Part shown: positions 1-64,000 of the stretch, one piece after another | Layout: each line of letters begins with the position of its first letter | How positions within the stretch are numbered: position 1 is the first letter of the stretch | Program-made: the position numbers and the translations under genes | Source of the DNA: Robiginitomaculum sp. | GTDB lineage: Bacteria; Pseudomonadota; Alphaproteobacteria; Caulobacterales; Maricaulaceae | Assembly (NCBI GenBank): GCA_002733605.1 | Contig: NVWK01000012.1 | Location: 80,506 to 144,505 of the forward strand | Direction of reading: 5' to 3' | Length of the DNA: 64,000 bases | Notes under the pieces: generated by a model | The model's input: the letters and a program-made list of their open reading frames with translations, nothing else | Told to the model about the DNA's origin: nothing | The model's database searches: none

Positions 1-2543
1 CATCGTTGTCCGGCCGCATTGAAGGCGGACGCGATCACATCATCGACCACTTGCTCTTTCAAGGCACTTGTATCGACAAACATGCCGTTTAGCCCGCCGG
101 TTTCGGCGATCAATACAGGAATGGGGCCATCTTTGGCGGCGAGTGTGCGGTTGATGATTTGCGCCACTTCGGTGGAGCCTGTAAAACATACACCGGCGAC
201 AGGCGCCGCCTCGACCAAGTGCGCTCCGACATCAACGCCCGAACCGGGCAGTACATGCAGTACATTTTTCGGCAAGCCTGCTTTTTGGAACAATTTGATG
301 GTTTCATACGCGATCAGCGGGGTTTGCTCTGCGGGTTTTGCCAACACCGTATTGCCGGCGGCTAACGCAGCCGCGATTTGGCCGGTAAAGATGGCGAGCG
401 GGAAATTCCACGGACTGATACAAACAAAAACGCCGCGTCCGCGCAGGGATAAATGATTGGTTTCCCCTGCCGGGCCAGGCAGGCATTCGGGTTCTCCGAA
501 CAAACGTTCTGCCTCGCAGGCATAATAGCGTAGGAAATCTACGGCTTCACGAACTTCGGAGACACCATCTTCAAAGCATTTGCCGGCTTCCAATGTCATC
601 AAGGCGGTAAAGTCCTCGGTTTTCGCCTCCAACGCGTCCGCCATGCTGCGTAAAATATGGGCCCGCTCAACCCCTCCTCGACGATCCCACTCGGGATAGG
701 CCTTAAGTGCAGATGTGTGGGCGGTTTGCATATCTGCAGGTGATGCCGAGACGCATGTGCCAAGAGCGGTTCCGCTCGCGGGTGCGCTGATGGTTTCGCC
801 TTCTCCTCTGCCAATGCCGGTGCCTTTGATGGTCTTGCCGTTTACAATTGGCCCTGCGGTTATTTTCTTGAACTTCGCGACCCTGTTTTCCAAGTCTATG
901 CGCACAGCGCTTTGGGTTAAATCCAGACCGCGTGAATTTTTACGGGCCTCACCGTAGAGACGCGGCGGAGACGGGATTTTATCATGGCGTACAGGTGGGC
1001 CATCTAAAAACGGGGACTTGGCGACCTGTTCTGCGGGCACACTCTCATCTAGAAACGAATGCACAAAGGAGGTATTGGCCCCATTCTCCAGCAATCTGCG
1101 TACCAGATACGGCAATAGGTCTTCATGGGCACCAACCGGCGCATAGACGCGGCACGGGGCCGGATGGCCGGGGCTATCATAAACGGCGGCATAGAGGGCG
1201 TCGCCCATGCCGTGTAAACGTTGGAACTCATAATGTTCGCCGCCACCTTGGCGGCGCCCGCCTCGTACCATTTCTTCGATTGCGGCAACTGTGTGGGCAT
1301 TATGGGTAGCAAATTGCGTGTAAATCCACTGGCCCGCATCAAGTAGGGTACGTGCACAGGCCAGATAGGCTAAATCGGTTGTTGATTTACGGGTCCACAC
1401 AGAAAAATCCGGCTGGCCGCTCATATGGGCATGTTTGATCTCGCTATCCCAATAGGCCCCTTTGACGAGGCGCACCATGAGACGCCGCCCTTTACCGCCA
1501 CGACATTCTCGTGCCAAATCGGCCAGTTTCTCACAGACCATAACACCGCGTTTTTGGTAAGCCTGTACGGCCAGCCCCAAGCCTTCCCACTCATCTAACG
1601 CCTCTTCATTGACCAGTTTTTCCAGTAATTTCAAAGAGATGACAAGCCGGTCGGCCTCCTCTGCATCCAGAGTGAAATTGAGATTGGCTTTGGCCGCTTC
1701 AATGGCGAGGGCTTTTACTTTCGGGTAAAGCTCGACCATAAGCTGGTCTTCTTTCCGGGTTTCGTAACGCGCATGTAGAGCCGACAGTTTGACCGAAATT
1801 CCGTTTTTCGAGGCAGGCGACGCGTGAACGTCCTGCGTTTTGCCCAAAGTGACAATCGCGTCCCAATAGGCTTTGAAATAGCGCTCGGCATCGGCAGCTG
1901 TGCGGGCCCCCTCTCCCAACATATCAAAGGAGCAAATGGCGGGCTTCTTTCCGGGCTCCAACGTTTTTGCCCGCTCCACGGCGGCCTCTATTGTCCGGCC
2001 AACTACAAATTGTTCGCCCATAATGCGCATGGCCTGCATCATGGCGGCGCGGATGACAGGTTCGCCGACTTGTCTGGTCATGGATTTCATGAAACTGCCA
2101 AGGTTTTTGCGGGCCCGTTCGTCAACTTCAACAATTGATCCGGTCAACATCAAGCCCCATGTGGACGCATTGACCAGCCAGCTCTCGGATTGGCCTTTGT
2201 GCTCGCCCCAGTCTCCCGACGAGATTTTCTCGGCAATCAGCCGGTCTGCCGTTTTGGCGTCCGGCACCCGCAACAAGCTCTCGGCTAGACACATAAGAGC
2301 CAGACCTTCCTTGTTGGAGAGGCCAAACTCTTCGAGGAAGCTCTCCATCATGCCTTTATGCAAATGGCCCGAACCGTCGGATAATTTACGGGCTTTTCGC
2401 ACCAGTCCGACCGCATTTTGATTGATATCCGCCTGCTCTTGAGGGCTCAGACGGGTGGTCGCGCCCAATGTTGAGGCCGCAACATTTTCATCCGTAAACT
2501 TATGGCTATCAAGCGCTTCCCAATCGATCATCAACGTCCCCAT
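1..2543 (-). CDS. putA: Bifunctional proline dehydrogenase / L-glutamate gamma-semialdehyde dehydrogenase, N-terminal part (truncated by window start)
   Basis: Minus-strand frame open from ATG at 2543 (MGTLMIDWEALDSHKF...) to the window edge; contains ...EEFGLSNKEGLALMCLAESLLRVPDAKTADRLIAEKI..GDWGEHKGQSESWLVNASTWGLMLTGS..., typical of PutA. Missing from the ORF track because it runs off the window. Confidence 0.9.
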   Translation of the reverse strand, partial: MGTLMIDWEALDSHKFTDENVAASTLGATTRLSPQEQADINQNAVGLVRKARKLSDGSGHLHKGMMESFLEEFGLSNKEGLALMCLAESLLRVPDAKTADRLIAEKISSGDWGEHKGQSESWLVNASTWGLMLTGSIVEVDERARKNLGSFMKSMTRQVGEPVIRAAMMQAMRIMGEQFVVGRTIEAAVERAKTLEPGKKPAICSFDMLGEGARTAADAERYFKAYWDAIVTLGKTQDVHASPASKNGISVKLSALHARYETRKEDQLMVELYPKVKALAIEAAKANLNFTLDAEEADRLVISLKLLEKLVNEEALDEWEGLGLAVQAYQKRGVMVCEKLADLARECRGGKGRRLMVRLVKGAYWDSEIKHAHMSGQPDFSVWTRKSTTDLAYLACARTLLDAGQWIYTQFATHNAHTVAAIEEMVRGGRRQGGGEHYEFQRLHGMGDALYAAVYDSPGHPAPCRVYAPVGAHEDLLPYLVRRLLENGANTSFVHSFLDESVPAEQVAKSPFLDGPPVRHDKIPSPPRLYGEARKNSRGLDLTQSAVRIDLENRVAKFKKITAGPIVNGKTIKGTGIGRGEGETISAPASGTALGTCVSASPADMQTAHTSALKAYPEWDRRGGVERAHILRSMADALEAKTEDFTALMTLEAGKCFEDGVSEVREAVDFLRYYACEAERLFGEPECLPGPAGETNHLSLRGRGVFVCISPWNFPLAIFTGQIAAALAAGNTVLAKPAEQTPLIAYETIKLFQKAGLPKNVLHVLPGSGVDVGAHLVEAAPVAGVCFTGSTEVAQIINRTLAAKDGPIPVLIAETGGLNGMFVDTSALKEQVVDDVIASAFNAAGQR

Positions 2544-2668
2544 TTATGTGTATATATTCGCCCAGTTCCGAGTATAGTCCAAACAACGCAAAAATAACAC
2601 TCGAATTGGTACGATTGACCCGTTTTTAAGAGCTTTTGACCCACTTTTGAAGGAATCAAGACACATCC

Positions 2669-3304
2669 ATGCCCAAGAAGATGCACACGCCAGAAAAAAC
2701 CCGCAAACCGGTACAAATCATTGCTTTCGATTTTGACGGCACGATTACCACACAAGACACATTTGCCCTGTTTTTACGGTATTGGGCAGGCACACCGCTC
2801 TGGACCCTTAAGATACTGAAATTACTTCCTATATTTATAGCCTACGGGCTTAAATTTATTGATCGCAATGCTGTGAAAGTCCATGTTATCCGTACATTTT
2901 TTAAAGGCGCGGATGCGAGCGCCCTGCAAAGCAAAGCCGATCAATTTGCTCAAGAAATTATTCCAAAATTGATTCGCCCACACGCACTGGAAACCCTAAA
3001 ACAGAAGAATAAACCTCCATATACGCTTTATATAGTTTCGGCCTCTATCGAACCCTATCTGCTGAGCTGGGCAAAAACACATAATATTCACAATGTTTTA
3101 TCAACAAAGCTTCACGTGGTTAACGGAAGGTTAACGGGCGAAATCGACGGGCTTAATTGCTGGGGCGCGGGCAAAACTGCTAAAATTGCGTCAGAAATGG
3201 CGGATACACCCTATAAAATCGCTGAAGCCTATGGTGACACCCGTGGAGATCGCGAAATGCTCCACGCCGCAGAAGCGTCTTTCTGGTTACCTTTTCGCCT
3301 GTAG
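2669..3304 (+). CDS. HAD-superfamily subfamily IB hydrolase (phosphoserine phosphatase-like)
   Basis: 211 aa ORF; motif I IIAFDFDGTITTQDTF; later YGDTRGDREML motif typical of HAD-IB. Confidence 0.85.
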   Translation: MPKKMHTPEKTRKPVQIIAFDFDGTITTQDTFALFLRYWAGTPLWTLKILKLLPIFIAYGLKFIDRNAVKVHVIRTFFKGADASALQSKADQFAQEIIPKLIRPHALETLKQKNKPPYTLYIVSASIEPYLLSWAKTHNIHNVLSTKLHVVNGRLTGEIDGLNCWGAGKTAKIASEMADTPYKIAEAYGDTRGDREMLHAAEASFWLPFRL

Positions 3305-3446
3305 GTAACAATGCGATTGATTCCATGCCCTAATATGTACTAGCAACTGTATTATCGCCTAGCTTAAATGTTAAATTTTTGTTAGGATGTGGGGATTCTG
3401 TATGTATGCAGATATCTGTATTTTGGTGTTTTTTGGGGGATCCATA

Positions 3447-6400
3447 ATGAAACGCACACTTCTATTGGCAGCATGCGCTGCCGCTTTCGCATCAACGACA
3501 ATTGCGCAGGATTTACCGCCAGGTAATCCGCTCCCCGGTGAATGTTTCGCTCGGGTTATTGTGCCGGCACAATACCGGACGTCTACAGAGACAATTGTCT
3601 TGCGTGAAGCAGGAGAAGAGCTTCGTAAAATCCCGGCAACATACGAAACCGTTACCGAGCAAGTTCTGGTTCAAGAAGCCAGCTTTGAGCTGGTCACGGT
3701 TCCAGCAACGTATAGAAATGTTACACAAACAGTTGTTGTTCAAGAAGCCTCTACGGATTTGGTCACTGTCCCTGCTGTCTACGGCACAGCCACAGAAACG
3801 ATTATCGTGCAACCGCAATCAATTAATTATGTTGCAGTTCCGGCCGTTTATGAAAATGTAAGTGAAACCGTCATTGTCCAAGAAGCGTCTACAGCTCTCG
3901 TAACCATTCCCCCGGTTTACGAAAATGTGACCCAAACCGTCATCGTACAAGAAGCGTCTACAGAACTGGTGACGACCCCGGCTATTTTTGGCACCGTCAC
4001 TGAAACCATTATTGTGACCCCCCGCTCTGTTACGTATGAGCAGATACCTGCAACATATGAAACCGTCACGGATACGATTGTGGTTCAGGAAGCCTCCACA
4101 GAGCTTGTGAGCATTCCAGCTATTTTTGAAAATGTATCCGAAACCATTGTTACCCAAGAAGCGACAACGGAACTGGTGAGCGTACCGCCTGCTTACGAGA
4201 CCGTATCCGAAACCATTATTGTTCAAGAAGCCTCTACAGAGCTTGTCACTATTCCAGCCACCTTTGGCACAGTCACAGAGACCGTCGTTGTGACACCGGA
4301 AACAATTGAGTATGTGAGTGTTCCTGCTGTTTTCGGAACGGTTACAGATACAATTGTGACACAAGAAGTTTCTACAGAGTTAGTGAGCATTCCAGCTGTT
4401 TTCGGATCTGTTACCGAAACGATTGTTGTTCAAGAAGCTTCGACAGAATTGTTGAGCCTGCCCGCAACCTTCGAAACTGTCTCAGAGACTGTCGTCGTGC
4501 AAGAAGCGTCGACCGAGCTTGTGAGTATTGCGCCCGTATTTGAAAACGTAACTGAAACCGTTATCGTTCAGCCGGAATCTGTTGAATATATCAATATCCC
4601 AGCCGTTTACGAAAATGAAACAGAGACGATTATTGTTCAAGAGGCCTCCACCGAGTTGGTCTCCATTCCGGCCACATTTGAAACGGTTACAGATACAGTC
4701 GTTATGACGCCACAAACCGTAAATTATGTTACTATTCCGACCACATACGAAACGGTTCAAGATGTTGTAATTGTTCAAGAGGCTTCGACCGAACTAGTGA
4801 CGATCCCGGCGACATTCGCAACGGTTACGGAAACCATTATCGTGACCCCGCAAACCGTAGACTACGTCACGGTTCCGGCCACATATGAAACGGTTCAGGA
4901 CGTCGTGGTTGTTCAAGAAGCCTCTGCCGAGCTCGTCACGATTGCGGCGACATTCGAAAACGTTACAGAGACCGTTGTCGTTCAGGAAGCCTCAGTTGAA
5001 TATGTCAGCATTCCGGCTATCTACGGCAATGTTACCGAAACAGTTGTCGTGCAGGAAGCTTCAACTGAACTGGTGAGCATCCCAGCCGCATTTGAAACGG
5101 TCACGGAAACCATTATCGTAACCCCGCAAACCGTGAGTTATGTTACCGTTCCGGCCACATACGAAACCGTTCAGGATGTTGTGGTTGTTCAAGAAGCCTC
5201 GACAGATCTGATCACAATCCCGGCCACATTCGAAAATGTTACGGAAACCATTGTTGTGACCCCGCAAAGCATGGACTATGTTACCGTTCCGGCCACATAT
5301 GAAACCGTTCAGGACGTTGTGATTGTACAGGAAGCTTCAATAGAGCTTATACAAATCCCGGCGATCTTTGAAACGGTCGTAGAAACTGTGGAAGTTACAC
5401 CGCGAACCATTGAATACATTGTGATCCCTGCCGTATATGAAACCATACAGGAATCATATATCTCTCAAGCTGCCTCAACAGAGCTGGTCACGATCCCGGC
5501 CACATTCGAAACAGTGACAGACCCGATTATTGTGACGCCACAAACCGTAGACTATGTCACGGTTCCTGCCGTATATGAAAGCTACCAAGAGAGCATTGTC
5601 GTACAAGCTGCTTCGACAGAACTGGTCACGATCCCGGCCACATTTGAAAATGTTACCGAGACCATTATTGTTACACCTCAAACCGTAGATTACGTCATGG
5701 TTGCGGCCACATACGAAACGGTTCAGGATGTTGTGGTTGTTCAAGAAGCCTCGACTGAACTGGTAACCATTCCAGCGACTTTTGAAACCGTTACAGATAC
5801 TGTTGTCGTTCAGCCCGCAGGCATTGAATATGTAACCGTACCTCCAGTGTACGAAACCGTCAGCGAAACAATTGTCGTGCAAGAAGCGTCTAGCGAGCTC
5901 GTGTCCGTTGCAGCCACATATAGAAATGTTATGGAAACCATCATCGTGACCCCGCAAACCGTGAATTACGTCACGGTTCCGGCGACATACGAAACGGTTA
6001 CAGACACAGTCGTTGCCCAAGAAGCCTCTACAGAGCTGGTAACCATCCCGGCAAGTTTCAACACGGTTACAGATACCGTTATCGTCACACCACAAACCGT
6101 GAACTATGTGACAGTTCCGGCCACATACGAGACGGTTAGCGACACTATTGTCGTTCAGGAAGCCTCCACAGAGTTAGTGACAATCCCGGCGACATTTGAA
6201 AATGTCACGGAAACCGTACTGGTTCAGGCCGCCGGCATTGAATATGTAAATGTCCCCGCCACATACGAGACGGTTAGCGACACTATTGTTGTCCAAGAAT
6301 CCTCCACCGAGTTGGTGACAATCCCGGCGACTTTCCAAAACGTGACCGAGACGGTTGTTGTTCAGGAAGCGTCTACAGAACTGGTTTCCATTCCGCCGTC

Positions 6401-9400
6401 ATATGAAAATGTGTCCGAGACAATTGTTGTACGTGAAGCGACAACAGAGTTGGTCACTATTCCGGCTACGTTTGAAACCGTTACAGAGACCGTTATTGTG
6501 ACCCCGCAAAGCGTGGAGTACAACACGATCCCGGCCCGGTATGAAACCTATCAGGAAACAATTATTGCTCAGGAAGCCTCAACAGAACTTGTTGCTGTTG
6601 CCGCGACATTCGAGACCGTGACCGAGACCGTTGTTGTTCAGGAAGTCTCCACAGAGTTGGTGACCATCCCGGCCCAGTATAACACTGTGTCCGAAACAAT
6701 TGTTGTTCAGGAAGCCTCGACAGAACTTGTCACCATTCCGGCAAGTTTCAGAACGGTTACGGACACCGTCGTTATGACACCGCAAACCGTCGCGTATGAA
6801 ACGGTCCCGGCCACATACGAAACATATCAAGAAGCCATCGTGGTGCGCGAAGCGACGACCGAGCTGGTTGTTGTACCGGCAAGCTATAGAACGGTTACCG
6901 AAACAGTTATTGCCCAAGAAGCGTCGACAGAACTGGTCACAGTTCCGGCAACATACAGAACTGTCACCGACACGATTGTACTCACACCCCAAACGGTTGA
7001 GTATGTTACGGTGCCTGCCAGCTTCCGTGACAGCACGACGACATATGTTGCACAGGACAGTGTTGAGCACATGATCGTTATTCCGGCCATTTACGATACG
7101 GTTACGGAAACTGTTATTACGCAGGAAGCCTCGACAAACCTTCGTGTTATTCCGACAACATATCGTACTGTTACAGAGACGATTGTTATACAGCCTGCAC
7201 GTACCGAGATTGAAGTTATTGCCGCCGTCTACCAAACCCGTACCGAGCGTGTTTTGATCTCTCCGGCACGTGAAGAGTGGAAACCGGGCTCTCAAGCCCT
7301 CAACTATGGTCAAATTCAGCAATCAGGGCGCTTTAACACCAATACACCGCGTCAGTTTACAGTCTTTAACGGCGTGTCAGAACAAGTGGTTGTCTCGACA
7401 CAAACGATCGTGAACCAAACTGGTGAGATTTTGTGTCGTGTGTTAATTCCGGCCCAGTACAAAACCATTACCAAGCGTGTTGTGAAAACAGCCGCACGGA
7501 CGGTTGAGCGGGCGATCCCTGCCGTCACCAGACAAATTACACGTCGCGTGGTCGAAACGGCTGCTAGGACTGAAACTATCGCTATTCCGGCCGTGACCAA
7601 TACAATTACCCGCCGGGTTCTTCGCTCCCCTGCCCGTTTCATTCACTTTAGTGAAGCGCGTCAGTCAAACTTACTGATCACCGCCGGATACACTGCGGAC
7701 GGGAAGATCGTCGGTTTTATTGATAATAATGGTGATGGCGCTGATGACCGTGATGGTCTTTCACAAGCCGAAGCCGCAGCTGCGGATCGCCGGGGCAATG
7801 GATCACGTGCGCTTGGCAATGGTACCTATGGCCAACAAATGGGCAACGTAAATACACGCGTTATTACAGAAAATGCAAAAGTGGTTGAGCGGGTTATTCC
7901 TGCCGTGACCAAACAAATCTCACGCCGTGTCGTTGATCAGGCGGCACATACGGTTGAGCGCGTTATTCCGGCCGTAACCAATACAATTACCCGTCGCGTC
8001 GTTGACCGTCCGGCCAGCACACAAGAACGTGTCATTCCGGCCGTGACCGAGATGGATACCCGCCGCCGCATTAAAACACCGGCACGCACGGTTGAACGTG
8101 TCATCCCTGCCGTGACCAAGCAAATCACACGTCGTGTGGTTGATCGTCCAGCAAGTACGCAAGAGCGTGTTATTCCGGCCATCACGAAAGTAGAAACACG
8201 TCGTGTGGTTATAACGCCTGCGACGACACGCGAACGCGTGATCCCAGCAATCACCAAACAAGTCACCCGTCGTGTGGTCAGAACAGCAGCAAGTACGCAA
8301 GAACGCGTCATTCCGGCCGTGACCAGACAAGAAACACGTCGTCGTATCGCGGCGCCAGCGCGCACCGTTGAGCGGGTTATCCCGGCTGTGACCAAGCAGA
8401 TTTCTCGCCGTATTGTGAGAACTCCGGCCTCAACCGTTGAAAAAATTGTTCCGGCTGTCACAAGAGTGGAAACACGCCGCGTTCTGCGCGCGCGCGCAAG
8501 TACACAAGAGCGGGTCATTCCGGCGATTACTAAACAAGTCACCCGTCGCGTGGTCAGCACGCCAGCCCGTACGCAAGAGCGGGTCATTCCAGCGATCACT
8601 AAAGTGGAAACACGCCGCGTTATAAGAGCAGCGGCCCACACGGTTGAACGTCCTGTCGCGGCCATTACCAAGCAAATCACGCGCCGCGTGGTCAGAACAC
8701 CGGCCCGTACGCAAGAGCGCGTCATTCCGGCGATCACGAAAGTGGAAACACGTCGTGTGATTAAAGAAGCCGCCCATACGGTTGAACGCATTGTACCGGC
8801 GATCACCAAGCAAATCACACGCCGCATCGTTGACCGTCCGGCCAGCACGCAAGAGCGTGTTATCCCGGCAATCATCAGACAAGAAACCCGCCGCGTCATT
8901 AAAGAGGCGGCCCACACGGTTGAACGTGTCATTCCGGCCGTGACCAAGCAAATCACACGCCGCGTTGTTGACCGTACGGCCAGCACACAAGAGCGTGTCA
9001 TTCCGGCCATCACCAAAGTAGAAACCCGTCGTGTGGTCACAACGCCTGCAACAACGCAGGAGCGGGTCACACCGGCGATCACCAAACAGATATCACGTCG
9101 TGTGGTCAAAACACCGGCCCGTACACAAGAACGGGTTATTCCGGCGATCACCAAACTAGAAAGCCGCCGCGTCATTACGGAAGCGGCCCATACGGTTGAA
9201 CGTGTCATTCCGGCGATCACCAAACAAATCACCCGTCGCGTGATCAAAACTGCGGCAAGTACGCAAGAGCGCATCATCCCGGCTGTGACCAAAATGGAAA
9301 CACGTCGCCGCATTACAACGCCGGCGCGGACAACGGAACGTGTTATTCCGGCAGTGACCAAACGGGTCGCACGCCGCGTCGTGAAAACGGCGGCCATTAC

Positions 9401-12170
9401 TGTTGAAAAACTTATTCCAGCCATCACAAAAATGCGCGCACGTCGCGTGATCAAAACACCGGCCCGCACGCAAGAACGTATTATACCGGCGGTCATGGAA
9501 CAGATAACCCGTCGTGTTGTGAGAACAACTGCGCGTACAGAGGAACGTGTTATTCCGGCGATCACCAAAATGGAAAGCCGTCGTGTCATTAAAGAAGCGG
9601 CCCACACGGTTGAACGTGTGGTTCCGGCGATCACCAAGCAAATCACACGTCGTGTGGTTAAAACTGCGGCAAGCACCCAGAAGCGTGCCATTCCGGCGAT
9701 CACCAAAATGGAAAGCCGTCGTGTCATTAAAGAGGCGGCTCACACGGTTGAACGTGTGGTTCCGGCGATTACCAAACAAATTACACGTCGTGTCATCAGA
9801 ACGTCTGCCAGCACACAAGAACGTGTCATTCCGGCGATCACCAAGCAAGAGACCCGTCGTGTGCTCAGAACCCCGGCCAGCACGCAAGAACGTGTCATTC
9901 CGGCGATTACCAAACAGATCACACGTCGTGTCGTGAAAACGGCGGCGCGTACTCAAGAACGCGTCATTCCAGCGGTCACAAAACTGGAAACACGCCGTGT
10001 CATTAAAGACGCGGCCCACACGGTTGAACGTGTCATTCCGGCCATCACCAAGCAAATCACACGTCGTGTGGTTAAAACGGCGGCGAGCACTCAGGAACGT
10101 GTCATTCCGGCGATCACGAAAGTGGATACACGTCGCGTGATTAACGAGGCGGCCCATACGGTTGAACGTGTGGTTCCAGCTGTCACCAAGCAAATCACAC
10201 GTCGTGTCGTCAGAACGTCTGCCAGCACACAAGAACGTGTCATTCCGGCAATCACCAAGCAAGAAACCCGTCGTGTGCTCAGAACCCCTGCGCGTACGCA
10301 AGAGCGTGTCATTCCGGCGATCACCAAACAGATCACACGTCGTGTGGTCAGAACGCCTGCCAGCACACAAGAACGTGTTATTCCGGCAATCACGAAGGTG
10401 GAAACATATCGTGTGGTCAGAAACTCTGCACGTACAGAGGAGCGCGCGATTGCGGCGATCACCAAACAAATCACACGTCAGGTTGTCAGAACCCCTGCGA
10501 CCACACAAGAACGTGTCATTCCGGCGATCACCACGCAAGAAACCCGCCGCGTGATCAGAGAAGAAGCCCATACGGTTGAACGTGTTATTCCGGCCGTGAC
10601 CCAACAAGTGACCCGCCGCGTGGTAGAAACGCCAGCACGGGTAACCGAGCGGGTTATTCCGCAGATCACCAAAGTGGAAACACGTCGTGTGGTCAGAACG
10701 CCAGCCAGCACGCAAGAACGTGTCATTCCGGCAATCACCAAACAAGTCACACGTCGTGTGGTGAGAACCCCGGCGAGTACACAAGAACGTGTCATCCCGG
10801 CGATCACCAAATTAGAAACACGTCGCGTGATTAAAGAGGCTGCGCATACGGTTGAACGGGTTATTCCGGCTGTGACCAAACAAGTCACCCGCCGCGTGGT
10901 TCAAACACCGGCGAGTACACAAGAACGCGTCATTCCGGCGATCACCAAGCAAATCACCCGTCGTGTGGTCAAAACACCGGCGAGCGCACAGCAACGTGCC
11001 ATTCCGGCCATCACCAAAGTGGAAACACGTCGCGTCATTAAAACACCGGCAAGTACGCAAGAGCGTGTCATTCCGGCCATAACACGTCAGGTCACCCGTC
11101 GTGTTGTCCAAACGGCCGCGACAACGCTTGAGCACGTTATTCCTGCGGTCACACGTCAAGTTACACGCCGTGTAGTTGATGTGGCTGCCCACACGGAACG
11201 CCGCGAAATTCCGGCACGTTACGACACAATCTCGGTTCAGAGACTGGTTACCGCGGCCCGTATTGAGCGGATTGCGATCCCGGCTGATTTGGGCACGATT
11301 GAGAAACGCACCCAAATCACGCAGGAGAAGGCTGAATGGCGTCAGGTTCTTTGTGAGGCGAATGCCAACACAGCCGTCATCTCTGCGATCCAGACCGAGC
11401 TACAATCCCGCGGGTTCTACTCCGGTGCCATTGATGGTCGACTTGGACAGGCTACCTATAGCGCGGTTGAGCAGTTCCAGATCCGCCAAAGCATGTCCAC
11501 AGGCGGTTTGACCCTGGATACAGTAGATGCCCTTGGTGTTAACTGGCGTACACTGGTCAGCGGCACAGGTGCTGGCGGCTATGCAACCAGCTCTTATGGT
11601 GGCTATACAATCGGTACGATCATCACGACCACGTCGGGAAGCTATACTGTTGGTCGCAATGGCCAAATTCTGAGCTCTAACGGCGCTGTCATAGGGCGGT
11701 TTGGTTCAAACGGCACCATTGTTGATCTTAACGGCAATGTTATTGGCCGGATCACGACCACATCAAACGGCTTTAATAGCTCAACATCATCATCAGCCAC
11801 GAGTATGAGCTATACGGTGGATGCAAATGGTGTGGCCACAGATGCAAATGGCGTCATTATTGGTCGCTTGGATGCAAATGGTAATATTGTGGACGCTCTT
11901 GGCAATATCATTGTTGACAATAGCCAGTTCTCTACCGGTTCATTTGGGAACAATGCCCGTGTCATCTCCGGCAGCTCTAGTTCTAGTAGCTCCAGCTCTA
12001 GCAGCTCAACAACAACCGGTGGGTTTACAACGACAAGCTCGAGCACAGGATTTACTGTTCGCACGAACGGAGAAGTTGTAGATGCATCAGGCGTCATCAT
12101 CGGCCGGGTGGATGCCAATGGCAACATCATTGATACTGCCGGTATCATCATTGGCCGCGTAGACAATTAA
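3447..12170 (+). CDS. Giant exported tandem-repeat protein (2907 aa): 53 acidic + 51 basic 23-aa repeats, peptidoglycan-binding domain, Ser/Gly and NG-IGR repeat tail
   Basis: ORF 3387..12170; ATG at 3447 preceded by GGGGGA RBS gives signal peptide MKRTLLLAACAAAFASTTIAQ. Repeats e.g. TVTETIVVQEASTELVTIPATFE (array 1) and QITRRVVKTPASTQERVIPAITK (array 2). C-terminal IQTELQSRGFYSGAIDGRLGQATYSAVEQFQ resembles PG_binding_1. Confidence 0.95.
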   Translation: MKRTLLLAACAAAFASTTIAQDLPPGNPLPGECFARVIVPAQYRTSTETIVLREAGEELRKIPATYETVTEQVLVQEASFELVTVPATYRNVTQTVVVQEASTDLVTVPAVYGTATETIIVQPQSINYVAVPAVYENVSETVIVQEASTALVTIPPVYENVTQTVIVQEASTELVTTPAIFGTVTETIIVTPRSVTYEQIPATYETVTDTIVVQEASTELVSIPAIFENVSETIVTQEATTELVSVPPAYETVSETIIVQEASTELVTIPATFGTVTETVVVTPETIEYVSVPAVFGTVTDTIVTQEVSTELVSIPAVFGSVTETIVVQEASTELLSLPATFETVSETVVVQEASTELVSIAPVFENVTETVIVQPESVEYINIPAVYENETETIIVQEASTELVSIPATFETVTDTVVMTPQTVNYVTIPTTYETVQDVVIVQEASTELVTIPATFATVTETIIVTPQTVDYVTVPATYETVQDVVVVQEASAELVTIAATFENVTETVVVQEASVEYVSIPAIYGNVTETVVVQEASTELVSIPAAFETVTETIIVTPQTVSYVTVPATYETVQDVVVVQEASTDLITIPATFENVTETIVVTPQSMDYVTVPATYETVQDVVIVQEASIELIQIPAIFETVVETVEVTPRTIEYIVIPAVYETIQESYISQAASTELVTIPATFETVTDPIIVTPQTVDYVTVPAVYESYQESIVVQAASTELVTIPATFENVTETIIVTPQTVDYVMVAATYETVQDVVVVQEASTELVTIPATFETVTDTVVVQPAGIEYVTVPPVYETVSETIVVQEASSELVSVAATYRNVMETIIVTPQTVNYVTVPATYETVTDTVVAQEASTELVTIPASFNTVTDTVIVTPQTVNYVTVPATYETVSDTIVVQEASTELVTIPATFENVTETVLVQAAGIEYVNVPATYETVSDTIVVQESSTELVTIPATFQNVTETVVVQEASTELVSIPPSYENVSETIVVREATTELVTIPATFETVTETVIVTPQSVEYNTIPARYETYQETIIAQEASTELVAVAATFETVTETVVVQEVSTELVTIPAQYNTVSETIVVQEASTELVTIPASFRTVTDTVVMTPQTVAYETVPATYETYQEAIVVREATTELVVVPASYRTVTETVIAQEASTELVTVPATYRTVTDTIVLTPQTVEYVTVPASFRDSTTTYVAQDSVEHMIVIPAIYDTVTETVITQEASTNLRVIPTTYRTVTETIVIQPARTEIEVIAAVYQTRTERVLISPAREEWKPGSQALNYGQIQQSGRFNTNTPRQFTVFNGVSEQVVVSTQTIVNQTGEILCRVLIPAQYKTITKRVVKTAARTVERAIPAVTRQITRRVVETAARTETIAIPAVTNTITRRVLRSPARFIHFSEARQSNLLITAGYTADGKIVGFIDNNGDGADDRDGLSQAEAAAADRRGNGSRALGNGTYGQQMGNVNTRVITENAKVVERVIPAVTKQISRRVVDQAAHTVERVIPAVTNTITRRVVDRPASTQERVIPAVTEMDTRRRIKTPARTVERVIPAVTKQITRRVVDRPASTQERVIPAITKVETRRVVITPATTRERVIPAITKQVTRRVVRTAASTQERVIPAVTRQETRRRIAAPARTVERVIPAVTKQISRRIVRTPASTVEKIVPAVTRVETRRVLRARASTQERVIPAITKQVTRRVVSTPARTQERVIPAITKVETRRVIRAAAHTVERPVAAITKQITRRVVRTPARTQERVIPAITKVETRRVIKEAAHTVERIVPAITKQITRRIVDRPASTQERVIPAIIRQETRRVIKEAAHTVERVIPAVTKQITRRVVDRTASTQERVIPAITKVETRRVVTTPATTQERVTPAITKQISRRVVKTPARTQERVIPAITKLESRRVITEAAHTVERVIPAITKQITRRVIKTAASTQERIIPAVTKMETRRRITTPARTTERVIPAVTKRVARRVVKTAAITVEKLIPAITKMRARRVIKTPARTQERIIPAVMEQITRRVVRTTARTEERVIPAITKMESRRVIKEAAHTVERVVPAITKQITRRVVKTAASTQKRAIPAITKMESRRVIKEAAHTVERVVPAITKQITRRVIRTSASTQERVIPAITKQETRRVLRTPASTQERVIPAITKQITRRVVKTAARTQERVIPAVTKLETRRVIKDAAHTVERVIPAITKQITRRVVKTAASTQERVIPAITKVDTRRVINEAAHTVERVVPAVTKQITRRVVRTSASTQERVIPAITKQETRRVLRTPARTQERVIPAITKQITRRVVRTPASTQERVIPAITKVETYRVVRNSARTEERAIAAITKQITRQVVRTPATTQERVIPAITTQETRRVIREEAHTVERVIPAVTQQVTRRVVETPARVTERVIPQITKVETRRVVRTPASTQERVIPAITKQVTRRVVRTPASTQERVIPAITKLETRRVIKEAAHTVERVIPAVTKQVTRRVVQTPASTQERVIPAITKQITRRVVKTPASAQQRAIPAITKVETRRVIKTPASTQERVIPAITRQVTRRVVQTAATTLEHVIPAVTRQVTRRVVDVAAHTERREIPARYDTISVQRLVTAARIERIAIPADLGTIEKRTQITQEKAEWRQVLCEANANTAVISAIQTELQSRGFYSGAIDGRLGQATYSAVEQFQIRQSMSTGGLTLDTVDALGVNWRTLVSGTGAGGYATSSYGGYTIGTIITTTSGSYTVGRNGQILSSNGAVIGRFGSNGTIVDLNGNVIGRITTTSNGFNSSTSSSATSMSYTVDANGVATDANGVIIGRLDANGNIVDALGNIIVDNSQFSTGSFGNNARVISGSSSSSSSSSSSSTTTGGFTTTSSSTGFTVRTNGEVVDASGVIIGRVDANGNIIDTAGIIIGRVDN
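3579..7235 (+). repeat. Array 1: 53 consecutive 69-bp (23-aa) acidic repeats, no indels
   Basis: Manual parse: unit 1 TSTETIVLREAGEELRKIPATYE begins at 3579; unit 53 TVTETIVIQPARTEIEVIAAVYQ ends at 7235 (53 x 69 = 3657 bp exactly). Confidence 0.95.
7914..11294 (+). repeat. Array 2: 49 consecutive 69-bp (23-aa) basic repeats, no indels (two further units precede the insert at ~7474-7612)
   Basis: Manual parse: unit 1 QISRRVVDQAAHTVERVIPAVTN begins at 7914; unit 49 TISVQRLVTAARIERIAIPADLG ends at 11294 (49 x 69 = 3381 bp exactly); a degenerate unit TIEKRTQITQEKAEWRQVLCEAN follows. Confidence 0.95.
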
Positions 12171-12223
12171 CCAGGTTTAAAACCTCGAAGTTTAGAGCTT
12201 AGAATTTACGCACACTCATTTTA

Positions 12224-12252
12224 AAACCCCGCGCCCTTGGTGCGGGGTTTTT
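12224..12252 (+). terminator. Rho-independent terminator after the giant repeat gene
   Basis: aaaccccgc-gcccttggt-gcggggttttt: GC-rich stem followed by T-run. Confidence 0.85.
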
Positions 12253-12360
12253 CATTAGACCAGGACAACCGGGGGCCAACAAGAAGGCCACCAGAGAGCA
12301 TTCGTTAAAACCACCAAAACACCGGTGAAAATAATATTCAGCAAGTATGCAATTCCTTCG

Positions 12361-12388
12361 TTGACTCTGGGAACTTTTTTCGTATATT
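12361..12388 (+). promoter_or_regulatory. Sigma70-like promoter upstream of rplU
   Basis: TTGACT - 16 nt - TATATT; would give a ~115 nt 5' UTR before rplU ATG at 12511. Confidence 0.5.
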
Positions 12389-12510
12389 TCCGGCTCTCTA
12401 TGGGTTCGTCGTTTTGATGGGCTCTGGAATTTCAGATTTGAATGCGGCGTAAGGCACCCAGACCACGGGATTGGGGCCTTTGATACGTACGCGATAAGAA
12501 GGATAAGATT

Positions 12511-12822
12511 ATGTTCGCAGTCATCAAGACAGGCGGCAAACAATATAAAGTCGTTAAAGACGACATTATCATTGTTGAGAAGCTGGACGCAGAAGCAGGC
12601 AAGACCGTCACTTTTGACACCGTACTGATGTGTGGCAAGGACGCGGACGTTAAAATCGGCGCGCCAACAGTTGAAGGTGCCAAGGTTAGCGGTGAAGTGC
12701 TTGAGCAACGCAAAGGCAATAAAGTTCTGGTTTTCAAAAAGAAACGCCGTCAGAACTATCGTCGTAAAAAAGGCCATCGTCAGCATGAAACTGTGATCAA
12801 GATCACAGCGATCAAAGCCTAA
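12511..12822 (+). CDS. rplU: 50S ribosomal protein L21
   Basis: [25 protein letters not shown]..., 103 aa, followed by rpmA. Confidence 0.97.
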
Positions 12823-12895
12823 CACAATTCGAGCCTTCACGGGCTTCACTATTTACCCTACCCTCTTATATGAGGGCCTATTATGGAGATCAGAC

Positions 12896-13156
12896 ATGGC
12901 ACATAAAAAAGCAGGTGGTTCATCCAACAACGGCCGCGACAGTGCTGGCCGCCGTCTTGGCGTTAAAAAATCCGGCGGACAAGCCGTCATTCCAGGCAAC
13001 ATTATTATTCGCCAGCGCGGAACCAAGTTCTATCCGGGCGAAAATGTAGGCATGGGTAAGGATCACACCCTCTATGCAAAATCCGAAGGCCGTGTGGCAT
13101 TTACGACGAAGCGCAACAAACGCACATTCGTATCTGTGATGCCCGCAGAAGCATAA
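12896..13156 (+). CDS. rpmA: 50S ribosomal protein L27
   Basis: [48 protein letters not shown], 86 aa. Confidence 0.98.
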
Positions 13157-13207
13157 TATAGGCGATTTATATTTCGCCACACTCTGGCGATTTAAACCTG
13201 AATTTAA

Positions 13208-13240
13208 AAAGGGAAGATGGATCGCCATCTTCCCTTTCTT
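13208..13240 (+). terminator. Terminator/attenuator hairpin between rpmA and GNAT-obgE
   Basis: gggaagatgg-atcg-ccatcttccc perfect 10-bp stem, tetraloop, then tttctt. Confidence 0.75.
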
Positions 13241-13256
13241 CGTTTAGGAGCCTGAC

Positions 13257-16022
<2,766 letters not shown>

Positions 16023-16026
<4 letters not shown>

Positions 16027-17300
16027 GTATGGACATTACATTCGAAAATTTGGAACCAGCGCTACAACAGCTCGGCGTCAATGCCCGTGAGGCGGCGAAT
16101 ACGCTGCGCCTCGCTAGCTCCGAGCAACGTACCGAGGCTATTTGCGCGATGGCCAAACATGTGCGAGCCGATATGGACGCGATCTTGTCTGCCAATGCGA
16201 AAGATATGGAAGGCGGCAAGGCCAAAGGCTTAAGTGCGGCCATGCTTGACCGGTTACAGCTTAGCCCTGAACGTGTCGAAGCAATGGCGCAAGGGTTGGA
16301 GGCTGTTGCCCAGTTGCCCGATCCTGTCGGCAGTGAGGACGAGCGCTGGACCCAACCGAGCGGACTTACCTTTGTCAAAGTCCGTACACCCCTCGGGGTG
16401 ATCGGCATGATCTATGAAAGTCGCCCCAACGTGACCGCAGATGCGGCCTCCTTGTGTCTTAAATCCGGTAATGCCTGTATTTTACGTGGCGGCTCAGAAG
16501 CTGTGCATTCCAATATGGCGATCCATAAATCCATCATAGCCGCGCTGGTCGAAACCGGTCTGCCCGAAAGCTGCGTTCAGTATGTCAATACGACGGATCG
16601 GGCGGCGGTTGGCTATATGCTGGCGGGACTTCATGGTAATATTGATCTGATTATACCGCGCGGCGGCAAAGGCCTTGTCGGGCGGGTACAAAAAGACGCG
16701 CGGGTGCCGGTGCTTTCCCATCTTGAAGGTCGCAATCACACCTATGTGCATACGGATGCAAACCCCGACATGGCGCTTGATATTATCGTCAATGCCAAGA
16801 TGCGACGTACAGGTATTTGCGGGGCGACCGAGACATTATTGATCGATCAGGATGTTGCTCATTATTTACCCAAACTGGCCGAAGCTCTACAGGCGGCCGG
16901 CTGTGTCCTGAAGGGCGATAGCAAAGCACAGGCCCTCCTGCCCGGAATTGCTTTGGCAAGTCAGACAGATTTCGAAACCGAATACTCAGACGCCATTTTG
17001 AACATTAAAGTCGTTGCAAACCTTGACGAAGCTTTGGATCATATTGCCCAGTTTGGCAGCGGTCATACGGACGCGATTGTCACCGGCAATGAAAGTATTG
17101 CACAGCGTTTTCTGGCCCAAGTCGATTCCGCAATTGTCATGCACAATACCTCAACCCAATTTGCCGACGGGGGCGAGTTCGGGTTCGGGGCAGAGATCGG
17201 TATCGCGACCGGTCGTCTGCATGCACGTGGCCCCGTGGGTGCGCAACATCTGACCAGCTACAAATACCATGTATTGGGGACAGGACAAATACGTCCATGA
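16023..17300 (+). CDS. proA: Glutamate-5-semialdehyde dehydrogenase
   Basis: PLGVIGMIYESRPNVTADAASLCLKSGNACILRGGSEA...MRRTGICGATETLLID. Confidence 0.97.
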
Positions 17301-17893
17301 CGGCACCCCATTTGAACACATGTATGAGTATCGGCCTGTTTGGCGGGTCTTTCAATCCGGCCCATGCCGGTCATTTACATGTCGCCAATTGCGGATTGCA
17401 ACAGTTGGGTCTGGATCAAATCTGGTGGATGGTCAGTCCGCAAAACCCGCTTAAACCGGAGCAACCACCTTATGAGGAACGTGTCGCGAGTGTACGCGCC
17501 CTAGGCTTGCCGCCGCGTATGCACATTAGCCATATGGAGCAGGACTTCGGGACACAATATACAGTTGAGACCTTGCGCAGGGCCAAGAGGCGCTGGCCAC
17601 AACACCAATTTGTCTTCCTGATGGGAGCCGATAATTTAAGACAGCTCCCACAATGGAAAAACTGGCGCGAAATTATGGAAAGCGTGCCCATCGCCGTCAT
17701 TGCAAGGCCCGGCCAAAACCCGTCAGACACCTTGAAAGCCCGCCTGAGCCAGGCAGCGCGCATGTATAATTATGCACGTATCCCCGAAGGCCAAGCCCAT
17801 ACACTTGTCTGGCATAAAGCGCCAGCGTGGACATATCTGACCCCGCCGCTCAATAATTTGTCCTCGAGCGCGCTGCGCGCAAAAGGAGCATAG
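17297..17893 (+). CDS. nadD: Nicotinate-nucleotide adenylyltransferase
   Basis: IGLFGGSFNPAHAGHLHVANCGLQQLGLDQIWWMVSPQNPLK...FLMGADNLRQLPQWKNW. Confidence 0.95.
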   Translation: MTAPHLNTCMSIGLFGGSFNPAHAGHLHVANCGLQQLGLDQIWWMVSPQNPLKPEQPPYEERVASVRALGLPPRMHISHMEQDFGTQYTVETLRRAKRRWPQHQFVFLMGADNLRQLPQWKNWREIMESVPIAVIARPGQNPSDTLKARLSQAARMYNYARIPEGQAHTLVWHKAPAWTYLTPPLNNLSSSALRAKGA

Positions 17894-17949
17894 CCTTGAC
17901 TTCCAATTCGTGCTATACCATAAGCCGCGTCTATTAATGGAGTAAGACA

Positions 17950-18354
17950 CTGAGTACCGAAATCAAAGCGCCTCAAGGCACGCGAAAATCCGCAAAGAGC
18001 GGCATAGACGCTGATACAATCGCAGCCCACATTCTCGACATTCTCGAAACCCAAAGCGCGGAAGACATTGTAAAAATCGATCTTGAAGGTAAATCCTCAA
18101 TTGCCGATTATATGATCGTGGCCTCTGGCCGCTCCAACCGGCATGTCAGTGCTTTGGCCGACTATATTTTGCGTGGATTGAAAGAAATTGGCCATCCCAA
18201 GCTCGGGGTCGAAGGCATGACGCAATGTGACTGGGTTCTTATTGATGCTGGTGATGTGATCGTGCATCTTTTCCGCCCTGAAGTGCGCGATTTTTATGCA
18301 TTGGAAAAAATGTGGTCTGTACCCAGAGTTGGTGACGACGCCCCTCTTACATGA
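17950..18354 (+). CDS. rsfS: Ribosomal silencing factor RsfS (apparent CTG start)
   Basis: Frame reads STEIKAPQG...AHILDILETQSAEDIVKIDLEGKSSIADYMIVASGRSNRHVSALADYILRGL...; no ATG/GTG/TTG between the upstream in-frame TAA (17935) and ATG at 18112, which lies inside the conserved domain. CTG at 17950 follows GGAG with 7-8 nt spacing. Confidence 0.85.
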   Translation: MSTEIKAPQGTRKSAKSGIDADTIAAHILDILETQSAEDIVKIDLEGKSSIADYMIVASGRSNRHVSALADYILRGLKEIGHPKLGVEGMTQCDWVLIDAGDVIVHLFRPEVRDFYALEKMWSVPRVGDDAPLT

Positions 18355-18821
18355 AAATCACCATTCGCGCGGCAAGCCTGATTAAATCCGGGCCGGAACG
18401 CGAATTGATTACAGATTATCTTAAACGCGCCAACGGAATTTCCCGAAATCTCGGCATCACCGAAGTGAGCGAAAGCGCCGTGGATACACGCTCGGCCAAA
18501 TCGCGTACGGACGAGACAAACACTATTCTCTCGCGCACAAACCCGACCGATATCGTAGTGATTTTGGATGAACGCGGCAAAGCCCTCACCTCACGCCAAA
18601 TGGCCAAACAAATCGCCCGCTGGCGCGATGACGGGCATCGTCAATTGACGATTGCTATTGGCGGTGCAGATGGTTTCGAGCCATCAGCCCTGCCCGCCAA
18701 TACGATTAAATGGAGCTTTGGCATCCAGACATGGCCACACAAGCTTGTGCGCGTCATGATCGCTGAGCAAATCTATCGGGCTTTGTCGATACTGGCGGGA
18801 AGTCCCTATCATAGAGATTAG
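18351..18821 (+). CDS. rlmH: 23S rRNA (pseudouridine1915-N3)-methyltransferase
   Basis: MKITIRAASLIKSGPERELITDYLKR...TIAIGGADGF...LVRVMIAEQIYRALSILAGSPYHRD. Confidence 0.95.
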   Translation: MKITIRAASLIKSGPERELITDYLKRANGISRNLGITEVSESAVDTRSAKSRTDETNTILSRTNPTDIVVILDERGKALTSRQMAKQIARWRDDGHRQLTIAIGGADGFEPSALPANTIKWSFGIQTWPHKLVRVMIAEQIYRALSILAGSPYHRD

Positions 18822-18850
18822 CGGGTAAACGCTATAAACCTGACAATTCA

Positions 18851-18890
18851 TTATTTAGCCTTGACTCTAATTAGACCGTAGGCTAAATAA
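18851..18890 (+). promoter_or_regulatory. Promoter overlapped by a 10-bp inverted repeat (autorepressor operator candidate)
   Basis: TTATTTAGCC(18851-18860) ... GGCTAAATAA(18881-18890); -35 TTGACT 18861-66, 17-nt spacer, -10 TAAATA 18884-89. Confidence 0.75.
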
Positions 18891-18896
18891 GAAATT

Positions 18897-19220
18897 ATGA
18901 AAATAAACACCGTATTACAGGCCCTCAACCATCCCATACGTCGCGACATTATTGCGCGTCTGCAAAATGGCCCGATGACGGCTGGTGCTCTGGCAGAAGC
19001 CTATGATGTCTCCAAGCCGACCATGTCTACGCATTTCGCGAGTTTGAAAGATGCGGATTTGATCGAGGGGAAGAAAGCTGGTGTCAGTATTATCTATCAT
19101 TTGAATATCACGGTCGCCGAGGAAGCCATGTCTGCGTTGATGGGCTTATTGGGGGGAAGCATCACATCCCCACAAACACAAATGGCTACCCCGGAGCCCA
19201 CCAAGGAGGAACACTCATGA
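18897..19220 (+). CDS. ArsR-type winged-helix autorepressor (SdpR-like)
   Basis: MKINTVLQALNHPIRRDIIARLQNGPMTAGALAEAYDVSKPTMSTHFASLKDADLIEGKKAGVSIIYHLN; translationally coupled to an SdpI-like gene. Confidence 0.85.
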   Translation: MKINTVLQALNHPIRRDIIARLQNGPMTAGALAEAYDVSKPTMSTHFASLKDADLIEGKKAGVSIIYHLNITVAEEAMSALMGLLGGSITSPQTQMATPEPTKEEHS

Positions 19221-19846
19221 ACCGCACACTTTATCTTGCGATTGCCATCATCGCTCTCACGGCCGCGATCAGCATTACACTTTCACTTATTGGATACCCG
19301 CTACCCGCTGACGGTATTCAGACCCTGACGCGCCGCATCGTCACGACCCCTCTTTTGTGGGCAATTTTTAGTGCAGCCATGACGGCTTATGCAGTCTCCA
19401 TAGTGAACAAAAAACCCGCCCAGATAACGGGAAAATCGAAAATGATTTCGAATATAAAAATCCTCTATTTCCCATTATTATTCTTATGTGTGCAAGTATT
19501 GCTACCCTTAAAAATTCATGGCGTGATTGGAGGCGATGCAATGCAATATGTGATGTTTGCGATCAATCTCACCTTTTTCATGAGCATTGGGAACTATGTC
19601 AGCACCGTTAAACCAAATGGCCTCGGCGGCCTCCGCACACAGTGGACTTTGGCCGATCCGGTGGTTTGGGCGAAAACCCAACGGTTTTATGGACGCGGTA
19701 TTGTTATGAGCAGTCTCGCCGCAATTCCTTTGGCTTTCTTTGGAAAACCGGAAATGGCTCTGTGGGCTTTAGTCGCCGGATTTATGGCCGCCTTGATAAT
19801 TTCAAGAGCCTATTCCCACCGGATCGCAAACGAAAAATCTGCCTGA
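19217..19846 (+). CDS. SdpI-like integral membrane protein
   Basis: Six predicted hydrophobic segments; SIGNYVSTVKPNGLGGLRTQWTLADPVVWAKTQRFYGR matches the SdpI/YhfL 'N.iGiRTpWTl.d..vW.kthr..G' pattern. Confidence 0.8.
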   Translation: MNRTLYLAIAIIALTAAISITLSLIGYPLPADGIQTLTRRIVTTPLLWAIFSAAMTAYAVSIVNKKPAQITGKSKMISNIKILYFPLLFLCVQVLLPLKIHGVIGGDAMQYVMFAINLTFFMSIGNYVSTVKPNGLGGLRTQWTLADPVVWAKTQRFYGRGIVMSSLAAIPLAFFGKPEMALWALVAGFMAALIISRAYSHRIANEKSA

Positions 19847-19894
19847 TGTAAACAGGTTATGATTTAACTTTAATCAATAGAACTGGAGAAAAAA

Positions 19895-20848
19895 ATGGTG
19901 AACACAGCCAACAGGATAATTGTGCCTAAAATTTGGAGCATACTTACTGTATCCTTCATACTCGTACTGGTACTTGCCGGATGTAATGCCGATCAATCAA
20001 GCGCAATCCAAAATCAACCGCCCGCTTCCGAGGGTCCGGCACTTTGGACATTGCAAGACGAAGATACAATCATACATTTATTTGGATTGGCTCCGATTTT
20101 AAAACCCGGCACAGCCTGGAAAAATGACGTGTATAACACTGCATTTACGCAGGCACATATTGTCATTCTGGACGTCGACAACACGAGCCCTGACATGCAA
20201 ACAATGGTTCAGCGTCTCGGCTTCTATACAGATGGCAGCACGTTAAACGGCGCGTTAGACAGTTTACTGAGCGAAGCTGAACATGAAGAAATCAATGCGG
20301 TCTCTACCGGCTTGGGCGCACCTCTTATTGCCTTAAACGCTCTTAAACCATGGCTGGCAAATTTACAGCTAGGCGTTATGTCTCTTACCCAACAAGGCTA
20401 TGATTTAGCATCTGGCGGGCCGACAGCCGCCTTGGCCATACAGGCTAAAGACGAGGGCAAAACAATTCGGTATATGCAAGAACCGGAAGAACTACTCAAC
20501 ATGATGTCAGAACTCTCTCAAGAGGAACAAGTCAACATGCTGCTCCACACGGCGCGCCAATTACGTGATAAACCAGATCAATCGGCACACATTGCAAAAG
20601 CATGGCTGGATGGTGATGTCGACACAATTGGCGCGATTTTGCACGGCAAACCCAATTCATGGTCAAGCCCGCTCATTTATGACACATTTGTTGTTCAGAG
20701 AAACGCAAGCTGGGCCAAAGAAATTGAACGATTGATGCAGGCAGAAACCGGTACGATTTTTATGGCCTTTGGTCTAGGGCATTTGGCTGGAAAGGACAGT
20801 CTTATTGGCATGCTTGAAACGGCGGGGTTTGTGCCTGTACGCCAATAA
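19895..20848 (+). CDS. TraB/GumN family lipoprotein
   Basis: Lipobox VLAGC; ALWTLQDEDTIIHLFGLAPILKPG... and FMAFGLGHLAGKDSLIGMLETAGF at C-terminus typical of TraB/GumN. Confidence 0.75.
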   Translation: MVNTANRIIVPKIWSILTVSFILVLVLAGCNADQSSAIQNQPPASEGPALWTLQDEDTIIHLFGLAPILKPGTAWKNDVYNTAFTQAHIVILDVDNTSPDMQTMVQRLGFYTDGSTLNGALDSLLSEAEHEEINAVSTGLGAPLIALNALKPWLANLQLGVMSLTQQGYDLASGGPTAALAIQAKDEGKTIRYMQEPEELLNMMSELSQEEQVNMLLHTARQLRDKPDQSAHIAKAWLDGDVDTIGAILHGKPNSWSSPLIYDTFVVQRNASWAKEIERLMQAETGTIFMAFGLGHLAGKDSLIGMLETAGFVPVRQ

Positions 20849-20963
20849 ACATTCCCAAACGAGCTTGGCCTAAACAAGTTTGGGAAAACACACCCGTCAT
20901 TATTGCCCATAATTTATGGGGAAGGGTCTACACAAATCTTGAAAAGCGGACTAAGCTCGTTGC

Positions 20964-22181
20964 ATGGTTCGCTTTTTACTTTCCTTTGCACTTATTGTTT
21001 TATTGAGCCGCACAGCGTTTGCGCAAACCACTGATCCCAAGCAACTCGATACCCTCTCCGAACAGCAAAAGGAAGCAGAGCAAAGGGCCAATGCCCTTTC
21101 GCAACAACAAGACGAAATCTTGAACGAAATATCAGGCCTACAACGCGATCTTGTCAATGCAACGGCACAAAGCCGGGGCTATGAAAGGGCACAGAATCAA
21201 GCACAGGCGCGGCTTTCGGAACTTGAGCGTGAAGAGACAAAGTTGACGGCTCTGATCCTGAGCGACAGATTGGCTCTCAGCGATATGCTCGCCGCCTTGC
21301 AGCGTATAGAACGACGCCCTGCTCCCTCTCTATTGGCCAACTCTCAAAGTGCGCTGGACGCGGCAAGAGCCGCCAGTTTACTGTCTTCTCTGAGCCTTGA
21401 TTTACAAAAAAAATCGGAAACCTTAAAACAGCAATTGGTCGAATTGCATATCCTTCGCCAAAACATGGTCAATAACCGTCTCGAAATTACCGCCCATGCC
21501 CAAGAAGTTGATGTGCGTTTAAAAGGCATAAAAACCATAATTTCCAACAAGTCCACATTGAATAACAAGCTCGGTAAAGACCGGGAAACACAAGCCCAAA
21601 AGGCCAAAAAACTGGCTGCAGAAGCCCGTGATTTACGCGATCTCATTGCGCGGTTTGAAGAACAAGCTGAAGAGATTACCCCACGATTAAAACCAAAAAT
21701 CAGCAACCTCCCCCCCAACCCGCACATTAAGCCCAAGCGGGGGAAAGCGCCGGCACCCGTGTTTGTGGCGGCCGGATCCGGGCGGTTCGCGGATGCACGC
21801 GGGAAATTACCACTGCCGGTGCTCGGCACGCTCTCGCGGAAGTTTGGTGCCCTGCTGAGCGAAGGGGGGCGTGCGAAAGGCATAAGTTTGCGGACCGCAT
21901 CAAGGGCGCAAGTTGTGGCGCCCTTCCCGGCCCGGGTTGATTTTTCCGGCTCGTTCAACAATGAATCGGTTGTGATTTTATACGTTGGCAACGGATATTT
22001 CATCATCCTCACCGGCCTTGGCGAAACATTTGCATCGGCCGGCGAACATGTTGCTGCTGGCGAACCACTTGGCCTCATGCCAGTGCGTAGAGGGGCAAAA
22101 CCCGAACTTTTCATGGAATTTCGTAAAAATAAAGCCAGTATTGACCCAAAACCATGGATTGGCCCGGCACTTGCACAGTAA
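20964..22181 (+). CDS. Murein hydrolase activator EnvC-like (coiled coil + degenerate LytM/M23 domain)
   Basis: Signal peptide; Gln-rich coiled coil; C-terminal LytM-like domain (KGISLRTASRAQVVAPFPARVDFSGSFNNESVVILYVGNGYFIILTGLGE...) lacking the catalytic HxH. Confidence 0.85.
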   Translation: MVRFLLSFALIVLLSRTAFAQTTDPKQLDTLSEQQKEAEQRANALSQQQDEILNEISGLQRDLVNATAQSRGYERAQNQAQARLSELEREETKLTALILSDRLALSDMLAALQRIERRPAPSLLANSQSALDAARAASLLSSLSLDLQKKSETLKQQLVELHILRQNMVNNRLEITAHAQEVDVRLKGIKTIISNKSTLNNKLGKDRETQAQKAKKLAAEARDLRDLIARFEEQAEEITPRLKPKISNLPPNPHIKPKRGKAPAPVFVAAGSGRFADARGKLPLPVLGTLSRKFGALLSEGGRAKGISLRTASRAQVVAPFPARVDFSGSFNNESVVILYVGNGYFIILTGLGETFASAGEHVAAGEPLGLMPVRRGAKPELFMEFRKNKASIDPKPWIGPALAQ

Positions 22182-22333
22182 TTTGCTAATAATTGGTCGC
22201 TAGATTGCCGACAAATATGACGCTTTTTTCATCTGTCGGGCACGTAAATTACTGGAAATACGGATGTTAGAGCGATAGAGTATAACAAAGGGGACCTTAT
22301 AAAGCTCACAAGAGCGAAGGACACGGAGACACT

Positions 22334-23659
22334 ATGAAGTATTTACTACCAACTGTCGGCATTGTTGCGGCCAGCGCATTATTTGCATTTTCCACAACGT
22401 CCCAACATGCGATCGCCGTAGAAAAATCTACGCAGGAACGCACGTTTGAACAACTTGATCTGTTCGCGGATGTGTTGGCGCGTGTCCGTAATGATTATGT
22501 TGTCCCCGTGGACAATGCAGAGCTTATCGATGACGCGATTAACGGGATGTTGCAGGGCCTCGACCCCCATTCCAGCTATGTAAACCCCGAGCGGTTTGCG
22601 GATTTGCAAATCTCTACGTCTGGCGAATATGGCGGGTTGGGCATGGAAGTAACCATGGAAGACGGTGTGGTTAAAGTGGTTGCGCCTATCGACGAAACCC
22701 CTGCCAAAAAAGCCGGTATTTTATCGGGAGATTATCTGACAGCCATAGACGGGGAAAGTATTTTGGGGCTGGGCCTGAGCGAAGCGGTTGACCGCATGCG
22801 CGGCAAGCCCGGCGAAGCGATCACCGTCACGGTCATCCGGCGAGGTGAAGACCCGATGGATATCACCATGACCCGCGAAATCATCAAACCGATTGTTGTA
22901 CGACACCGGGTTGAGGACGGGGTCGGGTATTTGCGTATTTCACAATTTAACGAGAAAACGGCCGGGTCACTTGGTGAAGCCATCAAGGCCCTAAAGAAAG
23001 AATTTGGTGGAAAAATCCCGGGCATTGTTTTGGATTTACGCGGTAACCCCGGCGGCTTGCTTGACCAGTCCATAAAGGTCAGCAGTGCATTTTTGAACGG
23101 CGGTGAAGTTGTCTCCACACGTGGTCGCCACGAGAATGATACCGAGCACTATAATGCCAAACGCGGCCAGTTGTTGAAAGGTGTACCTGTTGTCGTCTTA
23201 ATCAATGGGGCAGCAGCGTCTGCGTCTGAAATCGTTGCCGGCGCCCTCCAAGACAGAAACCGGGCGCTGATCGTTGGCATGACGTCCTTTGGTAAAGGGT
23301 CTGTGCAATCTGTTGTACCGTTACGCAATGGCCGGGATGGTGCTTTGCGTCTTACCACTGCACGCTATTACACACCGGCAGGCCGGTCCATTCAGGGGAC
23401 GGGTATCACACCCGATGTTGCAATTTCCAAAGTGCATGATGATGGCAAAGGCAATGAAGGCCAGATATCCGAATCCGATTTGCCCAATGCGATTAAAAAC
23501 GAGCAGGCAGAAATGGAAGCCGCCGAAGACACATCCGAGATGGTTGTGGAATATCCCCCTGAGGATTTTGATGTTGAAGATGATTTCCAGCTTAAACGGG
23601 CTGTCGAAATTTTGAAAAATGGCACGTATAAGACCCTGCTTGCCGAAGCCAAAAGCTAG
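22334..23659 (+). CDS. ctpA: S41 family C-terminal processing peptidase
   Basis: PDZ region and catalytic NGAAASASEIVAGALQDRNRALIVGMTSFGKGSVQSV; signal peptide. Confidence 0.93.
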   Translation: MKYLLPTVGIVAASALFAFSTTSQHAIAVEKSTQERTFEQLDLFADVLARVRNDYVVPVDNAELIDDAINGMLQGLDPHSSYVNPERFADLQISTSGEYGGLGMEVTMEDGVVKVVAPIDETPAKKAGILSGDYLTAIDGESILGLGLSEAVDRMRGKPGEAITVTVIRRGEDPMDITMTREIIKPIVVRHRVEDGVGYLRISQFNEKTAGSLGEAIKALKKEFGGKIPGIVLDLRGNPGGLLDQSIKVSSAFLNGGEVVSTRGRHENDTEHYNAKRGQLLKGVPVVVLINGAAASASEIVAGALQDRNRALIVGMTSFGKGSVQSVVPLRNGRDGALRLTTARYYTPAGRSIQGTGITPDVAISKVHDDGKGNEGQISESDLPNAIKNEQAEMEAAEDTSEMVVEYPPEDFDVEDDFQLKRAVEILKNGTYKTLLAEAKS

Positions 23660-23669
23660 GAATAAAACC

Positions 23670-25007
23670 TTGGGTGCATCCTTAAAAAAACTGATGAAAT
23701 TCACGTCTCTTGTCGCCCTCGGGGCGGCACTTGGTGTGTCTGCGGCCACATTTGCAGAGCCAAATTCAAACGAAAATGCGCACAGCTATTACCAATTGGT
23801 CATTTTTGCGGACGTGCTCAGTCGTGTACAAGATGAGTATATAGAGGATGTTGATCCGGCCGATCTCGTTGCAGATGCCTTAAACGGGGCGCTCCGGTCT
23901 TTAGATCCTCACTCTCATTACTCGCCTCCGAAAGACTTTGAAAGACAGCAAGAAATTTCACGTCGGGAATATGGCGGCCTTGGAATCGAGGTCAGCATGC
24001 AAGACGGGTTTATCCTTGTTGGTTACGCCAATAAAGGCGCGCCTGCGGCACGCTCAGGTATAAAAGCCGGTGATCTTATCACCCATGTCGAGGGCGTCAG
24101 CATAAAGGACAAGGATTTAAGCGAAGCCGTCGAAAAAATGCGCGGTTTGGCCGGAGACCCGATCACAATTACAGTCAAAACCGCAGAAGATGAGCCACGC
24201 GATATTATCGTTGTGCGCGAAGTGGTTCAGGGTCGGGCCGTCCGCAACCGCATGTTCGAAGGCATGGGGTATATCTATCTGGAGACCTTTAACAATGCGA
24301 ATGTAGCCCGTGATTTGGGTGAAGCTATCGATATTCTAGAGGCCGAGCACGGCGGAAAACTTCCTGGGCTTGTTTTGGATTTACGCGGTAATGGCGGCGG
24401 GCTTTTGACCCAAAGTGTCGCGGTGAGCAGTTATTTTCTGGATGGTGGTGAAGTGTTGTCTGTGCGCGGACGACGTGCAGCAGATAATGATCGTTATCAC
24501 GCCGAACGGGGCGAAAAACTGGCGGGTGTACCTGTGGTGGTGCTCATAAGCGGCACCTCGGCATCTGCATCCGAAATTGTTGCAGGGGCCTTACAAGACC
24601 GTGGGCGCGCCCTGATTGTCGGCACCCAATCCTTTGGCAAAGGGTCCGTACAATCGGTCTATCCACTTAATAACGGCAAAGACGGCGCGTTACGTCTAAC
24701 AACAGATAGGTATTTCACCCCGTCCGGGCGGTCTATTCAGGGCCTTGGCATTACCCCCGATATTTGGGTTGAAGCTTTCCCCGACACTGGCCAAAACCGC
24801 ATTACGTTTCGCGAATCCAGTCTCGCCAATTCTTTGGATGCAATCATATTGGAAACGGAAGGCAACCCGAAGACGCACAAAGATGTTGAGCATGAATACC
24901 CGCCCGAAGATTGGGCCAGCGACCAAGACTACCAACTCCACCGTGCCGTCGAAGTCTTGAAAGCCGAGGATTTCAAGAGCCGTTTGCAGCACGCTTTCAA
25001 CGACTGA
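23670..25007 (+). CDS. Second S41 family C-terminal processing peptidase (tandem paralogue)
   Basis: ISGTSASASEIVAGALQDRGRALIVGTQSFGKGSVQSV; TTG start at 23670 with AGGA upstream is preferred over the track start 23619, which lies inside ctpA; ATG 23694 is an alternative. Confidence 0.9.
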   Translation: MGASLKKLMKFTSLVALGAALGVSAATFAEPNSNENAHSYYQLVIFADVLSRVQDEYIEDVDPADLVADALNGALRSLDPHSHYSPPKDFERQQEISRREYGGLGIEVSMQDGFILVGYANKGAPAARSGIKAGDLITHVEGVSIKDKDLSEAVEKMRGLAGDPITITVKTAEDEPRDIIVVREVVQGRAVRNRMFEGMGYIYLETFNNANVARDLGEAIDILEAEHGGKLPGLVLDLRGNGGGLLTQSVAVSSYFLDGGEVLSVRGRRAADNDRYHAERGEKLAGVPVVVLISGTSASASEIVAGALQDRGRALIVGTQSFGKGSVQSVYPLNNGKDGALRLTTDRYFTPSGRSIQGLGITPDIWVEAFPDTGQNRITFRESSLANSLDAIILETEGNPKTHKDVEHEYPPEDWASDQDYQLHRAVEVLKAEDFKSRLQHAFND

Positions 25008-25077
25008 AGACCCTCTTTTCACACCAACTACAGAGTGTTCGGGTTGCGTTTGGATGTGGCACGGGATATGCAAAAGC

Positions 25078-26313
25078 ATGACAAAGAGTGTGCACCGAAA
25101 AACCCAAAAACTGACATCTGTACGCAAACACGGATTTAGTGCCCTCTTATTGCTAGCCCTGATTGGCCTGTCCACATTTACGTGGCTACAAATCGTCGGG
25201 AAGCGGGTGAATGTAGCGGCAAATGCCGACCCGGAATTTGCGCTTTCTCCGTATCAAACGCCGCAAGCGGCGAATGTTACGCAGCCCCAGCCCCTGCCCG
25301 ATTTGCTAAAAGACGACAATATCCCCCTTGATGTAAACCCTACAGACAGTGTGGAATTGTTGGGCGGGGTCGAAACAAACCAGACCAGCTTAACTGCAAA
25401 TACACGATCAAGGTCATCAATTATCGAAGCATTGGCGGATGTAACCGGCCCGAAAATTATACTCATTGACGGGCAACCCGTCCGCGGAAATGCAGACACC
25501 CCCCTGGCGTCGCCCTTGATCCGTGCACCAATACAAGGTCTGACCCGTATGTCGCCTTTCGGGCGCATGCCGATGATCGCAGCCAATGGACGTACGGTTC
25601 TGAACAGCTACGCCAAGCCCTTTACCCCCATCGTCGGCAAATCCTACACCTCGATCATTATCGGTGGTCTAGGTGTCAATCAGGCGCTCACCCAGCGCGC
25701 TATTGATGAGTTGCCCGGCGAGGTTAGCCTCGCATTTGCGGCCCTGACCCCCAATTTGCAAAGCTGGATTGATCGGGCGCGCGCCAAAGGTCACGAGGCC
25801 TTGATTGAGCTCCCGATGGAAAGTGCCGGGTTTGACGCGACAGCCCCGGATGCCCGTTACACGCTCGCCACAACCGCTCTGGACAGTGCCAATATCCGCA
25901 ATCTGGATTACTTGCTCAGTCGGGCAGAGGGCTATTTTGCCCTGACCAATTATGGAGGCGAGGTTTTAGTCAATAATGAGAAATCTCTAAAACCCATTGT
26001 CGAACATATTAAAAATGCAGGGCTTGGATTTATCTATGACGGCGGCGGCAAAGGGGCCCGCATTCAACAACTGGGCCGAAAATATGCATTGCCTATCGTA
26101 ACCGCCAACCAGTTCCTTGACGAGACGACCCGCACCCGTGAAGATGTACGCCTCTCCATAAGCGAGATGACGGCCCAAAAGGCCAGCCCTGTCCCTATCG
26201 GTATGGGGTTTTCTTACGGCGGCACGATTGACGGCGTTAAAGACTGGCTGGCCACCAAACCGGCCAATACTGAACTTGCCCCTGTCTCATACGCCCTGAA
26301 AACAAATCTCTAA
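25078..26313 (+). CDS. Divergent polysaccharide deacetylase family protein
   Basis: TSIIIGGLGVNQALTQRAIDELPGEVSLAFAALTPNLQSWIDRARAKGHEALIELPMES...; N-terminal TM anchor; located between ctpA and rppH as in other alphaproteobacteria. Start 25054 or 25078. Confidence 0.85.
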   Translation: MTKSVHRKTQKLTSVRKHGFSALLLLALIGLSTFTWLQIVGKRVNVAANADPEFALSPYQTPQAANVTQPQPLPDLLKDDNIPLDVNPTDSVELLGGVETNQTSLTANTRSRSSIIEALADVTGPKIILIDGQPVRGNADTPLASPLIRAPIQGLTRMSPFGRMPMIAANGRTVLNSYAKPFTPIVGKSYTSIIIGGLGVNQALTQRAIDELPGEVSLAFAALTPNLQSWIDRARAKGHEALIELPMESAGFDATAPDARYTLATTALDSANIRNLDYLLSRAEGYFALTNYGGEVLVNNEKSLKPIVEHIKNAGLGFIYDGGGKGARIQQLGRKYALPIVTANQFLDETTRTREDVRLSISEMTAQKASPVPIGMGFSYGGTIDGVKDWLATKPANTELAPVSYALKTNL

Positions 26314-26795
26314 TGCAAAATGCTCCAACTCTTTATAGGCCTGCTGCCGGGATTGCTTTGTTCAACCCACGCGGCCAAGTGTTTTTAGGGCGGCGTAAAA
26401 ATGCGTCTGGCCCCTATATATGGCAATTGCCCCAAGGGGGTATTGACGCGGGGGAGACGGCGAAAGACGCGGCCATACGCGAGTTGGAAGAAGAAACGGG
26501 CATCGCCCCCCAGTTAATCACACCCTTAGGGGAAATAGAGGACTGGCTGCATTATGACTTCCCTGCGAATTTGAAAAACAGTCGTATGGCGCGGCAATGG
26601 CGCGGCCAGAAACAAAGATGGTTTGCGTTTCGCTTTATTGGCCAGGACGCACAAATTGATTTGACGGTGCACAACGAGATCGAATTTTCAGACTGGCGCT
26701 GGGATAGTCTGACACAGGCCGTAAAACTGATTGTGCCGTTCAAGCGAAGTGTTTATGAACGGGTTGGGGCAGAATTTTCCATATTTGAAAAGTAA
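26313..26795 (+). CDS. rppH: RNA pyrophosphohydrolase (Nudix)
   Basis: YRPAAGIALFNPRGQVFLGRRKNASGPYIWQLPQGGIDAGETAKDAAIRELEEETGI. Confidence 0.95.
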   Translation: MQNAPTLYRPAAGIALFNPRGQVFLGRRKNASGPYIWQLPQGGIDAGETAKDAAIRELEEETGIAPQLITPLGEIEDWLHYDFPANLKNSRMARQWRGQKQRWFAFRFIGQDAQIDLTVHNEIEFSDWRWDSLTQAVKLIVPFKRSVYERVGAEFSIFEK

Positions 26796-26800
26796 AGTGA

Positions 26801-28035
26801 TGAGTAAATCCGTCGGACATAATGCGCTGATTTTTATCGTTATAGCTGTCGCTATTGATGCGATAGGTCTGGGTATTATTATGCCCGTCTTGCCGGATTT
26901 ACTGATGGAGTTGACGGGACAACCGTTGAACGAGGCGGCTCTACACGGGGGCTGGTTGACCTTCACCTATGCGCTTATGCAATTCGTGTTCATGCCGATC
27001 ATTGGCGGGTTATCGGATGCGCATGGGCGCCGCAAAATCATGCTCCTGTCCCTGTTTGCCCTCGGGCTTGATTATTTATTGATGGGCTGGGCACCGACCA
27101 TTGGTATTCTTTATATCGGGCGGATTATCTCTGGCGCGACCGGGGCGATATATTCAACTGCAAACGCTTATATTGCCGACATATCGCCGCCCGAAAAACG
27201 GGCCCAAAACTTTGGCATGATTGGGGCGGCCTTCGGGATCGGCTTTGTTCTGGGGCCGGTCATTGGTGGGCTTTTGGGCGAGCTTGGCCCCCGCGTCCCG
27301 TTCTATGCGGCGGCGGGGTTTTCCTTGCTTAACGTGGCATATGGATATTTCTTCTTGCCGGAGACTTTGAAAATTGACAAAAGACGACCTTTTAGCTGGC
27401 GACGGGCCAACCCGTTCGGCACGCTCAAATCCGTGTTGGCCCTACCCCAACTTGGCGGGTTCCTCATTGTCATGTTTCTGTTTTCGTTTGCACATTTTGC
27501 CTATCCTAGCTGTTTCGCCTTTTTCACGAAACAGGCTTATCAATGGAGTCCGCGTGATGTCGGCATGTCGCTGGCTTTCTTCGGGGTGGCGTCCGCATTT
27601 GTGCAAGGCTATCTCATCCGTATTGCGATCCCTAAACTTGGCCTGGTACAATGCGCCATTATCGGTACGCTGATGAATGTGGCTGCATTTGTCGGGCTGA
27701 GCATGGCGGCAAGCGGGGCTATACTCTATCTCTGGCTCGTCCCGGCGGCTCTTGGCGGCTTAGCTGGCCCTGCGATCCAAAACCTGATGTCTGTGCGTGT
27801 GGCGGAGGACGCGCAAGGAGAATTACAAGGGGCGATTGGCTCTATCAGCAGCATCGCCATGCTGGCAAGCCCTTTGCTTATGACCCGCCTGTTTCATAAA
27901 TATGCAGACACAGAAGCAGATATTTATTTTCCCGGCGCGCCCTTCCTTTTCGCAGGCATTCTGGTCGCAATCGCATTACTGGTCTTCATCTGGGCCGTGC
28001 GGTCAACGCCTGTGGTTGTGGCCCCGACAGAGTGA
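26801..28035 (+). CDS. MFS transporter, TetA-like (TCR/Tet family)
   Basis: [31 protein letters not shown]...[33 protein letters not shown]; preferred start 26801 rather than the track start 26731, which overlaps rppH. Confidence 0.9.
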
Positions 28036-28867
28036 TTACGACGATTTCGGGGCGAGCGCGAAAGCGTGCAGGCAGAATGGACGTACCAATCCCCGCCGTT
28101 ATAAATACCGGAATACCTTGCCATACAGCTTTCCCATAGGCGTATTTTTGACCAAGCTTGGTTGAGGTGACGCGACGGCCAAGTATAGGGATATTAATCT
28201 GGCCGCCATGTGTATGCCCCGCAAGCGCGAGAACCGTATCGGAACGCATCAGATTAAAACTATCGGGGGAGTGCATAAAGACAATCATGTTTTGCCCTAT
28301 AGGGCAGTGTTTAAATACACTTGTGTCCCGCACACCTGTATTAGAATCTGCGAGGCCTATCAGGCATAAATTGGTATTTTTATCCGTGATATTTTGCTGT
28401 TGATTGTCCAGCACCTTGATCCCTGCCCTTTGCAAAGCCTCTGTGATTTGCGTCCCCGCATACCACGCATCATGGTTACCCAGCACCGCATACACGCCGA
28501 GGGGGGCCTGCAAATTTCCCAAATTATGAAGACCCGATTGTATAGACGCGTTAAATGCATCTGAATGCGCGCCCATAGGCTTATGCCCGTTTACATAATC
28601 GCCTGCCAACAAAACAATGTCGGGCGAAAGCGCGTTCATATGTGTCACGATTTTTGCAACACGGTTTACGTTCACATGCTGTCCGCCAATATGGATATCT
28701 GCGATCAAGCCAATCTTAAGCGCAGGCCCCTCCCAATGGCTGGAGTGAATATTGACATGGCGAATGGCCAGTGTTTTCGGCTCGATAAAAAACCCATAAA
28801 CAAGGCAAAGCCCTGCGAGAACAATAAGGTAGTATATAAAACGAAAAAAACGGGCCTGCGTAAACAT
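27986..28867 (-). CDS. Metallophosphoesterase (calcineurin-like) with N-terminal TM
   Basis: IGLIADIHIGG...LLAGDYVNG...AVLGNHDAW...LALAGHTHGGQINIP. Confidence 0.92.
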   Translation of the reverse strand: MFTQARFFRFIYYLIVLAGLCLVYGFFIEPKTLAIRHVNIHSSHWEGPALKIGLIADIHIGGQHVNVNRVAKIVTHMNALSPDIVLLAGDYVNGHKPMGAHSDAFNASIQSGLHNLGNLQAPLGVYAVLGNHDAWYAGTQITEALQRAGIKVLDNQQQNITDKNTNLCLIGLADSNTGVRDTSVFKHCPIGQNMIVFMHSPDSFNLMRSDTVLALAGHTHGGQINIPILGRRVTSTKLGQKYAYGKAVWQGIPVFITAGIGTSILPARFRARPEIVVITLSGPQPQALTARPR

Positions 28868-28912
28868 GACCCGTTTATATCTTATATTTTGTCAAGATTA
28901 TGACCGGAATTT

Positions 28913-29305
28913 TTAAAGCGTTCCTTGAACCAGTTTCAGACCGTCAAGATGTTGGGCGGCGTCAAGGCTGTCATCACCTTCGGCCGCTGCCAAAGCCTGT
29001 TCGGCCTTGGTTATATCTTCGGCCAGAGCCTCGGCACTTAGATCGCTAAGTGGTGTGCATTGTTCGGCCAGAATGGTCAGGCCACTTGGCATCACATCGG
29101 CAAACCCGCCCTGAATCATATATTTGGTTTCAACGCCATCATTGAACACGGTGATCGCACCTGTGCGGATCGCGGCCATGAAGGGCGCGTGATCGGGTAA
29201 TACGCCGAAATCGCCCTCTGTACCCGGCACGTCAACCTGATCGACAAGACCGGAAAACAATTCGGCCTCAGGGGATACTAATGAAAATTGCAATTTATCT
29301 GCCAT
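28913..29305 (-). CDS. atpC: F0F1 ATP synthase subunit epsilon
   Basis: MADKLQFSLVSPEAELFSGLVDQVDVPGTEGDFGVLPDHAPFMAAIRTGAI. Confidence 0.95.
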   Translation of the reverse strand: MADKLQFSLVSPEAELFSGLVDQVDVPGTEGDFGVLPDHAPFMAAIRTGAITVFNDGVETKYMIQGGFADVMPSGLTILAEQCTPLSDLSAEALAEDITKAEQALAAAEGDDSLDAAQHLDGLKLVQGTL

Positions 29306-29311
29306 TTTACG

Positions 29312-29488
29312 CTACCTTAGCTTCGCCTCGAACATTGAAGCCGCTTTTTCAAACTTATCCCGACATCCCCTATTACAAAATCCAACCACTTGGCCTTTGT
29401 AAAGTGTCAGGCTATCCGCACTGACCGGATCGCCCGACCAAGGACATATATCATTGATACAGTCCTTGATATCGAGCATCCCGCTCAT
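29312..29488 (-). CDS. Small Cys-motif protein (58 aa), YHS/TRASH-like, within the atp operon
   Basis: Own translation: MSGMLDIKDCINDICPWSGDPVSADSLTLYKGQVVGFCNRGCRDKFEKAASMFEAKLR; not in the track because it is shorter than 60 aa; CPWSGDPV...GFCNRGCRDKF metal-binding-like motif. Confidence 0.8.
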   Translation of the reverse strand: MSGMLDIKDCINDICPWSGDPVSADSLTLYKGQVVGFCNRGCRDKFEKAASMFEAKLR

Positions 29489-29490
29489 CC

Positions 29491-31035
<1,545 letters not shown>

Positions 31036-31926
31036 CTAAAGCGCTTCTGCGCCGGAAATAATTTCAATCAAATCAGACGTGATTTGCGCCTGACGTGTAC
31101 GGTTAAAGGTAAGGGTTAGTTTGTCGATCATGTCGCCCGCACTTCGGGTTGCATTGTCCATGGCCGTCATTTTAGAGCCCATTTCGCCAGCACTGTTTTC
31201 AAGAAGTGCAGAAAAAATCTGGGTGTTGATATTGCGCGGGAGCAGAACCTTCAAAATACCTTCTTCGTCCGGTTCGTATTCATAGGCAGCACCCCCGAGA
31301 TCGGGGCCTGCAACTTCGCCTTCAGACGTATCTACAAGAGCCGGGATCATGGTTTTAATGGTCGGCGTTTGCGTCATAACGTTTTCAAACTTGGAGAAAA
31401 GCAATTTACAAACATCAAACTCACCAGCGTCAAACATGGAGGTAATCTTACCACCCAGTTCTGCCGCAATTGTAGCGTTCAGGGTTTTATGTTCCTTCAA
31501 AGAAACATATTCAACAATCAACTCACCATAAAGACGGGTGAGTTGGTCATGGCCTTTTTTGCCGATGCAAAATAATTTCACTGTTTTACCAGCTGCTTGC
31601 AGAGCCGTGATTTCTTCACGGGCTTTGCGCACGATATTGGTGTTAAAACCGCCGCACAGACCGCGGTCTGATGTCGCGACCACTAGCAATTGCACATTAT
31701 CAGACCCTGTGCCCACGAGCAATTTCGGAGCCCCCTCACTGCCGGCCATAGACGCAGACAGATTGGCAATGACCGCAGCGATACGATCAGAGTAAGGTCT
31801 TGATTTCACAGCAAACTCTTGCGCTTTACGCAATTTTGCTGCCGCAACCATTTGCATGGCTTTGGTGATCTTCTGCGTATTCTTAACGCTTTTGATCCGG
31901 TTTTGTAGGTCTTTCAAGCTGGCCAT
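31036..31926 (-). CDS. atpG: F0F1 ATP synthase subunit gamma
   Basis: MASLKDLQNRIKSVKNTQKITKAMQMVAAAKLRKAQ...MDNATRSAGDMIDKLTLTFNRTRQAQITSDLIEIISGAEAL. Confidence 0.97.
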   Translation of the reverse strand: MASLKDLQNRIKSVKNTQKITKAMQMVAAAKLRKAQEFAVKSRPYSDRIAAVIANLSASMAGSEGAPKLLVGTGSDNVQLLVVATSDRGLCGGFNTNIVRKAREEITALQAAGKTVKLFCIGKKGHDQLTRLYGELIVEYVSLKEHKTLNATIAAELGGKITSMFDAGEFDVCKLLFSKFENVMTQTPTIKTMIPALVDTSEGEVAGPDLGGAAYEYEPDEEGILKVLLPRNINTQIFSALLENSAGEMGSKMTAMDNATRSAGDMIDKLTLTFNRTRQAQITSDLIEIISGAEAL

Positions 31927-31957
31927 TGCCGCGCTCCTAAACTTATCTTATCTCGCG

Positions 31958-33493
31958 TTAGCCCGCAAAGTTGGCAGTGAAATCTTTAAGAACGGATTTC
32001 AATGTCGCTTCAAGCTCATCCGTCAATTTCTTACCGGTTTTAATACTTGAGAGCAAATCAGCATGCTGACCATGAAGGTGAACCAACAGTTCTTTCTCGT
32101 AGGCTTGTACTTGCTTCACAGCCACGCCATCAAGATAACCACGTGTGCCCGCATACAATACGCATACTTGCTCTTCCACTTGCAGTGGAGAGAATTGTGG
32201 TTGTTTCAACAACTCTGTCAGACGCTCGCCACGGGCAAGCAAAGCTTGTGTAGACGCATCCAGATCAGAGCCGAACTGGGCAAATGCAGCCATTTCGCGG
32301 TATTGAGCAAGCTCGCCTTTAATGGGACCCGCAACCTGTTTCATCGCTTTAATCTGCGCAGATGAACCCACACGGGACACAGACAGACCTACGTTCAAGG
32401 CCGGACGAATACCCTGGAAGAACAAATCGGTTTCCAAGAAAATCTGGCCATCGGTAATAGAAATCACATTGGTCGGAATAAAGGCTGACACGTCATTACC
32501 TTGTGTCTCAATAATTGGCAGAGCGGTCAAAGATCCGCTGCCATTGGCTTCGTTCAATTTCGCAGAACGCTCAAGCAAACGGGAGTGAAGATAAAACACA
32601 TCGCCTGGATAGGCTTCACGGCCCGGAGGACGACGAAGCAACAAAGACATTTGACGATAGGCCACCGCATGTTTGGACAGATCATCATAAATAATCAGGC
32701 CGTGCATGCCGTTATCACGGAAATACTCACCCATCGCACAACCGGCGAACGGTGCAAGATACTGCATAGGTGCAGGCTCGGACGCGGTCGCAGAGACGAT
32801 GATGGAATATTCCATCGCGCCGTTTTCTTCGAGTGTTTTGACCAATTGGGCCACAGTTGAACGTTTTTGACCGATCACAACATAGATACAGTAAAGTTTG
32901 TTGTCTTCTTCGTTATTATCGAAGGCCGCTTTTTGGTTGATGATCGCATCAACGGCTATGGCCGTTTTACCGGTTTGGCGGTCACCAATGATCAATTCGC
33001 GCTGGCCACGGCCAATCGGAATCAGCGCATCAATCGCTTTAATACCGGTTTGCACAGGCTCATGCACACCTTTACGCGGGATAATACCCGGAGCTTTCAC
33101 ATCAACGCGGCGGCGCTGTGTAATACCTTTTAGCGGGCCTTTACCGTCGATAGGTTCGCCGAGCGCATTTACAACGCGACCGAGCATGCCTTTGCCGACA
33201 GGAACGTCCACAATCTCGCCGAGACGCTTGACTGTGTCGCCCTCTTTAATACCACGGTCATCACCGAAGATAACCACACCGACATTGTCGCTTTCGAGAT
33301 TAAGGGCCATGCCTTTAACGCCGCCCGGAAATTCGACCATTTCACCGGCACTAACATTGTCCAGACCGTGGATACGGGCAATACCGTCACCAATGGACAA
33401 AACCTGTCCAATATCTGTCACCTTAGCCGTTGTGCCAAAGACTTTAATTTGCTTTTTCAGAATGCTTGAAATTTCTGCGGCGCGAATATCCAT
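31958..33493 (-). CDS. atpA: F0F1 ATP synthase subunit alpha
   Basis: [17 protein letters not shown]...[20 protein letters not shown]. Confidence 0.97.
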
Positions 33494-33497
33494 GGGT

Positions 33498-34055
33498 CTA
33501 TGCCTCTTTCATTGCCATTTTCAAACCCTCAAGCTTAGTCTTGAGAGTGCTATCAAAATAACGGGATCCGATTTTTACGGCAAATCCCCCGAGTAGTTCC
33601 GGATCAATATGGGTTTCAATTGCCACATTACGTCCGAGTGATTTTTTAAGTTGTGCCTTGATCGATGTCAGTTGAGCGGTCGAGAGCTTTTTGGCGGAGA
33701 ACACCTCTGCAACGCCTGTACCACGTTGACGGGCCAGTTTTTCATCAAACGCGCTGATCATCGCAGGAATATCCGCTGCACGACGATTTTGCACACAAGT
33801 GCCGATGAACTGGATTGTCATTTTACCGAGCTTTGCTTTCTTGGCCAGCGCCAATAAGGCCGCGCTTTTATCCTCATCTGAAATCACAGGGCTTTGGACC
33901 AAGCGGCGTAGATCGTCACTTTTTGCAAACAAACCTTTTAGGGTTTTTAAATCTTTTTCTACTGTTTTCAAAGACTTGGCAGATTCTGCAAGCTCTAGCA
34001 GGGCCGAAGCATACCGCCTAGAAACTTCACTCACGATCACATCCGTGTTCGACAT
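33498..34055 (-). CDS. atpH: F0F1 ATP synthase subunit delta
   Basis: [21 protein letters not shown]...[38 protein letters not shown]. Confidence 0.95.
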
Positions 34056-34284
34056 GAAAAAAACTCTCTACAAGACTACGCCAAAACTAACAGATCAATG
34101 CTGGCGGATAAATTAAACGGACAAGAACGCCCACATATACCGACTCATACGGCCCTAAGACCGCAAAGTTGACGCCTCTTAGCATGGCCTTTTCGCGATT
34201 CCAAGCCCTGTTTTACACTGTTTTGTCACAAGCCTTTTCTGGGCGGTTTTTGCGTCCGTTTCTGCATGCTAAAGACGGCATCTT

Positions 34285-36453
34285 TCACATAAAACTTTGC
34301 GGGTCTATGTCGATTTGGAGTTTGGTTTTATGGGGGGGACGCAGGCGGGACTTCCACGCTTGCATATAGGCAGATAGATTAACCATGGGTTCAGCCTTGA
34401 CCAGAAACCTGCGACGATGGCGACCTCTTAATATGGCGATCGGGGCTTCGCTAGGGCCCATGATTTCGATGCCTTCGGCGCGCGGGGCTTTGGCGAGGAA
34501 TTTACGGGCAAATTCATCGGCTTTTTTGCCGTCAGGGGCCGAGATAATCACAGCTGCCAATTTGCCATAAGGCGGCAAGCCAAGCAGTTCGCGCATGGAC
34601 AGCTCTGCGGCAATAAAGCCCTCGCGGTCTCCGGCAGCCAAGGCTTCCAGGGCCTCGTGTTCGGGCATATGGGTCTGGATCAGCGCCCTGCCCGGTTTCT
34701 CGGCGCGCCCGGCCCGGCCAGCGACTTGCACCAAGGTTTGATATGTTCGCTCGCCTGCGCGCAAATCTCCGCCCGCCAAGCCAAGGTCGCCATCGACGAC
34801 CCCTACAAAGGTCAAATGCGGAAAATTATGGCCTTTCACGACCATTTGTGTGCCAACCAATATATCAATGTCGCCAGCCGCCATGCGCTCCATACGCTCA
34901 CGAATACGTTCGGGATTGCCCGCCGTATCCGAGGACAGGACTTCTATGCGGGCTTGCGGGAATAACTGGGTGGCTTCCTCGGCCACGCGCTCGACCCCCG
35001 GCCCGACGGGATGTAAACTGCCTTCGGTTTTACACTCAGGACACGCGCTCGGCATGGGCATGGAAAACCCGGTAAGATGGCACATGGCCCGCCCCGTGCG
35101 CCTATGCTCGACCAACCAGCTATCAGTGTCGGGGGATTTCAATTTCTCGCCGCAGGCCCGACAGATAATCAAAGGCGCATAGCCCCGACGGTTTAGATAG
35201 AGCATGGCCTGATCGCCCTGTTCTAGAGCCTCGGCAATCCCGTCAATGAGGGGCTGGGACAGGAAACGTCCGTTTTCAGGCTTATCCTCTTTTAAATCGA
35301 CAAGTCCAATCTCCGGCATTACGGCGGCACCGGGGCGTTCAGGTAAAATCACATGAGCATAGCGCCCTGTACGTGCATTGGTCAGGCTTTCCAAAGACGG
35401 GGTGGCCGAGGCCAGCACCACAGAGGCTCCCGATAATTTGGCCCGCACCACGGCCATATCGCGCGCATTATAGATGACGCCCTCATCTTGTTTGTAGGAA
35501 TTATCATGTTCCTCGTCGACGACAATCAATTGCAAATCCGCATAGGGCAGATACAAGGCTGAGCGAGCCCCGATGACCAATTTAGCCCGCCCCGCCGCCA
35601 CTTCGCGCCATGTTCTCCGCCGGGCGGCCTCCCCCATGGCCGAGTGCCATTGGGCCGGTTCCGTACCAAAACGTTGGGCAAAGCGGCGCAATCCCGCTTG
35701 GGTCAGGGCGATTTCCGGTACGAGGATCAAAACCTGTCCACCTTGGCGGAGCGCCTGTGCAGCCGCCTCCAGATACACCTCCGTCTTCCCCGATCCCGTC
35801 ACCCCGTCGAGCAGGGCGATTGAAAATTCTTGTCGAGCGACCAAATCGGCCAGCTCCTGACCAGCCGTGATTTGTTTGGGGGTCAGGGCAAATTGCCGGC
35901 CTTCATGATCGGGATCAGGCGTTCCAAACGGTGGATCGAGCGGAACCGAAATTTTTTCCAGTAGTCGTGAGGGGCCCGCCATTGTGCGCACAACGGAGGC
36001 TGAGACATTGGCGGCCTTGGCAATATCGCTGGCTGTAGCGGGCCAAATATCTTGTAAATCCAGCACCCGTTTTCGGCCTGCGCTTAGGCCTACAAGCCGC
36101 TCCGCGCTTCGGGGCGTATACATGGTGACAATCGGGCTGGGGTCGAGCGCTTTATAGCTGCGCAAAACCATGCGCAGAACCATGCCGAGCGGGGCGCAAT
36201 TATATTTGGCCGTCCAGTCGACAAATTTCAACATGCCAGGGTTTAGCGCCCGACAGTTTTTTCGCTCGGAGATATCTTTTAATTTGCGGTCAGTGTCCGC
36301 CTGACCCAACCCCCAAACCACGCCGAGCTTCATCTGTTTCCCGATCGGGGCGTAGACAAAATCACCGCATGCCAACTGCATGCCGGTTGGCACCACATAA
36401 TCAAACGGCTCGGGAACACCGACCGGAAATAACACCTTGGCGATTTGCTTCAT
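34285..36453 (-). CDS. priA: Primosomal protein N' (replication restart helicase)
   Basis: LLDGVTGSGKTEVYLEAA...VVDEEHDNSYKQDEG...CRACGEKLKSPDTDS..., C-terminal helicase motifs. Confidence 0.95.
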   Translation of the reverse strand: MKQIAKVLFPVGVPEPFDYVVPTGMQLACGDFVYAPIGKQMKLGVVWGLGQADTDRKLKDISERKNCRALNPGMLKFVDWTAKYNCAPLGMVLRMVLRSYKALDPSPIVTMYTPRSAERLVGLSAGRKRVLDLQDIWPATASDIAKAANVSASVVRTMAGPSRLLEKISVPLDPPFGTPDPDHEGRQFALTPKQITAGQELADLVARQEFSIALLDGVTGSGKTEVYLEAAAQALRQGGQVLILVPEIALTQAGLRRFAQRFGTEPAQWHSAMGEAARRRTWREVAAGRAKLVIGARSALYLPYADLQLIVVDEEHDNSYKQDEGVIYNARDMAVVRAKLSGASVVLASATPSLESLTNARTGRYAHVILPERPGAAVMPEIGLVDLKEDKPENGRFLSQPLIDGIAEALEQGDQAMLYLNRRGYAPLIICRACGEKLKSPDTDSWLVEHRRTGRAMCHLTGFSMPMPSACPECKTEGSLHPVGPGVERVAEEATQLFPQARIEVLSSDTAGNPERIRERMERMAAGDIDILVGTQMVVKGHNFPHLTFVGVVDGDLGLAGGDLRAGERTYQTLVQVAGRAGRAEKPGRALIQTHMPEHEALEALAAGDREGFIAAELSMRELLGLPPYGKLAAVIISAPDGKKADEFARKFLAKAPRAEGIEIMGPSEAPIAILRGRHRRRFLVKAEPMVNLSAYMQAWKSRLRPPHKTKLQIDIDPQSFM

Positions 36454-36499
36454 GGCCTAGGTATCAAAGATTCGTAGCCAGTTGGCAATGGGCAGAAAG

Positions 36500-37741
36500 T
36501 TAGTCTTGGTCTTTCACCAATGTTAAGTTTGGCGTGCGGCCCTTGTCCTTATAAAAACTTTGCCCCACGGCGATCCCTGTAATTGAGGAGTATTCTTCCA
36601 GTTTTCGGGATTGTTTATGATGATCCCCGCGCAAGCTTTCCATGTCAGACAACAGGTTTAGGAACTTTTTGTTCAACGCGTCATAATTTGCGTTCATGCC
36701 TGTAAGCGCCAGCCTATTCTCGTCCAATTCCGTCGTTTTTTTGCCCAAACGCGCGGCCATGCCTTCGACGCGGCGGGTATCACGCTCGGACAAGGTTTTT
36801 AGTTTGGTTCTCTCAGAAGCGTCATAGCGGCTCATTTCAGTATTGACCTTTAACAGGGCCTCCAATCCCTCGATTGTGGCGCCCAACGCAAAGATTTTGT
36901 CGTCACTGCGCTGGCGCATATCCGCAAGGGCGTTCTGGCAGGCCGTGGATGCATATCTGGCCTTATCAAGTTTTGAAAGCGTTTCAATATGGGCCGATTT
37001 TTCTTGCGAATAATCGAGACGCAGGGTTTTCAAACCGGATGTCACCGTCTCTTTATGGCTGTGCTCATCCTTTATTCTGGCACGAAATAAATCTGCCTGT
37101 CTTTCAAGTTCCGTATTTTGCCGTGCCAAAACAGCGGTCGCGTCTTTCAGTTTTAACATTTCTTTTTGAACAACAAAATTCTCCGCCTTTAAGTCTTTGA
37201 CCCGCACGACAAGCCTATGTTTTTCGCCTTGTAAATCATCCATGTCTGCATTCAGGCTGGAATATTGTGCCGTATCGTCACGTAGGCGCTCGTCTTGCTC
37301 GACCATATGCCCGCGACAGATTTCTAATTCTGCATAGGCTTCGTCGAAACGAGCCTGATAGGCCACGGCTTTGCTTTCCATTTCATTCGCCCAGACCGTC
37401 TTCTTGGCCAAATCGCTTTGCAGGTTTTCCAAACGGGTTTTTAGCTGGGCATTTTCGGGCTGTAAACGTTCCAGACTGAGTGTGTTTAATTCGACAGTTT
37501 TCAAAAATCCGCCCAGTTTATCAATTTCTCTGACCGTCCCCTTGTTGAGCCGCATGCTCTCGCGCAAGGCTGTCGCCATTTTGCTTAAATCGCATTTCAA
37601 ATCCCCGATTTCACGCATTTGTGCGGACATACGTCCCGAGACATCCGGCAAAATGACGGGTTTTGTCCCCCGGGTTTTGCTCTTGGACGTAACGGCTAAT
37701 GGTTTTTGCGACTTTTTCCCAATTTTACTTAAAATTCCCAC
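36500..37741 (-). CDS. Coiled-coil protein, 413 aa (candidate cytoskeletal/crescentin-like)
   Basis: Near-continuous heptad-like charged sequence with few Pro/Gly after a basic N-terminus; no signal peptide. Confidence 0.6.
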   Translation of the reverse strand: MGILSKIGKKSQKPLAVTSKSKTRGTKPVILPDVSGRMSAQMREIGDLKCDLSKMATALRESMRLNKGTVREIDKLGGFLKTVELNTLSLERLQPENAQLKTRLENLQSDLAKKTVWANEMESKAVAYQARFDEAYAELEICRGHMVEQDERLRDDTAQYSSLNADMDDLQGEKHRLVVRVKDLKAENFVVQKEMLKLKDATAVLARQNTELERQADLFRARIKDEHSHKETVTSGLKTLRLDYSQEKSAHIETLSKLDKARYASTACQNALADMRQRSDDKIFALGATIEGLEALLKVNTEMSRYDASERTKLKTLSERDTRRVEGMAARLGKKTTELDENRLALTGMNANYDALNKKFLNLLSDMESLRGDHHKQSRKLEEYSSITGIAVGQSFYKDKGRTPNLTLVKDQD

Positions 37742-37928
37742 AAGAAATCTCCAGTTTTAAGTTTCCAAAATTATGGTTGCGCGAATACAGATATACACTC
37801 TGTTCAGCAGTCAAAGTAATTCGAAAAACTGTCCCACAACCATGCCGATTAACGAATCAGCATGCGTTCAATGTTTATAAACTTTCCTAATTATTCCTTA
37901 ACTGCCGCACGTTAGGGCTGTTAAAACT

Positions 37929-38879
37929 ATGTCACAGCAAGCAGAAATTAACGCGCTCCCGCTCGATACGGCTCTGAAGTTGTTTTTAGCCCATCTGGGT
38001 GGGGAACGTAGGCTGGCCGATAAAACGGTGGAAGCCTATCAACGCGACCTCGTTAATTTCTTTGCCTTCCTCAACATGCATTTAGGACGGCAGGTGACGC
38101 TTGGGGATTTGCAGACCCTGACCATCACGAATTTTCGTAGCTATATGTCGGCGCGCAGGCGCGGTAATGACGGCATTTCGGCCAGTTCTCTGGCACGTAA
38201 TTTGTCTGCCTTGCGCATGTTTTTTCGCTATGTCGAACGTAGATGGGATATAAAGAACACGGCAGTGGCCCTGATTAGAGGTCCACGCTTGCCCAAAAGA
38301 CTCCCTAAACCCATAAGCGTTGAAGCCAGCAAAATTTTACTGGACGCCGCCCCTGCCACAGACGCACCCAAGTGGGTTTCGGCACGAGATACAGCCGTGC
38401 TAACCCTACTTTACGGAGCTGGTTTGCGGATTTCAGAAGCCCTGTCTCTGACAGGGGCCGATGCCCATATAGGAGATAGCTTGCGCTTGACGGGTAAGGG
38501 CAACAAAACCCGGCTTGTTCCGATCCTCCCCGTTATTCAACACGCAATCACTACGTATGTGCACTGTTACGAGGCGGCCCATTCAACGCCCTTGCCACAA
38601 GATGGCCCCCTGTTTCGCGCTATACGCGGCGGGCCTTTACGGGCCGAGACGATACAAAGCCGGCTTCGGATCTTACGCGGCCAGCTTGGATTACCGCAAA
38701 CAACGACCCCGCACGCCCTGCGTCATTCTTTTGCCACCCATCTCCTAGCGGGCGGCGGGGATTTGCGTACGATTCAGGAATTGCTTGGGCATTCCAGTCT
38801 GGCCTCTACACAGGTGTATACTGATGTGGATGCGACGAGCCTGATGAGGGTCTACGCGGCCGCGCATCCCCGAGCTTAG
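37929..38879 (+). CDS. xerC: Tyrosine recombinase XerC-like
   Basis: LLYGAGLRISEALSL...TPHALRHSFATHLLAGGGDLRTIQELLGHSSLASTQVYTDVD. Confidence 0.93.
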   Translation: MSQQAEINALPLDTALKLFLAHLGGERRLADKTVEAYQRDLVNFFAFLNMHLGRQVTLGDLQTLTITNFRSYMSARRRGNDGISASSLARNLSALRMFFRYVERRWDIKNTAVALIRGPRLPKRLPKPISVEASKILLDAAPATDAPKWVSARDTAVLTLLYGAGLRISEALSLTGADAHIGDSLRLTGKGNKTRLVPILPVIQHAITTYVHCYEAAHSTPLPQDGPLFRAIRGGPLRAETIQSRLRILRGQLGLPQTTTPHALRHSFATHLLAGGGDLRTIQELLGHSSLASTQVYTDVDATSLMRVYAAAHPRA

Positions 38880-38972
38880 GCCCACACTCCCCTTAACTCC
38901 ACATTCTACATTCTACATTCTATGATGTTTTTGAGGCTTTTGTAAAAGGACTATATCTAATAATCTATTTTT

Positions 38973-38995
38973 AGTTTGTTTTTCAAACTAGTTTG
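38973..38995 (+). promoter_or_regulatory. Operator-like palindrome upstream of membrane protein/wHTH pair
   Basis: AGTTTG-TTTTT-CAAACT-AGTTTG; CAAACTAGTTTG (38984-38995) is a perfect 12-bp palindrome sharing a half-site with the upstream AGTTTG. Confidence 0.55.
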
Positions 38996-39026
38996 CTACA
39001 TGTAGAGAAACATACAGGAGACACAA

Positions 39027-39647
39027 ATGACAAAAACTGAAATTCTTGATGATATTGAATATGTGACAGCGCTTGCAGTGGAAGGACGAAATGCTCCCTA
39101 TCTTGGCGGCAGAATAGGTCTGATGTGGGGTGTTTTATTATGTGTGACCTTGTTGATACACTGGGCCACCCTTACGGGCCACCTAGCGTTTCCGCAATCC
39201 TCGCTGGGCATATTATGGATAGTCTATGGGGTTGTCGGGTTTGTCCTCAGCGGCATTTTAAACCGTGGCACGCCTGCAAAACCGGGACAATCCTCCATGA
39301 ATAACAAAGTTGCAAATGCGCTCTGGGTCGGCAATGCCATTTTCCTGAGCATCTACGCCATGTCCGCTGGACTTAGCGCAGGATTCGGCGGCAATGACTT
39401 TATCATTATGGATACAATTCTACCGCTTGCCTTCGGATTATATGGGTTCATACATTATGTTTTAGCCCGCATCAGCGCTGAAAAATGGCAGTATGTTTCT
39501 TCAGCCGTCTCTCTTGGATTTGTACCCATCTGTCTGTTTTTGCAAGGTGAGGCCAACTTGTATCTTGCCTCGGTTGTAGGTATTATTGCGACAATTATCG
39601 TACCAAGCCTCCTCTATATCAAGCGTGAACCGCACGATGTGATCTAA
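39027..39647 (+). CDS. Hypothetical multi-pass membrane protein
   Basis: 206 aa, ~6 hydrophobic segments; coupled to the downstream wHTH gene. Confidence 0.75.
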   Translation: MTKTEILDDIEYVTALAVEGRNAPYLGGRIGLMWGVLLCVTLLIHWATLTGHLAFPQSSLGILWIVYGVVGFVLSGILNRGTPAKPGQSSMNNKVANALWVGNAIFLSIYAMSAGLSAGFGGNDFIIMDTILPLAFGLYGFIHYVLARISAEKWQYVSSAVSLGFVPICLFLQGEANLYLASVVGIIATIIVPSLLYIKREPHDVI

Positions 39648-39649
39648 CC

Positions 39650-39943
39650 ATGAGCGCTTCAATCAAAAACATAAATGACATTATACACGGGCGTTTGCGG
39701 CTCGGTGTGATGGCCTACCTCTCCACGGCGAGCCCCGTCAGTTTTCCAGAACTGCTTAAAGTGACCGAGGCAACCAATGGTAATCTGTCCACACATCTGA
39801 CCAAGCTCGAAACGGCCGGCTTTATCCATCAAGAGAAAGGCTATAAAGGCAAGCGCCCGCAAACTCTTGTGCACCTGACCGATGAAGGGCGTAGCGCCTG
39901 GATTGAATATCTGAAAGCCATGCGGCTCATGCTGGATATCTGA
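39650..39943 (+). CDS. Winged-helix DNA-binding transcriptional regulator (MarR/ArsR-like)
   Basis: IHGRLRLGVMAYLSTASPVSFPELLKVTEATNGNLSTHLTKLETAGFIHQEKGYKGKRPQTLVHLTDEGRSAW. Confidence 0.85.
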   Translation: MSASIKNINDIIHGRLRLGVMAYLSTASPVSFPELLKVTEATNGNLSTHLTKLETAGFIHQEKGYKGKRPQTLVHLTDEGRSAWIEYLKAMRLMLDI

Positions 39944-39972
39944 CATCTTCCCGTAGATGTTCAGCCAACTCG

Positions 39973-40000
39973 ATCCCCGGCCATGTGTCGGGGATTTTTT
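39973..40000 (+). terminator. Rho-independent terminator
   Basis: ATCCCCG-gccatgtgt-CGGGGATTTTTT. Confidence 0.8.
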
Positions 40001-40117
40001 CTATATGCTTTTTCTATATGCCGCCTTTCTATATGCTTGGGTTCAATTATTGATAGTATTCACGTACGAAGCGAGGTATGGCGGTCTTTCATATTCATAC
40101 TCTGAAGCGAGACCCGA

Positions 40118-40696
40118 ATGTCCATTGCCCCTGCCCTTTTAGAACGTGCAAACAGTGTGTGTGAGCTTTGTGCCGCGGCGGATACACTTGAGGCGTATGA
40201 TGTCGGGCCGGAGGACAATGCGCCCCCGGAAAACACCATCCTTATATGTGCGAGTTGTAAAACCCAGAGCGAAGGACAGGCCTCTCTTGATTCCGAACAC
40301 TGGAAAGCTTTGAGCGACAGCATGTGGAGCCAAGTTCCAGCCGTGCAAGTTCTGGCGTGGCGGATGTTAAACCAGTTGTCTGGTGAAAGCTGGGCGAGTG
40401 AGCTTCTCGACATGATGTATCTAGAAGACGAGGTCAAATTATGGGCCGAAGCAGGACTGGCGGCCCAGAGCGCAAATTCGGACACACCAACCCGCGATAG
40501 TAATGGTACCGAGCTAAAAGACGGCGACACAGTCACCATAATCAAAGACCTTGTGGTCAAAGGTGCCGGATTTACCGCCAAACGCGGCACGGCGGTGCGT
40601 AATATCTCTTTGACGGATAATCCTGAACATATTGAAGGTCGGGTCAATGGCACACGGATTGTGCTGGTCAGTGCATTTTTGAAGAAGTCGGTTTAA
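40118..40696 (+). CDS. PhnA domain-containing protein
   Basis: LLERANSVCELCAA...ILICASCKTQ...WRMLNQLSGESWASELLDMMYLEDEVKLWAEAG...DSNGTELKDGDTVTIIKDLVVKGAGFTAKRGTAVRNISLTDNPEHIEGRVNG. Confidence 0.88.
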   Translation: MSIAPALLERANSVCELCAAADTLEAYDVGPEDNAPPENTILICASCKTQSEGQASLDSEHWKALSDSMWSQVPAVQVLAWRMLNQLSGESWASELLDMMYLEDEVKLWAEAGLAAQSANSDTPTRDSNGTELKDGDTVTIIKDLVVKGAGFTAKRGTAVRNISLTDNPEHIEGRVNGTRIVLVSAFLKKSV

Positions 40697-40704
40697 GCAC
40701 ACAC

Positions 40705-41394
40705 ATGGAAATTTACGGCCAAACGTCCAAATCAATTCCCCAGAAGATCACTGTCACGATCATTGAAATTTTCCTCATAGGATTGTCGGCATGGATAATG
40801 ATGGGAAACGGTCAAAACTTCGTTGCCAATCTCATCGGCTTTGATCTTCCCGCAAGCATTCCGGCAAGGCGGTGGGTGATACTGACTTTCTCCATCATGG
40901 TGTTAATCCGCATGGCCATAATGATGTTCAAATTTTTGCACCGCCGCATGCCTTGGTCGGAAACGCTGGCTGTTCCGGGTGCCTTCGCGATCTATTATGT
41001 TGGGTTTGCGCTATTATGCCTGCCTGCGTCCCGATCCTTGGGCCTGTTTGACTTCGTTGGTATTGGAATTTTCATACTCGGCTCGTGGTTCAATACATGG
41101 TCGGAATATCAACGCCATACTTTCAAGAAAGATGGCACGAATAAAGGTAAATTATATACACAAGGCCTGTTCGGCACCTCCATGCATATCAATTATTTCG
41201 GAGATGTGCTTTGGGTATCGGCCTACGCAATCCTGACCCAAAACCTATGGGCATGCCTCATCCCCGTGATGCTGTTTTGCATGTTTGCGTTCTATAACAT
41301 TCCACAACTTGATAAATATCTGGCAGGGAAATACGGAGACGATTTCCAACACTACGCGGCCACGACCAAAAAATTTGTACCATTTATTTGGTAG
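40705..41394 (+). CDS. DUF1295 / isoprenylcysteine methyltransferase-like membrane protein
   Basis: Multi-TM; GSWFNTWSEYQRHTFKKDGTNKGKLYTQGLFGTSMHINYFGDVLWVSAYA...LAGKYGDDFQHYAATTKKFVPFIW. Confidence 0.75.
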   Translation: MEIYGQTSKSIPQKITVTIIEIFLIGLSAWIMMGNGQNFVANLIGFDLPASIPARRWVILTFSIMVLIRMAIMMFKFLHRRMPWSETLAVPGAFAIYYVGFALLCLPASRSLGLFDFVGIGIFILGSWFNTWSEYQRHTFKKDGTNKGKLYTQGLFGTSMHINYFGDVLWVSAYAILTQNLWACLIPVMLFCMFAFYNIPQLDKYLAGKYGDDFQHYAATTKKFVPFIW

Positions 41395-41434
41395 CTGGCT
41401 TATTCTTCCTCACGTTGAGCGCCTCCTTTTCCCA

Positions 41435-41550
41435 CCCGCACATCCCTGCGCAGGCAGGGGCCTATTGCGGTGTTGGCAAATTAAGTTTGGGTTTTTTACA
41501 TCTATTTGGAAATATCTCAGTGGATCCCTGCCTGCGCAGGGATGAGCGGG
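41435..41550. repeat. Pair of inverted 25-bp elements (24/25 identity) between convergent genes
   Basis: cccgcacatccctgcgcaggcaggg (41435-41459) and ccctgcctgcgcagggatgagcggg (41526-41550); each core CCTGCGCAGG is itself palindromic. Confidence 0.8.
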
Positions 41551-41595
41551 GTGCTGGGGTAGTTTTAGATAGTGGGTGGGGAGGAAAACCCCAGC

Positions 41596-42981
41596 CTACA
41601 TCTGCATTGCCCATTTTTCCACGTCCATACAGGCCTGACGGACGGCTTCGGAACAAGTTGGATGGGCGTGACAGGTACGCGCGATATCCTCAGAGGCCGC
41701 GCGGAATTCCATGGCCAGAGCGACTTCACCAATCATTTCGCCAACGCCTGCACCGATCATATGGGCACCAAGGATTTCGTCGGTTTCGGCGTGGGCCAGA
41801 ATTTTGACGAAGCCATCGGTTTCGTGGTTTGCGCGGGCGCGGGAATTGGCGGCAAACGGGAATTTACCGACTTTGAACGGGATGCCTGCTTCTTTAAGCT
41901 GCTCGGTGGTTTTACCGACACAGGCGATTTCCGGCTTGGTATAGACTACGCCCGGGATGACATCGTAATTTACATGGCCGGCCTTGCCAGCAATCAATTC
42001 GGCCACAGCCACGCCTTCATCTTCGGCCTTGTGGGCGAGCATTGGCCCGTGGGTACAATCGCCTACGGCCCAGATACCGGCCACATTGGTTTTGAAATGA
42101 TCGGTTTCAACGAAGCCGCGCTGATCCGTCGTAACACCTACAGTCTCCAGTCCAAGGCCATCCGTGTATGGACGGCGGCCAATGCAGACGAGCACTATGT
42201 CGGTCTCGAACTCTTTGGGTTTACCGCCAGCGGCAGCTTCGGTTGTGACAATCACACCGGACTTGCTCTTGGTGACGCCGGTGACTTTACGGCCCAGTTC
42301 AAACTTTACTTTTTGTTTCTTGAAAATGCGGGTGGCCTGCTTTTGAACCTCCCCGTCCATACCCGGCAGGATGTGATCCAGATATTCAACCACGGTCAGC
42401 TCTGCCCCCAGACGCCGCCAAACGGAGCCAAGCTCCAAGCCGATAACCCCTGCTCCAATCACCAGCATTTTACTCGGCACTTTAGACAACTCAAGCGCGC
42501 CAGTGGAGGAGACAATCTGCTTTTCGTCAATGTCGACGCCCGGCAAGGTCGCCACTTCGGAACCGGTGGCAATAACTATGTTTTTGGTCTTGAGGGTCTT
42601 CCCGTCGATTTCGACCGTGTTGGCATCGACAATTTTACCGAAGCCGTTGATGTGCTCGACCTTGTTTTTCTTGAACAAAAACGCAATGCCCTGCGTGAGA
42701 CCATCTACAGTTTGTTCCTTGGCGCCCATCATGGTTTTTAGATCAAGCTCGACTGTGGCCTTGATGCCCATACCGGCGAAATCGTTTTGGGCGGTTTCGT
42801 ACATTTCAGACGCATGTAACAAGGCTTTGGACGGAATACAGCCAACGTTTAAACAGGTGCCGCCAAGGGTTTTACGGCCCTCGATACAGGCGACTTTCAG
42901 GCCCAATTGTCCGGCGCGAATGGCGCAGTTATAGCCACCAGGGCCACCACCGATTACAAGAATATCATAGGTTTCAGACAT
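41596..42981 (-). CDS. lpdA: Dihydrolipoyl dehydrogenase
   Basis: YDILVIGGGPGGYNCAIRAGQLGLKVACIEGRKTLGGTCLNVGCIPSKALLHASE. Confidence 0.97.
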   Translation of the reverse strand: MSETYDILVIGGGPGGYNCAIRAGQLGLKVACIEGRKTLGGTCLNVGCIPSKALLHASEMYETAQNDFAGMGIKATVELDLKTMMGAKEQTVDGLTQGIAFLFKKNKVEHINGFGKIVDANTVEIDGKTLKTKNIVIATGSEVATLPGVDIDEKQIVSSTGALELSKVPSKMLVIGAGVIGLELGSVWRRLGAELTVVEYLDHILPGMDGEVQKQATRIFKKQKVKFELGRKVTGVTKSKSGVIVTTEAAAGGKPKEFETDIVLVCIGRRPYTDGLGLETVGVTTDQRGFVETDHFKTNVAGIWAVGDCTHGPMLAHKAEDEGVAVAELIAGKAGHVNYDVIPGVVYTKPEIACVGKTTEQLKEAGIPFKVGKFPFAANSRARANHETDGFVKILAHAETDEILGAHMIGAGVGEMIGEVALAMEFRAASEDIARTCHAHPTCSEAVRQACMDVEKWAMQM

Positions 42982-43061
42982 AAGGAGACTCGCTATTTTC
43001 TGCGTTAATACACCTGCAAACTGCCCCTCCTGATCGTGTGCGTCAAGCGCGGATTACGGGC

Positions 43062-43616
43062 TTAATCATGATTTGGCAGGCGCTCCAGAATTTGTACATA
43101 CATGCGGTCAATGCGGGTGCGTCTCTCGGCGCTTACCGGTGTGTATATTTGCTGAAACCCGACAAGATATGCGTAATTCATCACGGCCAGATCAATGGCC
43201 TGCTGAGACGATATGTTTTTTGCCTGTTGCAAAAGGCTCGCTACATATTCAACCCGCCTTTTATCTACCCGCTTAATGGCCCTTTCCACCTGTGCGTCTG
43301 CCCCCGCCCAGCGGCGTAAAGCGCGTTCGACCCCCATATCCGTTTCCATCGTAATTTTATTAAGTGCGGTCAAGCGGGCAACGGGGTCCTCCTCCCTGTC
43401 GGCTTGGGCGATAACGTTTTGTGTGAGGGTTTGCTCCCAGCGGGCCAAAAGTGTGGATACAAAGTCCTCGCGGTCTTTGAAGTGATGGTAAAACGATCCT
43501 TTTGTCCGACCAGCAGCCGTGCACAACCCGTCTATACGAATGGCAATGGGGCCCTCTTGAGCTAATCGTTTTAGCCCTAAATCAAGCCAGTCTATTTTCG
43601 AAAACCGCGTCATCAC
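43062..43616 (-). CDS. TetR/AcrR family transcriptional regulator
   Basis: WLDLGLKRLAQEGPIAIRIDGLCTAAGRTKGSFYHHFKDREDFVSTLLARWE. Confidence 0.92.
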   Translation of the reverse strand: MMTRFSKIDWLDLGLKRLAQEGPIAIRIDGLCTAAGRTKGSFYHHFKDREDFVSTLLARWEQTLTQNVIAQADREEDPVARLTALNKITMETDMGVERALRRWAGADAQVERAIKRVDKRRVEYVASLLQQAKNISSQQAIDLAVMNYAYLVGFQQIYTPVSAERRTRIDRMYVQILERLPNHD

Positions 43617-43643
43617 AATCCCGTCTGCCTGATACTGTTACAG

Positions 43644-43656
43644 ATACATATGGTAT
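43644..43656 (-). promoter_or_regulatory. Candidate TetR operator upstream of the tetR-like gene
   Basis: ATACATATGGTAT; shares the ATATGGTAT half-site with 44142-44160. Confidence 0.4.
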
Positions 43657-43679
43657 CCATTTCGGGAAATACCAGATGT

Positions 43680-44126
43680 TCATAGATAATACGCCCCAAC
43701 ACCAATTGCGAACAATGTTGTGGCAAGACTTGCACCCCAAAATGGGATATTGAACCAGAATAAATGGGCCATAACGCTGTACGCCGCCCCTGTCCCCACT
43801 AAAATAACGGCCAAAACCGGATGGAACAAAATCGAGGGTGCAATAAAGCTCAGGCACATATAAATGGCCGCGAAAATAAGGATGCCCACACTATGGCTCA
43901 TGTGAAATCCCATATAAGACCGCCAAAAACTATTGGCATTCGCAGCCGGGTTACGCACCAATTTCACATGTGTGTTTTGCAAGAGCGGTAATACGTTTTT
44001 GTCATGGGCGACAAAGTATCGCGGGCGTTTTAAATCTGCGAATGTGTATTTTAGATGCAAAGCCCCCAAAACGGCCAAAATCAACAGCCCAATGCGAATA
44101 CAAAGTATTTCCATCATCAACCTCAC
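43680..44126 (-). CDS. Hypothetical membrane protein
   Basis: 148 aa, ~4 hydrophobic segments; start may be 44114 (MEILCIRIG). Confidence 0.7.
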   Translation of the reverse strand: MRLMMEILCIRIGLLILAVLGALHLKYTFADLKRPRYFVAHDKNVLPLLQNTHVKLVRNPAANANSFWRSYMGFHMSHSVGILIFAAIYMCLSFIAPSILFHPVLAVILVGTGAAYSVMAHLFWFNIPFWGASLATTLFAIGVGAYYL

Positions 44127-44141
44127 TTTCCGCTTTAGTAC

Positions 44142-44160
44142 ATACCATACTATATGGTAT
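44142..44160 (-). promoter_or_regulatory. Candidate TetR operator (perfect 8-bp inverted repeat, 3-nt spacer)
   Basis: ATACCATA-CTA-TATGGTAT upstream of the 43680..44126 gene. Confidence 0.6.
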
Positions 44161-44206
44161 TGTCAATATAGAGAGCAAGAACACCTATTGGTAGGTATAA
44201 AAAAGC

Positions 44207-44656
44207 TTATTTCAACCAGTTCTTTGCCGCACTGAAGCGGGCGAAAATAATGAGCAGAATGGAAATGATCGGGATCAGAACCGGCATAACCAATTGCCCT
44301 GCCCCAAAAGAGCTACCTATCTTTAGAAACCCCCACCAATGTATTTGCTGGATGATGACGCCGAGCAAAGACAGATTTAGCACCCGAATGGCCAAGCGTT
44401 TTCTCAATACAAGCAGTAGGCAACCAAGGGCTCCGCAAAACACAGCGACAGCAAAGGCCGCTGTCGCCCAAGCTGCAGGTGCGGCGTCATATCCGGCTTG
44501 TGCGGCTTGAGCGGCTTCAGACATTTTAGCAATGGCCTCTTCGCTCATATTCATCTGTCTGAAGAACTCCATTAGCCCCATTAGGTTCCACAACAAAGCG
44601 ACTACGCTCACAACCCAAAACCAGATCGGCGGTTTATTTTCATTTATTTCAGACAT
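44207..44656 (-). CDS. Hypothetical membrane protein
   Basis: 149 aa, ~4 hydrophobic segments; PPIWFWVVSVVALLWNLMGLMEFF. Confidence 0.7.
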   Translation of the reverse strand: MSEINENKPPIWFWVVSVVALLWNLMGLMEFFRQMNMSEEAIAKMSEAAQAAQAGYDAAPAAWATAAFAVAVFCGALGCLLLVLRKRLAIRVLNLSLLGVIIQQIHWWGFLKIGSSFGAGQLVMPVLIPIISILLIIFARFSAAKNWLK

Positions 44657-44759
44657 TATGTCCCCCTTATTTAGTATCTTTTTTATTTACTTTTTTTGTT
44701 TTCTGGCGCGGAGAAATAGCATATTCGCGCGTGTTTTGGAAGGAAAACCAAGCAAACTT

Positions 44760-44800
44760 GTTTAATATTGAACTATGTGCTATATAGTTCAATATTAAAC
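44760..44800 (+). promoter_or_regulatory. 17-bp-arm perfect inverted repeat directly upstream of the nitroreductase-like/MarR operon
   Basis: GTTTAATATTGAACTAT (44760-44776)-gtgctat-ATAGTTCAATATTAAAC (44784-44800). Confidence 0.8.
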
Positions 44801-44814
44801 TAATGGAGATAGAT

Positions 44815-45951
44815 ATGCGTAGAAGACAATTTTTGAAAATTGCAGGTGGATCGGCAGCACTTACCGGTGGGGCTGGTTGTGTTTATGCCGCCCCAACGGC
44901 CAAATCCGCGCGCGCAGCCTGGGAGAGCGCAGGCGCATATACTGACCCGATGCGGTTCGCTTTGTCCTACGCCATTCTTGCGCCTAATCCGCACAACCGC
45001 CAACCGTGGCAAATCGAACTTAAGAGCGAGCATGAGGCCATATTGTATTGTGATCCGGAACGGCACCTCCCCGACACAGATCCGTTTGATCGGCAAATCA
45101 CTATAGGGCTGGGGTGTTTTCTGGAAGTGTTCGCACTGGCGGCGGCCCATAAAGGGTATAGCGCACAATTCGAATATTTCCCGCAGGGTGCCAGTATGCC
45201 GCTGCTAGATGCCCGTCCTGTCGCTCGTTTATTGTTGAAGCCGGACACAGCGGCGAACCCGGATTTATTTCCCTACATCCCCTTTCGCAAAACGGATCGT
45301 AGCCCCTATTCCAACCGCGTTCCCGCAATACAAGATTTAGAGAGCGTACAACGCGCTGGCGGGATTATGGCAAATGTATCATCAGAAAAAAACACGGTAC
45401 AAACTCTGAAACCCATATGTATTGCGGCCCTTCGAACTGAATTTGGCACACCGCACACATATCAGGAATCTGTCGATCTAATGCGTATTGGCCGTGCGCA
45501 AGTCCGGAGAAACCCGGACGGAATTTCTATTGAAGGCCCGATGGTCGAACTGCTTAAAATCGGGGGCGTTCTTTCCAAAAAGGCTCTACAAAACCCGCAG
45601 AGCACCGCCTTTCGACAAGGGTTGCAAATAGGGCTGGACGGGATCGAAAACTCTCCCGCCTTTGTCTGGATAATCAGTCCAGACAATACGCGCACGGATC
45701 AAATCGCAAGCGGGCGGGCCTATGTGCGCGCTAATCTGCAAGCGAGCGCACTTGGCTTGTCCATGCAACCCTTAAGCCAAGCCTTGCAGGAATATTCCGA
45801 AATGGCGCCCCACTATCAAGCCATATATGAAGCTCTTGGTATAAAAACTCCAAACTGTCTACAAATGCTGGCGCGGATAGGGTATGGTCAGAAAAAGGGA
45901 CGGGCTCCACGTTGGCCATTAGACACACGGATATATCCTTATGCAGAATGA
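44815..45951 (+). CDS. Acg-like nitroreductase-family protein with Tat signal
   Basis: MRRRQFLKIAGGSAAL twin-Arg signal; ALSYAILAPNPHNRQPWQIEL...AGIM...SGRAYVRANLQASALGLSMQPLSQALQEYSEM. Start 44803 or 44815. Confidence 0.8.
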   Translation: MRRRQFLKIAGGSAALTGGAGCVYAAPTAKSARAAWESAGAYTDPMRFALSYAILAPNPHNRQPWQIELKSEHEAILYCDPERHLPDTDPFDRQITIGLGCFLEVFALAAAHKGYSAQFEYFPQGASMPLLDARPVARLLLKPDTAANPDLFPYIPFRKTDRSPYSNRVPAIQDLESVQRAGGIMANVSSEKNTVQTLKPICIAALRTEFGTPHTYQESVDLMRIGRAQVRRNPDGISIEGPMVELLKIGGVLSKKALQNPQSTAFRQGLQIGLDGIENSPAFVWIISPDNTRTDQIASGRAYVRANLQASALGLSMQPLSQALQEYSEMAPHYQAIYEALGIKTPNCLQMLARIGYGQKKGRAPRWPLDTRIYPYAE

Positions 45952-46384
45952 TGCCCGACTTCTATTCCAAACATTTACAGAAATCGGAATCATCAACCAG
46001 TTGGCCCGTGCAGAGCTAAAGCAAGCACTTCCCGAGGGCATGAGTAATGCGCAATTTGAGACGCTCACCCATCTTAACCGGGTTGATGGCCCGCATGGCC
46101 CGAGCCAAATGGCCACGGCTTTCCAAGTCACGAAAGGGGCAATGACGCATACGCTCGGGCTATTACAAAAAAACGGCTGGGTCCGCGTTGAAACCCATCC
46201 CACGGATGGGCGCGGGAAGACAGTCGAGATTACCAAATCTGGTCAGGCAAAATACCAAGAGGCCCAGCAGACACTCTATGCTCTCATGGGCGAGTTGCTT
46301 GCCTTCACATCGGATATGGATTTGGAAACCCTGAACCTAAATCTGGAAAAAATCCGCGTGTTTATGGACGCGGCCAGAGATTGA
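45941..46384 (+). CDS. MarR family transcriptional regulator
   Basis: EIGIINQLARAELKQALPEGMSNAQFETLTHLNRVDGPHGPSQMATAFQVTKGAMTHTLGLLQKNGWVRVETHPTDGRGKTVEIT. Confidence 0.93.
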   Translation: MQNDARLLFQTFTEIGIINQLARAELKQALPEGMSNAQFETLTHLNRVDGPHGPSQMATAFQVTKGAMTHTLGLLQKNGWVRVETHPTDGRGKTVEITKSGQAKYQEAQQTLYALMGELLAFTSDMDLETLNLNLEKIRVFMDAARD

Positions 46385-46397
46385 CGGGCGCCCTTCT

Positions 46398-47909
46398 CTA
46401 CAGATCAAGCAACATGCGTTCAGGGTCTTCCAGACATTCTTTGACACGGACAAGGAATGTCACTGCACCCTTACCGTCAACAATACGGTGATCGTAGGAC
46501 AGGGCCAGATACATCATTGGCCGGATCACAATCTGGTCGTCAATGACCACGGCCCGTTTTTCGATCTTGTGCATGCCGAGGATGCCGGATTGTGGCGGGT
46601 TCAAAATCGGGGATGACATCAGGGAGCCGTAAACACCACCATTGGAAATGGTGAATGTGCCGCCGCTCATATCGTCCATAGACAATTTACCGTCACGGGC
46701 TTTTTGACCAAGCGCACCGATGCCTTTTTCAATACCTGCCAAAGACAATGTATCTGCATCGCGCAAGACCGGCACAACCAGACCTTTTTCCGTGCCGACA
46801 GCAATGGAAACATCATAGTAGTTTTTGTAGATAACGTCTGTACCGTCAATTTCCGCGTTCACGGTTGGTACGTCTTTCAAAGCGGTTACACAGGCTTTGA
46901 CGAAAAAGCTCATAAAGCCAAGTTTTACACCGTGCTTGTCAATAAACACCTGCTTATATTTTTTGCGCATTTCCATAACGCTGGTCATATCGACCTCATT
47001 ATAGGTGGTCAGCATAGCGGCCGTATTTTGTGCGTCTTTGAGGCGGCGTGCAATTGTCTGGCGCAAGCGCGACATGCGTACACGTTCTTCGCGCGGGCCG
47101 GTTTCGCGGGGTGCGCTGACAGTGGCAATCGGCGCGGCCGGAGCAGGAGCCGGGGCCGCTTTTGCAGCAAGGGCATCGCCCTTGGTGATCCGGCCATCTT
47201 TGCCAGAACCTGCAATAGCGCTAGCGTCTAGTCCTTTTTCTGCAATGACGCGCTGAGCGGACGGCATCGGGTCTTTTGTTGTCGATGGGGCGGGCGCAGT
47301 GGACGCAATGGCTACAGGCGCCGCACTTGGCGCAGACGCGGCAGGCGCATCACCTGTTGTCAGTTTTGCCAAGGTCGCCCCGACCAAAGCGACTTCGCCT
47401 TCGGGAATGAGAATTTCGCTTAGGATACCAGCGCTTGGCGCGACCAATTCCTGAGCGGCTTTATCGGTTTCCAACTCGACCAGAGCTTCGTCCTTTGCCA
47501 CCGTGTCGCCAGCCTGTTTCAGCCACGTCGCAACGGTCACTTCGGTTACGCTTTCGCCGACATTGGGCACATCAATATTTATCACTTCACCAGAGGCGGA
47601 GTCTGCGGCCGGTTTTGTCTCTGCTGGGGCTTCGGCTTTTGGAGCTTCAGCTTTTGCGGGCGCAGTGGCGGCCCCTTCGGAAGACATGCGGGCAATGACC
47701 ACGCCGATTTCTGCGTTTTCACCCTCAGGGACGAGGATTTCCGTGAGCACGCCATCCTCGGGGGCCACAAGTTCCTGCGCCGCTTTATCGGTTTCCAACT
47801 CGACAAGGGCTTCGTCTTTTTTGACGCTATCGCCAACCTGTTTCATCCAGACGGCAATGGTAACCTCGGCAACACTTTCGCCTACATTCGGGACTGTAAT
47901 ATCTGTCAT
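46398..47909 (-). CDS. sucB: 2-oxoglutarate dehydrogenase E2 (dihydrolipoyllysine succinyltransferase), two lipoyl domains
   Basis: Two copies of [38 protein letters not shown]; catalytic [12 protein letters not shown]. Confidence 0.95.
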
Positions 47910-47918
47910 AATCTCACT

Positions 47919-50876
47919 CTACTTCGCAAAAGATTCATCTAATATAGCCTGCTGTTCGGCTTTATGTTTACTGGCAATCCCGGTCGCGGTTGATGCACTT
48001 GCCTTGCGACCAACATAATGTGGACGGGGGTGCTTGGCGCCGATTTCCGCAAGGGTTTCCTCGAGAAACGGTTCAATAAATGACCATGCGCCCATGTTTT
48101 TAGGCTCTTCCTGACACCAGACTATGTCTGCGTTTTTAAACCGGCCCAACTCAACCACAAGCGCGTCGCCGGGATAGGGGAATAATTGTTCGACCCGCAT
48201 AAGATACACATCTTTGCGCTTGAGTTTTTCACGCTCTTCAAACAATTCATAATAAACTTTGCCCGTGCACAAAACTACACGCTTGATCTTGTCGTCCTCG
48301 ACAAGGCGGACTTCGCCGTCATGCGGGTTATATTCCGCGTCATCCCATAACACCCGATGGAAGCACGAACCCGGCCCCATTTCTTCAAGGGTCGAGACAC
48401 ATCGTTTATGGCGCAATAATGATTTCGGGGTCATGATAATCAGGGGTTTGCGGAAATTACGATGCACTTGGCGGCGTAGCACATGGAAGTAATTGGACGG
48501 TGTTGTTATATTACACACTTGCATATTATCTTCGGCGCACATTTGCAGATAACGCTCTAGGCGCGCAGAGGAATGCTCTGGCCCCTGCCCTTCATAACCA
48601 TGCGGTAACAACAAAACCAAACCCGACATACGTAGCCATTTTTGCTCGGCAGAGGAAATAAACTGGTCCATCACGACCTGCGCGCCATTGGCAAAATCGC
48701 CAAATTGGGCTTCCCAAAGTGTCAGGGCTTTCGGCTCGGTAATCGAGAACCCGTATTCAAACCCGAGCACGGCATTTTCAGACAACATGGAATCCAGCAC
48801 TTGATAGTATTCCTGTCCTTCTTCGAGATGATTTAGGGGGGTGTAACGGGCTTCGGTTTCCTGATTGACAATATGACTATGGCGTTGTGAAAATGTGCCG
48901 CGTCCACAATCCTGACCCGACAAACGCACGGCATGCCCTTTGATCAGCAGGCTACCGAAAGCAAGATGCTCGGCCAAGGCCCAGTCTATATTTTCGCCGG
49001 ATTCTATTTTTGTGCGGCGGGCATTGAGTAATTTTTTCAGGGTTCTGTGACACCCGGAATCTTCGGGAATGGTTGTGATCCTGTCCCCGATCATTTTCAG
49101 GGTTTCAATTTTAACGGCCGTATCGCCACGTCTCTTTTGATCTCCCTTGGGGAGTTGAATGCCCGACCATACGCCTGCCAACCAATCGGGCGCCTTGGTT
49201 TCAAATGATTGAGCTGTATCGAACTCCTGTTCAAGGAAGTCCGTAAATTTGTCTTTCATGGCCAAATATTCAGCTTCACTCATCGTGCCGTTGGCAATCA
49301 AGCGCGCACCGTAAATATCGCGTGTGGATTTTTTGCCTTTGATGGTTTTGTACATGATCGGCTGGGTAAAGCTTGGATCATCACCTTCATTATGGCCATA
49401 GCGTCGATAGCAGATCAAATCCAACACCACATCTTTGCCAAAGGTTTGGCGATATTCTGTTGCCACACGCGCCGCAAAAACAACCGCTTCAGGATCGTCG
49501 CCATTCACATGGAAGATCGGTGTTTCCACCATCATGGCCACATCGGTCGGATACGGGGTTGAACGGGAAAAATGCGGAGATGTGGTAAAACCGATCTGGT
49601 TATTGACGATCACATGCATGGTGCCGCCAGTTTTGTAGCCCAATAGGCCAGACAAGCCAAAACATTCTGTAATCACCCCTTGGCCGGCAAAGGCAGCATC
49701 CCCGTGCAACAACACAGCCATGACTTTCTCGCCGTCGACACTATGATGGGTGCCTTGCATCATTTGTTGTTTAGCCCGGGTTTTCCCGATCACAATCGGA
49801 TTCACGGCTTCGAGATGGGACGGGTTCGGGGCCAGAGACAAATGCACTTCATTGCCATTGAAGACCCGGTCAGAGGATGCACCCAAATGGTATTTCACAT
49901 CGCCGGAGCCAAAGTCTTGGGAGCCAGAGCTGACCCCGCCTAGGAATTCAAAGAAAATCGCCTGATACGGCTTGGCCAGCACGGCGGCCAAGACATTGAG
50001 GCGTCCACGATGGGGCATGCCGAAATTGATGTCTTTGACACCCATAGCGCCGCCAACCTTGATGATTTGCTCAAGGGCGGGAATAAGGCTCTCGGCCCCG
50101 TCCAGACCGAAACGTTTCGTGCCCGGATAGCGTTTTTGTAATAAATCTTCAAACGCTTGCGCTTCGATCAGTTTTTGCAAAATGGCTTTGCGACCTTCGG
50201 GCGTAAATTGAATTTCCTTGTCCGGGCCTTCAATCCGCTCTTGCAGCCAGCGCTTCTCGACAGGGTCAGACACATGCATGAATTGTATGCCAAATGTCGA
50301 ACAATAGGTTCTGTGCACAATATCCAGAATTTCGCGCAAGGTCGCCGTTTCCAGCCCCAGTACATTGTCGATATAAATCGGACGGTCATAATCTTCTGCA
50401 CTAAATCCGTAAGTTAACGGCTCCAGTTCGGGGTGCGGCTCGCGCTTCACGAGGCCAAGCGGATCAAGGTCGGCAATCAAATGCCCGCGAATACGGTAGG
50501 CGCGGATCAGCATGAGCGCGCGCAAGCTATCTTTGGTGGCTTGGCGGATATCTTCAACGCTTGCAGAAGGTTGGGTCGCCTTGATTTTGACGCCTAAGTC
50601 TTCCTCGGGCCATTCCCCCGTGAGGGCGGATGTCCACTCTCCATTTGGATCTTGTGGCCAGTCTTTGCGCTTCCATGATGGCCCATCTGCGGTTTTTTGT
50701 ACCTGAGCCTGCTCTTCACCCAATGTGTCAAAATAGGCGCGCCAGCTGGCGTCCACCGCGTTCGGGTTTTCGCTGTAGCGGGCCTGCATTTGTTCCAGAT
50801 AGACTGCATTGGTCCCTCCCAGATACAATGTGTCTAGGAAGTCCTGATTTTGCTGTGAGCGCGGTTTGTTCACCAT
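47919..50876 (-). CDS. sucA: 2-oxoglutarate dehydrogenase E1
   Basis: 985 aa; LDTLYLGGTNAVYLEQMQARYSENPNAVDASWRAYFD...MPHRGRLNVLA. Confidence 0.97.
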   Translation of the reverse strand: MVNKPRSQQNQDFLDTLYLGGTNAVYLEQMQARYSENPNAVDASWRAYFDTLGEEQAQVQKTADGPSWKRKDWPQDPNGEWTSALTGEWPEEDLGVKIKATQPSASVEDIRQATKDSLRALMLIRAYRIRGHLIADLDPLGLVKREPHPELEPLTYGFSAEDYDRPIYIDNVLGLETATLREILDIVHRTYCSTFGIQFMHVSDPVEKRWLQERIEGPDKEIQFTPEGRKAILQKLIEAQAFEDLLQKRYPGTKRFGLDGAESLIPALEQIIKVGGAMGVKDINFGMPHRGRLNVLAAVLAKPYQAIFFEFLGGVSSGSQDFGSGDVKYHLGASSDRVFNGNEVHLSLAPNPSHLEAVNPIVIGKTRAKQQMMQGTHHSVDGEKVMAVLLHGDAAFAGQGVITECFGLSGLLGYKTGGTMHVIVNNQIGFTTSPHFSRSTPYPTDVAMMVETPIFHVNGDDPEAVVFAARVATEYRQTFGKDVVLDLICYRRYGHNEGDDPSFTQPIMYKTIKGKKSTRDIYGARLIANGTMSEAEYLAMKDKFTDFLEQEFDTAQSFETKAPDWLAGVWSGIQLPKGDQKRRGDTAVKIETLKMIGDRITTIPEDSGCHRTLKKLLNARRTKIESGENIDWALAEHLAFGSLLIKGHAVRLSGQDCGRGTFSQRHSHIVNQETEARYTPLNHLEEGQEYYQVLDSMLSENAVLGFEYGFSITEPKALTLWEAQFGDFANGAQVVMDQFISSAEQKWLRMSGLVLLLPHGYEGQGPEHSSARLERYLQMCAEDNMQVCNITTPSNYFHVLRRQVHRNFRKPLIIMTPKSLLRHKRCVSTLEEMGPGSCFHRVLWDDAEYNPHDGEVRLVEDDKIKRVVLCTGKVYYELFEEREKLKRKDVYLMRVEQLFPYPGDALVVELGRFKNADIVWCQEEPKNMGAWSFIEPFLEETLAEIGAKHPRPHYVGRKASASTATGIASKHKAEQQAILDESFAK

Positions 50877-50941
50877 GAGTTACCTCGGTGTTATTGTTGT
50901 CTTGCGTTGTGTGCACCCCACATTAACCATAAGGGTGTTAC

Positions 50942-51826
50942 CTATCCTTTAAGCACAGTCATAAGAGTTTCGCCTAATTTTGCAGGCGATAATGATACGG
51001 TTACACCTGCGGCTTCGAGAGCTGCAATCTTATCTTCCGCGCCGCCTTTACCACCAGATACAATCGCGCCCGCATGGCCCATTGTACGGCCCGGAGGGGC
51101 TGTACGGCCTGCGATAAAGCCAACGACCGGCTTGGAGCGTCCTTTTTTAGCTTGATGGGCTAGATATTCAGCCGCCTCTTCTTCGGCAGAGCCGCCAATT
51201 TCGCCAATCATGATGATTGATTTGGTTTCGTCATCGCCAAGGAATAAATCCAGACAGTCAATAAAACTGGTGCCATTGATCGGATCACCGCCAATGCCAA
51301 TCGCCGTGGTCTGGCCAAGGCCAACCTGTGTGGTCTGGAACACGGCTTCATAGGTCAATGTTCCTGAACGCGAAACCACGCCAACAGAGCCTTTTTTGAA
51401 AATTTTGCCCGGCATAATGCCGATCTTACACTCATTCGGGGTCAGAACACCCGGACAGTTTGGCCCAATCAGACGGGATTTAGAGCCACAGAGCGCGCGT
51501 TTCACGGCGATCATATCGGCCACAGGCACACCCTCGGTAATGGCGACGATCAATTCCATTTCGGCGTCAATGGCTTCCAGGATCGAATCAGCCGCGAATG
51601 GCGGCGGCACATAAATAACGGTTGCTGTCGCACCGGTGACGGCTCTGGCTTCCGCAACCGTATTAAAGTTTGGCAGGCCGAGATGGGTTGTACCGCCTTT
51701 GCCGGGCGTGACCCCCGCGACCATTTGCGTGCCATAAGCCTGCGCCTGCTCGGTGTGGAATGTACCGGTTTTGCCGGTCATGCCCTGGGTAATCACTTTG
51801 GTATCTTTGTTTATAAGCACAGACAT
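50942..51826 (-). CDS. sucD: Succinyl-CoA ligase (ADP-forming) subunit alpha
   Basis: [55 protein letters not shown]. Confidence 0.97.
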
Positions 51827-51837
51827 ATATTATCTTT

Positions 51838-52410
51838 CTATTTAGCATATCGAGGCACGATAACAGTTAAGTTCGTCCCTGCTTCATTCAGCTTTGTACT
51901 ATCAGTCATTACAATTAGGCTTCCCACAACCAGTTCATCATATTTCCAAATACGCATTCTTTGTCCACCTGAAGAATCATCGGCAATAGGGGATTGAGGG
52001 AACGTTAAATATTTCCGCAAAGTAGCTAAAACTTTTTTAGACGGAGCATAAGGGTTTGCAATAGAACAAACCGCGACAGGCGGATTTTCTGTTTCTACAA
52101 TCGAGACTCCCAACATAACCGAAAACTTAGGCTCAATCTCTATAAGCCACGCCTTAAACCACGAGCTGGGGTCTTGCGGAGCTAAAATTTTAGCCATGTC
52201 CCCATTAAGTTCCCTCCATTCAAAAACACGGGCTGCGCTTTCCACCTTATCAACCCTAGGCATTGTTTGCACACAATGGCCTATGAAATTTTTAGAAAAT
52301 TTTTCGATAAAGTCAGGAGCAGCGTACTTGGCGTACTTATCCTCTTGAGCGAATACATTACAAGGCAAGAAAACCATTAACAAAACAAAACAAGTTATTA
52401 ACCTAATCAT
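51838..52410 (-). CDS. Hypothetical exported protein inserted between sucC and sucD
   Basis: MIRLITCFVLLMVFLPCNVFAQEDKYAKYAAPDF... signal peptide; AGGAGAGAGGG RBS before ATG at 52410 (track start 52458). Confidence 0.75.
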   Translation of the reverse strand: MIRLITCFVLLMVFLPCNVFAQEDKYAKYAAPDFIEKFSKNFIGHCVQTMPRVDKVESAARVFEWRELNGDMAKILAPQDPSSWFKAWLIEIEPKFSVMLGVSIVETENPPVAVCSIANPYAPSKKVLATLRKYLTFPQSPIADDSSGGQRMRIWKYDELVVGSLIVMTDSTKLNEAGTNLTVIVPRYAK

Positions 52411-52463
52411 CCCTCTCTCCTGTCGAGTATGTGCCTTGACGCTTGAAGCCACCGCCAAACACC

Positions 52464-53669
52464 CTAGCCTTTTCTTCGCGCTTGCACAGCGGCAACAATT
52501 TTTTGGGCAGCGTCATCAAGATCGTCAGCGGCAAGCACGTCTACATCGCTATCATTGATAATTTTCTTGCCGGCTTCGACATTTGTACCTTCAAGGCGCA
52601 CAACAAGGGGAACCGTAAGACCAACCTCGCCGACAGCCGTAACAATGCCCTGTGCAATCACATCGCATTTCATGATGCCGCCAAAGATATTGACCAATAT
52701 GCCTTGGACATTGTCATCGGAGGTAATGATTTTAAAGGCCTGAATAATGTTCTCTGTCGTGGCCCCGCCCCCGACATCGAGGAAGTTGGCAGGCTCTTCA
52801 CCGTAAAGCTTGATGATATCCATAGTGGACATAGCCAAGCCAGCCCCGTTGACCATACAGCCGATTGTGCCGTCCAGAGCAATATAGGACAGGCCGTATT
52901 TGTCGGCTTCGACTTCTTTTGCGTCCGCTTCGGTTTCGTCGCGCAAGGCCTGAATATCAGGATGGCGGAACAGAGCATTGTCGTCAAAGCTGATTTTTGC
53001 GTCCAGACAATGCAGGTTTTGGTCTTCGGTCACGATCAACGGATTGATCTCGAGCATGGACATGTCTTTGGCCAAAAAGCCTTCATATAATATTTTACCA
53101 ATCTTGGCAGCTTGCTTGGCTAAATCACCAGAGAGCTTAAACGCGGCTGCAAGTGTGCGGCCATGATGGGGCATAAAGCCTGTCGCCGGATCAACATCAA
53201 AGGTGATGATTTTTTCAGGTGTGTCGCGGGCAACCCCTTCGATATCCATACCGCCCTCTGTCGAGGCCACGAAGGAAACGCGCGAGGTTTGACGGTCTAC
53301 CAAGAGAGACAGATAGAACTCTTTATCAATATCGGAACCAAATTCAATATACAGACGATTGACCTGTTTACCGACCGGGCCGGTTTGGTGGGTCACGAGT
53401 GTATTGCCGAGCATTTCTTTGGCGTTTTGCACCACTTCTTCAACGGACCAAGACAAACGCACGCCGCCTTTATCGCCAGCCGCGTCTTCTTTAAATGTGC
53501 CCTTGCCGCGACCACCTGCGTGGATTTGTGATTTGACCACCCAAAGCGGGCCGCCTAATTCTTTTGCAGCCGCCTCGGCTTCGCTCGCGTCGAAAATCGC
53601 GATGCCTTTGGAAACAGGTACGCCGAGTGATTTTAGGACTGCCTTGCCCTGATATTCGTGAATGTCCAT
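52464..53669 (-). CDS. sucC: Succinyl-CoA ligase (ADP-forming) subunit beta
   Basis: [22 protein letters not shown]...[16 protein letters not shown]...[16 protein letters not shown]. Confidence 0.97.
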
Positions 53670-53800
53670 GAAATATTTGCTCTCTTATACACTGTACGGG
53701 CGCGATTCGTCCCCCCGACTCTGTTCTGTTATAGCGCGCATAACAGCCCTTACAACAGCAGAAAAGCACCGTTGGGAGCATTTTCTACAGAAACCACACA

Positions 53801-53837
53801 GAAATGTGAATTGACCCGCGCGAAATGTGAATTGACC
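53801..53837 (+). repeat. Direct repeat GAAATGTGAATTGACC x2, 21-bp period (candidate LytTR site)
   Basis: 53801-53816 and 53822-53837 identical 16-mers upstream of the 53889 gene. Confidence 0.75.
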
Positions 53838-53888
53838 AACGTGACATGAGCTTGCACGTTTCGTTTTGTCATTACCAAGGGGTATATT

Positions 53889-54680
53889 ATGAACAAGACT
53901 TTGATTTTATCGTGTGTGTTGGCCATGGGCGTATCCGCATGTGGCACACAGGTTTCGCAGGCTAAAGAAAACGCGCCTGCAAAACATGCCACAGAAATGG
54001 AACAGACCACGCAGACAATTTTTAAAGCGTCTGACGGGGAAAGTGTATATTCTGATTTTTATGCCTCAGCCCAAGGCAAAGAGGCGCCCCTTATTCTTTT
54101 ATTTCACCAAGCCGGTGCAAATGGACGCGGCGAGTATGCGAACATCACTCCGAAACTCGTCGCACAAGGGTATAATGTTTTACAAGTTGACCAACGCAGT
54201 GGCGGCGGAAGCTTTGGCAGTCAAAACCGAACAGTGAAAGCCCGTGGCAAGTCTACGATATATTGCCCGGCCTATGCCGATATGGAAGGCGCGTTGCATT
54301 ACGCGACGGAAAACGGATATACGAAAATATTCGCGTGGGGCTCGTCCTACAGCGCCGCATTGAGCTTGAAATTGGCGGGGGAGCACGGCGATAGCCTTGC
54401 AGGGGCGCTTGCCTTTTCACCTGCATCGGGAAAAGGCATGGGCGCGTGTGCGGCCAATCAATTCATATCCGCGATCAAGATACCCACCCTTGGCCTGCGG
54501 CCCTCTTCTGAAATGCGTCCACCGGGGCAAGCTCAACGCGAATTATTTATCCAGCAGGGGCTGGAATATTTTGTATCCGAAGACGGGGTGCACGGCTCTT
54601 CCATGCTTGACCCGTCCCGGGCAAAAGGCGATGTGAAACCCACATGGGACAAGGTGTTAGCTTTTTTGAGCGCCCACTAG
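53889..54680 (+). CDS. Alpha/beta hydrolase (dienelactone hydrolase-like) lipoprotein
   Basis: Lipobox VSAC; LILLFHQAGANGRGEYANI...FAWGSSYSAALSLKLAGEHG...DGVHGSSML. Confidence 0.8.
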   Translation: MNKTLILSCVLAMGVSACGTQVSQAKENAPAKHATEMEQTTQTIFKASDGESVYSDFYASAQGKEAPLILLFHQAGANGRGEYANITPKLVAQGYNVLQVDQRSGGGSFGSQNRTVKARGKSTIYCPAYADMEGALHYATENGYTKIFAWGSSYSAALSLKLAGEHGDSLAGALAFSPASGKGMGACAANQFISAIKIPTLGLRPSSEMRPPGQAQRELFIQQGLEYFVSEDGVHGSSMLDPSRAKGDVKPTWDKVLAFLSAH

Positions 54681-54727
54681 CCCCCAAAGAGCACAATGTG
54701 CAAGGCGCGCAATTGGAGCGAGGTTCA

Positions 54728-56269
54728 TTACGCCGTTCCTTTCCATGCCCCATGAAAACCAAGTGGCAACGCATAGGGTAGTTCTAATATACAAACCGGC
54801 CCGTCTTCAATATGGGCTGCATCTATAATGTTTAGTTGCGTGCGCTGTGTTTCCAAATTCAGGGTCGTTCCGATCAACCAACCCTCATCTTCCCGCGATG
54901 ATCCCGGGCGCGCAAGGAACAGATGTTCCTCTACGACCGTCGCCTGACCGTAATTATGTCCGGTAATTTTACCGCTGACAAAATCATGTTTTAAAATCGA
55001 GGATTGCCCGGGAGCGTCTTCAAAGCTGTCTCCGACAGTATAAAGATAGCGCGCATTTTCCCCCATAACATTGCTGTTAAACTGCGGAAATTCATGAGCA
55101 GCCCGCTCTTTACTAACCTTCTCGACCCGTGCTTTCCCATTTTTATACAAGACCACATGCGCCAAATACGTTGGCGTTGGTTCGAACTTTTCGCCGCGCA
55201 TAACGGCGGTCGCGCCTTTGGTGATAAAACTATCATCACCCGCACACACACTAAAGCGAATATCTCCAACATTGTCTTCCCAAGCATTGCCGTAATGAAA
55301 CTGGAAACCCGGCGGTAATTCGTATTCACGTCGGGCGTCAAGATTATCTTTCTCCACCACAATCACCCGCTGGCCTTCTTGTGGCAGCCATTTAAATTTG
55401 CCGAGGAATGTATCCGATTGCTGTACGGCCTGAAAGGACGGTACGACAAAGATAAGGTGTTTTTTTGTGATGCAAAAATCGTGAATCATACCCGGCGCCA
55501 CATTTTTAAGCAGGTGCACACCCGCCAACTCCCCATTGGCATGAATTTTGTAAACCAGAAGACGGTTATGAAAAACATCCTGCCCAAAATTCCAGACCGT
55601 ACCGTCTGTGTCCACTTTCGGGTGGGCCGAGAACGGCATGCCTTTCAGCCCCTTGCCCCATGTTTTAGCCCCAAGGGTTTCTAAGGTCATATCGTCCAAA
55701 CGGTAGGCGGAACCACCCTCCCAGAGGGCGAGCAGTTCACCACCGATGGGCAAGATGCTGGTATTGGCGGCATTGAAATCATCAGGCCCGCTGACCGGCG
55801 CAGGATTGTCAATTTTTGTCCCGAACGCCGATGCCAGAAAGCGACCCGCCTTTTCTTCGCGCACATATTTATCAGTGCGCACCATACGTCCCGTATGGGA
55901 CACACCGTCCGCATTGATATGATAAGCGTGCACCATGCCGTCGCCGTCGAACCAATGGTGCAGGCGCAGCCCGTCTCTCTCGAACAAGGCCGGCCCATTG
56001 CGGTAGAACGTACCGGACAAACCGGTTGGTATTTTACCAGACACCACACGCAGTTTCGCTGTCGACATATCACTGGCAGGCACACTGCGCCAACCCAGTG
56101 TCCACGGATTTTTGCGGGAAGATTGTGCAAAGCTTTCAAAATCGCTCAGAGCAGTGTTCGCCGTACTGCTTTTTGCGAACGCGCCAATACTTGCACCAAT
56201 CCCTGCTCCGAGGCTGGCGCCCGCGCCCAATATGTGTAGTGCTGATCTACGTGTGAAATCCAGTGTCAT
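54728..56269 (-). CDS. Carotenoid oxygenase (RPE65/CCD) family protein, Tat-type signal
   Basis: TRRSALHILGAGAS; GLSGTFYRNGPALFERDGLRLHHWFDGDGMVHAYHI...; metal-ligand region FHGAWKG at C-terminus. Confidence 0.92.
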   Translation of the reverse strand: MTLDFTRRSALHILGAGASLGAGIGASIGAFAKSSTANTALSDFESFAQSSRKNPWTLGWRSVPASDMSTAKLRVVSGKIPTGLSGTFYRNGPALFERDGLRLHHWFDGDGMVHAYHINADGVSHTGRMVRTDKYVREEKAGRFLASAFGTKIDNPAPVSGPDDFNAANTSILPIGGELLALWEGGSAYRLDDMTLETLGAKTWGKGLKGMPFSAHPKVDTDGTVWNFGQDVFHNRLLVYKIHANGELAGVHLLKNVAPGMIHDFCITKKHLIFVVPSFQAVQQSDTFLGKFKWLPQEGQRVIVVEKDNLDARREYELPPGFQFHYGNAWEDNVGDIRFSVCAGDDSFITKGATAVMRGEKFEPTPTYLAHVVLYKNGKARVEKVSKERAAHEFPQFNSNVMGENARYLYTVGDSFEDAPGQSSILKHDFVSGKITGHNYGQATVVEEHLFLARPGSSREDEGWLIGTTLNLETQRTQLNIIDAAHIEDGPVCILELPYALPLGFHGAWKGTA

Positions 56270-56278
56270 CGCTGCCTC

Positions 56279-56773
56279 CTAGTTTAAACGAATGGCTTGA
56301 ACGGTGGCTGTGCCAGTCGCAGTCACTGTAAACTTAGCCTTCACCCATTTTGCCGGGCCCATATTGCCGGTCGCATTATTGGAAAATGCATATGGCTCTG
56401 TCGGCATGCCGAACAAATTCGTGTTCATTTCACCGTCGCCATTCACGTCGTGGAACAATTTGATGGCGTACTCACCTTCAGGCAGATGTTCGAAACTAAA
56501 GCTTACAGTGTCCGCTGTCACATTCGTGGTAGAGGCCCGCACACCTTTATTGGTTTTATACCCAGTTTCGCTGTCGAATAACGCCGCCATAATCGCGCCT
56601 TTCGCGTTCTTGACGCCACGAATGTCCACTGTGATTTCTGCGGTGCCATTTGTAGGCGTGGCTGATGTAGGCGTAGCGGGGACGTCTGCGGCATGGGCGC
56701 ATGACGCTGTGCCCGTTGCAAAGATGGCTGCGAGGGCGATTGTGTTCAATGTTTTGTTCATGGGGAACTCCAT
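56279..56773 (-). CDS. DUF2141 domain-containing exported protein
   Basis: AEITVDIRGVKNAKGAIMAALFDSETGY...FSFEHLPEGEYAIKLFHDVNGDGEMNTNLFGMPTEPYAFSNNA; start may be 56761 (MNKTLNTIALAA). Confidence 0.88.
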   Translation of the reverse strand: MEFPMNKTLNTIALAAIFATGTASCAHAADVPATPTSATPTNGTAEITVDIRGVKNAKGAIMAALFDSETGYKTNKGVRASTTNVTADTVSFSFEHLPEGEYAIKLFHDVNGDGEMNTNLFGMPTEPYAFSNNATGNMGPAKWVKAKFTVTATGTATVQAIRLN

Positions 56774-56848
56774 AATTTAGGTTTTGAAAAGCGTTGTGCC
56801 TTTCGATGAGTGGACTATGAACGAGAAAATTTCGGGCGAAAGCAGGGA

Positions 56849-56911
56849 TGCGTGAAGACGGGGTTTGACTACGTGAACGGCAAGGGGTTGCCCTTCGCGA
56901 TACGTGAACGC
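56849..56911. promoter_or_regulatory. Three helically phased CGTGAA direct repeats (candidate LytTR sites) in divergent intergenic region
   Basis: TGCGTGAAGA (56849), TACGTGAACG (56870), TACGTGAACG (56901); spacing 21 and 31 bp. Confidence 0.6.
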
Positions 56912-56997
56912 CACAGTTTTTCCCTTGCGCAGCGCGAAATTATTGGCATTGTTATTCACGAAGCGCCAAAACAATCAGCGCCCAAATAATCAACAAT

Positions 56998-57726
56998 GTG
57001 GGGAATATGAAAAACCAGATCAAAGCTTTAAAGCCAATGGTCGTGACATGCCTCATCGCAGGCATAATCCTAAGCGTACTTGCACCTTACGGCACCCACA
57101 CCCTTAACCCGGTGATCCGGTTTGTTTATTGGGTAGGTCTATCCTTGGCTGGCGGTTTTGGCGCAGGGATTATAGATGTTATTTTGCACTGGCGTGGATG
57201 GACTATAAAACCATGGCAACACGCGGTTGGACAATCCATCACAAGCACAATTGCCGTCGCGAGCATACTTCTGATGATGAGCTATAGTACATTTGGCCCG
57301 CCGAGCCTGAAAAGCTTTCTCAGCACACTGTTTTACATATGGGTTGTCGCGGCTACAATCTCATTGATTGGCATGCTCATACGCAAGCAAAAGCTCGCGA
57401 CGACAAACGTTGAAAACAATGCCCGCCCGGCACTCTATGAACGCTTGGCGCCCAAACTTCGCAGTGCAGACATCTATGCGCTCTGTGCAGAGGATCATTA
57501 TGTGCGGGTGGTTACGAGCAGAGGAGAAGAACTTGTTCTGATGCGTCTCTCCGATGCCATCAAAGAAACACTGCCGCTGAAAGGCCTCACGCCGCATCGT
57601 TCCTGGTGGGTGGCAGAGGCTGGCGTTGACACAGTGAAAAAAGCAGGACTGATGCTACATTCGGGACAATCTGTACCGATTAGCCGCACCGGTATGAAGC
57701 ATGTCCGCGCAGCAGGATGGGTCTAG
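56998..57726 (+). CDS. LytTR DNA-binding domain protein with N-terminal four-TM region
   Basis: TM segments then YERLAPKLRSADIYALCAEDHYVRVVTSRGEELVLMRLSDAIKETLPLKGLTPHRSWWVAEAGVDTVKKAGLMLHSGQSVPISRTGMKHVRAAGW. Start may be 57007. Confidence 0.9.
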   Translation: MGNMKNQIKALKPMVVTCLIAGIILSVLAPYGTHTLNPVIRFVYWVGLSLAGGFGAGIIDVILHWRGWTIKPWQHAVGQSITSTIAVASILLMMSYSTFGPPSLKSFLSTLFYIWVVAATISLIGMLIRKQKLATTNVENNARPALYERLAPKLRSADIYALCAEDHYVRVVTSRGEELVLMRLSDAIKETLPLKGLTPHRSWWVAEAGVDTVKKAGLMLHSGQSVPISRTGMKHVRAAGWV

Positions 57727-58247
57727 GTGTTCGGATTATCCTGCCCGTAAATATAGAACTCCCCGTCAAAAACACCGCCTACATTATTGACCTTTTTCAA
57801 GCGTTTTGAGCCAAGTCGCTCGGCAACCACCATACTACCCGTATTACTGACATCTATATTATGGATCACACGTTGCCAGCCCAACACATTAAACGCATAG
57901 TCGATTGAGGCACGCCCGGCCTCGGTTGCGTAGCCCTTACCCCAGGATTTGCGGTTCAGCCCCCAACCCACTTCACGGTCTTCCCAACCTTCAGGATACC
58001 ACGGCCCGACACGACCAATAAAATCACCGCTTGATTTTTCTTCTACAGCAAACATGCCGTAGCCACGAATTTGCCAATGGCCGATCATCGTCGCCATCCC
58101 CCGCCATGCGTGGGCACGGCTCAGCGGCTTGCCACCCATATATTTCATGGTTTGCGCGTCGGCCATCATCTCGGCCCAGCCTTCAAAGTCTTCTTCGGCA
58201 TTCAGAGGGCGCAGGATAAGGCGTTCGGTTTCGATTAATATGGTCAT
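57723..58247 (-). CDS. GNAT family N-acetyltransferase
   Basis: MTILIETERLILRPLNAEEDFEGWAEMMADAQTMKYMGGKPLSRAHAW...VGWGLNRKSWGKGYATEAGRASIDYAF. Confidence 0.9.
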   Translation of the reverse strand: MTILIETERLILRPLNAEEDFEGWAEMMADAQTMKYMGGKPLSRAHAWRGMATMIGHWQIRGYGMFAVEEKSSGDFIGRVGPWYPEGWEDREVGWGLNRKSWGKGYATEAGRASIDYAFNVLGWQRVIHNIDVSNTGSMVVAERLGSKRLKKVNNVGGVFDGEFYIYGQDNPNT

Positions 58248-58261
58248 AGCAATCTCCAGAC

Positions 58262-58285
58262 AAAAAAGGCGGGCCGAGGCCCGCC
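58262..58285 (-). terminator. Rho-independent terminator downstream of mdh
   Basis: Minus strand: GGCGGGCCTCGGCCCGCCTTTTTT. Confidence 0.85.
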
Positions 58286-58307
58286 AAATTCCTGATTTTA
58301 TCAAATC

Positions 58308-59315
<1,008 letters not shown>

Positions 59316-59384
59316 TTACGCCGCATTCTCACAAGGTGCAAATGATTCGCATCCAATATTGGAAAATTATTGCCCAAAATCACA

Positions 59385-59416
59385 AAAACCGCCTCTGATC
59401 TCTCAAAGGCGGTTTT
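59385..59416. terminator. Bidirectional terminator-like hairpin
   Basis: AAAACCGCCT-ctgatctctcaa-AGGCGGTTTT. Confidence 0.8.
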
Positions 59417-59440
59417 CCAAGATGCATTATCTGTACAAAT

Positions 59441-60700
59441 CTATTTTTTCTTAGTGCGAGATTTTGGGGCGCGTGATTTGGATGTACTAGATTTGGATTT
59501 GGGTTTGGATTTGGACTTGGGTGGGAACCATTCGCCAAGTTTGCCCTTTGCCCAGTCGCGACCGCCAAGACCAAAAGCAATCGCGCCGCCAACACCGGCT
59601 GCAAATGCGGCCGCCCAGACGAAGGATCTAAAGGCCGTATTGACGATCTCGTCACCAATGCCCATTTGGCTCAAGCCCATAAAGGTCACCAAGACAATCG
59701 TAACAATTTTGGTGATCCGTCCAGCCACTTCGCCAAATGCCTGTCCGGCCAGTCGCGAGGCTAGATTGGCAATGAAAAACCCTGCGCCAATGATAATTGC
59801 GCCTAGAGTTATGTTGCCACCGAGGCTTAGCAGTTGATTGAATATTCTGGTCAGTTGTTCAATACCGAGAATATTCATGGCCGCGATTGCGCCCATCAGA
59901 GAAATGCCGATAAAGGCCATCGTGCCGATCAGCTTTGACGGCACGACGCTTGCATTCGCTTCCCCGTCAAGAGCCCCCAGCGCGTTCAGGGTTTTATCAA
60001 CCCCAAGTGCAGGCAGCGTAGACTGGGCAAGTCTCGAAACAAAACGGCCAATCATTACAGCCAGCCCCAAGACCACAGAGGCGCTGAGCAATTGCGGAAT
60101 ATAGCTCATGACCTGATCGAGCATGCCTGTGAGCGGCCCTGTAATACTGTCAATATCAAGCACACCTAGCGCCGTCACACCAAACAGGAACAGGACAAAC
60201 GCAAAGACAACCCCGCCAATAGTTTTGGCAATATTGTTAGAGGCTTGTGTACCGTCATCATCGACACCAAAGCGAATGGCCAATGTGTCGACTTGGGCGG
60301 CTTCCAAAGTTGCCGTGGCCGCTTCGCGGAAGATTTTTGCCAAAATCCAACCGATGAAAAAGATAAATCCGGCCCCGCCAATGCGCGGCACATATTTGAA
60401 AATATCATCCAGCATGGCTTTGATGCCTTCGAGAGGCTCCGAGAGCTGTGGAAAACGACTTAGACCCATCAAAATAAAGACAAGCCACAACACCCAGAAG
60501 ACGGCTTTTGACAGGGATTTTCCAATATTCCCGCCAGTTGTTTTTGCTTTACGCCCCAACCCTGTACGGTTGATGGCGCTGGATACAATCGCGGCGGCAA
60601 TTTTCGAAATGATATAGCCAAAAATGATTGTCATCAGAGCCAAAACCGGCCCGACAAATTGTTGCGGTAACCAGCTCATATACTGTTCAATATTTTCCAT
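59441..60700 (-). CDS. Mechanosensitive ion channel-like protein (conserved TM-helix repeats), Lys/Ser-rich C-tail
   Basis: Repeated amphipathic/TM segments (LSLGGNITLGAIIIGAGFFIANLASRLAG...); C-terminal PPKSKSKPKSKSSTSKSRAPKSRTKKK. Confidence 0.8.
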   Translation of the reverse strand: MENIEQYMSWLPQQFVGPVLALMTIIFGYIISKIAAAIVSSAINRTGLGRKAKTTGGNIGKSLSKAVFWVLWLVFILMGLSRFPQLSEPLEGIKAMLDDIFKYVPRIGGAGFIFFIGWILAKIFREAATATLEAAQVDTLAIRFGVDDDGTQASNNIAKTIGGVVFAFVLFLFGVTALGVLDIDSITGPLTGMLDQVMSYIPQLLSASVVLGLAVMIGRFVSRLAQSTLPALGVDKTLNALGALDGEANASVVPSKLIGTMAFIGISLMGAIAAMNILGIEQLTRIFNQLLSLGGNITLGAIIIGAGFFIANLASRLAGQAFGEVAGRITKIVTIVLVTFMGLSQMGIGDEIVNTAFRSFVWAAAFAAGVGGAIAFGLGGRDWAKGKLGEWFPPKSKSKPKSKSSTSKSRAPKSRTKKK

Positions 60701-60938
60701 TAGGAAGCCTTTCAAGTAAAACTAAATGCTATTCATCCTAGCAATGGCTTCCCTCTGAAGCCCCCCAAAGCGACGAATCCCACATGAGACAACCGCACTT
60801 CGTAATACTATTTAGAACTTCCAAGCTGAACACAACCTAAATAAGGGCTATCCTCACCCAAGCAGAGCCCTTACCATTATCTGCACACTGTCTGCGCGCT
60901 GGCTACAATCCGGTTTTATATGAAAGCAAAGACACTCT

Positions 60939-61034
60939 ATGAATAAAATAAAAAACCCGGTTTTGTTTAGCGCACTGGTAGTTGTCGCATTTGTGATTTT
61001 GGCTTTAGCGTCCATTGGACTATCCATAGCCTAA
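60939..61034 (+). CDS. 31-aa single-TM microprotein
   Basis: Own translation: MNKIKNPVLFSALVVVAFVILALASIGLSIA-stop; ends 21 nt before the next gene. Confidence 0.5.
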   Translation: MNKIKNPVLFSALVVVAFVILALASIGLSIA

Positions 61035-61055
61035 ATTCACAATAAAAGGTCTGCC

Positions 61056-61685
61056 ATGTTCAAAAAAAATCTCGTTTTTATAGTCTCCGCTGTTGTTGCG
61101 ATCTTGTTTGTCGTCTACTTGGCTCTACCACACGTTTTGGGGTGGAAAGCGAAAACCATCACCAAGCACACAGTTGAATTGGAAACTTTGCTTGGGGACA
61201 TGGCGTGGGTGTCTCCGGGCCTCTCAGAAACACATGCGCTCTACGAAATTTCCTTTCGAACCTGTCCGGCCTGTATTGCCTATCACAAAACCGAATTTCC
61301 CAAGCTTCAGGCCATGGGCGTCGACACACGGTTATTTGTTTTTGCCCATGACGCGGAATGGGTTTCAGCCGAGGAGCGCAGCGTGGTCGCCGCGCTTTCA
61401 GAAACCCGAAGCTGGGAACTTGCTCAAGACTGGTATGAGGCCAGCCCCAATCGGTTTTACGCAAAAATGATGGACGATATACCAAGCGCAGACGGGAATG
61501 AGGCGCGCACAGCCCTGATTACAAAAGGACAGCAACAAATTAGCAGGCTGTATACAATTCTTGCAGACAACGGCATTATAAGTACGACCCCTGCATTGAT
61601 ATGGCAAAACAAGGCGGGAAAATGGCGCGCGATTACCGGCTATAATTTATATACAAATGCCGAAATCCGAAAAGAGTTGAAGTAA
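61056..61685 (+). CDS. Thioredoxin-fold (DsbA/DsbG-like) membrane-anchored protein
   Basis: N-terminal TM; YEISFRTCPACIAYHKTEFPKLQAMGVDTRLFVFAHD; ISTTPALIWQNKAGKW (cis-Pro region). Confidence 0.8.
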   Translation: MFKKNLVFIVSAVVAILFVVYLALPHVLGWKAKTITKHTVELETLLGDMAWVSPGLSETHALYEISFRTCPACIAYHKTEFPKLQAMGVDTRLFVFAHDAEWVSAEERSVVAALSETRSWELAQDWYEASPNRFYAKMMDDIPSADGNEARTALITKGQQQISRLYTILADNGIISTTPALIWQNKAGKWRAITGYNLYTNAEIRKELK

Positions 61686-61694
61686 AGAGAGTAT

Positions 61695-62840
61695 ATGGGG
61701 GTTTTCACATATCTGGAGACGCAGATTGCAAATGGAATGCTGCGCGAAGATGAGGCCCAAATCGAGGCGGCCCACAGGCTTGACGGCCTCTTGGCCAACC
61801 TCGCTGAGTATACACCCAAACGCGGGTTGTTTTCCAAAACACGCCAAGCCCCCAAGGGCCTGTATATGTGGGGCGGGGTCGGGCGCGGGAAATCGATGAT
61901 TATGGATGTGTTCTATGATATTGTCCCCACGCCTAAAAAGAGGCGCGTGCACTTTCACGCCTTTATGCAGTCCATTCACAGGGATATAAATCTTTGGCGG
62001 AAATTGACGCAAAAAGAGCGGCGCGCCAGCCCAAACCATGTACGCGGTGCCGGTGACGACCCTATTGCGCCGACCGCCAAAGCCATTGCCCTGCAAACCG
62101 ATGTTTTATGCTTTGACGAATTTCACGTCACCGACATTACTGATGCTATGATTCTCAGCCGTCTGTTTACGGCTCTGTTTGAACGCGGCGTTGTGGTTGT
62201 CGCGACCTCGAACAGGGCGCCGAGCGCTTTGTATAAAGACGGATTGAACCGGTCTCTATTTTTGCCGTTTATCGACCTTTTGAGCGAAAAGCTCGATGTC
62301 TTTGCTTTCGAGGGCGATGTGGATCATCGCTTGCGCAAGCTTAAGCGCGCGCCCGTCTATTACGCGCCACTTGATAAAGCTGCCGCCACAGGTATCGAGC
62401 AAGCTTGGCAGCGGTTGATCCGGCCCGCAAAGCCGCAGACCGTAACCCTGCACATTCAGGGCCGCGAATTGTCTCTGCTGGCCGTGTCCTCGACCGCACG
62501 GGCCAGTTTTGATGATTTGTGCGGGCAGGCTTTGGGGGCGGCGGATTATCTTGAAATTGCCAGAAACTTTACGGCGCTTGTTTTGGAAAACGTGCCGCAA
62601 ATGGGGCCGGAAAACCGCAATGAGGCCAAACGGTTTGTCACCCTGGTCGACGCACTTTATGAAGCCAAAACCAAGCTTATTCTGTCTGCGGATGCGCCGC
62701 CTGAAACCCTCTATGTTGGCGGGGACGGGGTTTTTGAATTTGAACGCACAGTGTCGCGCCTGATGGAAATGCAAAGCCTTGATTATCTCGGGGCTTCGCA
62801 TGAAACAACAGGCGTTGAAGCCGAAGAGACAACCTCATGA
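61695..62840 (+). CDS. zapE: Cell division protein ZapE (AFG1-like ATPase)
   Basis: GLYMWGGVGRGKSMIMDVFYDIVP...CFDEFHVTDITDAMILSRLFTALFERGVVVVATSNRAP. Confidence 0.95.
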   Translation: MGVFTYLETQIANGMLREDEAQIEAAHRLDGLLANLAEYTPKRGLFSKTRQAPKGLYMWGGVGRGKSMIMDVFYDIVPTPKKRRVHFHAFMQSIHRDINLWRKLTQKERRASPNHVRGAGDDPIAPTAKAIALQTDVLCFDEFHVTDITDAMILSRLFTALFERGVVVVATSNRAPSALYKDGLNRSLFLPFIDLLSEKLDVFAFEGDVDHRLRKLKRAPVYYAPLDKAAATGIEQAWQRLIRPAKPQTVTLHIQGRELSLLAVSSTARASFDDLCGQALGAADYLEIARNFTALVLENVPQMGPENRNEAKRFVTLVDALYEAKTKLILSADAPPETLYVGGDGVFEFERTVSRLMEMQSLDYLGASHETTGVEAEETTS

Positions 62841-63253
62841 AAACCATGGTTTTAAACATCATAGAGCGCTTTGGTTTGTTTCGGGTTATGCGTTACGGAC
62901 TTGTCGGTATATGTGCGGCCAGCGCCCATGCGGGTATGGCGTTTTTAGCCCACCGCCAATTTCATCTCGACCCGACCATTAGTAATTTTGCAGGGTTTTT
63001 AAGCGGGGCTGTGATTTCCTATCTGGGGTCCTATTATTTCACCTTCAAAAGCACAGAAGGCCATGGCCGCTCCCTGCCCCGATTTGCTCTGGTCTGGCTG
63101 ATCGGGATTGCGATTAATATTGGCTTGTTTAAAACTTTGCTGACCGCCTTTAACGTGCCCTTTGGCTTGAATGTGTTTATCGCCATTGTTGTCACACCGA
63201 TTGCCCAATATCTTATGCTGCGGTTTTGGGCGTTCAAGGATAGCGTGGACTAG
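62837..63253 (+). CDS. GtrA family protein
   Basis: FRVMRYGLVGICAASAHAGMAFLAHRQFHLDPTISNFAGFLSGAVISYLGSYYFTFKS. Confidence 0.88.
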   Translation: MKTMVLNIIERFGLFRVMRYGLVGICAASAHAGMAFLAHRQFHLDPTISNFAGFLSGAVISYLGSYYFTFKSTEGHGRSLPRFALVWLIGIAINIGLFKTLLTAFNVPFGLNVFIAIVVTPIAQYLMLRFWAFKDSVD

Positions 63254-63255
63254 GC

Positions 63256-64000
63256 ATGCATATTGTTGAAGAACTGATCACGGAACGGGCACGCAAATTA
63301 ATGGCGAAGCCTAAGCTTTGGCGCATGGTGCGCCCGCCTTTATATAAAGCGCTCGGATACGCAAAAGCGGTGCATATGGCCGACGCTGTCGCAGAGTATT
63401 CGGGACGGCAAGCGTTCGAACATGTTAGCCAGATGCTGGCCCTGCGACCAGATATCAAAGGCACACACCATATCCCGCCCTCTGGCCCGCTGATCATTAT
63501 TTCAAATCATCCGACAGGGTTGGCGGACGGTATCTTCGTCTATGACGCCCTGAAAACCATCCGACCAGATCATATGTTTATGGCCAATGCGGATGCGTTG
63601 CGGGTGATCGAAAAAGCCGAAGACATTATCATCCCTGTCGAATGGGTTGTCGAAAAACGTAGTCCAGCCAAAGCCCGCGAAACATTGCGCGTGTTTAAAT
63701 CCGCGTTAGTCGCTGGCAAGGCCGTGGTGATTTTTCCGTCCGGTGTTCTGGCGAAACTGGGCTTGCGCGGCTTGGTCGAAAAACCGTGGAACGCGACCGC
63801 CATCAGCATGGCCAAAAAACACAATATTCCGATTGTACCCTTGCGTATAAAATCGAGGAATTCCGGGCTTTATTATCTGTTCTCGGTTTTAAATAACGAG
63901 CTTCGCGATATTACCCTGTTCCATGAGCTTCTCAATAAGCGCGGCCAATCACCGCTCATGACATTCGGCCCTGTGATTGATCCATCCAAACTGCCAAAAG
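63256..64000 (+). CDS. Lysophospholipid acyltransferase-like (PlsC-type) protein, truncated by window end
   Basis: Open frame from ATG 63256 to window edge: ...PLIIISNHPTGLADGIFVYDALKTIRPDHMFMANADALR...GKAVVIFPSGVLAKLGLRGLVEKPWNATAISMAKKHNIPIVPL. Confidence 0.85.
   Translation, partial: MHIVEELITERARKLMAKPKLWRMVRPPLYKALGYAKAVHMADAVAEYSGRQAFEHVSQMLALRPDIKGTHHIPPSGPLIIISNHPTGLADGIFVYDALKTIRPDHMFMANADALRVIEKAEDIIIPVEWVVEKRSPAKARETLRVFKSALVAGKAVVIFPSGVLAKLGLRGLVEKPWNATAISMAKKHNIPIVPLRIKSRNSGLYYLFSVLNNELRDITLFHELLNKRGQSPLMTFGPVIDPSKLPK

Follow-up and report, generated by a model that had tools for sequence, protein, structure and literature searches.

Membrane-bound regulators carrying a LytTR DNA-binding domain are common in alphaproteobacteria, yet for few of them have the DNA targets or the regulated genes been established. 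In the LytTR Regulatory Systems the operator repeats are 9 bp long, are separated by 12-bp spacers and lie 4-11 bp before the -35 box (PMC6193735), and AgrA promoters have non-optimal spacers of 18 and 20 bp (PMC4227749). For a membrane LytTR regulator a single ChIP study was found, that of HigX (PMC13384398), which gave a motif different from the one described below. The locus compared here with these systems lies in a window of 64,000 nucleotides, the whole stretch of DNA analysed (C7:80506-144505), within a 3.07 Mb alphaproteobacterial genome; the named relatives closest to it belong to Robiginitomaculum, Hellea and Hyphomonadaceae bins.

The regulator gene, lytTR (57007-57726, + strand; start chosen because the ribosome-binding sequence GGGGAATATG is kept in the genus), encodes a protein of 239 amino acids. 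Its match to PF04397 (38.6 bits against a cut-off of 22.6) places it among LytTR-domain proteins, and Foldseek paired it with the LytTR domains of ComE and AgrA at probability 1.00. The AlphaFold2 model (pLDDT 94) has helices at residues 2-25, 35-63, 69-95 and 101-138 followed by the LytTR fold, so that the four membrane helices plus DNA-binding domain proposed in the first-pass annotation are supported by a confident model. A sequence-profile search for a solved structure gave none at E <= 0.01, and fold relatives of the membrane domain in the PDB were confined to weak helical matches.

Divergent from lytTR lies a gene of the DUF2141 family (56279-56761, - strand; PF09912, 116.3 bits; start at 56761 or 56773), whose product is likely exported, as it carries an N-terminal signal-like sequence. 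A carotenoid oxygenase gene of the RPE65 family (54728-56269, - strand; PF03055, 361 bits) begins 9 bp after DUF2141 and, by its proximity, probably shares an operon with it. The DUF2141-oxygenase order is kept in five other loci (L067-L070 and L073), as judged by ORF size and position and, for L067 and L073, by inspection of the sequence. Next after lytTR, in the opposite orientation, comes an ORF judged by eye to be acetyltransferase-like. The regulator module seems to be embedded in a TCA gene cluster, with sucC on one side (52464-53669) and the acetyltransferase and malate dehydrogenase on the other (57723-59291); this placement recurs in several other genera (L072, L074-L076, L086, L089-L091), as seen mainly from ORF sizes.

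Between the two divergent genes the word CGTGAA occurs on the + strand at 56851, 56872 and 56903, with intervals of 21 and 31 bp, exactly where the first-pass annotation had put it. Element 1 (TGCGTGAAG, 56849-56857) adjoins the -35 box of the putative DUF2141 promoter (56814-56843, - strand), which consists of GCTTTC at 56838-56843, an 18-bp spacer and CATAGT at 56814-56819; read along the DUF2141 strand, the order is thus element 1 (CTTCACGCA), 5 nt, and the predicted boxes GCTTTC-N18-CATAGT. On that strand GCCGTTCAC agrees by eye with seven of the nine positions of [TA][AC][CA]GTTN[AG][TG], the LytTR consensus as the first-pass annotation quoted it. Element 2 (TACGTGAAC, 56870-56878, + strand) follows at the 21-bp interval that is found in many homologous loci. 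Element 3 (56894-56909, + strand, with TACGTGAAC at 56901-56909) lies 31 bp from element 2 and forms the right half of a dyad, TTCGCG-ATA-CGTGAA (56894-56908). Repeats of about 9 bp with a period of two helical turns close to a -35 box define a LytTR direct-repeat operator, and here elements 1 and 2 have a period of 21 bp, as in homologues, and the distance to the predicted -35 is 5 nt. On the other side lies a putative lytTR promoter, TTGCGC-N17-ATTGTT (56925-56953, + strand), proposed from the sequence, and near the presumed lytTR transcription start there is an additional inverted element, TTCACGAAGCG (56955-56965, - strand), with a single-site score of 14.5, among the best in the window; CGTGAA is similarly placed in L068-L070. 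Both promoter regions have counterparts elsewhere: CATAGT is present also in L067 and L071, GCTTTY or CGATTGAG stands at the same offset in many other loci, and CTTGC...GGCATTGTCAT is largely conserved in the lytTR promoter region of the genus homologues.

To score the window triple, a weight matrix built from 63 loci, all outside the genus, was applied to every window position on both strands. At the spacing (21,31) the triple ranks first with 32.0 bits, against 2.4 for the runner-up position. Taken singly, element 2 ranks 9 in the 64 kb and element 1 is weak (rank 81).

Of 119 genomes from the family, 84 contain a homologue of the LytTR protein, and homologues were also located at 80 named loci; the element consensus upstream of them is roughly T-[TG]-C-G-Y-G-A-A-Y. 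The best-fitting triple has exactly the spacing (21,31) in 16 of 40 upstream regions of relatives, compared with none of 200 shuffles, and in 27 of the 80 named loci, including those of Caulobacter, Maricaulis, Phenylobacterium and Robiginitomaculum, again with none among the shuffles; the 40-region and 80-locus sets overlap in part. In 99 dereplicated upstream regions, CGYSAA pairs occur at a distance of 31 bp in 41 (expected 0.05), at 21 bp in 22 (expected 0.12) and at 52 bp in 18 (expected 0.04), where the expectations come from resampled sequences and flanking control regions gave 0-1. These spacings are thus enriched several hundred-fold upstream of the homologous genes, and the further favoured distances of 30, 41 and 62 bp are likewise near whole helical turns. 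At 60 of the 99 loci the third element is paired with an inverted arm lying 9 bp before CGYSAA, and so forms the right-hand side of a dyad, TTCRCG-N3-CGYGAA. Because the elements were found through consensus scoring, their logo is partly built in, whereas neither the inverted arm on the left of the dyad nor the AAAGCG box that precedes element 1, both visible in the logo, entered into locus selection, so that their conservation is independent. Many homologous loci deviate from (21,31), some having (21,41) or (21,30) and others no clear triple.

The bare pattern CGYSAA-N15-CGYSAA-N25-CGYSAA, searched blindly in 398 genomes of the order, had 71 matches in 64 genomes, compared with 8 for the reversed control. 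A relative of the window LytTR protein lies within 1.5 kb in 17 of the 30 matches retrieved, and 12 further matches in the family, that of the window included, sit at known LytTR homologues; among the remainder some chance hits in coding sequence are expected. Within the window genome itself, pairs at one mismatch are not enriched (71 versus 74 in the control), nor are CGTGAAY...CGYGAAY pairs (7 versus 9). On these pattern counts a large regulon in this genome was rejected, the two extra matches inspected (L108, L172) being coding sequence.

The gene divergent from the regulator is nearly always of the DUF2306 or the DUF2141 family: in the 76 loci scanned there were 45 matches to the former and 24 to the latter, counts that could overlap in a few proteins. 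It is these families that are the regulator's constant partners, and the carotenoid oxygenase is linked to it in few loci only. The suggestion in the first-pass annotation that a carotenoid-derived signal acts on the regulator is therefore not supported. DUF2141 itself may be tied to carotenoids, because it adjoins crtG in Sphingomonadales (PMC5989583) and the oxygenase in the window. Several exceptional arrangements were also seen. At one phased locus, a member of alignment A2, the divergent gene encodes an ABA4-like protein (PF14108), another possible carotenoid link; at L095 (G105) a hydrolase resembling serine beta-lactamases takes the place of the divergent partner, with an AraC-type regulator next in line; and a second DUF2141 gene of the window genome (G000:C11:72432-72734, L296) has an LptF/LptG-like permease ORF as its neighbour, and no adjoining LytTR gene was seen.

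The phasing in helical turns, kept across Caulobacterales, makes it very probable that the triple is the switch by which the regulator governs both its own gene and the divergent one. The CGTGAA triple, its third element within a dyad, is read as the operator of the adjacent four-helix LytTR protein, which would activate DUF2141 and regulate its own gene; a probability of about 0.8 is assigned to this reading, made from sequence comparison. The protein would be anchored in the inner membrane and would bind elements 1 and 2, two helical turns apart, just upstream of a weak -35 (GCTTTC, 18-bp spacer), thereby activating the promoter of DUF2141 and the carotenoid oxygenase. The dyad at element 3 would let the protein control its own promoter, a role that the additional inverted element by the presumed lytTR transcription start may share in this genus. 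The conservation, the exact phasing, the association with this clade of regulators and with a divergent DUF2306 or DUF2141 gene, and the position relative to the predicted promoters are observed; we infer the ligand, the sign of regulation, the autoregulation and a membrane or envelope signal that would drive the protein.

The sign of regulation is the point on which the closest rival reading differs. The operator might be bound by the LytTR protein acting as a repressor, in the manner of CoxC, with a membrane signal lifting repression of DUF2141 and lytTR. CoxC, a transmembrane LytTR protein, represses through three direct repeats that overlap the -35 (PMC11347149), and at Maricaulis-type loci the start codon of lytTR follows element 3 after about 20 bp. 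The elements on the DUF2141 side are nevertheless upstream of the -35 and not over it, and a poor -35 with an 18-bp spacer is what activated promoters have. Since element 1 next to such a -35 is in the usual activator place of LytTR proteins, at the usual type of promoter (PMC6193735, PMC4227749), activation of DUF2141 appears by analogy the more likely, and repression is considered unlikely, while being the strongest of the competing readings. A different protein could instead occupy the sites and control both genes, for instance a dimer recognizing TTCACG-N3-CGTGAA as a dyad, or a LytTR paralogue from the same genome (HigX-like, C6:40761). The dyad is strong, and the paralogue's own promoter carries CGCGAA twice, 21 bp apart, so that paralogue and window protein may have their specificity in common. 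A direct repeat of 21 bp, however, is a hallmark of LytTR proteins, and the matches of the blind scan cluster at homologues of the window lytTR. The window genome has six LytTR genes, whereas in five genomes of the genus (G011, G027, G057, G067, G077) a Pfam search gave the window-type lytTR as the single LytTR gene; provided that the operator is indeed a site for LytTR, its ligand in those genomes is this protein. The adjacent LytTR protein is thus the likely ligand of the triple, and control by another protein is improbable. Cross-talk with the paralogue is possible. A LexA-type GTTC-N7-GTTC site was considered by eye and rejected on its spacing. That the triple is a chance or low-complexity repeat without function is scarcely credible: CGTGAA is a common word and the one-mismatch pairs are unenriched in the genome, yet the spacing is conserved across genera where counts near 0.1 are expected and the flanking controls are clean.

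The first-pass annotation went further and joined to one LytTR regulon, under an envelope or carotenoid signal, the DUF2141-oxygenase operon, lytTR itself and an alpha/beta hydrolase lipoprotein gene (53889-54680, + strand; PF12146, 30.4 bits). Upstream of the latter two copies of GAAATGTGAATTGACC were correctly located (53801-53816 and 53822-53837, + strand; 53801-53837 in all), identical at 16 of 16 positions with a period of 21 bp. This 16-mer has no other occurrence in the 3.07 Mb genome at two or fewer mismatches, a uniqueness for which one tandem duplication suffices. In favour of a common regulon, the window element contains YGTGAAY twice, 21 bp apart; an exact YGYGAAY-N14-YGYGAAY occurs at two places in the genome, here and within a gene; and in G057 hydrolase and regulator share a neighbourhood. 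Orthologues of the hydrolase are present in 4 of 14 genus genomes, and in all four loci AAAYGTGAATTGAC or a near form stands about 60-80 bp before the start; it is double only in the window, and single in G057 and G047 (as TGTGAA) and in G093 (as CGTGAA). TTGAC in all four promoters fits a -35, with CACGTT, CATATT, CATGTT or CATGAT as -10 17 bp on; in the window the likely -35 is TTGACC of the second copy (53832-53837), with CACGTT (53855-53860) as the -10, and in the three other orthologues the single element overlaps the -35 TTGAC. The operator's near-invariant C, found in 99% of the training sites, is replaced by T in three of the four hydrolase elements, and as a pair the repeat scores 6.8 versus 20.0 and ranks 18. 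The hallmarks of the operator, CGYSAA with its conserved C in phased copies kept in orthologues, are therefore not those of the hydrolase promoter, and the repeat was rejected as a LytTR site. The element is moreover kept in G047, nearly complete, and in G093, 82% complete, both without a regulator homologue (an absence that weighs less in G093 on account of its completeness), and five genus genomes have the regulator without the hydrolase. With the oxygenase linkage confined to few loci as well, a single regulon of this extent is very doubtful. The hydrolase repeat is most simply read as a promoter region duplicated in tandem, possibly including the site of another factor. Of the proposed control of both neighbours one half is supported: the triple, by its order-wide conservation and 21-bp period, is a phased operator, most probably that of LytTR. 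The hydrolase half is not supported, given its single-copy orthologues and low pair score.

A more general picture is put forward tentatively. Throughout the order there may be a regulatory module in which a regulator with membrane part and LytTR domain fused in one protein stands divergent from a gene of the DUF2306 or DUF2141 family and has a composite operator of fixed layout, with two direct sites and one dyad (21 + 31 bp). From the membrane, LytTR domains would then contact half-sites of both orientations, direct and inverted, along a single face of the helix. Two families of unknown function are thereby tied to one regulator clade, and the candidate operator, which is precise and testable, is shared by Caulobacter, a model genus (L184, L190, L202). 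A literature search found LytTR and DUF2141 mentioned jointly in none of the papers and LytTR with DUF2306 in one, on separate rows of a table, and a direct-plus-inverted layout of half-sites was not found described for LytTR proteins in the literature compared.

Among the known systems, HigX of Caulobacter crescentus (CCNA_03131; PMC13384398) resembles the window protein in having four transmembrane helices and a LytTR domain with no periplasmic domain, in being widespread in alphaproteobacteria and in having a conserved neighbour gene. That neighbour is a COG4188 hydrolase, whereas the window clade adjoins DUF2306 or DUF2141, and ChIP of HigX gave as motif ATGTTASC-GSTACCAT, an inverted repeat of imperfect symmetry, in place of CGYGAA direct repeats, a difference that weighs against the proposed operator. 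HigX also falls outside the window clade in a tree whose deep forks are poorly supported. Orthology with HigX was rejected because the gene context differs, DUF2141 being the divergent gene, and because a separate HigX-like paralogue is present in the genome (G000; C6:40761-41447; L103, L034), divergent from a dienelactone-hydrolase-like gene as in the HigX context, with the COG4188 assignment made by eye. AgrA at its P2 and P3 promoters likewise uses pairs of direct repeats in a divergent intergenic region, and differs in being a two-component response regulator, with no third element at 31 bp described in the portion of the source available (PMC4227749). CoxC of Afipia carboxidovorans, an MHYT-LytTR protein, is membrane-anchored and has three direct repeats two helical turns apart, as here; it is a seven-helix MHYT sensor of CO and a repressor (PMC11347149), its repeats (TTNNNGCN, 18-21 bp) cover the -35, and the passages compared mention no 31-bp step or dyad. 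The LytTR Regulatory Systems HdrRM and BrsRM (PMC6193735) share with the proposed module membrane-tied LytTR regulation and autoregulation. They consist of a soluble regulator and a membrane inhibitor co-transcribed from one operon, whereas in the window the membrane and DNA-binding parts are joined in one protein, with its putative target divergent from it.
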